The notes beneath the pieces are model-generated. The model did no database searches and was not told the DNA's origin. It saw only the letters and a program-made list of their open reading frames with translations. A stretch of 39,016 bases of DNA from contig JAMLIT010000037.1 of the NCBI GenBank assembly GCA_023954035.1, forward strand, positions 1-39,016. The letters are read 5' to 3'. The position numbers and the translations under genes are program-made. The stretch's first letter is position 1; each line of letters begins with the position of its first letter. Of this stretch, positions 1 to 39,016 are shown one piece after another. Source of the stretch: Burkholderiaceae bacterium (GTDB lineage Bacteria > Pseudomonadota > Gammaproteobacteria > Burkholderiales > Burkholderiaceae_C).

Positions 1-1
1 G

Positions 2-373
2 AACCTGGCGGCGCGGCTGGAAGGTGCGAACAAGGCATTTGGCACCGACATTCTGATCTCCGGCGCCACGGCGGCGCTGCTGCCCGCGAGCATGGGCCTG
101 CGCGCGCTCGACGACGTCGTCGTCAAGGGAAAATCCGCGCCGGTGCGGGTCTACACCCCCTGCGCGGACCCCGCCGTGTGCCGACTGGCCCGCGCCGCGC
201 TTGACGCCTTTGTGCGGGGCGACTGGCAGGCGGCGCGCAGCGGTTTTGCGCAGCAGCTGCGCGCCGCGCCGGGCGATCCTGCGCTGCAGCGGCTGATGGA
301 GCGCCTGGACGCCGCCTGCGCGCTGCCGCCGGGCGCGCCCTGGTCGGCTGCGCAGGCACTGGACAAGCTGTAA
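2..373 (+). CDS. Class III adenylate/guanylate cyclase, C-terminal part (5' end outside window)
   Basis: Only the last 123 codons are in the window; the reading frame is open from base 2 to the TAA at 371-373. The start of the visible part reads NLAARLEGANKAFGT followed by ILIS, the usual end of the class III nucleotide cyclase catalytic domain, and is followed by VVVKGKSAPVRVY, the typical closing strand of CHASE2-type bacterial cyclases. The remaining 70 residues are Ala/Arg-rich and look helical, as in cyclases with a short C-terminal tail. By family it would make cAMP (or cGMP) from the nucleoside triphosphate, but the metal-binding residues lie upstream and cannot be checked. The stop is 31 bases before the hairpin of repeat R1, which probably ends this transcript. 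Confidence 0.85.
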   Translation, partial: NLAARLEGANKAFGTDILISGATAALLPASMGLRALDDVVVKGKSAPVRVYTPCADPAVCRLARAALDAFVRGDWQAARSGFAQQLRAAPGDPALQRLMERLDAACALPPGAPWSAAQALDKL

Positions 374-380
374 ATGCATC

Positions 381-440
381 GATTGCTATTGAAAAAATAG
401 CTACTAGCGCTTATCCAATAAGCGCTAGAGGCGGTTTTTA
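381..440 (+). repeat. Repeat R1, Comamonadaceae-type palindromic repeat between convergent genes
   Basis: This is the best-preserved copy of the repeat family in the window. It has a small hairpin GCTATT-GAAAA-AATAGC at 385-401, then a perfect 11-bp stem (404-414 and 418-428, loop CCA) built on CTAGCGCTTAT, then GAGGCGGTTTTTA. Written in this direction the family consensus is about GCTAT-N5/7-ATAGCT, AGCGCTT-N3/8-AAGCGCT, GGAGGCC, TTTT. The copy sits between two convergent genes and overlaps the last codons of the minus-strand BrkB gene. Confidence 0.85.
404..438. terminator. Hairpin of R1, probable intrinsic terminator
   Basis: The perfect 11-bp stem at 404-428 with a three-base loop is followed on the plus strand by GAGGCGG and a T-run at 435-439. 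It lies 31 bases after the cyclase stop, so it fits a rho-independent terminator for that gene, though the gap between stem and T-run is longer than ideal. On the minus strand the stem is followed by TAGCTATTTTTTC, so it could also end the BrkB transcript. Terminator activity is inferred from shape only. Confidence 0.55.
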
Positions 441-1591
441 GCTGTTTTTTGTGGTGCGCCAGCCGACGCTCCCTTCCCGCGCTTGCGCCGGGTGCGCACG
501 GCCCGCCAGCGCTGCGCCAGCACCTGGCTCAGCAGGCCACCGGCAATCATGCCGACGACCACGCCGACTGCGGGCTCGGGCATGGGGCGATCGGGTGCCG
601 ACGGCGGGGGCGGCGGCATGCGCAGCGGCGCGGACGCTGCCGGTGCGAGTGCATCCGTGCCCTCGGCTGCCAGTGCGGCCTGGGCGCGCGTGGCCTGCAC
701 CGCCGATCGGCCCGCGTGGCCGCCACGGTCGTCCGAATACACCTTGGTGAATTCGGCGCCGAGCAAGAAGATCTGCGCGGCGTAATACACCCAGGCCAGC
801 AGCACAACCAGCGAGCCCGCCGCCTGGAACGATTCGCCTACGCCGCTCTTGCCCAGGTACAAACCGATCAGAAATTTTCCCGCTTCCAGCAGCACGGCGG
901 TGACCGCGCCGCCCACCCAGACGTCGCGCCAGGCGATGTGCACCGAAGGCATGAATTTGAAGATCATGGCAAAGAGCACCGTGGTGCTGCCCACCGACAG
1001 CAGCGTGTTGATCCCCTGTAGCAGCACTTCCCACCCGGGCATCAGGGCGCCGGCCCAGCTGCCGAACGCCGAGATGGCGGCGCTGAGCACGGTGGACACC
1101 ATCAGCAGGAAGGCCAGGCCCAGGATGAGCCCGAACGAGAGCACGCGCGCGCGAAGAACCGCCCACACGCCGCTGGGCTTGAGCTTGTCGGGTACATGCC
1201 AGATGCGGTCCAGTGCGCTCTGCAGTTCGGCGAAGACGGTGGTGGCACCGACCAGCAACACCACCACGCTGATGCCACCCGCCACCAGGCCGCGCTCGGG
1301 TTCGCTCGCGCTTTGGATGATGCCCTGCACGACCACCGCGCCCTCGTGGCCAATCAGGCCCTGGAGCTGGCCGACGATCTGGCCCTGCACCGCATCGCGG
1401 CCAAAAATGGCGCCCGCCACGGCAATCACGATCACCAGCAGCGGGGCCAGTGAAAACACCGTGTAGTAGGAAATGGCCGCCCCCATGCTGGGCGCGAAGT
1501 CGTCGATCCAGCCGGCGGCGGCGCGTTTGCAGAGATCAAAAAGGTGGGCGGGGCGCATTGGCGGGCCGTTCGTATCCAGATGAATCGCCAT
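425..1591 (-). CDS. YihY/virulence factor BrkB family membrane protein
   Basis: The 388-residue protein has about six hydrophobic segments (roughly residues 38-62, 103-122, 150-172, 192-212, 226-246 and 261-281). It carries the family hallmarks: the first segment GAAISYYTVFSLAPLL, a middle ELQSALDRIWHV, and the last segment with LVVLLAWVYYAAQIFLLGAEFTKVY. An Ala/Pro/Arg-rich cytoplasmic-type tail follows from about residue 300. Family members are inner-membrane proteins once called RNase BN; that activity was later assigned elsewhere and the true role is unsettled. The ATG at 1589-1591 is preceded by GAGAGGAGA. The last codons (KNRL) and the TAG stop come from repeat R1, so the C-terminus was probably reset by repeat insertion. 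Confidence 0.9.
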   Translation of the reverse strand: MAIHLDTNGPPMRPAHLFDLCKRAAAGWIDDFAPSMGAAISYYTVFSLAPLLVIVIAVAGAIFGRDAVQGQIVGQLQGLIGHEGAVVVQGIIQSASEPERGLVAGGISVVVLLVGATTVFAELQSALDRIWHVPDKLKPSGVWAVLRARVLSFGLILGLAFLLMVSTVLSAAISAFGSWAGALMPGWEVLLQGINTLLSVGSTTVLFAMIFKFMPSVHIAWRDVWVGGAVTAVLLEAGKFLIGLYLGKSGVGESFQAAGSLVVLLAWVYYAAQIFLLGAEFTKVYSDDRGGHAGRSAVQATRAQAALAAEGTDALAPAASAPLRMPPPPPSAPDRPMPEPAVGVVVGMIAGGLLSQVLAQRWRAVRTRRKRGKGASAGAPQKTAKNRL

Positions 1592-1662
1592 CGTCTCCTC
1601 TCAGCGAGCGCGGCTGGCCGGGTGCGCAGCGCAAGGCCGCGTAGGCCAAAGCCGACAGGCGC

Positions 1663-1687
1663 AAAAAAGCCCGCGCGCGGCGGGCTT
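1663..1687 (-). terminator. Rho-independent terminator of the tkt-gap transcript
   Basis: An 8-bp inverted repeat AAGCCCGC / GCGGGCTT with a five-base loop lies at 1667-1687. On the minus strand it runs straight into a T-run (A-run at 1663-1668 on the plus strand), 21 bases after the gap stop codon. Confidence 0.8.
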
Positions 1688-1707
1688 GTCTTGCAGGCTG
1701 CGGGCGC

Positions 1708-2712
<1,005 letters not shown>

Positions 2713-2757
2713 TCAGTCTCTCCAGGGTGGGATTGCCAAAAATGGGGGGTGCGTCGC

Positions 2758-4791
2758 CTACTTGCGCTTGAGCGCCGCCAGCACCGTGGCGGCGACGTTT
2801 TCTTCGGTGAAGCCAAAGTACTTGAACAGCACCGGCGCAGGCGCCGATTCGCCGTAACGGTCGATGCCAACGACCGCAGCAACGCCGTACTTCCACCAGC
2901 CGTCGGTCACGCCCATTTCCACGGCGACGCGCGGCACGCCAGCGGGCAGCACCGCTTTCTTGTATTTGACGTCCTGGCGGTCGAAGCTGGTGGTGCTGGG
3001 CATGGAGACCACACGCACTGCAATCTTCTTGTCGGCCAGCAGGCGTTGCGCCTTGAGCGCGAGCTGCACCTCGGAGCCGGTGGCGATGATGACTGCCTGC
3101 GCCTTGTTCCTCATGCCCACGTCGGCGGGCTCGGAGAGCACATAGGCCCCGCGCGAGATGTCGCCCAGGTCGCGCTTGGGGGCGTAGGGCAGATTCTGAC
3201 GGGAGAGCAGCAGCGCGGTCGGCTTGTCGCGGTTGGTCAGTGCCACGCTCCAGGCCACGGTGGTTTCCGTCGTATCGGCCGGGCGCCAGACGTCCAGATT
3301 GGGGATCAGGCGCAGGCTGGCCGCATGCTCGATCGACTGGTGTGTGGGGCCGTCTTCGCCCAGGCCGATGGAGTCGTGCGTGAACACGTGGATCACGCGC
3401 TGCTTCATCAGCGCCGCCATGCGAATCGCGTTGCGGCTGTAGTCGCTAAACGTCAGGAAAGTGCCGCCGTAGGGGATAAAGCCGCCGTGCAGCGCTACGC
3501 CGTTCATGACAGCCGCCATGCCGAACTCGCGCACGCCGTAGTTGATGTGGCGCCCGATGTGGCCGTCCTCGCTCTTCACGACCGCGCCCTTGGCGTCCAT
3601 GCGCAGTGGCGGCGTGGATTTCGTGTTGGTCAGGTTGGAGCCGGTCAAATCCGCACTGCCGCCGAGCAGTTCGGGCAGCTTGGCGGTAAAGGCTTCCAGC
3701 GCCAGTTGGCTCGCCTTGCGGCTGGCCACAGTTTCGCCCTTGGTGTGCGCGTCGATCACCGCATCGACGGCGGTCTGCGCGAAGTGCTTGGGCAGGTCGC
3801 CCGCCATGCGGCGCTCGAATTCGGCCGCCAGTTCCGGGAAGGCGGCGCGGTAGGCGGCAAAGCGCTGGTTCCATTCGGCTTGGGCCGCCGCGCCGGCGGC
3901 GTCCGCGTTCCAGTCGGCGTAGACCTCGGTCGGTACTTCAAATGGCGGGTACGGCCAGTTGAGCGCCGTGCGGGTGAGGGCAATTTCGTCCGCGCCCAGC
4001 GGTTCGCCGTGGGCTTTGGCCGTGTCCACGCGGTTGGGCGAGCCCTTGCCGATGTGCGTCTTGCAGACGATGAGCGTGGGCTTGCTGCCCTGTTGGCGTG
4101 CCTGGGCAATGGCTTGGTCCACGGCGTCGGCATGGTTGCCGTCGACCGGTCCCAATACGTTCCAGCCGCAAGCTTCGAAGCGCTTGGGCGTGTCGTCGAT
4201 GAACCAGGGCGCGACCTGGCCGTCGATGGAAATGCCGTTGTCGTCGTACAGCGCGATCAGCTTGGAGAGCTTCCATGCCCCAGCGAGCGCAACAGCCTCG
4301 TGGCTGATGCCTTCCATCAGGCAGCCGTCGCCCAAAAACACGTAGGTGTGGTGGTCGACCACGGTGTGCCCGGGCTGGTTGAATTCGGCCGCCAGCAGTT
4401 TTTCTGCCAGCGCCATGCCGACTGCGTTGGTCAGGCCCTGGCCCAGCGGGCCGGTGGTGGTTTCCACACCCGGCGTCACGCCGACTTCGGGGTGGCCGGC
4501 GGTTTTGCTGTGCAGCTGGCGGAAGTTCTTCAGCTCCTGCATGGGCAGGTCATAGCCCGTCAGGTGCAAGAGCGCATAAATCAACATCGAGCCGTGTCCG
4601 TTGGAGAGCACGAAGCGATCGCGGTCGGCCCAGTGCGGGTCCTTGGGGTTGTGGCGCAGGTGCCGGCCCCACAGCGCGACCGCCATGTCGGCCATGCCCA
4701 TGGGCGCACCGGGGTGGCCAGAGTTGGCCTGTTGCACGGCATCCATTGCGAGCGCGCGAATCGCGTTCGCCATTTGTTCAGAATTGGCCAT
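2758..4791 (-). CDS. tkt: Transketolase
   Basis: Transketolase moves two-carbon units between sugar phosphates using thiamine diphosphate, linking the pentose phosphate pathway to glycolysis. The 677-residue length is typical. The thiamine diphosphate motif runs from GDG at 154-156 to DDN at 183-185. The substrate-site histidines are in SGHPGAP, LSNGHGS and TAGHPEVG. The pyrimidine-domain signature [17 protein letters not shown] is present, and the C-terminal domain is complete. The ATG at 4791 fits the [19 protein letters not shown] start of the family, but there is no clear Shine-Dalgarno sequence before it. It is the first gene of a tkt-gap pair and is divergent from the murU-like gene. 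Confidence 0.98.
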
Positions 4792-4897
4792 CGGAGAGGG
4801 CGGTCCAGTGCGGACGATGAGGGGAAACCCCAGATTTTAGCGGGCCAGCATGGCAGGGCCGGAAGCATGGGCGTTGCCATGCAATAGAGTGGCGCCC

Positions 4898-5704
4898 GTG
4901 TCGCACGCCCCGCTGATCCCTTCCACCGCACCTCCCGCCCGCGCGCAGGCGCCCGCGCTGCTGCTGGCTGCCGGCCGCGGCGAGCGCATGCGGCCGCTGA
5001 CCGACCACACGCCCAAGCCCTTGCTGCAAGTGCACGGCCGCCCGCTGCTGGCCTGGCATTTGCAGGCGCTGGCGCGCGCTGGCGTGCCGCGCGTGGTCAT
5101 CAACACCGCCTGGCTGGGCGAGCAGATTCCCGAGTATTTTGGAAGCTTTTTTGGCCTCCAGCGCTCGACTGAAAAGCGCCAGCAGCTATCAATTTTGTAT
5201 TCGCATGAAGGACGCGACTTCGGCGATGCACTGGAAACTGCGGGCGGCATTGCGCGCGCCCTGCCGCTGCTGGACGCCGACGTGTTCTGGCTGGCTGCGG
5301 GCGATGTGTTCATGCCGGCTTTTGGCTTCGATTCGGCCGCCGTGCACAATTTTCGGGAAGGCGGCGCGCTGGCACGCCTGTGGCTGGTGCCCAACCCACC
5401 GCAGCACCCCCGCGGCGATTTCGGGCTGTCCGAGACCGGTCTGGCGCTCAACCTGCCGGAGGCCGACCCACGGCCCCGCTATACCTACAGCACCCTCGCC
5501 CTGCTGCATCGGGATTTGTTCGCGCCGCCCTGGTGCGATATTGCGCCCGGCAACCCGCAAGGGGTACGCGCGGCGCTGGCGCCGCTCTTGCGCCGGGCGA
5601 TGGACAATGGCCGCGTGCAGGCCGAACTTCACACCGGCCGCTGGGTCGATGTGGGCACGCCGCAGCGCCTGGCCGACCTCAACGCCGAAACTCTGTCACC
5701 ATGA
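4898..5704 (+). CDS. murU: MurU-like sugar-1-phosphate nucleotidyltransferase with repeat-encoded insert
   Basis: By family this protein transfers a nucleotide to a sugar 1-phosphate; the closest recalled match is MurU, N-acetylmuramate-1-phosphate uridylyltransferase of cell-wall recycling. The signature LLLAAGRGERMRPLT, then PKPLLQVHGRPLL, and the later LAAGDVF fit this group. From GTG 4898 the protein has 268 residues, longer than the roughly 225 of MurU. An in-frame ATG at 4850 would add 16 residues with no better ribosome site. Residues about 82-100 (GSFFGLQRSTEKRQQLSIL) are encoded by repeat R2 and interrupt a region where relatives pass directly into YSxEGRDFG. The TGA overlaps the ATG of pepP (ATGA), so the two are translationally coupled. 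Substrate identity is inferred. Confidence 0.8.
   Translation: MSHAPLIPSTAPPARAQAPALLLAAGRGERMRPLTDHTPKPLLQVHGRPLLAWHLQALARAGVPRVVINTAWLGEQIPEYFGSFFGLQRSTEKRQQLSILYSHEGRDFGDALETAGGIARALPLLDADVFWLAAGDVFMPAFGFDSAAVHNFREGGALARLWLVPNPPQHPRGDFGLSETGLALNLPEADPRPRYTYSTLALLHRDLFAPPWCDIAPGNPQGVRAALAPLLRRAMDNGRVQAELHTGRWVDVGTPQRLADLNAETLSP
5141..5202 (-). repeat. Repeat R2, intragenic copy inside the murU-like gene
   Basis: On the plus strand this reads GGCCTCCAGCGCT, seven variable bases, AAGCGCC, AGCAGCTATCAATTTTG. That is the reverse-oriented form of the family seen at R1 and R5. The core stem is reduced (GCGCT/AGCGC) and the small GCTAT..ATAGC hairpin has lost its outer arm. It keeps the reading frame open and encodes FFGLQRSTEKRQQLSIL. 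Confidence 0.8.
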
Positions 5705-7110
5705 CTCTCACCCCGCCCCTCTCTTTGTATGCCGAGCGCCGCGCGCGCCTGGCGGCCCGGCTCGGCCCTGGCGGCATCGCCATCGTGCCGACCGCACCCG
5801 AACGCCAGCGCAACCGCGACAGCGACTTCCCGTACCGGCACGACAGCTACTTCTATTACCTCACGGGCTTTACCGAACCCCATGCCTGGCTGGTGCTGAC
5901 CGCTGAGGGCCAGAGCACCCTGCTGTGCCAGCCCAAGGACCTGGAACGCGAAATCTGGGACGGCTACCGCCTGGGCCCCGACGCCGCCGTGGCCGCCCTG
6001 GGGGTCGACGCGGCGCTGCCCGTGGGCGAGCTCGACGCGCGCCTGCCCCGCTTGCTGGAAAACCGCGAGCGCGTGTGGTTCCCTTTTGCCACGCACGGCG
6101 GTCTGGCCGCGCGCGTCGAAGGCTGGCTGGCCAAGGTGCGCGAGCGCGTGCGCTACGGTGCGCTGTGCCCGCAGCAGCAAGGCGACCTGTGCGCGCTGCT
6201 GGACGAAATGCGCCTGGTGAAGGACGCGCACGAAATCGCCCTGATGCGGGGCGCCGGCGCCATCAGCGCACGTGCCCATATTCGCGCCATGCAGCGCTCG
6301 GCACGCATGCTGGCCGCGGGCGAAGACCTGCGCGAATTCCACCTTGAAGCCGAACTGCTGCACGAGTTCCGCCAAAGCGGCGCCGAAGCACCCGCCTACG
6401 GCTCCATCGTCGCCGCCGGCGCCAACGCCTGCGTACTGCACTACCGCGCCGACCGCGCGCAGGTGCGCAGCGGCGACCTGGTGCTGATCGACGCTGCCTG
6501 CGAACTGCACGGCTATGCCAGCGACATCACACGCACCTTCCCCGCCAACGGCAGGTTCACCGGACCGCAGCGCGCGCTCTACGACGTGGTGCTGGCCAGC
6601 CAGGAAGCCGCCATAGCCGCCACCCGGCCCGGCGCGCGCTTTACCGATCCGCACGACGCGGCGGTGTTGGTGCTGGCGCAGGGCCTGCTCGACCTGGGCT
6701 TGCTCGACAAAGCCCAGCACGCCAGCGCGCAGGACGTGGTGGCAACCCGTGCTTACTTCCCTTTCTACATGCACCGCACCGGCCACTGGATCGGCATGGA
6801 CGTGCACGATTGCGGCAGCTACGTCGAGCCGGCGGAACAAAGCCAGACCAGCGAGCGGCGCGATCCCTTGTCGGGCGAGCGCATCGTTGACCGCCCCAGC
6901 CGCATCCTGCGCGCCGGCATGGCGCTCACCATCGAGCCCGGTCTCTACATCCGGCCCGCGCCCGGCGTGCCCGAGGCCTTCCACGGCCTGGGCATCCGCA
7001 TCGAAGACGACGCCGTGGTGACGCAGGATGGCTGCGAACTGCTGACGCGCGGGGTGCCGGTGGGGGCCGGCGAGATCGAGGCCTTGATGCAGGGGGGGCT
7101 CGCTCGCTGA
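5701..7110 (+). CDS. pepP: Xaa-Pro aminopeptidase (aminopeptidase P)
   Basis: This M24B metallopeptidase removes N-terminal residues ahead of proline. The ATG at 5701 overlaps the stop of the upstream gene; the frame is open much further upstream, but those residues do not resemble the family. The 469-residue protein has the N-terminal aminopeptidase P domain (to about 155, with DSDFPYRHDSYFYYLTGF) and the pita-bread catalytic domain. The five metal ligands can be placed: Asp264 (VLIDAACE), Asp275 (SDITRTF), His362 (TGHWIGMDVHD), Glu412 (TIEPGLY) and Glu435 (GIRIEDD). About 20 extra residues, rich in Ser/Arg/Glu (near 375-402), lie between the His and first Glu ligands compared with E. coli PepP. 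Cytoplasmic, dimanganese in known relatives. Confidence 0.95.
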   Translation: MTLTPPLSLYAERRARLAARLGPGGIAIVPTAPERQRNRDSDFPYRHDSYFYYLTGFTEPHAWLVLTAEGQSTLLCQPKDLEREIWDGYRLGPDAAVAALGVDAALPVGELDARLPRLLENRERVWFPFATHGGLAARVEGWLAKVRERVRYGALCPQQQGDLCALLDEMRLVKDAHEIALMRGAGAISARAHIRAMQRSARMLAAGEDLREFHLEAELLHEFRQSGAEAPAYGSIVAAGANACVLHYRADRAQVRSGDLVLIDAACELHGYASDITRTFPANGRFTGPQRALYDVVLASQEAAIAATRPGARFTDPHDAAVLVLAQGLLDLGLLDKAQHASAQDVVATRAYFPFYMHRTGHWIGMDVHDCGSYVEPAEQSQTSERRDPLSGERIVDRPSRILRAGMALTIEPGLYIRPAPGVPEAFHGLGIRIEDDAVVTQDGCELLTRGVPVGAGEIEALMQGGLAR

Positions 7111-7111
7111 C

Positions 7112-7145
7112 AAAAAAACCCCGCTGCAGTTCGACTGAGCGGGGT
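7112..7145 (-). terminator. Rho-independent terminator after the CX10C protein gene
   Basis: An 8-bp stem ACCCCGCT / AGCGGGGT (7118-7125 and 7138-7145) continues inward as CAGT/ACTG past one bulged G. On the minus strand it ends in seven T residues (A-run at 7112-7118). It therefore serves the minus-strand csbD operon; the same stem could slow transcription from pepP, but it lacks a T-run on that side. Confidence 0.8.
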
Positions 7146-7225
7146 ATGGAAAGGGACCGGCGGGCCGGCGGTGCGGCCCGGCGCAGTCCCTGGGGAGGGA
7201 TGGGGTTCGAGCGCGGAGGCGCCGC

Positions 7226-7804
7226 TTACATACCGTACTTTTTCTTGGCGTCTGCCTCGCACTTGTTCTGCTCCTCGCCCTGGAGGGGTTCGCAGCGTTC
7301 CTTGGCGGCCTTGTACTCGGCTTCGCGCTTCTCGTGGTCGGCGTCTTTCCTGGCCTCGGCGATGGCGGCGCGCTTCTCGCTGGCGTTGTCGGCTGGTTGG
7401 GCCTGCGCGCGCGCCACCTTGGCGTTCTCTACGGCTTTCACATGGGCGGCCTTGGCGTCCTTCTTACAGACGTCCTTCTCATTGCCCTTCATGTCGTCGC
7501 ACTTTTCCTTGGCGACTTCGTAGTCGGCGTCCGCGCGTTCCTTGCGGGCCTTGTAGGCAGCCTTGTCGCTGGGTTTGTACTGCGCTTGCAGCTCGGCCTT
7601 GGCGACTATTTCGTTGCCCTTGGCTTGCTTCTCGCAGACATCCTTGGCGTTGTCCTTGAGGGCGTCGCACTTTTCCTTGGCCATTTTGTAGTCGGCCGAG
7701 ATCCGGTCGTTGGCGGCGGCGTGCTCGGCCTTGTCCATGGCCATGCCGGTGCTTGCCACCAGGCCGGTCAGCGCCAGCGCCATCAGATTGCGGGTGAAGT
7801 TCAT
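7226..7804 (-). CDS. Secreted helical protein with three CX10C repeats, function unknown
   Basis: I do not recognise a functional family. The 192-residue protein starts with a signal peptide (to about Ala22 in STGMAMDKA), then is charged, Lys/Ala/Glu-rich and predicted helical. Three units begin with (A)DY/EYx-AKE(K/R)C and each holds two cysteines ten residues apart: Cys46/57, Cys102/113 and Cys171/182. The regular spacing suggests helical hairpins clamped by disulfides in the periplasm. The longer frame to 7867 is rejected because AGGAGA sits five bases before the ATG at 7804. It follows the CsbD gene after 23 bases and ends at a strong terminator, so it is probably part of the same stress-induced unit. 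Confidence 0.8.
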   Translation of the reverse strand: MNFTRNLMALALTGLVASTGMAMDKAEHAAANDRISADYKMAKEKCDALKDNAKDVCEKQAKGNEIVAKAELQAQYKPSDKAAYKARKERADADYEVAKEKCDDMKGNEKDVCKKDAKAAHVKAVENAKVARAQAQPADNASEKRAAIAEARKDADHEKREAEYKAAKERCEPLQGEEQNKCEADAKKKYGM

Positions 7805-7809
7805 GGTCT

Positions 7810-7815
7810 TCTCCT
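7810..7815 (-). promoter_or_regulatory. Shine-Dalgarno site fixing the start at 7804
   Basis: The minus strand reads AGGAGA five bases before ATG 7804. It lies between the CsbD stop and the ATG and rules out the longer upstream frame. Confidence 0.75.
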
Positions 7816-7827
7816 GGGGCGCCCGGC

Positions 7828-8046
7828 TCAATCGTTGAAACGGAAGTCCGGGTTGCGGGTGTGCCATTCGCTGAGCTGCTTTTCCGCAGCTTCGCGGGCC
7901 AGACCTTCGCGCTCCTGCAGCTTGCCGATGAACTGTTCACGCTTGCCGTCGATGACGTCCAGGTCGTCGTTGGTCAGCTTGCCCCATTGCTCTTGCACCT
8001 TGCCGGTGAATTGCTTCCAGTTTCCCTTCATGCGGTCTTCGTTCAT
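7828..8046 (-). CDS. CsbD family stress-response protein
   Basis: The 72-residue protein begins MNEDRMKGNWKQFTGKVQEQ and continues WGKLTNDDLDVIDGKREQF, the standard CsbD-like domain that fills the whole protein. Members are small, hydrophilic, abundant under general stress, and of unknown biochemical role. The ATG at 8046 has GAGGAA five to six bases upstream. It is the first gene of a two-gene unit with the CX10C protein. A long nested inverted repeat at 8072-8110 lies just upstream, inside the probable leader or promoter region. Confidence 0.93.
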   Translation of the reverse strand: MNEDRMKGNWKQFTGKVQEQWGKLTNDDLDVIDGKREQFIGKLQEREGLAREAAEKQLSEWHTRNPDFRFND

Positions 8047-8071
8047 TTCGTGTTCCTCTTCATGTCACGGA

Positions 8072-8110
8072 TCAGGCCTTTCGCCGGAAGCGGCGAAAAC
8101 CAGGGCCTGA
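8072..8110. repeat. Nested inverted repeat upstream of the CsbD gene
   Basis: The outer arms are TCAGGCC (8072-8078) and GGCCTGA (8104-8110). The inner arms are TTTCGCCG (8079-8086) and CGGCGAAA (8091-8098) around a GAAG loop. There is no T-run after it on the minus strand, so it is not a classical terminator. It could be a leader hairpin or a terminator of the upstream Mla operon. Confidence 0.6.
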
Positions 8111-8200
8111 CTCGATGAGGTCACTGTAGAAACACGGTGGCCGGCGCGGCGTAGTCGGCTGGCGGGCTGCGCTGTCGGACGGCGTCGCACCACCGGGTCG

Positions 8201-8238
8201 GCGCCGTAGGCGGGGGCTCGGCCCCCGACGTTCGGCGC
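8201..8238. repeat. Inverted repeat downstream of the Mla operon
   Basis: Outer arms GCGCCG and CGGCGC (8201-8206, 8233-8238) flank a perfect inner 7-bp hairpin CGGGGGC-TCG-GCCCCCG. It begins 23 bases after the lipoprotein stop at 8262. It lacks a T-run, so it is at best a transcript-end stem or stabilising hairpin. The rest of the 8111-8261 gap shows nothing clear. Confidence 0.45.
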
Positions 8239-8261
8239 TCAGGGCGCTGCCTCGGCCGGGC

Positions 8262-8930
8262 TCAGGGCGCCGTCTGGTTGACCCAGACCGACAGTTCGTT
8301 GGCCGCTTTACGTGCCGCCTGGGCCAGCGCGGCACTGCCGCCCGCAGCGTCGGCGCTGGGCGCGCCTTCGCGCAGCGCGAAGACCCGTTGCGCGCGCAGG
8401 CGCTCGCCCTGGGGCGTGGGCTGGCTGAGCGTCGCGCGCAGGCGAAGCACGCCTTCGCTTTGGCTGGGCGAGGCAAAGACCTGGCTGAACTCCTCCAGCT
8501 CCAGCCGCAGCACCAGCAGGCCGGCGTCACCTTCACGCGCGGCCTCGCGCGCCGCGCGCAGGGAGAGCACGGGGCGCTCGGCGCCCAGCGCAGCAGCCAC
8601 GCTTTGCTGCACCAGCCGGGCGGGCGGCTGGCTCCAGCGGGCCCGCTGGTAGGCGCGCAGTTGCTGGGCATCAGCGTAAGTCAGGCGGTAGTGCAGTGCG
8701 GTCGAGCCTTCGGGCAGGCCGGGGCTTTCCACATCGGCCAGCACCAGCGGCGCCCGGCGGGGCGCGGCCGGCTGCACCGGCGCAGCCAGCGCGCTCGGGC
8801 CAAAGTCGTAAACCGCTGCCGGCACCGGCGGCGAAGGCAGCGCAGAGCAGGCGGCCAGAAAATTCAGGCAAAAAATGGCTCCAGCGCCTATGCGTAGGGC
8901 GCTAACAGCTATATTTTTCATAGTATTCAT
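8262..8930 (-). CDS. PqiC/ABC-type transport auxiliary lipoprotein of the Mla-like system
   Basis: The 222-residue protein has a lipobox LAAC ending at Cys28, then a Pro/Ala linker and a domain typical of the lipoproteins paired with MCE systems (PqiC type): YDFGPSA, then HYRLTYADAQQLRAYQRARW, and an end helix AARKAANELSVWVNQ. Such proteins sit in the outer membrane inner leaflet and partner the MCE protein in lipid traffic. It is the last gene of the operon, seven bases after the MCE gene stop. The start may be 8930 or the second ATG at 8921; neither has a strong ribosome site. Residues about 3-23, nearly all of the signal peptide, are encoded by repeat R3. Confidence 0.82.
   Translation of the reverse strand: MNTMKNIAVSALRIGAGAIFCLNFLAACSALPSPPVPAAVYDFGPSALAAPVQPAAPRRAPLVLADVESPGLPEGSTALHYRLTYADAQQLRAYQRARWSQPPARLVQQSVAAALGAERPVLSLRAAREAAREGDAGLLVLRLELEEFSQVFASPSQSEGVLRLRATLSQPTPQGERLRAQRVFALREGAPSADAAGGSAALAQAARKAANELSVWVNQTAP
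8862..8924 (-). repeat. Repeat R3, copy encoding a lipoprotein signal peptide
   Basis: On the minus strand the copy reads CTATGAAAAATATAG, CTGTTAGCGCC, nine bases, GGCGCTGGAGCCATTTTTTGCC, matching the consensus order small hairpin, core palindrome, GGAGGCC, T-run. It is in sense orientation to the gene and encodes MKNIAVSALRIGAGAIFC. The internal start codon ATG (8919-8921) lies inside the small hairpin. Confidence 0.8.
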
Positions 8931-8937
8931 GGTGCAC

Positions 8938-9918
8938 TCACTGCGGGTTGCGGGCAGGGGCTACAAAACCCGGTTCACCCGGTCCAGGGCTGGCCTGGCC
9001 GGATCCATAGATGAAACCTTGGGGGTTGGCGCTGACCTCGGCGGCGGTGCGCGAAATCTGGCGCGCGGCGCGGCCGGTGTCGTCGGCGGCGCGCTCCAGG
9101 CTCGGCAGGGTGGTGGACTTGAGCCGCTCGGCCGCCTGCGAGAAGGTTTGTACACCGTGCGCGGCCTGCTCGATGGGGCCACCGGGGGCGCCCAGGCGCT
9201 GCGCGGTCTGGCCAAAGGTATCGGCCATCACCGCAATCTGGTCGCCCGCCTTCTTCAGCGACTGCACGGCGCCGCCGGCGTCCTTGGCGAGTGCGGGCAG
9301 CGCGGCCAGGGCAGGGTCCAGGCGCTCGGTGACGCTGCGGTCGAGCCGGCGGGTGAGCGCATCGACGCTGGCCGCGGCCGAACCGATGTGGGCCAGCGCG
9401 TCGGCAAAGTGTTTCTGGTTGTCGTCAGAGAGCAATTGGTTGACGCGCTTGGTCACCTCCTGCACCTGGCCCAGGATGATCGGGCCCTGCTCGGAGAGCT
9501 GGGCAAAGGGCGAGGAGTGCAGCGGCAGGCGCGGCAGGCCGCTGACGCCGGGCGGCAGCGGCGGGTGGGACTTGCCCGCGTCGTCGAGCAGGATGTACGA
9601 CAGCCCGGTGACGCCCTGGTAGCCCAGCGTGGCGAACGTGGTGGGGGTGATGGGCGCGTCGTCGTCCACGGCAATGCGGATCAGCACGTTGCCACTGACC
9701 TGCGGGTCAAAACCGATGTGCGTGACCTTGCCCACGGCCACGCCCTTGTAGCGCACGGCCGCCTGCGGCTGCAGGCCGCTGACGCCGTCGCGCGTGGTCA
9801 TCTCGTAGGCGAGGTAGTCGCCGTTGTCGCGCGTGAGCCACATGGCCAGTGCCACCACCAGGCCGCTGACCACCAGTACGAACAGACCGGCGGCGAGCGC
9901 GTGCGATTTGTTTTCCAT
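8938..9918 (-). CDS. MlaD-like MCE domain protein
   Basis: The 326-residue protein has one N-terminal membrane segment (about 9-28), then an MCE domain (about 38-115) with DGVSGLQPQAAVRYKGVAVGKV and the loop GVTGLSYILL. A long helical C-terminal half follows, with heptad-like Ala/Leu/Gln spacing, as in MCE proteins that form a hexameric ring and tunnel across the periplasm. The ATG is preceded by AAGGAGA and overlaps the ATPase stop as TGATG, so the two are coupled. By family it passes phospholipids or other hydrophobic molecules between the permease and the outer-membrane partner. Confidence 0.92.
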   Translation of the reverse strand: MENKSHALAAGLFVLVVSGLVVALAMWLTRDNGDYLAYEMTTRDGVSGLQPQAAVRYKGVAVGKVTHIGFDPQVSGNVLIRIAVDDDAPITPTTFATLGYQGVTGLSYILLDDAGKSHPPLPPGVSGLPRLPLHSSPFAQLSEQGPIILGQVQEVTKRVNQLLSDDNQKHFADALAHIGSAAASVDALTRRLDRSVTERLDPALAALPALAKDAGGAVQSLKKAGDQIAVMADTFGQTAQRLGAPGGPIEQAAHGVQTFSQAAERLKSTTLPSLERAADDTGRAARQISRTAAEVSANPQGFIYGSGQASPGPGEPGFVAPARNPQ

Positions 9919-10748
9919 CAGGTCTCCTTGCCGGCCTGCACCGGCGCCATGGCGCGGCGACCGCGCTCACCCAGAAAAAATTGCTCGACGAAGGGATGCG
10001 GGAAATGTGCCACCTCCGCCGGCGCGCCGGTCACGATCACCTTGCGGTCGGCCAGCACGGCCACGCGCGTGGCCAGGGCGAACAGCGTGTCCAGGTCGTG
10101 CGTCACCATGACCATGGTGGTTCCGAGCGCGGCGTGCAGTTCGCGCACCAGCTCGCAGAACGCATCCGCTCCGTTGGGGTCCAGGCCGGCGGTCGGCTCA
10201 TCGAGCAGGAGCAAAGGCGGGTCCATGATGAGCGCGCGCGCCAGCGCCACGCGCTTGATCATGCCGCCCGACAGATCGGCCGGCATGCGCGTGGCGTGCG
10301 CGGGCTCGAGCCCCACCATCTGCAGTTTGACCAGCGCCGCGTCGCGCACCAGGTCGGCGGGCAGCGTGCCCTGCTCGCGCAGCGCGAAAGCGACGTTGTC
10401 GAGCACGTTGAAGGCGGAAAACAGCGCCCCATGCTGAAACAGCATGCCCACCCGGCTGGCTGCGCCCTGGCCGCCCATCTCGGCCGCCGGCCTGCCCAGC
10501 ACCGTCACGCTGCCGGCGGCGGGCTGCAGCAAGCCCAGCATCTGGCGCAGCAGCACCGTCTTGCCCGTGCCCGAGCCGCCCACCAGCGCGAGGATTTCGC
10601 CGCGCTCGACGTCCAGCGACAGGCCTTGGTGCACGGTGTAGGCTTCGTCGCCCTTGCCGAAGGTGGTCTGCAGGCCTTCGATGCGCACGACGGGCTCGGC
10701 CCGGGCGGCAAGCGCGGGCGGCGGCGGGGGCGGTGCGGTCTGGGCCAT
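9918..10748 (-). CDS. Mla-type ABC transporter ATP-binding protein
   Basis: This is the MlaF/Mkl-like ATPase of the lipid transporter. Walker A is GGSGTGKT, the signature is LSGGM, Walker B is LLLLDEPTAGLD, and the switch histidine is in VMVTHDLDT. The C-terminal FLGERGRRAM tail is typical of MlaF-like ATPases. The start at 10748 (MAQTAPPPPPP, 276 residues) is chosen over 10799 because GGAGA lies six bases upstream of it and nothing suitable precedes 10799. The short Pro/Ala-rich N-terminus is unlike the family core. It lies between the permease and MCE genes in one operon. Confidence 0.93.
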   Translation of the reverse strand: MAQTAPPPPPPALAARAEPVVRIEGLQTTFGKGDEAYTVHQGLSLDVERGEILALVGGSGTGKTVLLRQMLGLLQPAAGSVTVLGRPAAEMGGQGAASRVGMLFQHGALFSAFNVLDNVAFALREQGTLPADLVRDAALVKLQMVGLEPAHATRMPADLSGGMIKRVALARALIMDPPLLLLDEPTAGLDPNGADAFCELVRELHAALGTTMVMVTHDLDTLFALATRVAVLADRKVIVTGAPAEVAHFPHPFVEQFFLGERGRRAMAPVQAGKET

Positions 10749-10754
10749 GTCAGG

Positions 10755-10759
10755 TCTCC
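10755..10759 (-). promoter_or_regulatory. Shine-Dalgarno site fixing the ATPase start at 10748
   Basis: The minus strand reads GGAGA six bases before ATG 10748. The alternative ATG at 10799 has no comparable site. Confidence 0.7.
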
Positions 10760-10822
10760 ATGGGGCTGCCAGCTCTGGCGGCTGCGCCGAGGCGCCCAAT
10801 GCGACTCAAGGGGTGCTTCATC

Positions 10823-11947
10823 TCAGAACCCCACGCTCTTGAACGCGACGGCGAACAGCGCGTCGACAATGATGACGACGGTGATGGACGACACCACCGA
10901 CGCCGTCGTCCCTTCGCCCAGGCTCTGGGTGTTGGGCTTGACGCGCAGGCCCCAGTGGCAGCCCACCAGCGCGATCAGCGTGCCGAACACCACCGATTTC
11001 GACAGCGCCAGCGTCAGGTTGCCGGTGTTCACCGCGTTGGGCAGCGCCTGCAGAAAGTAGGCCGGCGAGACGTCCATGGCCGCGTCGGCGGCGAGCATGC
11101 CCCCGGTCAGGGCCGCCAGCGTGGTCCATACGCTCAGCAGCGGCATGGCAATGGCGAGCGCCACCGCCCGCGGCATCACCAGCCGAAAGCCCTGCGGGAT
11201 GCCCATGACGCGCATGGCGTCGAGTTCTTCGGTCACGCGCATGACGCCGATCTGCGCCGTGATCGCCGAGCCCGAGCGCCCGGCCACCAAAATGGCAGCG
11301 AGCATGGGGCCGAGTTCGCGGATCAGCGAGATGCCCAGGATGTTGACGATGAAGGCTTCGGCGCCGAACTGGCGCAGTTGCAGGCTCATCAGGTAAGCCA
11401 GCACCACGCCGATCAAGAAACCCACCAGCGCGGTGATCGGCAAGGCCGTCGCGCCCATGCGGTACAGGTGGCCCGAAATGTCGCGCCAGGGCGCGCGGTG
11501 GGGCGCGCGCAGCACGCGCAGGCTGTCGAGCAGCAACTGGCCAATCAGCATCAGCAGGCGCTGCAGATGGTCCACACCGTGCAGCACCATCACGCCCAGG
11601 TCGTCGATCTGCTCGGCGAAGCTCCAGGGCTCGGGCGGTGGTGCTTCGGTGGTCAGCGATGCGACGCGCTCCAGAATGGAGCGCTGGGTACTGTCCAGCG
11701 CCAGGCGCTCGGGCCAGGCGCGGCCCCAGTGGTTCCACAGCAGCTGTGCGCCGACGTGGTCGAGCCAGTCCAGGCCGCGCAAGTCCCAGCCCAGACCGGC
11801 CTGCGGCGGTGCGCCGGCCAGTTCTGCGCGCAGCGACCGCCAGCGCCTGCGTGCGCCAATGTCGGCCGCTCCCCAGCGCCCATGCAGCCGAATGCTCGGC
11901 CCTTCGGGCGTCTCATGGCGTGACAATCGGGGAGCGTAATCGGGCAT
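10823..11947 (-). CDS. MlaE-type ABC permease with N-terminal STAS-like domain
   Basis: The 374-residue protein from ATG 11947 has two parts. Residues to about 100 resemble a STAS/MlaB-like domain (IRLHGRW, then GWDLRGLDWLDHVGAQLLWNHW). The rest is a MlaE permease with about five membrane segments and the family motif IRELGPMLAAILVAGRSGSAITAQIG, followed by EELDAMRVMG, which contacts the ATPase. The fusion explains why no separate MlaB gene is seen. The frame is open to 12085 through a TTG, but those residues are Arg-rich and come partly from repeat R4. It is the first gene of the permease-ATPase-MCE-lipoprotein operon. Confidence 0.9.
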   Translation of the reverse strand: MPDYAPRLSRHETPEGPSIRLHGRWGAADIGARRRWRSLRAELAGAPPQAGLGWDLRGLDWLDHVGAQLLWNHWGRAWPERLALDSTQRSILERVASLTTEAPPPEPWSFAEQIDDLGVMVLHGVDHLQRLLMLIGQLLLDSLRVLRAPHRAPWRDISGHLYRMGATALPITALVGFLIGVVLAYLMSLQLRQFGAEAFIVNILGISLIRELGPMLAAILVAGRSGSAITAQIGVMRVTEELDAMRVMGIPQGFRLVMPRAVALAIAMPLLSVWTTLAALTGGMLAADAAMDVSPAYFLQALPNAVNTGNLTLALSKSVVFGTLIALVGCHWGLRVKPNTQSLGEGTTASVVSSITVVIIVDALFAVAFKSVGF

Positions 11948-12054
11948 TGCAGGGGCGAAGCGTGGGCGCGCAGCGTCGCGCAGACGTGAGAGTGCATGGT
12001 AGCGGCAGCAGGCCGCAGACGACGCAGCCGATGCGCACGCCCAGGAAAATCGTA

Positions 12055-12117
12055 TCAAAATAGGACGCCTGCGCAGACGGCGCAAGCGCCATTCGCTATT
12101 ATTCTTATAGCTATGTA
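12055..12117 (-). repeat. Repeat R4, degenerate copy in a divergent promoter region
   Basis: On the minus strand the order is AGCTATAAGAATAATAGC (small hairpin), then GGCGCTTGCGCC, then GCGCAGGCGTCCTATTTTGA. This matches the consensus order with an altered core. It lies between the divergent MlaE-type and GMC genes and supplies the only AT-rich stretch there (TATTATTCTTATAGCTATG, 12097-12115), so it may carry promoter elements. The remaining bases 11948-12054 and 12118-12159 show nothing clear. Confidence 0.55.
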
Positions 12118-12159
12118 CGGACCTTTCCCCACGCTGTCAGCCTTCTCCTGGACTCCCGC

Positions 12160-13833
12160 ATGAGCGATACCACCTACGACTACGTCGTCATTGGCGGCGG
12201 CACCGCCGGCGCCCTGCTCGCCAACCGACTCAGCGCAGACCCGCGCCGCAGGGTGCTGCTGGTGGAAGCCGGCGGCAAGGACAACTACCACTGGATCCAC
12301 ATCCCGGTGGGCTACCTCTACTGCATCGGCAACCCGCGCACCGACTGGCTCTACCAGACCGAACCCGACCCGGGCCTCAACGGCCGCACGCTGCGCTATC
12401 CGCGCGGCAAGACGCTGGGCGGCTGCAGCAGCATCAACGGCATGATCTACATGCGCGGCCAGGCGCGCGACTACAACCATTGGGCGGCGTTGACAGGCGA
12501 GGAAGAATGGGGCTGGGAGCAGGCGCTGCCCGACTTTCGCCGCCACGAAAACCATTGGCGTCTCGACACCCCGGGCCAGGCGGACGAGGCCTTCGCCCAC
12601 CTGCACGGCCATCCACGGCTGGGCGGCAGCGGCGAGTGGCGCGTGGAAAAGCAGCGCCTGCGCTGGGACGTGCTGGACGCCTTCGCGCTGGCCGCGCAGC
12701 AGGCCGGCATTCCCGCCACCCAGGACTTCAATGGCGGCGACAACGAGGGTGTGGGCTACTTCGAAGTCAATCAGAAGAAGGGATGGCGCTGGAACACTGC
12801 CAAGGCCTTCTTGCGTCCGGCCTGCATCGAGCGGCCCAATTTCGACCTGTGGACCGGTGCCCAGGCCACACGCCTGCTGCTGGAAAAACTCCCCGACGCC
12901 AGCCTGCGCTGCCAGGGCGCGCAGGTCTGGACCGGCCGGGAAATGGTCAAGGTTTTTGCCCGCTGCGAGGTGGTGCTGGCCGCTGGCGCGATCAATTCGC
13001 CGCAGCTGCTGCAGCTCTCGGGCATCGGGCCGGCCGCGCTGCTGGCGGCGCATGGCATCGATGTGGTGCACGACCTGCCGGGCGTCGGGGCCAATCTGCA
13101 AGACCATTTGCAGATTCGCTCGGTGTTCAAGGTCCAGGGCGTCAAGACGCTCAACCAGCTCGCGGCGTCGCTCCTGGGCAAGGCGCGCATCGGCCTGGAA
13201 TACGCCGCCACCCGCAGCGGCCCCATGAGCATGGCGCCTTCGCAGCTGGGAGCGTTCGCGCGCAGTTCGCCCGAGCGCGAGCACGCCAATCTCGAGTTCC
13301 ACGTCCAGCCGCTCTCGCTTGATGCCTTTGGCGACCCCTTGCATCCGTTTGCTGCATTCACGGCCAGCGTGTGCAACCTCAACCCCACGAGCCGCGGCAG
13401 CGTGCAAATCAAGAGCCCGCGCTTTCAGGACGCGCCCGCCATCGCCCCCAACTACCTGAGCACGCAGGAAGACCGGCAGGTGGCCGCGGACAGCCTGCGA
13501 CTGGCCCGGCGCATCGTCTCGCAACCTGCCCTGGCGCGCTACCGGCCAGAGGAGTTCAAGCCCGGCGTCCAGTACCAGAGCGACGATGAACTGGCGCGCC
13601 TGGCCGGGGACATCGCCACCACCATCTTTCACCCGGTGGGAACCACTTCGATGGGCCGGGCGGACGATGCGCTGGCCGTGCTGGACCCGCGGATGCGCGT
13701 GCGCGGCGTCGGCGCTCTGCGCGTGGTGGACGCGGGAGCCATGCCGACCATCACCAGCGGCAACACCAACGCGCCGACCTTGATGATGGCCGAGAAAGCC
13801 GCCCGCTGGATCGCGCAGGAGCACGCCTCTTGA
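12160..13833 (+). CDS. GMC family FAD-dependent alcohol/choline dehydrogenase
   Basis: GMC enzymes oxidise alcohols with FAD. The 557-residue protein has the FAD-binding motif VIGGGTAGALLANRLS at the N-terminus, GMC signature 1 (RGKTLGGCSSINGMIYMRG) near 86-104 and signature 2 (GAINSPQLLQLSGIG). The catalytic His is His491 in TIFHPVGTTSMG, with the partner Asn in SGNTNAPT. The closest recalled relatives are AlkJ-like alcohol dehydrogenases and choline dehydrogenase; the substrate cannot be told. ATG 12160 has no obvious ribosome site, but the protein start fits the FAD fold. It is divergent from the Mla operon and appears to be transcribed alone. Confidence 0.92.
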   Translation: MSDTTYDYVVIGGGTAGALLANRLSADPRRRVLLVEAGGKDNYHWIHIPVGYLYCIGNPRTDWLYQTEPDPGLNGRTLRYPRGKTLGGCSSINGMIYMRGQARDYNHWAALTGEEEWGWEQALPDFRRHENHWRLDTPGQADEAFAHLHGHPRLGGSGEWRVEKQRLRWDVLDAFALAAQQAGIPATQDFNGGDNEGVGYFEVNQKKGWRWNTAKAFLRPACIERPNFDLWTGAQATRLLLEKLPDASLRCQGAQVWTGREMVKVFARCEVVLAAGAINSPQLLQLSGIGPAALLAAHGIDVVHDLPGVGANLQDHLQIRSVFKVQGVKTLNQLAASLLGKARIGLEYAATRSGPMSMAPSQLGAFARSSPEREHANLEFHVQPLSLDAFGDPLHPFAAFTASVCNLNPTSRGSVQIKSPRFQDAPAIAPNYLSTQEDRQVAADSLRLARRIVSQPALARYRPEEFKPGVQYQSDDELARLAGDIATTIFHPVGTTSMGRADDALAVLDPRMRVRGVGALRVVDAGAMPTITSGNTNAPTLMMAEKAARWIAQEHAS

Positions 13834-13855
13834 CCCAGGGCAGGGCGTTTTCCGG

Positions 13856-13866
13856 GGGAAATTCCC
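13856..13866. promoter_or_regulatory. Palindrome GGGAAATTCCC, possible operator
   Basis: The 11-base palindrome lies 23 bases after the GMC stop and about 45 bases upstream of a possible -10 (TACAGT, 13902-13907). It has the size of a regulator site, but no regulator can be assigned. Confidence 0.3.
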
Positions 13867-13907
13867 TATGGCCGCCGGCCCGCCCTGGCCCTACAGTGGA
13901 CCCACTC

Positions 13908-14006
13908 GATGGCGCCCGCGGGCAGCCAACACGGGGAGGGCTGGGGAGACAAACGCCAACAACACCAAGGAATGCATAGCACCCGACGAGGTGCCTTCTT
14001 TTTTCA
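13908..14006 (+). ncRNA. Possible small transcript between the GMC and TSUP genes
   Basis: The 266-base gap between the genes has no convincing coding frame. A stem GCACC-CGACGA-GGTGC at 13979-13994 followed by CTTCTTTTTTC looks like a terminator, and a second, stronger one follows at 14008-14033. Two terminators in a row, with a palindrome and a possible -10 upstream, fit a short independent RNA of about 100 bases. It could equally be the GMC gene's 3' untranslated region. No RNA family was recognised. Confidence 0.25.
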
Positions 14007-14007
14007 G

Positions 14008-14033
14008 ACGCCGGCCCAGCCGGCGTTTTTTTT
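14008..14033 (+). terminator. Strong rho-independent terminator
   Basis: A perfect 8-bp stem ACGCCGGC / GCCGGCGT with loop CCA runs into eight T residues (14026-14033). It ends whatever transcript leaves the GMC region and isolates the TSUP gene. Confidence 0.88.
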
Positions 14034-14099
14034 GGGGCGCGGGCCAATGCATGCCCTGGGCGGGTCGGTTCAGGCGCGGGCGCCTGACACAATCGCCCA

Positions 14100-14858
14100 A
14101 TGGAATGGATTCTCGTTTCGCTGGCTTCGCTGCTTGCCGGCTTCATTGATGCCATCGTTGGCGGCGGCGGGCTGGTGTTGTTGCCCGCCTTGTTCGCCAC
14201 CTTTCCCAGCGCGCCACCGGCCACGCTGCTGGGGACCAACAAAAGTGCTTCGATCTGGGGTACGGCGATGGCAACCTGGCAATACAGCCGGCGCGTTCAA
14301 ATCCGTTGGCGCGCGCTGCTGCCCGCCGCGCTCACCGGCTTTGTTGGCGCCTTTGCCGGCGCCTGGGCCGTCACCGTGCTCTCGCCGGACTTTCTGCGTC
14401 GCGCGCTGCCGTTCGTGCTGTTTGCGGTGCTGCTCTATACCATCGCGAAGAAGGAACTCGGCCGGCACCACCGGCCGCGCTTTGCCGGCCGGGCCGAATG
14501 GTTGGCCGCCAGCGCCATCGGCTTGTCGATCGGCTTCTACGATGGATTTTTCGGCCCGGGAACGGGCAGCTTTTTCGTCTTTCTCTTCGTGCGCTGGCTG
14601 GGCTACGACTTTCTCAATGCCTCGGCTTCGGCCAAGCTGCTGAATGTCTCGACCAACGTGGCCGCGCTGATCCTGTTCACCGCCAAAGGCCATGTCTGGT
14701 GGCACTTTGCGCTGCCGCTGGCGTTGGCCAACGTGGTGGGCAGCATCATCGGGACGCACATGGCGCTCAAGCACGGAACCGGTTTCGTGCGCGTGATTTT
14801 CATCGTCGTCGTGGGCGCGCTGATTCTGAAAACCGGCTACGACGCCTTCTTGCGCTGA
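14100..14858 (+). CDS. TSUP family permease (sulfite exporter TauE/SafE type, YfcA-like)
   Basis: The 252-residue membrane protein has about seven or eight hydrophobic segments in two repeats. The N-terminal repeat has AGFIDAIVGGGGLVLLPAL and the second has GFYDGFFGPGTGSFF, the two glycine-rich signatures of the TSUP family. LLGTNKSAS and AKLLNVSTNVAAL are the matching post-signature segments. Family members move sulfur compounds or organic acids across the inner membrane; the substrate here is unknown. ATG 14100 has no ribosome site; GACACAAT about ten bases upstream could be a -10, so a leaderless message is possible. Confidence 0.92.
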   Translation: MEWILVSLASLLAGFIDAIVGGGGLVLLPALFATFPSAPPATLLGTNKSASIWGTAMATWQYSRRVQIRWRALLPAALTGFVGAFAGAWAVTVLSPDFLRRALPFVLFAVLLYTIAKKELGRHHRPRFAGRAEWLAASAIGLSIGFYDGFFGPGTGSFFVFLFVRWLGYDFLNASASAKLLNVSTNVAALILFTAKGHVWWHFALPLALANVVGSIIGTHMALKHGTGFVRVIFIVVVGALILKTGYDAFLR

Positions 14859-14893
14859 GGGAAATGCCTGAGCCGAAGGTTTTTTTGCGATCC

Positions 14894-14899
14894 TATAAT
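14894..14899 (+). promoter_or_regulatory. Probable -10 element of the amino-acid ABC operon
   Basis: A perfect TATAAT lies 36 bases after the TSUP stop and 128 bases before the binding-protein start. The -35 region is weak (no clear TTGACA at the right distance). Transcription would begin near 14906 and give a leader of about 115 bases. Confidence 0.55.
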
Positions 14900-14960
14900 C
14901 GCGCCCTTGTCCGCCGCGCCGACTACCCATCGCACGCTGCGTCAGTTGTTCCATTCCGTT

Positions 14961-14990
14961 CCGGCTTCGCTACCGCCAGCCGGATTTTTT
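14961..14990 (+). terminator. Terminator-like hairpin in the leader, possible attenuator
   Basis: Arms CCGGCT (14961-14966) and AGCCGG (14978-14983) with an 11-base loop are followed by six T residues (14985-14990). It stands after the likely promoter and before the first gene, so it would end transcripts early unless bypassed. It might instead be a late terminator of the TSUP message. Confidence 0.5.
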
Positions 14991-15021
14991 GTACCTGAAA
15001 TCACCCAAGACAGGATACGAG

Positions 15022-15783
15022 ATGAAGCTCTTCAAAACCCTGGCCTGCGCACTGGCCCTGTGCGCCGCGTTCTCCGCGCAGGCCCGCTCTCTGGACGACG
15101 TCAAAAAGAGCGGCACCCTGCTGGTCGCAACCGAAGGGCAGTTTGCACCGTTCAACTACTTCAATGGCACGACCTTGACGGGGTTCGAAGTGGAGCTGGC
15201 CGAGCTGGTGGCCAAGAAAATGGGCCTCAAAATCCAATGGAAAACGCTGGGCTTCGATGCCTTGCTGACCGGGCTGCGCCAGGACCGCTGGGACCTGGTG
15301 ATCGCCTCGCACGGCATTACCGACGAGCGCGCCAAGGCCGTCACCTTCACCGCGCCGCATTACTGCTCGGGCGGCATGATCATCGCCATGGACCCGGCCA
15401 TCCGCACCGGCAAGGACCTTGCGGGCAAAGTCGTAGCGGTTCAGACCGGAACGAGCTACCTGGAAAACGTGCAGAAGGTCTCCTCGGTCAAGGAAGTCAA
15501 GAATTTCCCCACCGACGTGGATGCGCGCAGCGCGCTGAACTCGCGGCGCGTGGACGCCTGGGTGACCGACCGTTTCGTTGCCAAGGCTGTGGTCGACAAA
15601 AACCCCAACGCGGGGTTCAAGCTGGGCGACATGCTGTTCATCGAGCGCATCGCCGCCGCCGTGGCCAAGGGCAACCAACCGCTGGCAGACGCCTGGTCCA
15701 AGGGCCTGGCTGCCATCGAGGCCGATGGCAGCTACGCCGAGCTGTCCAAAAAATACTTTAACGAAGACGTGCGCTGCCCATAA
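15022..15783 (+). CDS. Polar amino acid ABC transporter, periplasmic binding protein
   Basis: The 253-residue protein has a signal peptide (MKLFKTLACALALCAAFSAQA, cleavage near residue 21) and one SBP_bac_3 domain. Motifs include LLVATEGQFAPFNYF, GFEVELAELVAKKMG and DGSYAELSKKYF, typical of solute-binding family 3 proteins for polar amino acids. ATG 15022 is chosen because AGGA lies six bases before it and the signal peptide starts there; an upstream TTG at 14989 is not supported. It is the first gene of the binding protein-permease-ATPase unit. Exact ligand is unknown. Confidence 0.93.
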   Translation: MKLFKTLACALALCAAFSAQARSLDDVKKSGTLLVATEGQFAPFNYFNGTTLTGFEVELAELVAKKMGLKIQWKTLGFDALLTGLRQDRWDLVIASHGITDERAKAVTFTAPHYCSGGMIIAMDPAIRTGKDLAGKVVAVQTGTSYLENVQKVSSVKEVKNFPTDVDARSALNSRRVDAWVTDRFVAKAVVDKNPNAGFKLGDMLFIERIAAAVAKGNQPLADAWSKGLAAIEADGSYAELSKKYFNEDVRCP

Positions 15784-15813
15784 GTCCGCTCCGATTCCGC
15801 GCCGATCCCGTTC

Positions 15814-16592
15814 ATGCTCGTTGCCCTTTGGCCGCAGCGCTGGAGCCGCCAGCAGCGCAGCAACGCCACGCTGGTCAGCGCCCTGGCGCTGATGGTGCTG
15901 GCGCTGGCTGCGCTGGGCTGGTTGCTGTCCTTCTTGCCCGAACCCATTGGCTCGAACGCGCAGGCGTTCTCGGCCGGTGCGCGCACCACCCTGTGGCTGA
16001 CCCTGGTCAGCGGCAGCCTGGGCCTGCTGCTGGGCACCAGTGCCGCCTTGGCGCGTACCTCACGCTGGCGCGCGCTGCGCTGGGTGGCCAGCTTCTACAT
16101 CTGGGCCATTCGCGGCACCCCGCTGCTGGTCCAGATTCTGTTCGTCTACTTTGCCCTGCCTGCCCTGGTTCCGGGGCTGAACCTGCCGGATTTCGCTGCC
16201 GCCGTCGTCGCCTTGTCGCTCAACGTGGGCGCCTACAACTCCGAGGCGATTCGTGCCGGCCTGCTGGCCGTGCCGCGCGGGCAGACTGAGGCGGCGCGGG
16301 CCTTGGGTCTGGGCCATGCCCATGTGTTCCTTGATGTAGTGTTCCCGCAGGCCTTCAAGATCTCGCTGCCGCCGCTGGTGAGCAATTTCGTCGCGCTGCT
16401 CAAGGATTCGTCGCTGGCGTACGCCATTGGCGTGGTCGAACTGACCAACGTCGGCAACCGGATTCAATCGGCCACTTTCCAGCCGATCGCCACGCTCTCC
16501 ACAGTGGCCGTCACCTATTTGCTCTTGACCACCCTGGTCACGCAGATATCGAACGCCATCGAGTACCGCTTCGACGTGGAAGGGCGCAGCAA

Positions 16593-16596
<4 letters not shown>
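15814..16596 (+). CDS. Polar amino acid ABC transporter permease
   Basis: The 260-residue protein has about five membrane segments and the HisM/GlnP-type permease domain. The EAA loop reads [23 protein letters not shown], which docks on the ATPase. The N-terminal segment [22 protein letters not shown] and [14 protein letters not shown] are characteristic of amino-acid permeases. The start at ATG 15814 lies 31 bases after the binding-protein stop; there is no clear ribosome site. The stop overlaps the ATPase start (GTGA). A single permease gene implies a homodimer channel. Confidence 0.93.
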
Positions 16597-17336
<740 letters not shown>

Positions 17337-17367
17337 GTCCTCCACCTTTTTTACCCCCGGAGTCACC

Positions 17368-18663
17368 ATGAAACGCAGTTCTCTCTTTCTTGCCTTGATG
17401 GCAGCCGGCCTGTGCAGCCTGTCCGGCCAGGCGCTTGCGCAGACGGCGCAGGATTTCAATGACATGCGCGCCGAAATCAAGGCCTTGCGCGCCGAGCTGG
17501 ATCAGCTCAAGGCCAGGCAGGCGCAGCCGGCCCCGGCGGCCAGCGCTTCGGCCTGGAACGAGCGCCTCGATACTGTCGAGTTGCGGCAAAAAGACGCGGT
17601 AGTGCTGGGCGACATCCCTGGAAGCTTTCGCCTGCCCGGCAGCGAAACCTCGATTCGCGTCTACGGCTTTGCCGAAGCCAATCTGATCAAGGATTTCAAG
17701 AGCACCGCGCCTGGCGACAACTTCACCAACCTGGCTGAGCAGCCGCTGGCGTCGACGCACCCCGCGACGGGCAAAAGCGTGCTGACCGGGCAGACCTCGC
17801 GCTTTGGGTTTGAAACCTCCACCCCCATGGCCAACGGCGCGTTCAACACCAAGATCGAAGCTGATTTCTATGGCTATTGCGGCAGCGAATGCAACCGCAA
17901 CCGCTTGCGTCTGCGCCACGCCTACGGCGAGTACGCGGGCTGGCTGATCGGCCAGACCTGGTCGACTTTCATGGACTTGGACAACCTTCCTGAGACGGTG
18001 GACTTCAACGGGCCCCCCGGCGCAACGTTCCGCCGCCCGGTGCAAGTGCGTTACACCTGGAACAACCCCAATCTGGCCAAGTTCCAGTTCGCGCTCGAAG
18101 AGCCCACCGATGGTGCGCACGCGCCCAATCTGGTGGCCCGCGTGGACAAGGGCTTCGACTGGGGCGCGCTCAACGCCCGCATCCTTTCGCACGAGCAGCG
18201 CGTGGATGGCGCCAGCAAGCGCGGCTTGGGCTTTGGCTTGGGCGCGAGCTACAAATTGACCGCAAGTGCCACGCTGATGGCGCAGTACACGCAGGTCGAT
18301 GGCGACGGCGATGGCGGCTATCTGGTCGGCGCAAATTACCCGGTGCTCGATGGCGGCATGCTGCGCCTGGACCGCGCCCGTGGCGTCGTCCTGGGCGTGA
18401 CCAACACCTTCAGCGAGCGGCTGCGCGGGACGATTTCTCTGGGCACCGTGCGCTCTGCGCGCAGCGTCGGCGATGCCTATGTAAACGCCTATGGCCTCGA
18501 CGGCAATGAGCGCCTGACCCAATGGCACATCGGCATGTACTACCTGCCGGTGAAGAACGTCGAGTTGGGCACCGAACTCATGGGCGGTCGCCGCAAGACC
18601 TATGGCGGCGACACCGGCACCCTGAGCCGACTGAACCTGCAGGCGCGCTACATCTTCAACTGA
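17368..18663 (+). CDS. DcaP-like outer membrane porin
   Basis: The 431-residue protein has a signal peptide (MKRSSLFLALMAAGLCSLSG.. ending near AQA), a short coiled coil (about 30-50, RAEIKALRAELDQLKARQ), and then a beta-barrel with the motif IRVYGFAEANLIKDF and an aromatic C-terminus ending in RYIFN, as required for outer-membrane assembly. This layout matches the DcaP family of trimeric porins, which carry dicarboxylates or other small anions in Acinetobacter. The start is ATG 17368 with GGAG upstream; the frame is open further back inside the ATPase gene. It follows the ATPase by 31 bases, so the importer and porin probably form one uptake route. Confidence 0.88.
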   Translation: MKRSSLFLALMAAGLCSLSGQALAQTAQDFNDMRAEIKALRAELDQLKARQAQPAPAASASAWNERLDTVELRQKDAVVLGDIPGSFRLPGSETSIRVYGFAEANLIKDFKSTAPGDNFTNLAEQPLASTHPATGKSVLTGQTSRFGFETSTPMANGAFNTKIEADFYGYCGSECNRNRLRLRHAYGEYAGWLIGQTWSTFMDLDNLPETVDFNGPPGATFRRPVQVRYTWNNPNLAKFQFALEEPTDGAHAPNLVARVDKGFDWGALNARILSHEQRVDGASKRGLGFGLGASYKLTASATLMAQYTQVDGDGDGGYLVGANYPVLDGGMLRLDRARGVVLGVTNTFSERLRGTISLGTVRSARSVGDAYVNAYGLDGNERLTQWHIGMYYLPVKNVELGTELMGGRRKTYGGDTGTLSRLNLQARYIFN

Positions 18664-18684
18664 CCGGTTTTCGTCTTTCCCCAG

Positions 18685-18713
18685 GCTGGCCGCGCAAGCG
18701 GCCAGCTTTGTTT
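18685..18713 (+). terminator. Terminator after the porin gene, abutting the next start codon
   Basis: A perfect 9-bp stem GCTGGCCGC / GCGGCCAGC with loop GCAA (18685-18706) is followed by TTTGTTT (18707-18713). It ends the ABC-porin operon 21 bases after the stop. Only one base separates its tail from ATG 18715. Confidence 0.8.
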
Positions 18714-18714
18714 C

Positions 18715-19593
18715 ATGCAATCAGAAAAACGTGGCTTGGCGGCCTTGCTGCTGGTCACCGCCGTATGGGGAACCACCTTCCCCGCGATGAAGCTGCTCTC
18801 GGCCCAGCTGGACGCGCTGCAGATCATCTGGCTGCGCTTTGCCATTGCCCTGCTGGTGCTCGCTCCCCTGTGGCGCGGAATGCGCGCGCAGGAGCGGCGC
18901 TGGGGCTGGCTGTTGGGAGCGGTGCTGTTCATTGCGTTCTGGCTGCAGATCGAGGGCCTCGGCCGCACCAGCAGCAACCGCAATGCATTCGTCACCGGGC
19001 TCAACGTTCTGGTCGTGCCCCTGCTCGCCATGGTCTTGCTGCGCCGCCGCTACGGCTGGCGCCTGTGGGCGGCCTGCGCGCTGGCCGCGCTGGGCATGGC
19101 GCTGATGTTTCATGAAGACGCTCCTTGGAACCTGGGCGATACGCTGACGCTTTGCAGCACGCTGTTTTATGCGATCTACATCCTGCTCCTCGAAGCATGC
19201 GCCCAGCGCAACGCGGCCGACCCCCTGCGCGCTGCGCGCATGGCCGCGGCGCAGGCCAGCGTGATGTGCCTGGCGGCCTTTGCGCTGCTGCTGGCCCGCC
19301 ACGGCGGACTCTGGCACGCCGGCATCAAGGGCCTGGATGCGCCCTCCTGGGCGGCACTGATCTATCTGGGGGTGCTGGCAAGCGTCCTGGTGGTGACGCT
19401 CCAGGCCTGGGGGCAGCAGCGCGTAGACGCTTTGCGCAGCGCCATCGTGTTCGGCCTGGAGCCCGTCTTCGCGGCGCTCACGGCCTGGGCCCTGCTGGGT
19501 GAGCGCATGGGGCTGCTCGCCTTCTCGGGCGCGTCCATGGTGGTGCTGGCGCTGATCTGGAGCCAGTGGCAGCCGGGTCCTACGGGGCGATGA
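18715..19593 (+). CDS. DMT superfamily (EamA) transporter
   Basis: The 292-residue membrane protein has ten predicted hydrophobic segments in two EamA halves. The first half opens with ALLLVTAVWGTTFPAMKLL, and the second half ends with FGLEPVFAALTAWALLGERM, both typical EamA signatures. Such proteins export or import small metabolites such as amino acids; the substrate is not predictable. The start codon follows a terminator tail with no room for a ribosome site, so either it is leaderless, or the true start or promoter differs. Its 3' end overlaps the convergent mrdA gene by 14 bases. Confidence 0.9.
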   Translation: MQSEKRGLAALLLVTAVWGTTFPAMKLLSAQLDALQIIWLRFAIALLVLAPLWRGMRAQERRWGWLLGAVLFIAFWLQIEGLGRTSSNRNAFVTGLNVLVVPLLAMVLLRRRYGWRLWAACALAALGMALMFHEDAPWNLGDTLTLCSTLFYAIYILLLEACAQRNAADPLRAARMAAAQASVMCLAAFALLLARHGGLWHAGIKGLDAPSWAALIYLGVLASVLVVTLQAWGQQRVDALRSAIVFGLEPVFAALTAWALLGERMGLLAFSGASMVVLALIWSQWQPGPTGR

Positions 19594-21523
19594 GGGGAAT
19601 GTCCTCGACCCGCCGCGGCTTGCCGATGGGGGCGGTCGCCAGGCCTTTGCGGACCGCCGCCATGTCCTCTTCGCTGGGGTATTCGCCATTGAGCCAGTAG
19701 TCAAAGACGCGCCGCGCAATCGGCGCCGCCACGCCCGCGCCCCAGCCTGCGTTTTCCACAATCACCGCCAGGGCGATCCGGGGATCGTCGGCAGGCGCGA
19801 AAGCAATGTAGAGCGCGTGGTCGCGCTGGTGCTCTTCGAGTTTCTTCGAGTTGTACTTGTCCTTCTGGCCGATGGTCACGGCCTGCGCGGTTCCGGTCTT
19901 GCCGCCCGAGACGTAGCGCGCACCGGAAAACACGCGGGTGCCGGTACCGCCCTGGGTCACGCCGACCATGGCGCGCTTGATCACGTCGACGTTCGCCTTC
20001 TTGAAGCCCAGATTCCTGGGTTCCTCGAGCACCGCCGGATGGCGCTCGCGCGTCATCACGTCGGTGGTGAACTTGCCCAGGTGGGGACGGTAAGACACGC
20101 CGCCATTGGCCAAGGTCGCTGTGGCATGGGCCAACTGCAGCATGGTGAAGGTGTTGTAGCCTTGGCCGATGCCCAGCGAGATCGTCTCTCCCGCGTACCA
20201 GCGCCGCTGCTCGGGGCGTTTGTAGGCGCTGCGTTTCCAGGCCTGGCTGGGGAGCACTCCGCGCAGTTCACCTCCCAGGTCGATGCCGGTGATCTGGCCA
20301 AAACCCAGTGGCGCCATGAAGTCGTGGATGGCGTCCACGCCCATGTCGTTGGCGAGCTGGTAGTAGTACACGTTGCTCGAGAGCACGATGCTGCGGAACA
20401 TGTCGACCGGCCCCAGGCCATGGTCTCCGTGGCTGCGGAAGGTGTGGCCGCCAAAGGTCCAGGAGCCGTTGTCCTGGGTGATGTAGCCGGGCGTGCGCTT
20501 GCCCGTCTCCAGCGCCGCCAGCCCCATGAAAGGCTTGTAGGTCGAGCCGGGGGGATAGGTGCCGCGCAAGGCACGGTTGAGCAGCGGCTTGTCCAGCGAT
20601 TCGTTGAGCGCGGCCCAGTTCTCGAAGTCGATGCCTTCAACAAACAGATTCGGATCGAACGTGGGTTTGCTCACCAGCGCCAGCACCTCGCCGTTGCGCG
20701 GATCGATGGCCACGAGCGCTCCACGGCGCTCGCCAAACAGGTCTTCGATCATGCGCTGCAGCTTGATGTCCAGCGTCAGCGTGACGGTGTTGCCCGGTGT
20801 CGCGGGAAAGCTCTGCAAGCGCCGCACCGCGCGGCCGCCGGCGGACGTCTCCATTTGCTCGACGCCGGTGATCCCGTGCAACTGCTGCTCGAAGCTTTGC
20901 TCGATGCCGAGCTTGCCGATGTAGTCGGTGCCGCGGTAGTTCGCCTCGTCGTCCGAATCCTGTATGCGCGCCTTCTCTGCTTCATTGATTCTGCCGATGT
21001 AGCCAATCGCATGGCTGGCGACCTCGCCAAAGGGGTAGCTGCGAAACAGCCGTGCCTTGACTTCCACGCCGGGAAAGCGGTAGTTTTGCGCCGCAAAGCG
21101 CGCCACCTCGGCGTCGGTCAGGCGGGTGCGCAGGGGGAGCGACTCGAAACTGCGCGACTCGTCCATCAGTCGTTTGAAGCGGCGCCGATCGCGCGGTGTG
21201 ATGTCGACCACTTCGGCCAGGGCGTTGATGGTGTCTTCGAGCACGCCCGCCTTGGACGGTGTGATTTCCAGCGTGTAGGCGGAATAGTTATTGGCCAGCA
21301 CCACACCGTTGCGGTCCTCGATCAAACCTCGGTGCGGAACGATGGGAACCACCGCCGTGCGATTGCTCTCGGCCTGCTCGGCCAGGTCTTCGTGGCGCAC
21401 CACCTGCAGGAACACCAGCCTGGCCACCAGCAGGCAGAACGCGAGCAGAACCACGGCTCCAACGACCAGGACCCGCGTGCGAAAGCGTGAGGCGTCGGCC
21501 TCGACATTGCGCAGCTCGGTCAT
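19580..21523 (-). CDS. mrdA: Penicillin-binding protein 2, elongation transpeptidase
   Basis: PBP2 cross-links peptidoglycan in the cylinder wall with the Rod complex. The 647-residue protein has one N-terminal membrane segment (about 17-40), a dimerisation domain and a transpeptidase domain. The active-site Ser327 and Lys330 lie in YPPGSTYKP, the second motif is SSN at 382-384, and the third KTG at 542-544 (SGGKTGTAQ). The ATG overlaps the mreD stop by four bases. It is the last gene of the mreB-mreC-mreD-mrdA operon; rodA, often next, is not here, and a convergent transporter gene follows instead. Confidence 0.96.
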   Translation of the reverse strand: MTELRNVEADASRFRTRVLVVGAVVLLAFCLLVARLVFLQVVRHEDLAEQAESNRTAVVPIVPHRGLIEDRNGVVLANNYSAYTLEITPSKAGVLEDTINALAEVVDITPRDRRRFKRLMDESRSFESLPLRTRLTDAEVARFAAQNYRFPGVEVKARLFRSYPFGEVASHAIGYIGRINEAEKARIQDSDDEANYRGTDYIGKLGIEQSFEQQLHGITGVEQMETSAGGRAVRRLQSFPATPGNTVTLTLDIKLQRMIEDLFGERRGALVAIDPRNGEVLALVSKPTFDPNLFVEGIDFENWAALNESLDKPLLNRALRGTYPPGSTYKPFMGLAALETGKRTPGYITQDNGSWTFGGHTFRSHGDHGLGPVDMFRSIVLSSNVYYYQLANDMGVDAIHDFMAPLGFGQITGIDLGGELRGVLPSQAWKRSAYKRPEQRRWYAGETISLGIGQGYNTFTMLQLAHATATLANGGVSYRPHLGKFTTDVMTRERHPAVLEEPRNLGFKKANVDVIKRAMVGVTQGGTGTRVFSGARYVSGGKTGTAQAVTIGQKDKYNSKKLEEHQRDHALYIAFAPADDPRIALAVIVENAGWGAGVAAPIARRVFDYWLNGEYPSEEDMAAVRKGLATAPIGKPRRVEDIPLIAP

Positions 21524-22038
21524 GGCTTGCGCTTTTCATCGCGCTCTGGCGCGCGGCGCTGGGGCGCCAGCAGCAGCCAGCTGGCCGGTGCCCACAGCAG
21601 GGCCTCCCATGCCGGCGCCAGCAGCACGCCCCAGCCAGGAAGCACGCCGCCGGCGAACAGGCCGACCAGCACCTGGACCCCGTGCGAGAGAGCGAAAAGC
21701 CCGGCCATTTGCGGTGCCTGGGACACGGCGCTGTACCACAGAAGGCGCCGGTGGGTAATGGCCACGCCATACATCAGCACCGAATAGGCCAGCGCATGTT
21801 GGCCGAGCAGGGCCGATTGCTGCACGTCCATGCACAGCCCCAGCGCGAAGGCGGCGCCCATGCCGACGCGAAGCGGCTGGTGCATGCCCCAGAAGGCCAA
21901 GACGATCATCAGCAGGTCGGGCATCCAGGGCGTGCGCCCGAGCGGGAGCATGTTCAGCGCCAGCGCGGCCACGAGGCTGGCAGCAAGAAAGACCGGGTTG
22001 GCCGGCATCAACAGCAATTGGCCGCGCGGCATGATCAT
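21520..22038 (-). CDS. mreD: Rod shape-determining protein MreD
   Basis: The 172-residue inner-membrane protein has about five hydrophobic segments and the family core PDLLMIVLAFWGMHQPLRVG and LGLCMDVQQSALLGQHALAY. It is part of the MreBCD elongation complex. The ATG overlaps the mreC stop (ATGA), and its own stop overlaps the mrdA start, so the three are translationally coupled. Confidence 0.95.
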   Translation of the reverse strand: MIMPRGQLLLMPANPVFLAASLVAALALNMLPLGRTPWMPDLLMIVLAFWGMHQPLRVGMGAAFALGLCMDVQQSALLGQHALAYSVLMYGVAITHRRLLWYSAVSQAPQMAGLFALSHGVQVLVGLFAGGVLPGWGVLLAPAWEALLWAPASWLLLAPQRRAPERDEKRKP

Positions 22039-22997
22039 GGGCGCGGCGTCTCTTTCTTGTCCTTGGCGTCTTTTTTGTTTTTCTTCTCCGGCTTGTCGGC
22101 GCGTGCGGGCTCGGCCGGGACTTCGGCAGGCGGTACGTCGTTGACTGCGGGCGAGAGCAGCAGCACGTGCCGCGCACCCTGCACCCGCGCCAGGGGCTTG
22201 CAGTACACGCGCGCAAAAGCCAGGTCGGCACGGCGCTCCACGCGCACCACCCGGGCCACGGGCAGACCGGGCGGATAGACGCGGTCCATGCCACTGGTTG
22301 TCAGCAGGTCGCCTTCCTCGATGTCCGCGCTCGCCTGCATGAACCGCAGTTCCATGCCGCCGCCGTGGCTGAGCACCGGGTCGCCAAAGGCCACACCCCG
22401 CTGACCCGTGCGTACGTTGACGACGGGAATCGCCTGGTCCCGGTCGATGAGCAGGGTCGCCTCACTGTAGAAGGGATGCACGCGCGTCACCTGGCCGAGG
22501 ACTCCCAGGGCATCGACCACTGGCGAGCCTGGCTCGACGCCGGAGGTCTGGCCTGCGTCGACGATGACCCGGCGGCTGTAGGAGTCGGCCGTGTCGTACA
22601 GAATCTGCGCCGCGCGCGCCGAGACCTTGGTGCGCGTGCGCAGATCCAGCAACTGCCTCAGGCGCTCGTTTTCCAATTGCAATTGCTCGAGCTGGTTGGC
22701 GCGCAGGGACGCTTGCAGAAGCTCGTGCCGTGCTTGCCTGGTTTGTTCCTGCGCCGCTTCGAGAGACTCTACATACTCGCTGCTGCGCCCGAAGAACTCC
22801 ACCGGCTGCAGCATCAGCCATTGCACGGGGTAGAGAACCGTGGCCACTACGTTGCGCACCGGCTCGGTCATTCGGAAACGCGCATCGGCCACCATCAAAA
22901 ACAGCGCCAGGGCGCTGTAGAGAATCAGCTGCGCACGGGGCGTCGGGCCCTGGCGCATGAAGGAGGGGGCGCTTCGCTCAAGGGTACCGTGCGGCAT
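22035..22997 (-). CDS. mreC: Rod shape-determining protein MreC
   Basis: MreC is a periplasmic scaffold anchored by one N-terminal membrane segment (about 22-38). A coiled coil (about 78-118, with LEQLQLENERLRQLLDL) leads to the beta-rich domain with VIVDAGQTSGVEPGSPVVDA and LTTSGMDRVYPPGLPVARV. The 320-residue protein ends in a Lys/Asp/Glu-rich tail after about residue 285, rich in KKNKKDAKDKKE, which is not part of the conserved fold. It follows mreB after 49 bases and overlaps mreD by four. Confidence 0.96.
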   Translation of the reverse strand: MPHGTLERSAPSFMRQGPTPRAQLILYSALALFLMVADARFRMTEPVRNVVATVLYPVQWLMLQPVEFFGRSSEYVESLEAAQEQTRQARHELLQASLRANQLEQLQLENERLRQLLDLRTRTKVSARAAQILYDTADSYSRRVIVDAGQTSGVEPGSPVVDALGVLGQVTRVHPFYSEATLLIDRDQAIPVVNVRTGQRGVAFGDPVLSHGGGMELRFMQASADIEEGDLLTTSGMDRVYPPGLPVARVVRVERRADLAFARVYCKPLARVQGARHVLLLSPAVNDVPPAEVPAEPARADKPEKKNKKDAKDKKETPRP

Positions 22998-23046
22998 GCG
23001 GCCTCCGGATCAGGCAGCGGGCGCTGCGCGCAGCAGCGCGCCGGGC

Positions 23047-24090
<1,044 letters not shown>

Positions 24091-24107
24091 TCAACAATCC
24101 TCTCGGC

Positions 24108-24131
24108 ACGGCAGGCGCCTCGGCCTGCCGT
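24108..24131. promoter_or_regulatory. Hairpin directly upstream of the mreB ribosome site
   Basis: Arms ACGGCAGGC (24108-24116) and GCCTGCCGT (24123-24131) with a six-base loop lie six to eight bases before the mreB Shine-Dalgarno on the minus strand. It is not followed by a T-run, so it is more likely a leader element than a terminator. Confidence 0.5.
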
Positions 24132-24274
24132 CGCCGTGTTACATGGGAAAACCGTGCCCGGGTACGCTGGTCCGAAAGCGGCGCACAACGACCACGGGCG
24201 GGTCCCGCAAAGCCAGGGCCTCGGGGACTTTTCGAACGAAAAGCGTCGTTGGGGGCGCCGGTCGGCAAAGGCGG

Positions 24275-24280
24275 GATAAT
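24275..24280 (+). promoter_or_regulatory. Possible -10 of the gatCAB operon
   Basis: GATAAT lies about 80 bases before the gatC start in the gatC/mreB gap. No -35 at the preferred distance is clear. The rest of the 24132-24357 gap shows nothing else I can support. Confidence 0.35.
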
Positions 24281-24357
24281 AGCGCATCCCCTGTGAATAA
24301 CTCCCGCCTGCGGCCCGGTCGCGGGTGCTTTACATCCGGTTTCAACACCCCCATTCC

Positions 24358-24657
24358 ATGGCATTGACCCCCACAGACATCGGCCGCCTCGCCCATTTGG
24401 CCCGGCTTGAGTTTGCGCCCCAGGAGAGCGAGCGAGTGCTTACCCAGCTCAACGGGTTCTTCGACCTGGTTGAGCAGATGCGCGCCGTGGACACGGCGGG
24501 CGTGCAGCCCCTGGCCCATCCCGTGGCGGCGCTGGAGCCGCAAAGCCTGCGCCTGCGCGAGGACGTGGTCAGCGAGCACGACGAACGCGCTGCCTGCCAG
24601 CAGAACGCCCCGGCCGTTGAGCGTGGCCTGTTTCTGGTCCCCCGGGTCATCGAATGA
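24358..24657 (+). CDS. gatC: Aspartyl/glutamyl-tRNA amidotransferase subunit C
   Basis: GatC is the small subunit that holds GatA and GatB together in the enzyme making Gln-tRNA and/or Asn-tRNA by transamidation. The 99-residue protein starts at ATG 24358 ([19 protein letters not shown]); a longer frame upstream lacks family similarity. The helical N-terminus and the C-terminal [20 protein letters not shown] are typical. The stop overlaps the gatA ATG by four bases (ATGA). Confidence 0.96.
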
Positions 24658-26165
24658 GCGCCGCCATGCACTCCGCCCCATCCGCCTTGCACGAGATGCC
24701 GCTGTGCGCCCTCGCGCAGGCCCTGCGTTCGCGCCAGGTCAGCGCGCTGGAAACCACCGACCATTTTCTTGCGCGCATGCGCCAGCACCAGGGCCTGGGC
24801 GCTTTTCTCGCCGTCGATGAAGAAGTCAGTCGCGCCCAGGCGCGGCGGGCCGACCAGCGCCTGGCCGCCGGCAGCGCGGCGCCGCTGGAGGGCGTGCCGC
24901 TGGGCCACAAGGACATTTTTGTGACGCGCGACTTCCCCACCACCGCCGGCTCGCGCATGCTGGCCGGCTACCGGTCGCCGTTCGACGCCACCGTGGTGCA
25001 GCGCCTGGCCGATGCCGGCGCCGTCACTTTGGGCAAGCTCAACTGCGACGAGTTCGCCATGGGCTCGGCCAACGAAAACTCGGCGGCCACGCCCGTGGGC
25101 CTGGACGCGCCTGCGCCAGTGCGCAACCCCTGGGATCGCACGCGCATTCCCGGGGGGTCGTCCGGCGGCAGCGCCGCAGCCGTCGCGGCGCGTCTGGTGC
25201 CCGGCGCCACCGGCACCGACACGGGTGGCTCCATTCGCCAGCCCGCCGGTTTTTGCGGTATCACCGGCATCAAACCGACCTATGGGCGGGCGTCCCGCTA
25301 CGGAATGGTCGCCTTTGCGTCCAGCCTGGACCAGGCGGGGGTGTTTGCGCGTTCGGCCGAAGATTGTGCCTTGCTCCTCTCCAGCATCTGCGGGCCTGAC
25401 CTGGACCGCGATTCCACCTCGCTGGACCGCCCAGCAGAGGACTTCTCGCGGGGCCTTGGCGCCGCGCTCGACGGCCTGCGCATCGGCTTGCCGCAAGAGT
25501 TTTTTGGCGATGGCCTGGCGCCCGGCGTGCGCGCCGCGGTGGATGGCGCGCTCAAGGAGGTCGAAAAGCTCGGCGCGCGCCTGGTCCCCATTCGCCTGCC
25601 GCGCACCGAACTGGCCATTCCTGTGTACTACATCATCGCGCCGGCCGAGGCCAGCTCCAACCTCAGCCGATTTGACGGCGTGAAGTTTGGCTACCGCGCC
25701 CCGCAGTACGTAGACCTGCTCGACATGTACAAGAAGACGCGCGCCCAGGGTTTTGGCGAAGAAGTCAAGCGCCGCATCATGATCGGCACCTACGTGCTCT
25801 CGCACGGCTACTACGACGCCTACTACCTGCAGGCCCAAAAAATCCGCCGCATGATTGCCGACGATTTCCAGCAGGCTTTCAAAGACTGCGATGTGATTGC
25901 CGGACCCGTGGCGCCCACGGTGGCCTGGGCCATCGGCGCGCATGGCAGCGACCCGCTGGCCGACTACCTGGCCGATATTTTCACGCTCCCTGCCTCTCTT
26001 GCTGGCCTGCCCGGCATGAGCCTGCCGGCAGGGTTTGGCGAGGGCGGCATGCCTGTGGGCCTGCAGCTCATCGGCAACTACTTCCAGGAAGCGAGCCTGC
26101 TCCAGGCCGCTCACCGCTTCCAGCTGGCCACCGATTTCCACCTGCGCCAGCCCGCAGGCATCTGA
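24654..26165 (+). CDS. gatA: Glutamyl-tRNA(Gln) amidotransferase subunit A
   Basis: GatA hydrolyses glutamine to supply ammonia to GatB. The 503-residue amidase-family protein carries the Ser-cisSer-Lys catalytic set: Lys in PLGHKDIF, cis-Ser in [12 protein letters not shown], and the nucleophile Ser in [12 protein letters not shown]. The glutamine-binding region [18 protein letters not shown] is present. The ATG overlaps gatC; a second in-frame ATG at 24666 is possible. gatB begins two bases after its stop. Confidence 0.97.
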
Positions 26166-26167
26166 CC

Positions 26168-27616
26168 ATGACCGCCCCCCTGATTCACGGCTACGAGGTC
26201 GTCATCGGCTTCGAAACCCACGCCCAACTGGCCACACGCAGCAAGATTTTCAGCCGCGCCGCGACCGCTTTTGGCGCCGAGCCCAACACCCAGGCCTGCG
26301 CGGTCGATCTGGCCTTGCCCGGAACGCTGCCGGTGATGAACCGCGCCGCCGTGGAGTGCGCTATCAAATTAGGACTTGCCCTTGGCTCCCACATTGCGCC
26401 AGAGAGCATCTTTGCCAGAAAAAACTACTTTTATCCGGATCTGCCCAAGGGCTACCAGATCAGCCAGTTCGAGATTCCGGTGGTACAGGGCGGCGAAGTT
26501 TCCTTCCTGCTCGGCGAGAGCCTGCAAACCGTGCGCCTGGTGCGCGCGCACCTGGAGGAAGATGCTGGCAAGTCGCTGCACGAAGACTTCATTGGCCAGT
26601 CGGGCATCGACCTCAATCGTGCCGGCACGCCGCTCTTGGAGATCGTTACCGAGCCCGACATGCGTTCGTCCGCAGAGGCCGTGGCCTACGCGCGCGAACT
26701 GCACAAGATCGTCACCTGGATCGGCATCTGCGACGGCAACATGCAGGAAGGGTCGTTCCGCTGCGACGCCAACGTCTCGGTGAGGAAACCCGGCGCAGCG
26801 CTGGGTACGCGGCGCGAGATCAAGAACCTCAACAGCTTCAAGAGCATGCAGCAGGCGATCGACTACGAGATCCGCTGGCAGATCGAGGAACTCGAGGACG
26901 GCCGCGCCATCGAGCAGGCCACGGTGCTATTCAACCCCGACACCGGCGAGACGCGCGCCATGCGCAGCAAGGAAGACGCAGCCGACTACCGCTATTTTCC
27001 CGATCCCGATTTGCCGCCGCTGGTCATTGACCCGCAGTGGATCGAGGACATCCGCGCGCACATGGGCGAACTGCCGCGCGCCATGGCGGCGCGTTTCGTG
27101 GCCGAGTATGGCGTGCCCGAATACGACGCCGCCTTCCTCACGCAAAGCAAGCCCATGGCCGCGTACTTCGAGCGGGCGGCGCAGCCCAGCGGCCAGCCCA
27201 AGCTGGCGAGCAACTGGATCATGGGCGAACTGGCGCGCCGCCTCAACGCCGAGGAGCGCTCCATTGAGCAGGCACCGGTGGGAGCCGAGCAACTGGCGCA
27301 GCTGCTGCGGCGCATTGCCGATGCCACGGTCTCCAACAACGCGGCGCGCCAGGTCTTCGATGCCTTGTGGAACGGCGCGGGCGGCGACGTCGACGCGCTG
27401 ATCGACTCCCTGGGTCTGCGCCAGATGAACGACACGGGTGCGCTGCAAGCCCTGGTGGATCAGATCATTGCCGCCAATGCCGACAACGTCGCGCAATACC
27501 AGGCCGGCAAGGACAAGGCCTTCAACGCGCTGGTAGGCCAGGTGATGAAAGCCAGCAAAGGCAAGGCCAACCCGCAGCAGGTCACCGACTTGCTGCGCCA
27601 GCGGCTCGCACCCTGA
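26168..27616 (+). CDS. gatB: Aspartyl/glutamyl-tRNA amidotransferase subunit B
   Basis: GatB binds the misacylated tRNA and amidates its Glu or Asp. The 482-residue protein has the N-terminal kinase-like core with [14 protein letters not shown] and NKI-type motifs ([49 protein letters not shown]) and the C-terminal helical/YqeY tail that holds tRNA. It is the last gene of gatCAB, 32 bases from the convergent DUF4124 gene. Confidence 0.97.
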
Positions 27617-27648
27617 GGCAGAAAAAAAGGCGGGGGGCGGCTCTGCAC

Positions 27649-28335
27649 CTAGCGCGCTGCTGCTGCGGCGGCGCCGCCCGGCAGGACAGCGGGAACCGCT
27701 GCACGCGCGGCCCACAGCTGCCTGAGCTGGGCCAGTTCCGCGTCAAAGCGCTTGTGGATGCGCTGCTTTTCCTGGTCTTGTCCCGCAATGAAGCGCTGCT
27801 GCTCTTCGATGTCCGCCTCGTTGGACGCCAGTTCGCGGCGCAACTTCATGGGCGCCTTGGCGGGGTCCTTCTGATAGAACTCCATTTCGGAGTCCAGCGC
27901 CTTGCGCCGTTCCTTGAGCTCGTCGATGCGTTTGACGGCGGTGGCCGTGACCACGTCCACGCTCTCGAGCGCGGCGGCGCGCTCGGCGTCGTGCGCGGCG
28001 CGGTCGGGGTAGCGCGAGATCAGCACGCGCTCGCGCCTGCGCTCGTCGGCGATGCGGTTTCTTTCTTCTTCCTGCTTGCGCTTTTGCGCCTCCAGCTGGG
28101 CCCGTTCGTGCTCGGTGAGGCTGGGGCCGATCACCCGCCGCACCGTGCCCGTGGCGCCCAACTCGCGCTGTTCGCGATCCAGGCAGGCGGGGATCGGGCG
28201 GTCCGAAGTGATGCGTCGCCCGTTGGCGTCCACGCAGGTGTAGATGCTGCCGGCGGTCTCGGCCGCAAGCGCGCCCATGCCCGCAGGCGCGAGCAGTGCG
28301 ATCACCAAGCCAGTCGTCCGAACCCGAGCGTTCAA
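27649..28335 (-). CDS. DUF4124-containing secreted protein with long coiled coil
   Basis: The 228-residue protein has a signal peptide (to about Ala24), then the DUF4124 domain (IYTCVDANGRRITSDRPIPAC, with two cysteines) common in beta- and gammaproteobacteria, then a long charged helical region rich in Glu/Arg/Gln (about 75-205) and an Ala-rich end. Function is unknown; it is probably periplasmic. The start is a TTG at 28335 with GAAGGA six bases upstream, and that ribosome site overlaps the pyrE stop codon. The gene therefore follows pyrE with a three-base gap in one transcript. Confidence 0.8.
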   Translation of the reverse strand: MNARVRTTGLVIALLAPAGMGALAAETAGSIYTCVDANGRRITSDRPIPACLDREQRELGATGTVRRVIGPSLTEHERAQLEAQKRKQEEERNRIADERRRERVLISRYPDRAAHDAERAAALESVDVVTATAVKRIDELKERRKALDSEMEFYQKDPAKAPMKLRRELASNEADIEEQQRFIAGQDQEKQRIHKRFDAELAQLRQLWAARAAVPAVLPGGAAAAAAR

Positions 28336-28338
28336 TGC

Positions 28339-29037
28339 CTATCCTTCATCCACGCCGTATCGCTGGCGGTACGCCAGAACATTTTCGCGGTGCCGAGCCA
28401 TGTCTGCGCCGCGCGTTTGCGAAAGATACAGCAATAAGTCTGCCAAGGTGGCGATGGCGCAGACTTCGAGCCCCAGGGTGCGCCGCACGTACTGCACCGC
28501 ACTGTAGTCGACGTCCTGGCCATCTTCCGTCGCTTTTTCCTGCCGGTCCAGAGCAATCAGCATGGCGTGGGGCGTGGCGCCGGCCTGGCGGATCAGCGCG
28601 ATCGATTCGCGCGCGGCGGTGCCGGCCGACATCACGTCGTCGACGATCAGCACGCGCCCTGCCAGCGGCGCGCCCACCAGGGTGCCGCCCTCGCCGTGGT
28701 CTTTGGCTTCCTTGCGGTTGTAGGCGAAGGCGACGTTCCTGCCTTGGCGCGCCAGTTCCACCGCCAGCGTCGCAGCCAGGGGGATGCCTTTGTAGGCGGG
28801 GCCGAACACCATGTCGAACCCGATGCCGCTGTCCAGCAGGGCTTTTGCATAGAATTGTGCGAGCCGGCCCAGAGCGGCGCCGTCATGGAACAAGCCGGCG
28901 TTGAAAAAATACGGGCTCATGCGGCCCGCCTTGGTCTTGAACTGGCCAAAACCCAGGACACCGGCTTGCACCGCAAAGCGCACGAACTCCTGTGCGGTCG
29001 CGCTCGCCTGCGGGGGTTGTGCATTCATTTCTGCCAT
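28339..29037 (-). CDS. pyrE: Orotate phosphoribosyltransferase
   Basis: PyrE joins orotate to PRPP to give OMP in pyrimidine synthesis. The 232-residue protein from ATG 29037 (MAEMNAQPPQ) has the PRPP motif VLIVDDVMSAGTA, the conserved KTKAGRMSPYFFNAGLFHDG and GPAYKGIPLA. AAGGA lies seven bases before this ATG; longer frames upstream are unlikely. Its start codon overlaps the opposite-strand exonuclease gene start inside CCATGG. Confidence 0.96.
   Translation of the reverse strand: MAEMNAQPPQASATAQEFVRFAVQAGVLGFGQFKTKAGRMSPYFFNAGLFHDGAALGRLAQFYAKALLDSGIGFDMVFGPAYKGIPLAATLAVELARQGRNVAFAYNRKEAKDHGEGGTLVGAPLAGRVLIVDDVMSAGTAARESIALIRQAGATPHAMLIALDRQEKATEDGQDVDYSAVQYVRRTLGLEVCAIATLADLLLYLSQTRGADMARHRENVLAYRQRYGVDEG
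28342..28347 (-). promoter_or_regulatory. Shine-Dalgarno site for the TTG start at 28335
   Basis: The minus strand reads GAAGGA six bases before TTG 28335, inside the last codons of pyrE. It supports a TTG start and reinitiation after pyrE. Confidence 0.6.
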
Positions 29038-29851
29038 GGGGACATCCTTGTTCAAGCTCACCAGTCTCAACCTCAACGGCATTCGCTCGGCCACCAGCAA
29101 GGGGCTTGAGCGCTGGCTGGAAGCAAGCAGGCCGGATTGTATTTGCGTCCAGGAGATCAAGGCCCAGCAGGCCGACGTGGCCGGCCGCTTCGAGCAGCTC
29201 GCCGGCCTTCAGGGGCATTTCCACTTTGCCGAGAAAAAGGGCTATTCGGGCGTTGGCATCTACACCCGCCACGAACCGAGCGATGTGCGCATCGGCTATG
29301 GCTCACCCGAGTTCGATGCCGAAGGGCGCTATCTGGAGCTGCGTTTCGATACCCCGACACGCAAGCGCTCCATCATCAGTGCCTACTTTCCCAGCGGCTC
29401 CTCGGGCGACGAGCGCCAGCAGGCCAAGTTTCGCTTTCTGGAGCAGTTTCACCCGCACTTGATGCGGTGCCATGGCGAGCGGGAGTTCATCCTGTGCGGC
29501 GACGTGAACATCGCGCACCAGCAGATCGATCTGAAAAACTGGCGCAGCAACCAGAAAAACAGCGGGTTTCTGCCAGAGGAGCGGGCCTGGATGACAAAGC
29601 TGTTGCACACAACTGATCCTGGCGGCGGCTTGGTCGACGTTTATCGGCTGCTGCATCCAGAGACCACGGGCGAGGCCTACACCTGGTGGAGCAACCGCGG
29701 CCAGGCCTGGGCCAACAACGTGGGCTGGCGGCTCGATTACCACCTGGCCAGCCCTTGCCTGGCGCGGCAGGCGCGAGCGGCCAGCATTTACAAGGAGCAG
29801 CGTTTTTCCGACCACGCGCCGCTCACCATCGATTACGAGTTCCTTCTTTGA
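29036..29851 (+). CDS. xth: Exodeoxyribonuclease III (AP endonuclease family)
   Basis: The enzyme cuts DNA at abasic sites and removes 3' blocks in base-excision repair. The 271-residue protein from ATG 29036 has the family motifs SLNLNGIRSA, VQEIKAQQAD, GYSGVGIYTR, CGDVNIAHQQIDL, WRLDYHLAS and SDHAPLTIDY. It may instead start at TTG 29048, which has GGGGA upstream. The ATG shares its bases with the divergent pyrE start (CCATGG), so the two 5' ends are intertwined. It ends 11 bases before the ATPase gene. Confidence 0.94.
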   Translation: MGTSLFKLTSLNLNGIRSATSKGLERWLEASRPDCICVQEIKAQQADVAGRFEQLAGLQGHFHFAEKKGYSGVGIYTRHEPSDVRIGYGSPEFDAEGRYLELRFDTPTRKRSIISAYFPSGSSGDERQQAKFRFLEQFHPHLMRCHGEREFILCGDVNIAHQQIDLKNWRSNQKNSGFLPEERAWMTKLLHTTDPGGGLVDVYRLLHPETTGEAYTWWSNRGQAWANNVGWRLDYHLASPCLARQARAASIYKEQRFSDHAPLTIDYEFLL

Positions 29852-29862
29852 TCCGGGACCCT

Positions 29863-31803
29863 ATGCCAATTCTTTCCGAAGCGCCGCAGGGCGATGTGCC
29901 GCCGCCGAGTCCGCATTTCGACCCGCCGAGCGCAGACGCGCTCTGGGAGCTGATCAACTCGCCGCACCCGGTCGTCGGCGCGGCGCGCCATCTGGGCGAG
30001 GCATTGGTCAATGCCGGCATGGTGCGTGCCGCGGCGCTGGCCGATGCCCTGCAGCTGCAGCGCCAGGAGCGCGCGCACGGAGTGCACCGCTTGATCGGCC
30101 AGATCCTCGTCGGTGGTGGCGTGCTCACCCAGGAGCAGTTGCGCCAGGTCATTGCGGCCTGGCTGGGCGACTACGTCGTCGATCCGGGCCAGCTCCATCC
30201 CGACGACAGCGCGCTGGCCCTGGTGCCGCGCCAGGTGGCCGAGCGCGAATCGGTGCTGCCGCTGCTGGCGCGCGACGACGCCCTGGTGGTGCTGGTGGTT
30301 GACCCGCTGGACCGCGTCCTGCTCGACGAGCTGCGCTTCCTGACGCAGCGGCGCCTGATTGCGCTGCGCGCGGCGCCGGGCACGCTGGCCCCGGCGATTG
30401 CCAAGGCCTACGCTGTGCATCCCGGAGACAGCCAGAACGCGCTGCGCCCCGGCGCCGCGCCCGGCAGCGCCGCGCGCGCCAGCGCGCAGGAGCTGGCCGG
30501 CAGCCTGGACGGCGGGGCGCCCGACGGCGCGGCCGAGGCGGCCGACGTCGTCAACGAGTCGGACAACACGCTGGTGCGGCTGGTCAACTCGCTGATCAGC
30601 GAGGCGATCGCCCAGCGCGCCTCGGACATCCACATCGAAACCGAGATGCCACCGCAGCCGGTGCGCATCCGCCTTCGCATCGATGGCGAGCTGCGCCCCT
30701 ACCTCGAGCTGCCGGCGCGCTACCGCTTTGCCCTGGTGGCGCGCATCAAGATCATGGCCACCATGGACATTTCCGAGCACAGGAAGCCCCAGGACGGAAA
30801 GATCGACTTCTCGCGTTTTGGCGGCCCGCCGGTGGAGCTGCGCGTGGTCACCGTGCCGACCTCGCGCGGGCTGGAAGACGTGGTGCTTCGCCTGCTCGCC
30901 GGCGCCAAGCCGCTGCCGCTTGACGGCATTGGCCTGAGCGCGGCCAACCTGAAGTCGCTGCGCCGCGTGGTGCAAAAAAGCTATGGCCTGGTGCTGGTCT
31001 GCGGCCCCACGGGCTGCGGCAAGACGACCACCCTGCATTCGGTGATCAGCGACATCAACACCACCGGGCGCAAGATCTGGACCGCCGAAGACCCGATCGA
31101 AATCACCCAGAGCGGCCTGCGCCAGGTGCAGATGAACCCGCGCATCGGCTGGACGTTCGCGTCGGCGATGCGCACCTTTTTGCGTGCCGACCCGGACGTG
31201 ATCATGATTGGCGAAATGCGCGACGAGGAAACCGCGCGCATCGCCATCGAGGCCTCGCTCACCGGCCACCTGGTGCTCTCGACCCTGCACACCAACTCGG
31301 CGCCCGAGAGCATTGCCCGCTTGCTGGAGATCGGGCTCGACCCCTTCAATTTCTCCGATTCGCTGCTGGCCATCCTGGCGCAGCGTCTGGTGCGCCGCCT
31401 GTGCAAGGCCTGCCGCGTGGCGCAAGCGCTGGACGAGGCGCAACTGGACGAGCTGGCCGAGCAATACCTTGCCAGCACGCCGGACAGTGGCAGCAGCGCC
31501 CGCGAGCAGCAGGTGGCGCGCTGGCGCGGCCAGTACGGCGACGCCGCAGGCCAGCTGGTGCGCTGGCGCGCGGTGGGCTGCGCCCAATGCGAGCACGACG
31601 GCTACCACGGGCGCCTGGGCATCCATGAGCTGATGCTCAGCGACGACACCATTCGCCAGCACATCCGCCACCGCGCCCCGGCCAACGAAATCCGTCACTC
31701 GGCGCTCGCCGCCGGCATGCGCACGCTGCGTCAGGACGGCATTGAAAAAGTCCTGCAGGGTCTCACCGACATGAGCGAAGTGCTGGCAGCCACCAATCTG
31801 TGA
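29863..31803 (+). CDS. GspE/PilB-type secretion or pilus ATPase
   Basis: Type II secretion/type IV pilus assembly ATPase family; it powers pseudopilin or pilin assembly at the inner membrane. The 646-residue protein has an N-terminal GspE domain (about 75-185), then the ATPase core: Walker A GPTGCGKT (381-388), Asp box around 404-415, Walker B with EMRDEET (451-457) and the His box (TGHLVLSTLHTN). A tetracysteine zinc site is Cys514/Cys517 and Cys573/Cys576, with about 55 residues between pairs. Start ATG 29863; no ribosome site is strong. No other pilus or secretion genes lie nearby, so its partners are elsewhere. Confidence 0.93.
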   Translation: MPILSEAPQGDVPPPSPHFDPPSADALWELINSPHPVVGAARHLGEALVNAGMVRAAALADALQLQRQERAHGVHRLIGQILVGGGVLTQEQLRQVIAAWLGDYVVDPGQLHPDDSALALVPRQVAERESVLPLLARDDALVVLVVDPLDRVLLDELRFLTQRRLIALRAAPGTLAPAIAKAYAVHPGDSQNALRPGAAPGSAARASAQELAGSLDGGAPDGAAEAADVVNESDNTLVRLVNSLISEAIAQRASDIHIETEMPPQPVRIRLRIDGELRPYLELPARYRFALVARIKIMATMDISEHRKPQDGKIDFSRFGGPPVELRVVTVPTSRGLEDVVLRLLAGAKPLPLDGIGLSAANLKSLRRVVQKSYGLVLVCGPTGCGKTTTLHSVISDINTTGRKIWTAEDPIEITQSGLRQVQMNPRIGWTFASAMRTFLRADPDVIMIGEMRDEETARIAIEASLTGHLVLSTLHTNSAPESIARLLEIGLDPFNFSDSLLAILAQRLVRRLCKACRVAQALDEAQLDELAEQYLASTPDSGSSAREQQVARWRGQYGDAAGQLVRWRAVGCAQCEHDGYHGRLGIHELMLSDDTIRQHIRHRAPANEIRHSALAAGMRTLRQDGIEKVLQGLTDMSEVLAATNL

Positions 31804-31826
31804 CCACCGACCCGACCATCCAAGGC

Positions 31827-32465
31827 ATGCTCAAGTACCTCACCGTTCCCGTCACGCCATTTCAGCAGAACTGCTCCATCGTCTGGTGCGATGCCACGCA
31901 GCAGGCGGCCGTCATCGACCCGGGTGGCGACCTCAACCGCCTGCTGGGCGAAGTCGGGCGCCTGGGGCTGCATCTCGAACAGATCTGGCTCACCCATGCC
32001 CACATCGACCACGCCGGCGGCACGGGCGAGCTGGCCGAGCGGCTGCAACTGCCCATCGTCGGCCCGCACCCTGGGGACCAGTTCTGGATTGACGGACTGC
32101 CGCAGCAAAGTGCGATGTTTGGTTTTCCACCTGCGAAACACTTCACGCCGACGCGCTGGCTGCACGATGGCGATACCGTGCAGATCGGCAACGAGACGCT
32201 GCAGGTGCGCCATTGCCCCGGCCACACGCCCGGCCACGTGGTGTTCCACGCGCCGCAGATCGAGCGGGCCTTTGTGGGGGATGTGCTGTTTGCCGGCAGC
32301 ATCGGCCGGACCGATTTCCCGCAGGGCAACCACCAGCAGCTCATCGACAGCATCACCCAGCGCCTCTGGCCCATGGGCGACGCCACGGTGTTCATTCCAG
32401 GCCACGGACCCGAGAGCAGTTTTGGGCGAGAGCGGCGCTCGAACCCCTACGTACAGGGTACGTAA
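31827..32465 (+). CDS. Metallo-beta-lactamase fold hydrolase (glyoxalase II-like)
   Basis: The 212-residue protein begins MLKYLTVPVTPFQQNCSIVW, typical of the small glyoxalase-II-like MBL family. The metal motif is THAHIDHAGG, followed by PGHTPGH, GDVLFAGSIGRTDF and the end motif PGHG. It would hydrolyse a thioester or similar substrate in the cytoplasm; the actual substrate is unknown. A GTG at 31800 overlapping the ATPase stop is the alternative start, but the conserved N-terminus begins at 31827. The stop is one base before repeat R5. Confidence 0.9.
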   Translation: MLKYLTVPVTPFQQNCSIVWCDATQQAAVIDPGGDLNRLLGEVGRLGLHLEQIWLTHAHIDHAGGTGELAERLQLPIVGPHPGDQFWIDGLPQQSAMFGFPPAKHFTPTRWLHDGDTVQIGNETLQVRHCPGHTPGHVVFHAPQIERAFVGDVLFAGSIGRTDFPQGNHQQLIDSITQRLWPMGDATVFIPGHGPESSFGRERRSNPYVQGT

Positions 32466-32534
32466 AATGCTATCTAATTAGTAGCTTGTAGCGCTTGCTG
32501 AACAAGCGCTGAAGGCACTTTTCATTCAATAATT
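32466..32534 (+). repeat. Repeat R5, intergenic copy
   Basis: The copy begins directly after the hydrolase TAA: GCTATCTAATTAGTAGCTT, then the perfect 8-bp stem AGCGCTTG / CAAGCGCT (32490-32497, 32503-32510), then GAAGGCACTTTTCATT. It separates two convergent genes and could terminate the plus-strand message, with the T-run at 32519-32522. Bases 32535-32616 show nothing clear. Confidence 0.85.
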
Positions 32535-32616
32535 TCCACCGTAAACCTCCAAGAAGGAATAGGCTGGCATTCGCCTCCTTCTCAGACCGCTCTTGCCGAG
32601 GGTCGGACAGGCGTGC

Positions 32617-34605
32617 TCAGAACGCCCAGGCCCCGAGCTGGTAGTAGTCCACCCCGCCGCTGCGGCCGCCCAGGCACTGCGCCAGGAAATCCTCGGTCTT
32701 GCGGTACATCGCGAGATTGTTGGGCCAGCGCTGGTTGCCATGGCCATCGCCCCGGAACGTGACGTAGTCCACCGGCCGCCCCGCCTTGCGCAGCGCCTGC
32801 ACCATCAGCTCGGACTGCTCAAGCTTCACGCGCACATCGTTCATGCCGTGCATGATGAGCAGCGGGCTGGTTTGGGGGCCGACCTTGAACAGTGGCGACT
32901 TGGCGTCCATCGTGCGGCGGTCTTCGGGTTTGGAAGGGTCGCCGACGTAGCGGTGCCAGCCGATCATGCCCATCTCCCAATACGCAGGCGCTTTTTCCAA
33001 AGTCAACGCCAGGTGCGACATGCCCACCACGTCAATGGCGCAAGCAAAGGTCTCTGGCGTGAACGTGGCACCCACCAGCGCCGAATAGCCTCCGTAGCTG
33101 GCACCGTAGATCGCCACGTGTGCCGGGTCGGCAAGGCCTTGCTGGACCGCCCATCGCACGCCATCGACCAGGTCATCGTGCATCCGGCCGGCAAACTCGC
33201 CGATGGCTTTTTCCATGAAAGCACGGCCATAACCCGACGAACCCCGGTAGTTGATCTGCAGCACGGCATAGCCCCGATTGGCCAAAAACTGCTGCAGGGA
33301 CCGATTGGAGGCACCAGCGCTCCAGCGGTCGCGGATCCAAGGGCCGCCATGCACCAGCAGAACCAGCGGCAACTTGCGCGCCTCCACGCCCTCGGGCAGC
33401 GTCAGGTAGCCGTGCAGCGGCAGGCCATCGCGCGCCGTCAAGGCGATGGGCTGGGTGGCAGCCAGCTTGGCTCGCAATAGGCTCAGGCGGTTTTCCCCCA
33501 ACAGCTCAGGTGCGCCTTTGGCGGGCAAGAGGTAACTGCGCTCACCCCGGTCCGTGGCCACCACGGCTGTCATCGTGCGTTCGCTCTGGTCCATGCTGGT
33601 GATGAACACCTCGGCTGGTGTTCCACCTGCCAGCGCATCCAGGCGCTTGCGCAGGGCTGCGTCGAACACCTGGCGGTGCGGATAGTCGGGAAGCGAATAC
33701 GCAACCAGTGGCTGGTGGGTACGGCTGCTGATCAGGGCGTTGTCCAGATCCACCTCGGGGCTGGCATACACGACGGTCTCCAAACCATCGGCCAGGCGCA
33801 TGCGGACCAGGGCGGCTTTGTCGCGCCCCCGGCCGGAGATTGCCCACACATGCGCGGCATCGGCGTCCAGCTCCAGAAGGCGCACAAAGTCAAAGCGGTC
33901 CCACTGCGCCGCATTGGCCCAACCGCCGGGAGCCTTTGCATCGGGGCGCTGCAGTGTGGCCTGCCCATCGGCCACGGCGACGCGTGCCCGCAGGCCGCCT
34001 TGCCGGTCCACCACCCAGCTGCTGACGTTGCCAGGGTTGGTGGCCACCACCGTGTGGGCACCGGTGCGCGGGTCCACGCGGTGCAGGTCAAACACCTTCT
34101 TGTCGCGCTGGTTGCTTGTCACCATCAGGTCAGCGCCGCCCTCTACCGTTTGCACGATCGAACTGGCGGTCTTGTCGAATGGGGTGAGATCCACCCACGC
34201 GGCGCCAGGCCGGCCGACGGCAACGGCGTAGATATGTGCGTTTTCGTCGCCAGTGCTGTCAACGGTTGCAGCGAGGTACTGGCTGTCAGCCGTCCAGCGA
34301 AAGCCGCGTGCCCGGATGGGGTAGGCGCGTGCATCGTCGCGCCCTACTGTGCGTACCCAGATGGCCGGGCGAAGGCCCTGCACGCCCATCCACGCCAGCC
34401 GGGTGCCGTCGGGCGACACGCGGTGGTGGCCCGTGGCTTCCAGGCTGGTGACAAAGTCACGCACCGGAATCAGCTCGGGCAATTGCGCGCCGGCCAGCGA
34501 GGGGTGCGTGGGTGCAGTGCTGCAACCCGCCAAGGCCGCGAGGCCCGCAAAGAAAACGCTTCCGCACCATTGGCGCGCCGCGCTTGTTCGGCTTTGCTGT
34601 GCCAT
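32617..34605 (-). CDS. S9 family prolyl oligopeptidase-like lipoprotein
   Basis: The 662-residue protein has a lipobox (GLAALAGC, Cys28), so it is probably membrane-anchored and periplasmic. A beta-propeller of about 370 residues precedes an alpha/beta-hydrolase domain with the triad Ser503 (GASYGGYS), Asp590 (MNDVRV) and His622 (GDGHGNQ). The oxyanion region reads LLVHGGPWIRD. Relatives are dipeptidyl aminopeptidase/acylaminoacyl peptidases; exact specificity is not predictable. ATG 34605 has GGGGA nine bases upstream. It lies between repeats R5 and R6, apparently as a single gene. Confidence 0.92.
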   Translation of the reverse strand: MAQQSRTSAARQWCGSVFFAGLAALAGCSTAPTHPSLAGAQLPELIPVRDFVTSLEATGHHRVSPDGTRLAWMGVQGLRPAIWVRTVGRDDARAYPIRARGFRWTADSQYLAATVDSTGDENAHIYAVAVGRPGAAWVDLTPFDKTASSIVQTVEGGADLMVTSNQRDKKVFDLHRVDPRTGAHTVVATNPGNVSSWVVDRQGGLRARVAVADGQATLQRPDAKAPGGWANAAQWDRFDFVRLLELDADAAHVWAISGRGRDKAALVRMRLADGLETVVYASPEVDLDNALISSRTHQPLVAYSLPDYPHRQVFDAALRKRLDALAGGTPAEVFITSMDQSERTMTAVVATDRGERSYLLPAKGAPELLGENRLSLLRAKLAATQPIALTARDGLPLHGYLTLPEGVEARKLPLVLLVHGGPWIRDRWSAGASNRSLQQFLANRGYAVLQINYRGSSGYGRAFMEKAIGEFAGRMHDDLVDGVRWAVQQGLADPAHVAIYGASYGGYSALVGATFTPETFACAIDVVGMSHLALTLEKAPAYWEMGMIGWHRYVGDPSKPEDRRTMDAKSPLFKVGPQTSPLLIMHGMNDVRVKLEQSELMVQALRKAGRPVDYVTFRGDGHGNQRWPNNLAMYRKTEDFLAQCLGGRSGGVDYYQLGAWAF

Positions 34606-34742
34606 ACGAACCGTCCCCTGTGAGTTGAAACATCGAAGGGGCTATTGTGCAAAAGCGCCGTGGTACCGGTAGCCGCTTGGGCCTGTTCCGAAGTGCCGTT
34701 TGGGACGGAAACGGGACTCGGCCAACTATGTGCAGGGGATCT

Positions 34743-34811
34743 ATTCAGCTATTGTTATGATAGCTATTAACGCTTTCTGAATAAGCGCCAGAATCCATTT
34801 CTACCTGAAAT
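34743..34811 (+). repeat. Repeat R6, intergenic copy
   Basis: It starts with the small hairpin AGCTAT-TGTTATG-ATAGCT (34747-34765), then a degenerate core CGCTT..AAGCG and CAGAATCCATTT. It ends at the stop of the minus-strand amidotransferase-like gene. Bases 34606-34742 between it and the S9 gene show no clear element. Confidence 0.75.
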
Positions 34812-35684
34812 TCACTTCTTGCTCTTGATGGCTTTGCGCAGCAAGCGGCTGGCGCGGTCACGCAGGTGCAGCGGCGTATGGACGCCCCCCAAAGTGCCGG
34901 GCTGGGCGGCAACGCAAGCGGTTAGAAAGTCGTTCAGGATCGCCGTGTCGTCCAGCGTCTGCGAGCCCGCCTGATGAAACTCGGGGTGCCACTGCGTCGC
35001 CGCAATGTAGCCGCGCCCAGGCCCAGGGCTCAGGCGGATGGCCTCGGGCACGCGGTCGGGCAGGCTGAAGGCTTCGACGACAAAGTCGGGCGCAACGCGC
35101 TTGATGCCCTGGTGGTGGATGCTGTTGACGCGCGCCCTGGGCTTGTCGGGATACAACTGCGCCAGCCGCGTTCCGGGAACGAACTCGATGTCGTGGAAAT
35201 GCTGGTCATAAGTGCTTGCGTTGCGGTGCACCAGCGCTCCGGGATGCTGCTCCTGCAGGTCCTGGTACAGCGCGCCGCCAAAGGCCACGTTGATCAGCTG
35301 CAGGCCGCGGCAGACCCCGAAGATCGGCTTTCTCGCCTGGGCAAAGGCCTTGACCACGGCCAGGTCGTACAGATCGCGCACCCGGTCGCCCAGCCATTCC
35401 TCGCGCAGCGGCTCTTCGCCATAGTTGCCGGGCCAGACGTCGGCGCCGCCGTGCATGACCACGCCGTCGAGCCACTCGGCGTAATGGTCCAGCGTGACGT
35501 CGCCGCGCGCCGTCTCGCCCGTCGGGCACGGGACCATGACCACCATCGCGCCGGCGGACATGATCCAGTGCGCGATCGACTGCTCCACGTACTGCAGCGT
35601 CTTGTTGGTGAACAGGGATCGGCTCGGGTCGGCATGCTGGAAGCAGGCCGAGAGTCCGATTTTCAGGCGGCGTGGGGCAAACAT
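34812..35684 (-). CDS. Class I glutamine amidotransferase-like (PuuD type) hydrolase
   Basis: PuuD-family enzymes cleave gamma-glutamyl-GABA and related gamma-glutamyl compounds. The 290-residue protein has the nucleophile Cys125 in FGVCRGLQLINVAFGG, and His233 and Glu235 in TQWHPEFH. It begins LKIGLSACFQHADPS with an unusual SLFTNKTLQYVEQSIAHW stretch, which may be substrate-specific. Start 35684 (MFAPRRLKIG) is preferred; the open frame to 35774 adds residues without family similarity. There is AAGAGG next to the ATG but too close. It is divergent from the ribosome-factor gene. Confidence 0.85.
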   Translation of the reverse strand: MFAPRRLKIGLSACFQHADPSRSLFTNKTLQYVEQSIAHWIMSAGAMVVMVPCPTGETARGDVTLDHYAEWLDGVVMHGGADVWPGNYGEEPLREEWLGDRVRDLYDLAVVKAFAQARKPIFGVCRGLQLINVAFGGALYQDLQEQHPGALVHRNASTYDQHFHDIEFVPGTRLAQLYPDKPRARVNSIHHQGIKRVAPDFVVEAFSLPDRVPEAIRLSPGPGRGYIAATQWHPEFHQAGSQTLDDTAILNDFLTACVAAQPGTLGGVHTPLHLRDRASRLLRKAIKSKK

Positions 35685-35836
35685 CCCTCTTTGTAACACC
35701 AGCTCCGCGACGGTGCTGTAGGGCGGGGCCTTGCCTTGACCCGGCAGCAGCCCGCCGCCGGCGAATGCAGGCATGATGGAGCCTATTCGTTCACCGCCAG
35801 CCCGCGCGCTGGCCCCGACCCGAAGGAGAGCAAGGC

Positions 35837-36184
35837 ATGCAAGTACAAGTACACACCGACGACAACATTCAGGGCGGAGAATCCCTGGCGCAGTGGATCA
35901 GCGAGGAAACCACCTCCCGGCTGTCGCGCTTTCGCGACCACGTCACCCGCGTCGAAGTGTTCCTCACCGACGTGGACGCCGGCAAATCGGGCGCCAACGA
36001 CAAGCGCTGCCGCATGGAAGCGCGCCCCGCCGGGCGCCAGCCGGTCACCGTAACCGGCGAAGGCAACAAGGTGGCCGAGGCCTTCACGGGCGCCATCGAC
36101 AAACTGATGCGGGCACTCGATACCGACATGGGGCGCCTCAAGGACAAGAACGGGCGCGACACCATTCGCACCGCCGAAGAGTAA
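35837..36184 (+). CDS. HPF/RaiA family ribosome-associated protein
   Basis: The 115-residue protein matches the short ribosome hibernation factor domain (YfiA/HPF): an N-terminal strand MQVQVHTDDNI, then VEVFLTDVDAGK, and the end helix TGAIDKLMRALDTDMGRLK. It would bind the 30S decoding region under starvation. The site GAAGGAG lies eight bases before ATG 35837. It is the first gene after a divergent promoter gap, and a stem follows at 36191-36212. Confidence 0.9.
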   Translation: MQVQVHTDDNIQGGESLAQWISEETTSRLSRFRDHVTRVEVFLTDVDAGKSGANDKRCRMEARPAGRQPVTVTGEGNKVAEAFTGAIDKLMRALDTDMGRLKDKNGRDTIRTAEE

Positions 36185-36190
36185 ACCGCT

Positions 36191-36212
36191 GCCGCCCTGC
36201 GCCCAGGGCGGC
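36191..36212. terminator. Stem-loop after the HPF/RaiA gene
   Basis: A perfect 9-bp inverted repeat GCCGCCCTG / CAGGGCGGC with loop CGCC begins six bases after the stop. No T-run follows, so intrinsic termination is uncertain. Confidence 0.4.
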
Positions 36213-36256
36213 GTATCCTGCGCATCGGCCCGACGCCCCCGTACCCACAACCCCGG

Positions 36257-36502
36257 TTGGAAACCCTCTCCGCCTTGCAGTCGCTCGGACTGGAGCTGCC
36301 CAGCCCGGCGTATATCGCTGGTGCCATCTTGTTTGGCGTGATCGGCATGGCCGCCTATTGGCACGGGAAACGCACGCAGCAGCGCGGCAGGCGCTGGCTG
36401 GGTGTGGCGCTCATGTTTTATCCCTATGCTGTCTCGCAGACCTGGGTGTTGTACCTGGTGGGCACGGTGCTTTGCGCAGGTTTGTGGTGGGAATGGGCTT
36501 GA
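36257..36502 (+). CDS. Small inner-membrane protein of unknown function
   Basis: The 81-residue protein has three likely membrane segments (about 18-34, 47-62 and 63-77) and a short basic loop (HGKRTQQRGRRWLG). It opens METLSALQSLGLELPSPAYIAG. The start is a TTG at 36257, chosen for the hydrophobic segment order; no ribosome site is seen. I recall similar short proteins in other proteobacteria, but no function. Confidence 0.6.
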   Translation: METLSALQSLGLELPSPAYIAGAILFGVIGMAAYWHGKRTQQRGRRWLGVALMFYPYAVSQTWVLYLVGTVLCAGLWWEWA

Positions 36503-36561
36503 CGAGCTGATGGATGGTGTGTGCGCCCCGAAGATCTATTTGACTTCCTCGGTGGCAGCGT

Positions 36562-37452
36562 TCAGCGCCGCCCGGCCGTCAGCAGCAGCTCGTTGGGCCC
36601 CTCCCAACCCCAGGGTGTTGCGTAGACGGACAGCTTTTCTTCCATTTCGGCCCAGGCGCGTTCTTGGTCCGGTGCGTCAAGGCGATCCAGGATCTGCTGG
36701 ATCGGGCTCGCCGAGGTGCGAACGAAGTCCAGATAGGCCTTGGCCGAGGGCATGCGAAAGGGAGCATTGAGCTGCGTCGTCGCCACGTCCTGAAAGCCTG
36801 CGGCCGCAAACAGTTCATCGGTCAAGCCTGGCCGTCCAAGACTCAGCAGGCCACCCGGCGCGCCGGGGTTGGGGGCGGGCAAGCCTGCGTGCTGCAGGGC
36901 CGTTGTCATCAGGATCGTGATGCAGGGGTTGTGCTGCGGTTGCGAGAACACCAGGGTGCAGACGTGGCCGCCAAGCCGAAGCGCCCGGTGCATCTCTGCC
37001 AAGCCCCGCAGCGGATCGCCAAACAGCATCAGTCCGAGCCGGCAGACCACGGCGTCGAAGCTAGCGGGTTCGACTTGCAGGTCTTCACCGTCGGCGACCT
37101 GGAACTGCACGTTCGACACGCCAGCGCTCTGCGCGTTGTCTTTGGCCAGGGCGAGGATGGCCGGCGACAGGTCGGTGGCCAGCACGCTGCCGCTGGGGCC
37201 GACGCGGCGCGCGATCATCAGCGTCTGCTCGCCAGCGCCGGCGGCCACGTCGAGCACGCGCGAGCCGGGCCCGATGCCGGCCATGCTGAGCATGGCCTCG
37301 GTGGCCCGCGCAAGCCAGGCGCCGATCAGCGCGCCGTGCGCGTTCCAGCCTGGGGCGGCGCGGTCCCATTGGGCGCGGCTTGCGTTTTTCGGGTCGTCGG
37401 CCATGGGGCGCACTCCCGGCAAGTTGGAGGCACACAATGGCGTCGTTTTCAT
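36562..37452 (-). CDS. Class I SAM-dependent methyltransferase
   Basis: The 296-residue protein has motif I VLDVAAGAGEQT, motif II-type ATDLSPAIL, and post-II DAVVCRLGLMLFGDP, as in ubiE/UbiG-like methyltransferases that act on small molecules. The substrate is unknown. AAGGAGA lies eight bases before ATG 37452, which decides against the longer frame. A divergent LysR regulator begins 110 bases away, suggesting it controls this gene. Confidence 0.88.
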   Translation of the reverse strand: MKTTPLCASNLPGVRPMADDPKNASRAQWDRAAPGWNAHGALIGAWLARATEAMLSMAGIGPGSRVLDVAAGAGEQTLMIARRVGPSGSVLATDLSPAILALAKDNAQSAGVSNVQFQVADGEDLQVEPASFDAVVCRLGLMLFGDPLRGLAEMHRALRLGGHVCTLVFSQPQHNPCITILMTTALQHAGLPAPNPGAPGGLLSLGRPGLTDELFAAAGFQDVATTQLNAPFRMPSAKAYLDFVRTSASPIQQILDRLDAPDQERAWAEMEEKLSVYATPWGWEGPNELLLTAGRR

Positions 37453-37460
37453 GGCTTGGG

Positions 37461-37467
37461 TCTCCTT
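37461..37467 (-). promoter_or_regulatory. Shine-Dalgarno site for the methyltransferase start
   Basis: The minus strand reads AAGGAGA eight bases before ATG 37452, deciding that start. Confidence 0.75.
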
Positions 37468-37476
37468 GGGATGCGG

Positions 37477-37489
37477 GATCGCAGCGATC
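37477..37489. promoter_or_regulatory. Palindrome GATCGC-A-GCGATC, possible LysR operator
   Basis: A perfect 6-bp inverted repeat with one central base lies in the 109-base gap between the divergent methyltransferase and LysR genes. This is where a LysR regulator commonly binds, though the spacing differs from the T-N11-A form. Confidence 0.4.
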
Positions 37490-37561
37490 TCGATGTGTTC
37501 ACAGCCTAAGGCGAGAGGCGAGCCTGCGTAAGGCGCAACTTTGCAAGAGGGGGCCGCAGTG

Positions 37562-38470
37562 ATGCACATTCCGACCCAATTTCAATGGGATGATCTCCAG
37601 TACTTCCTGGCCGTCGCCCACCATGGCAGCACGCTGGCGGCAGGGCGCGCGCTGGGGGTTGACCAGTCCACGGTGCAGCGCCGCTTGAGCGCACTGGAGC
37701 GGTGCATCGGCCAGTCGCTGGTGCAGCGGCAAGCCACGGGCTATCGGCTGACAGCGTTCGGGCACGAGATGCTGCCGTTCGCCGAATCCGTCGAAAGCGC
37801 CGCGCTTGCCTTCGAGCGCCAGATTGCAACCCTGGCCGGCGAGACCACCGGCGTGATCCGCATGACCTGTCCCGAACCCATCGTCCACCGCATCACGCAG
37901 ACCGGAATGATCGACCGGTTTCATGCCAAGTACCCGGCGCTCAAGTTGCAGTTCGTGATGAGCGACAAGTACATGGACCTGCGTCAGGGCGATGCCGATG
38001 TGGCGCTGCGCTCGGGCGACACCGACGATGGCGAACTGGTGGGCCGCAAGATCGGCGATTCCATCTGGGCGGTGTACGCCAGCAAGGCCTACATTGCGCA
38101 GCACGGCCAGCCCGAGCGCATCGAAGACCTCGCCAGCCACGCACTGGTCGGCTTCGACGACACCATGGCCAGGCACCGGCTGTCGCAATGGTTGCGTGAG
38201 GTGGCGCCCAACGCGGAGCTGGCCTCGCGCAGCAGCAGCGTGCTTGGTCTGGTCTTTTCGGTGAAGGCCGGGCTCGGTGTGGGCGCGCTGCCCATGCCGT
38301 TGGGCGATGCGGAGCCCGACCTGGTGCGCGTGTTCGGTCCGGTCCCCGAATTGGCCCGTATCTGGCGCCTGCTGACGACGCCTGAGCTGCGGCGCACGCC
38401 GCGCGTCAGCGCGTTCTTTGATTTCATCGTTGAGGAAATCGAAACCTTGCGCCCCATCCTCACGGGTTGA
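37562..38470 (+). CDS. LysR family transcriptional regulator
   Basis: The 302-residue protein has the N-terminal winged helix (about 9-66, with LQYFLAVAHHGSTLAAGRALGVDQSTVQRRLSAL) and a periplasmic-binding-like effector domain. ATG 37562 is preceded by AGAGGGGG at about nine bases; a TTG at 37541 adds seven residues and is less likely. It is divergent from the methyltransferase gene and probably regulates it. The ligand is unknown. Confidence 0.9.
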   Translation: MHIPTQFQWDDLQYFLAVAHHGSTLAAGRALGVDQSTVQRRLSALERCIGQSLVQRQATGYRLTAFGHEMLPFAESVESAALAFERQIATLAGETTGVIRMTCPEPIVHRITQTGMIDRFHAKYPALKLQFVMSDKYMDLRQGDADVALRSGDTDDGELVGRKIGDSIWAVYASKAYIAQHGQPERIEDLASHALVGFDDTMARHRLSQWLREVAPNAELASRSSSVLGLVFSVKAGLGVGALPMPLGDAEPDLVRVFGPVPELARIWRLLTTPELRRTPRVSAFFDFIVEEIETLRPILTG

Positions 38471-38560
38471 CAGGCAGATCGGCGCAAGTTGCCTGGTCTC
38501 TGGGCTGGCGTCAGCGCTGCTCCATCGCTACATCCAGCGTGCCCTTTGCCGGCTTCGCGT

Positions 38561-39016
38561 TCACCTCGACGCCCACAAGCCCGCGCCATGGCCGCGCGTA
38601 AAAGCCTCTTCAAACACCGAGTAGCCGGACCAATCGGCGTGGGCAAAGGCCAGCCGCGCCGTCGCGGGGGTAGGCAGGGCGCGTTGTTGCTCTCCATTCA
38701 ATAGCTGCTTGCGCCCTACAGATAAGCGCTGGAGGCCTATTTGACTCAATATTTTGAGGCCGCCGGGGCGCGGAATGGCCATGGCGTGGCCGTAGCGCGT
38801 GACCTCCACGCGCTCGACGCGTTCGCGCAAATCGGGGTGCGGCAGGCTGAGCGCGGCGATGGCCGCTTCTGCCCAGTGCTGCCAGGGCTGGCGCGCCAGC
38901 TGCGCGCGGGCATCGGGCACATCGCCCAGCGCCTGGTAGTAGGTCAAGACCGTGGGCAGGGTGACTGCGGCGCGCGGGTCCAGCCGCTGGTGGCCGGCGT
39001 CGACATAGCCCAGGCC
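38561..39016 (-). CDS. Flavin-containing amine oxidase-type oxidoreductase, C-terminal part (5' end outside window) with repeat-encoded insert
   Basis: The visible 151 codons run from the window edge to a TGA at 38561. The end FAHADWSGYSVFEEAFTRGH matches the FAD-binding C-terminal segment of flavin-dependent amine oxidase-like proteins, with GLGYVDAGHQ and the RYGHAMAIPRPG strand upstream. Between PRPG and LAFAHAD, about 20-25 residues (LKILSQIGLQRLSVGRKQLL) come from repeat R7, and they separate two parts that are close together in relatives as I recall them. Whether the enzyme is still active is unclear. The N-terminal Rossmann domain is outside the window. Confidence 0.75.
   Translation of the reverse strand, partial: GLGYVDAGHQRLDPRAAVTLPTVLTYYQALGDVPDARAQLARQPWQHWAEAAIAALSLPHPDLRERVERVEVTRYGHAMAIPRPGGLKILSQIGLQRLSVGRKQLLNGEQQRALPTPATARLAFAHADWSGYSVFEEAFTRGHGAGLWASR
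38694..38760 (+). repeat. Repeat R7, intragenic copy inside the oxidoreductase gene
   Basis: The plus strand reads CAATAGCTGCTTGCGCCC, then AAGCGCTGGAGGCCTATTTGA, the consensus order in forward orientation with a degenerate core. It is antisense to the gene and encodes GLQRLSVGRKQLLN in the same phase as R2 in the murU-like gene. Confidence 0.8.

Follow-up and report, generated by a model that had tools for sequence, protein, structure and literature searches.

The lipoprotein gene described here has a predicted signal peptide that is at the same time a copy of a DNA repeat: codons 3–24 double as a genome-wide dyad motif, and this motif was probably laid over an ordinary signal peptide that the gene already possessed. 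The gene lies in a 39,016-nucleotide stretch of Burkholderiaceae DNA, the whole of which is referred to as the window.

The repeat copy within the lipoprotein signal peptide

The gene and its surroundings comprise the following features.

8262..8930, minus strand: ABC_trans_aux (PqiC-like) lipoprotein gene, 222 aa
8847..8858, minus strand: lipobox L25-A26-A27-C28, immediately after the repeat
8858..8926, minus strand: dyad repeat copy in its 36-nt core form, coding for residues 3–24, i.e. the n-region and most of the h-region
8877..8912, minus strand: palindromic core of this copy, 36 nt, by pattern match
8938..9918, minus strand: MlaD/MCE-domain gene, upstream of the lipoprotein gene, its stop 7 nt before the lipoprotein ATG
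9918..10799, minus strand: ABC ATPase gene of the same row, by domain match
10823..12085, minus strand: MlaE-type permease ORF, the true start probably further in

The frame at 8262–8930 (minus strand) matches PF03886 (ABC_trans_aux) with 34.6 bits against a cut-off of 26 (E 1.8e-8), and its neighbours in the window have domain matches to MlaD, ABC_tran and MlaE; the predicted product is a PqiC-like lipoprotein of an MCE/Mla-type transport operon. Its N-terminus is MNTMKNIAVSALRIGAGAIFCLNFLAACSALP, which through the lipobox reads MNTMKNIAVSALRIGAGAIFCLNF-LAAC, and by inspection it has the features of a type II signal peptide, namely K5 and R13, a hydrophobic stretch from I14 to A27 and a lipobox with its cysteine. 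By these predictions, in which export is read from the sequence alone, the signal peptide is an ordinary one of this type.

The repeat is a dyad DNA motif of about 70 bp, multicopy and discrete in its own genome, where 30 copies give the consensus tGCTattaAaTta-ATAGCTGCTAGCGCTT....aATAAGCGCTAGAGGCC-AATTT.aCT.aAAATTT. Its core ends in ATAGCTG and GAG(G)CC and has two regular lengths, 37 nt and 36 nt. A strict pattern for the 37-nt form found 33 copies in this genome and none in a reversed-pattern control, while a looser pattern gave 28 matches against one in its control; since 26 of these 28 are 36 nt long, the 36-nt core of the lipoprotein copy is a regular form and not the product of a 1-nt deletion peculiar to it. 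A hidden Markov model (HMM) trained on 56 own-genome copies, the lipoprotein copy excluded, matched the 5′ end of the gene from 8926 to 8858 (minus strand; model positions 3–71 of 73, 43.2 bits, E 6.8e-13), a stretch that begins within codon 2 and ends with the first base of codon 25. Residues 3–24 are therefore repeat-encoded and the lipobox begins at the next codon. The second ATG (8921) lies within the repeat and the first (8930) just beyond it, and the dyad symmetry covers codons 7–18. The initial annotation had placed residues 3 to about 23 and the second ATG within a repeat read in sense, which the match bears out and slightly extends; its description of a repeat-encoded basic N-terminus and hydrophobic core, with LAAC just beyond, likewise proved correct, the repeat making up nearly the whole signal peptide.

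According to the HMM, the repeat occupies seven places in the 39 kb of the window, the lipoprotein copy and six more.

383..441, plus strand: repeat copy, 47.1 bits
5138..5199, minus strand: repeat copy within, and antisense to, the plus-strand ORF 4850–5704, 45.5 bits
12045..12113, minus strand: weak repeat copy at the upstream end of the MlaE permease ORF, 17.7 bits
32467..32535, plus strand: repeat copy, 36.8 bits
34747..34813, plus strand: repeat copy, 34.2 bits
38687..38755, plus strand: repeat copy, 55.4 bits

The weak copy at the MlaE ORF (12045–12113) is probably fading, and ORF 4850–5704 (plus strand) presumably encodes a sugar-nucleotide transferase, judging by its looks. A different kind of repetition was seen in ORF 7226–7867 (minus strand), which holds three direct repeats of about 79 nt, has no Pfam match and appears by eye to be rich in Lys and Cys codons.

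Age of the repeat and apparent maintenance of its DNA

Sixty ortholog loci of the lipoprotein were examined, 30, 10 and 20 from three scans, of which the scan of named genomes gave at least 10 loci. The repeat scored at least 8.5 bits at the 5′ end in 30 of the 60 and fell below this value in the other 30; by chance, 4 of 2042 random windows from the same loci reached it (26.9, 26.9, 19.4 and 10.6 bits), and as these windows were unmasked some of the four are possibly real neighbouring copies. Within the genus the repeat is present at 21 of 25 loci, and it occurs in some other genera too. A quick tree of 57 rows was built from the mature lipoprotein plus MlaD, leaving out L168 and L169, which are partial, and L055, for which no MlaD gene was found, and it contains a clade of 30 rows (SH-aLRT 98) in which 25 carry the repeat and five do not. 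The repeat state changes eight times on this tree, compared with a shuffled mean of about 19; several gains or losses are nevertheless required, and L156, L157 and L151, which fall outside the main clade, have the repeat. The spacing between repeat and lipobox is identical in all 21 repeat-bearing rows of the genus and differs in L046, L052, L058, L059, L131, L151, L156 and L157, all outside it, which may reflect separate events or indels. From this distribution the repeat is judged to be old in the lipoprotein gene.

A permissive lipobox pattern was matched by 59 of the 60 orthologs, with or without the repeat, and because the repeat-less ones match it as well, export most likely preceded the repeat; the export signal of this gene is thus most likely the older of the two. 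In the initial annotation, the export signal was suggested to derive from a mobile palindrome. That the repeat supplies nearly all of the signal is supported, whereas its origin where no signal had existed is not, given the repeat at 21 of 25 same-genus loci and the lipobox in 59 of 60 orthologs. Neither did repeat-less orthologs share the same signal peptide, a finding that would have spoken for an independent origin: they mostly have other signal peptides, of varying length, but in L050 and L053, two of the three repeat-less same-genus rows that come from repeat-free genomes (G002, G005 and G008), the protein reads MYANIAAR (codons ATT GCT GCC CGA for its last four residues), and this looks like a faded copy of the repeat. 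The fourth same-genus row without the repeat, L048 (2.7 bits), comes from G014, a genome with 25 motifs. No motif-less relative found among these orthologs is near enough for an overwriting event to be traced in the lipoprotein gene directly.

The codons of the repeat argue that more than a peptide is being kept. Where the motif encodes Ile-Ala, the lipoprotein orthologs use ATA at 26 of 26 Ile codons and GCT at 28 of 30 Ala codons (25/25 and 29/30 by script alone, row L035, with ATA GCG, having been placed by hand), against a background in the same loci of 3/340 for ATA and 115/2187 for GCT. N-terminal bias does not explain the use of ATA, because control N-termini rarely contain it (2/28 in repeat-less signal peptides and 1/29 in MlaD N-termini). 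Furthermore, the motif score of the lipoprotein gene follows the number of motifs per genome (Spearman 0.89 over 42 genus and family genomes, with order-level orthologs and the ten named-genome-scan loci left out), and the same is true of the score in RsmB, one of the genes discussed below (Spearman 0.90, 57 genomes); in the input to these correlations the motif count of order-level genomes was set to 0 (G066 has 1). There are exceptions in both directions: G014 and G034, with 25 and 10 motifs, reach lipoprotein scores of only 2.7 and 4.5 bits, and G045 and G027 are without a strict-pattern motif and score 11.2 and 8.8 bits. It should be noted that related genomes are not independent, so that the significance of both the correlation and the codon usage is overstated. 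Taken together, the dependence of the score on the genomic motif count and the retention of the rare ATA suggest that the DNA itself is maintained, and the repeat thus seems to be held as DNA beyond the peptide it encodes.

Repeat copies in other genes and genomes

The strict pattern occurs in 34 of 100 related genomes, with 1 to 106 copies each (two matches in the reversed control over the 100), and is absent from G002, G005 and G008. All but one of the 34 carry the family code of the window, and this family of motif-rich genomes is probably the Comamonadaceae.

Other genes begin within the motif as well. ATGA followed closely by the motif was found as a pattern in 31 of 60 relatives' genomes, and when the in-frame starts were read in loci L061–L130, which are part of these matches, 32 of 69 were open for at least 80 codons; several of the 32 are orthologs or nested, and some may be spurious. 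Ten proteins starting in the motif were scanned against Pfam. Four of the families matched are of exported kinds (an M16 peptidase, a cupredoxin, an outer-membrane efflux protein and a chalcone-isomerase-like protein), in agreement with the initial annotation, which had called for a search for other secreted proteins starting with the same peptide; the remainder are a DUF1289 protein, a GTPase resembling CysN, an Hsp70, two ABC ATPases and a DUF934 protein.

In the window's own genome, 20 of 58 copies lie inside ORFs, in both orientations, as delimited by a rough gene caller (a codon score trained on 16 window ORFs). Alignment to solved structures confirmed eight hosts, namely RsmB, TruB, PurL, Tex, MnmE, a short-chain dehydrogenase (SDR), an acyl-CoA dehydrogenase and UvrA. 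MutL, LigA, ComEC, the PDH E2 linker and KdtA are presumably further hosts, judging by their sequences, and in G001 the repeat lies in an open frame (L129:201-995) that presumably is part of an aconitase gene. The assembly of the window has two repeat-bearing Tex genes (L300 on G000:C21 and L326 on G000:C36); because L326, the second, is similar to the Tex genes of G012 and G018, the assembly may hold a second species. Likewise, G008 has a Tex gene at the same contig coordinates as G010.

A simple insertion of about 72 nt would be expected to leave its host about 24 residues longer. Compared with the best solved homolog, however, the net gain was 0 residues in RsmB, 1–2 in the acyl-CoA dehydrogenase, 4 in TruB, 4 in MnmE, 7 in PurL, 10 in Tex and 12 in the SDR, all below the roughly 24 residues encoded, and only UvrA, with about 33, lies above. 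RsmB has one length in 52 of 54 matched orthologs, and the majority sequences of 22 rows with and 28 rows without the motif differ only within the motif footprint, after exclusion of 7 of the 57 rows (three with an unmatched anchor, two of other length and two at 5–15 bits). Its loop is mostly native, and many rows have only the left arm and the right-side AT tract. By this comparison of sequences, the RsmB motif was clearly written in place by substitutions. In TruB, the three repeat-less rows are as long as motif-bearing relatives of the same genus, and most rows from other families are four residues shorter. Tex proteins with the motif are 5–10 residues longer than most of those without, and two motif-less rows are equally long; the changes in length of Tex and UvrA suggest that insertion has some part in some genes. 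As the HMM was trained on a single genome, on a set that included its own copies in RsmB, TruB and Tex, scores for these three genes lean upward, while lengths and letters are independent of the model.

Competing explanations and known repeat systems

In the sequence of events that we favour, the lipoprotein signal would have been present in the gene before the motif, the motif would have overwritten it through substitutions, conversion or a mixture of the two, and a force acting on the DNA, with a DNA-binding protein or an uptake bias as leading candidates, would keep it there. The sense frame of the motif appears suited to this role, being open with a lysine near the start, followed by Ala, Ile and Phe, so that it can provide both the n- and the h-region, and a permissive signal peptide would be good ground for such a motif. 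More tentatively, it is possible that this is an uptake-sequence-like or chromosome-protein-binding dyad motif of about 70 bp that spreads in place, core genes included, repeatedly takes signal peptides and, when its driver is lost, fades jointly across the genome with much of the amino acid sequence kept.

It is rather unlikely, in comparison, that a mobile REP-type palindrome was inserted at the 5′ end, in a few ancestral insertions, and that its translation became the export signal by replacing or extending the old one. A discrete, multicopy repeat would suit such an origin, as would the differing distance to the lipobox in some genera, the presence of the repeat in L156, L157 and L151, the 5–10 extra residues of repeat-bearing Tex and the roughly 33 residues by which the segment around the UvrA copy exceeds a solved homolog; yet RsmB and same-genus TruB acquired no change in length, the letters of the RsmB loop are mostly native, and seven of the eight hosts gained fewer residues than the repeat encodes. 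A REP transposase was also considered as driver, and no link was found in 15 Y1_Tnp loci and 18 same-genus genomes. Across these 18 genomes the presence of Y1 transposase genes does not follow that of the motif (G003, with 38 motifs, lacks a Y1_Tnp match, and G002, which has four such matches, lacks the motif), and none of the 15 loci examined out of about 50 matches, 12 of them from motif-bearing genomes, was flanked by the repeat, although two contain one copy each. By the tests made, the repeat is not a classical REP/RAYT element, as it lacks covarying arms, the GTAG/CGTC tag and a flanked transposase. The absence of covariation, seen in ten pairs of arm positions across 56 own-genome copies where no varying pair beats shuffling (near-invariant pairs being uninformative), also bears on whether the repeat functions in RNA, as a hairpin or a translational control element close to the start codon, with the peptide as a by-product. 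The dyad symmetry over codons 7–18 might be taken for such a structure, but the variation in the arms is uncompensated, the fold of the lipoprotein copy is no better than that of shuffles (z -0.90, DNA parameters) and copies lie within genes in both orientations, making an RNA function improbable. A wrong start codon, with the repeat as an untranslated leader, is still less probable: REPs at annotated N-termini are often non-coding in other species, according to the passage of PMC3733652 on these cases, but here inspection by eye showed no in-frame ATG, GTG or TTG downstream of the second ATG as far as the lipobox, removal of the repeat-encoded residues would leave a lipobox without a signal peptide, and the spacing to the lipobox is kept in all 21 repeat-bearing orthologs of the genus. 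Chance resemblance of a hydrophobic signal peptide to the repeat can practically be dismissed; the repeat translation is Ala-rich, as signal peptides are, but the match (E 6.8e-13) extends over 69 nt with AT tracts on both sides and rare codons are retained.

If the motif is indeed maintained as DNA, DNA-level pressure and a protein signal would share the same letters, with rare codons held although the peptide needs none. The motif is genome-wide in a large environmental family and reaches UvrA, Tex, TruB, RsmB, MnmE and PurL, and because it sits inside core genes, it will confront those who annotate genomes or build phylogenies with odd N-termini and variable loops. By nature the motif could be an uptake sequence, a site that organises the chromosome or a relic of mobility.

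Among known systems, the uptake sequences of Haemophilus and Neisseria (USS/DUS) arise in place by substitutions in codons, as our repeat seems to have done in RsmB, whereas Tex and UvrA changed length, so that some copies of our motif accompany extra length, unlike USS/DUS. The gap test, applied here in the comparison of host lengths, is also the one that showed Haemophilus uptake sequences not to be insertions, as stated in the relevant part of PMC1626085. USS/DUS also differ in density, with about one copy per kb in the portion of PMC1939737 concerned, compared with seven places per 39 kb for our dyad of about 70 bp.

Rickettsia palindromic elements (RPEs) are insertions, whereas the net gain associated with our repeat is mostly smaller than the element; hosts longer by the element length, expected of an RPE, were not seen in seven of eight genes (0 to +12 residues). 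In-frame copies within functional genes, on the other hand, are common to both, RPEs, which PMC3733652 mentions, being palindromic repeats translated in frame within many genes. The GTAG/CGTC REPs, described in the same excerpt as small palindromes within repair and tRNA-modification genes, resemble our repeat in this location (UvrA, TruB), and ours differs in that no tag, covarying stem or flanked transposase was found. A precedent for a repeat in a signal peptide is RU-2 in Yersinia YPO1552, whose relatives have unrelated signals in the account available from Delihas (2007; PMC2759123); RU-2 is a 168-bp enterobacterial unit by that account, while our repeat spans genera and several exported families and seems to be maintained as DNA. 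The Bordetella BRE repeat was rejected as the same element, being about 69% GC and about 90 bp in the extract from PMC3110155.

Searches of the literature with letter strings of the repeat returned no paper, and in searches on REPs, signal peptides, coding repeats, Comamonadaceae and uptake sequences this coding role was absent from the titles and abstract openings among the matches listed. Within the literature searched, only PMC5217627 gives what looks like the motif, the portions consulted of PMC2755013 (CRISPR only) and PMC2267715 containing nothing of the kind. Its section on spaced motifs reports ATAGCT(N)22CAAAAG in Polaromonas naphthalenivorans CJ2 (125 copies, 18 in genes and six overlapping a gene start or end) and GCTTAT(N)5AAGCG in Acidovorax ebreus TPSY (114 copies, five in genes and two overlapping a gene start or end), both of which, judging from their letters, are very probably our repeat. 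That section lists them as potentially novel and does not mention that they might code for protein, form part of a signal peptide or have arisen in place.

Two further observations concern the spread and variation of the motif. In a viral collection the strict pattern was matched in 59 stretches, some of them possibly false, and three (L354, L371 and L380) lie on one viral contig; phages or prophages may thus carry the motif. A local variant is frequent in G048, where many copies have CACCGCAGG as their left half, which gives the impression that genomes have dialects of the motif.
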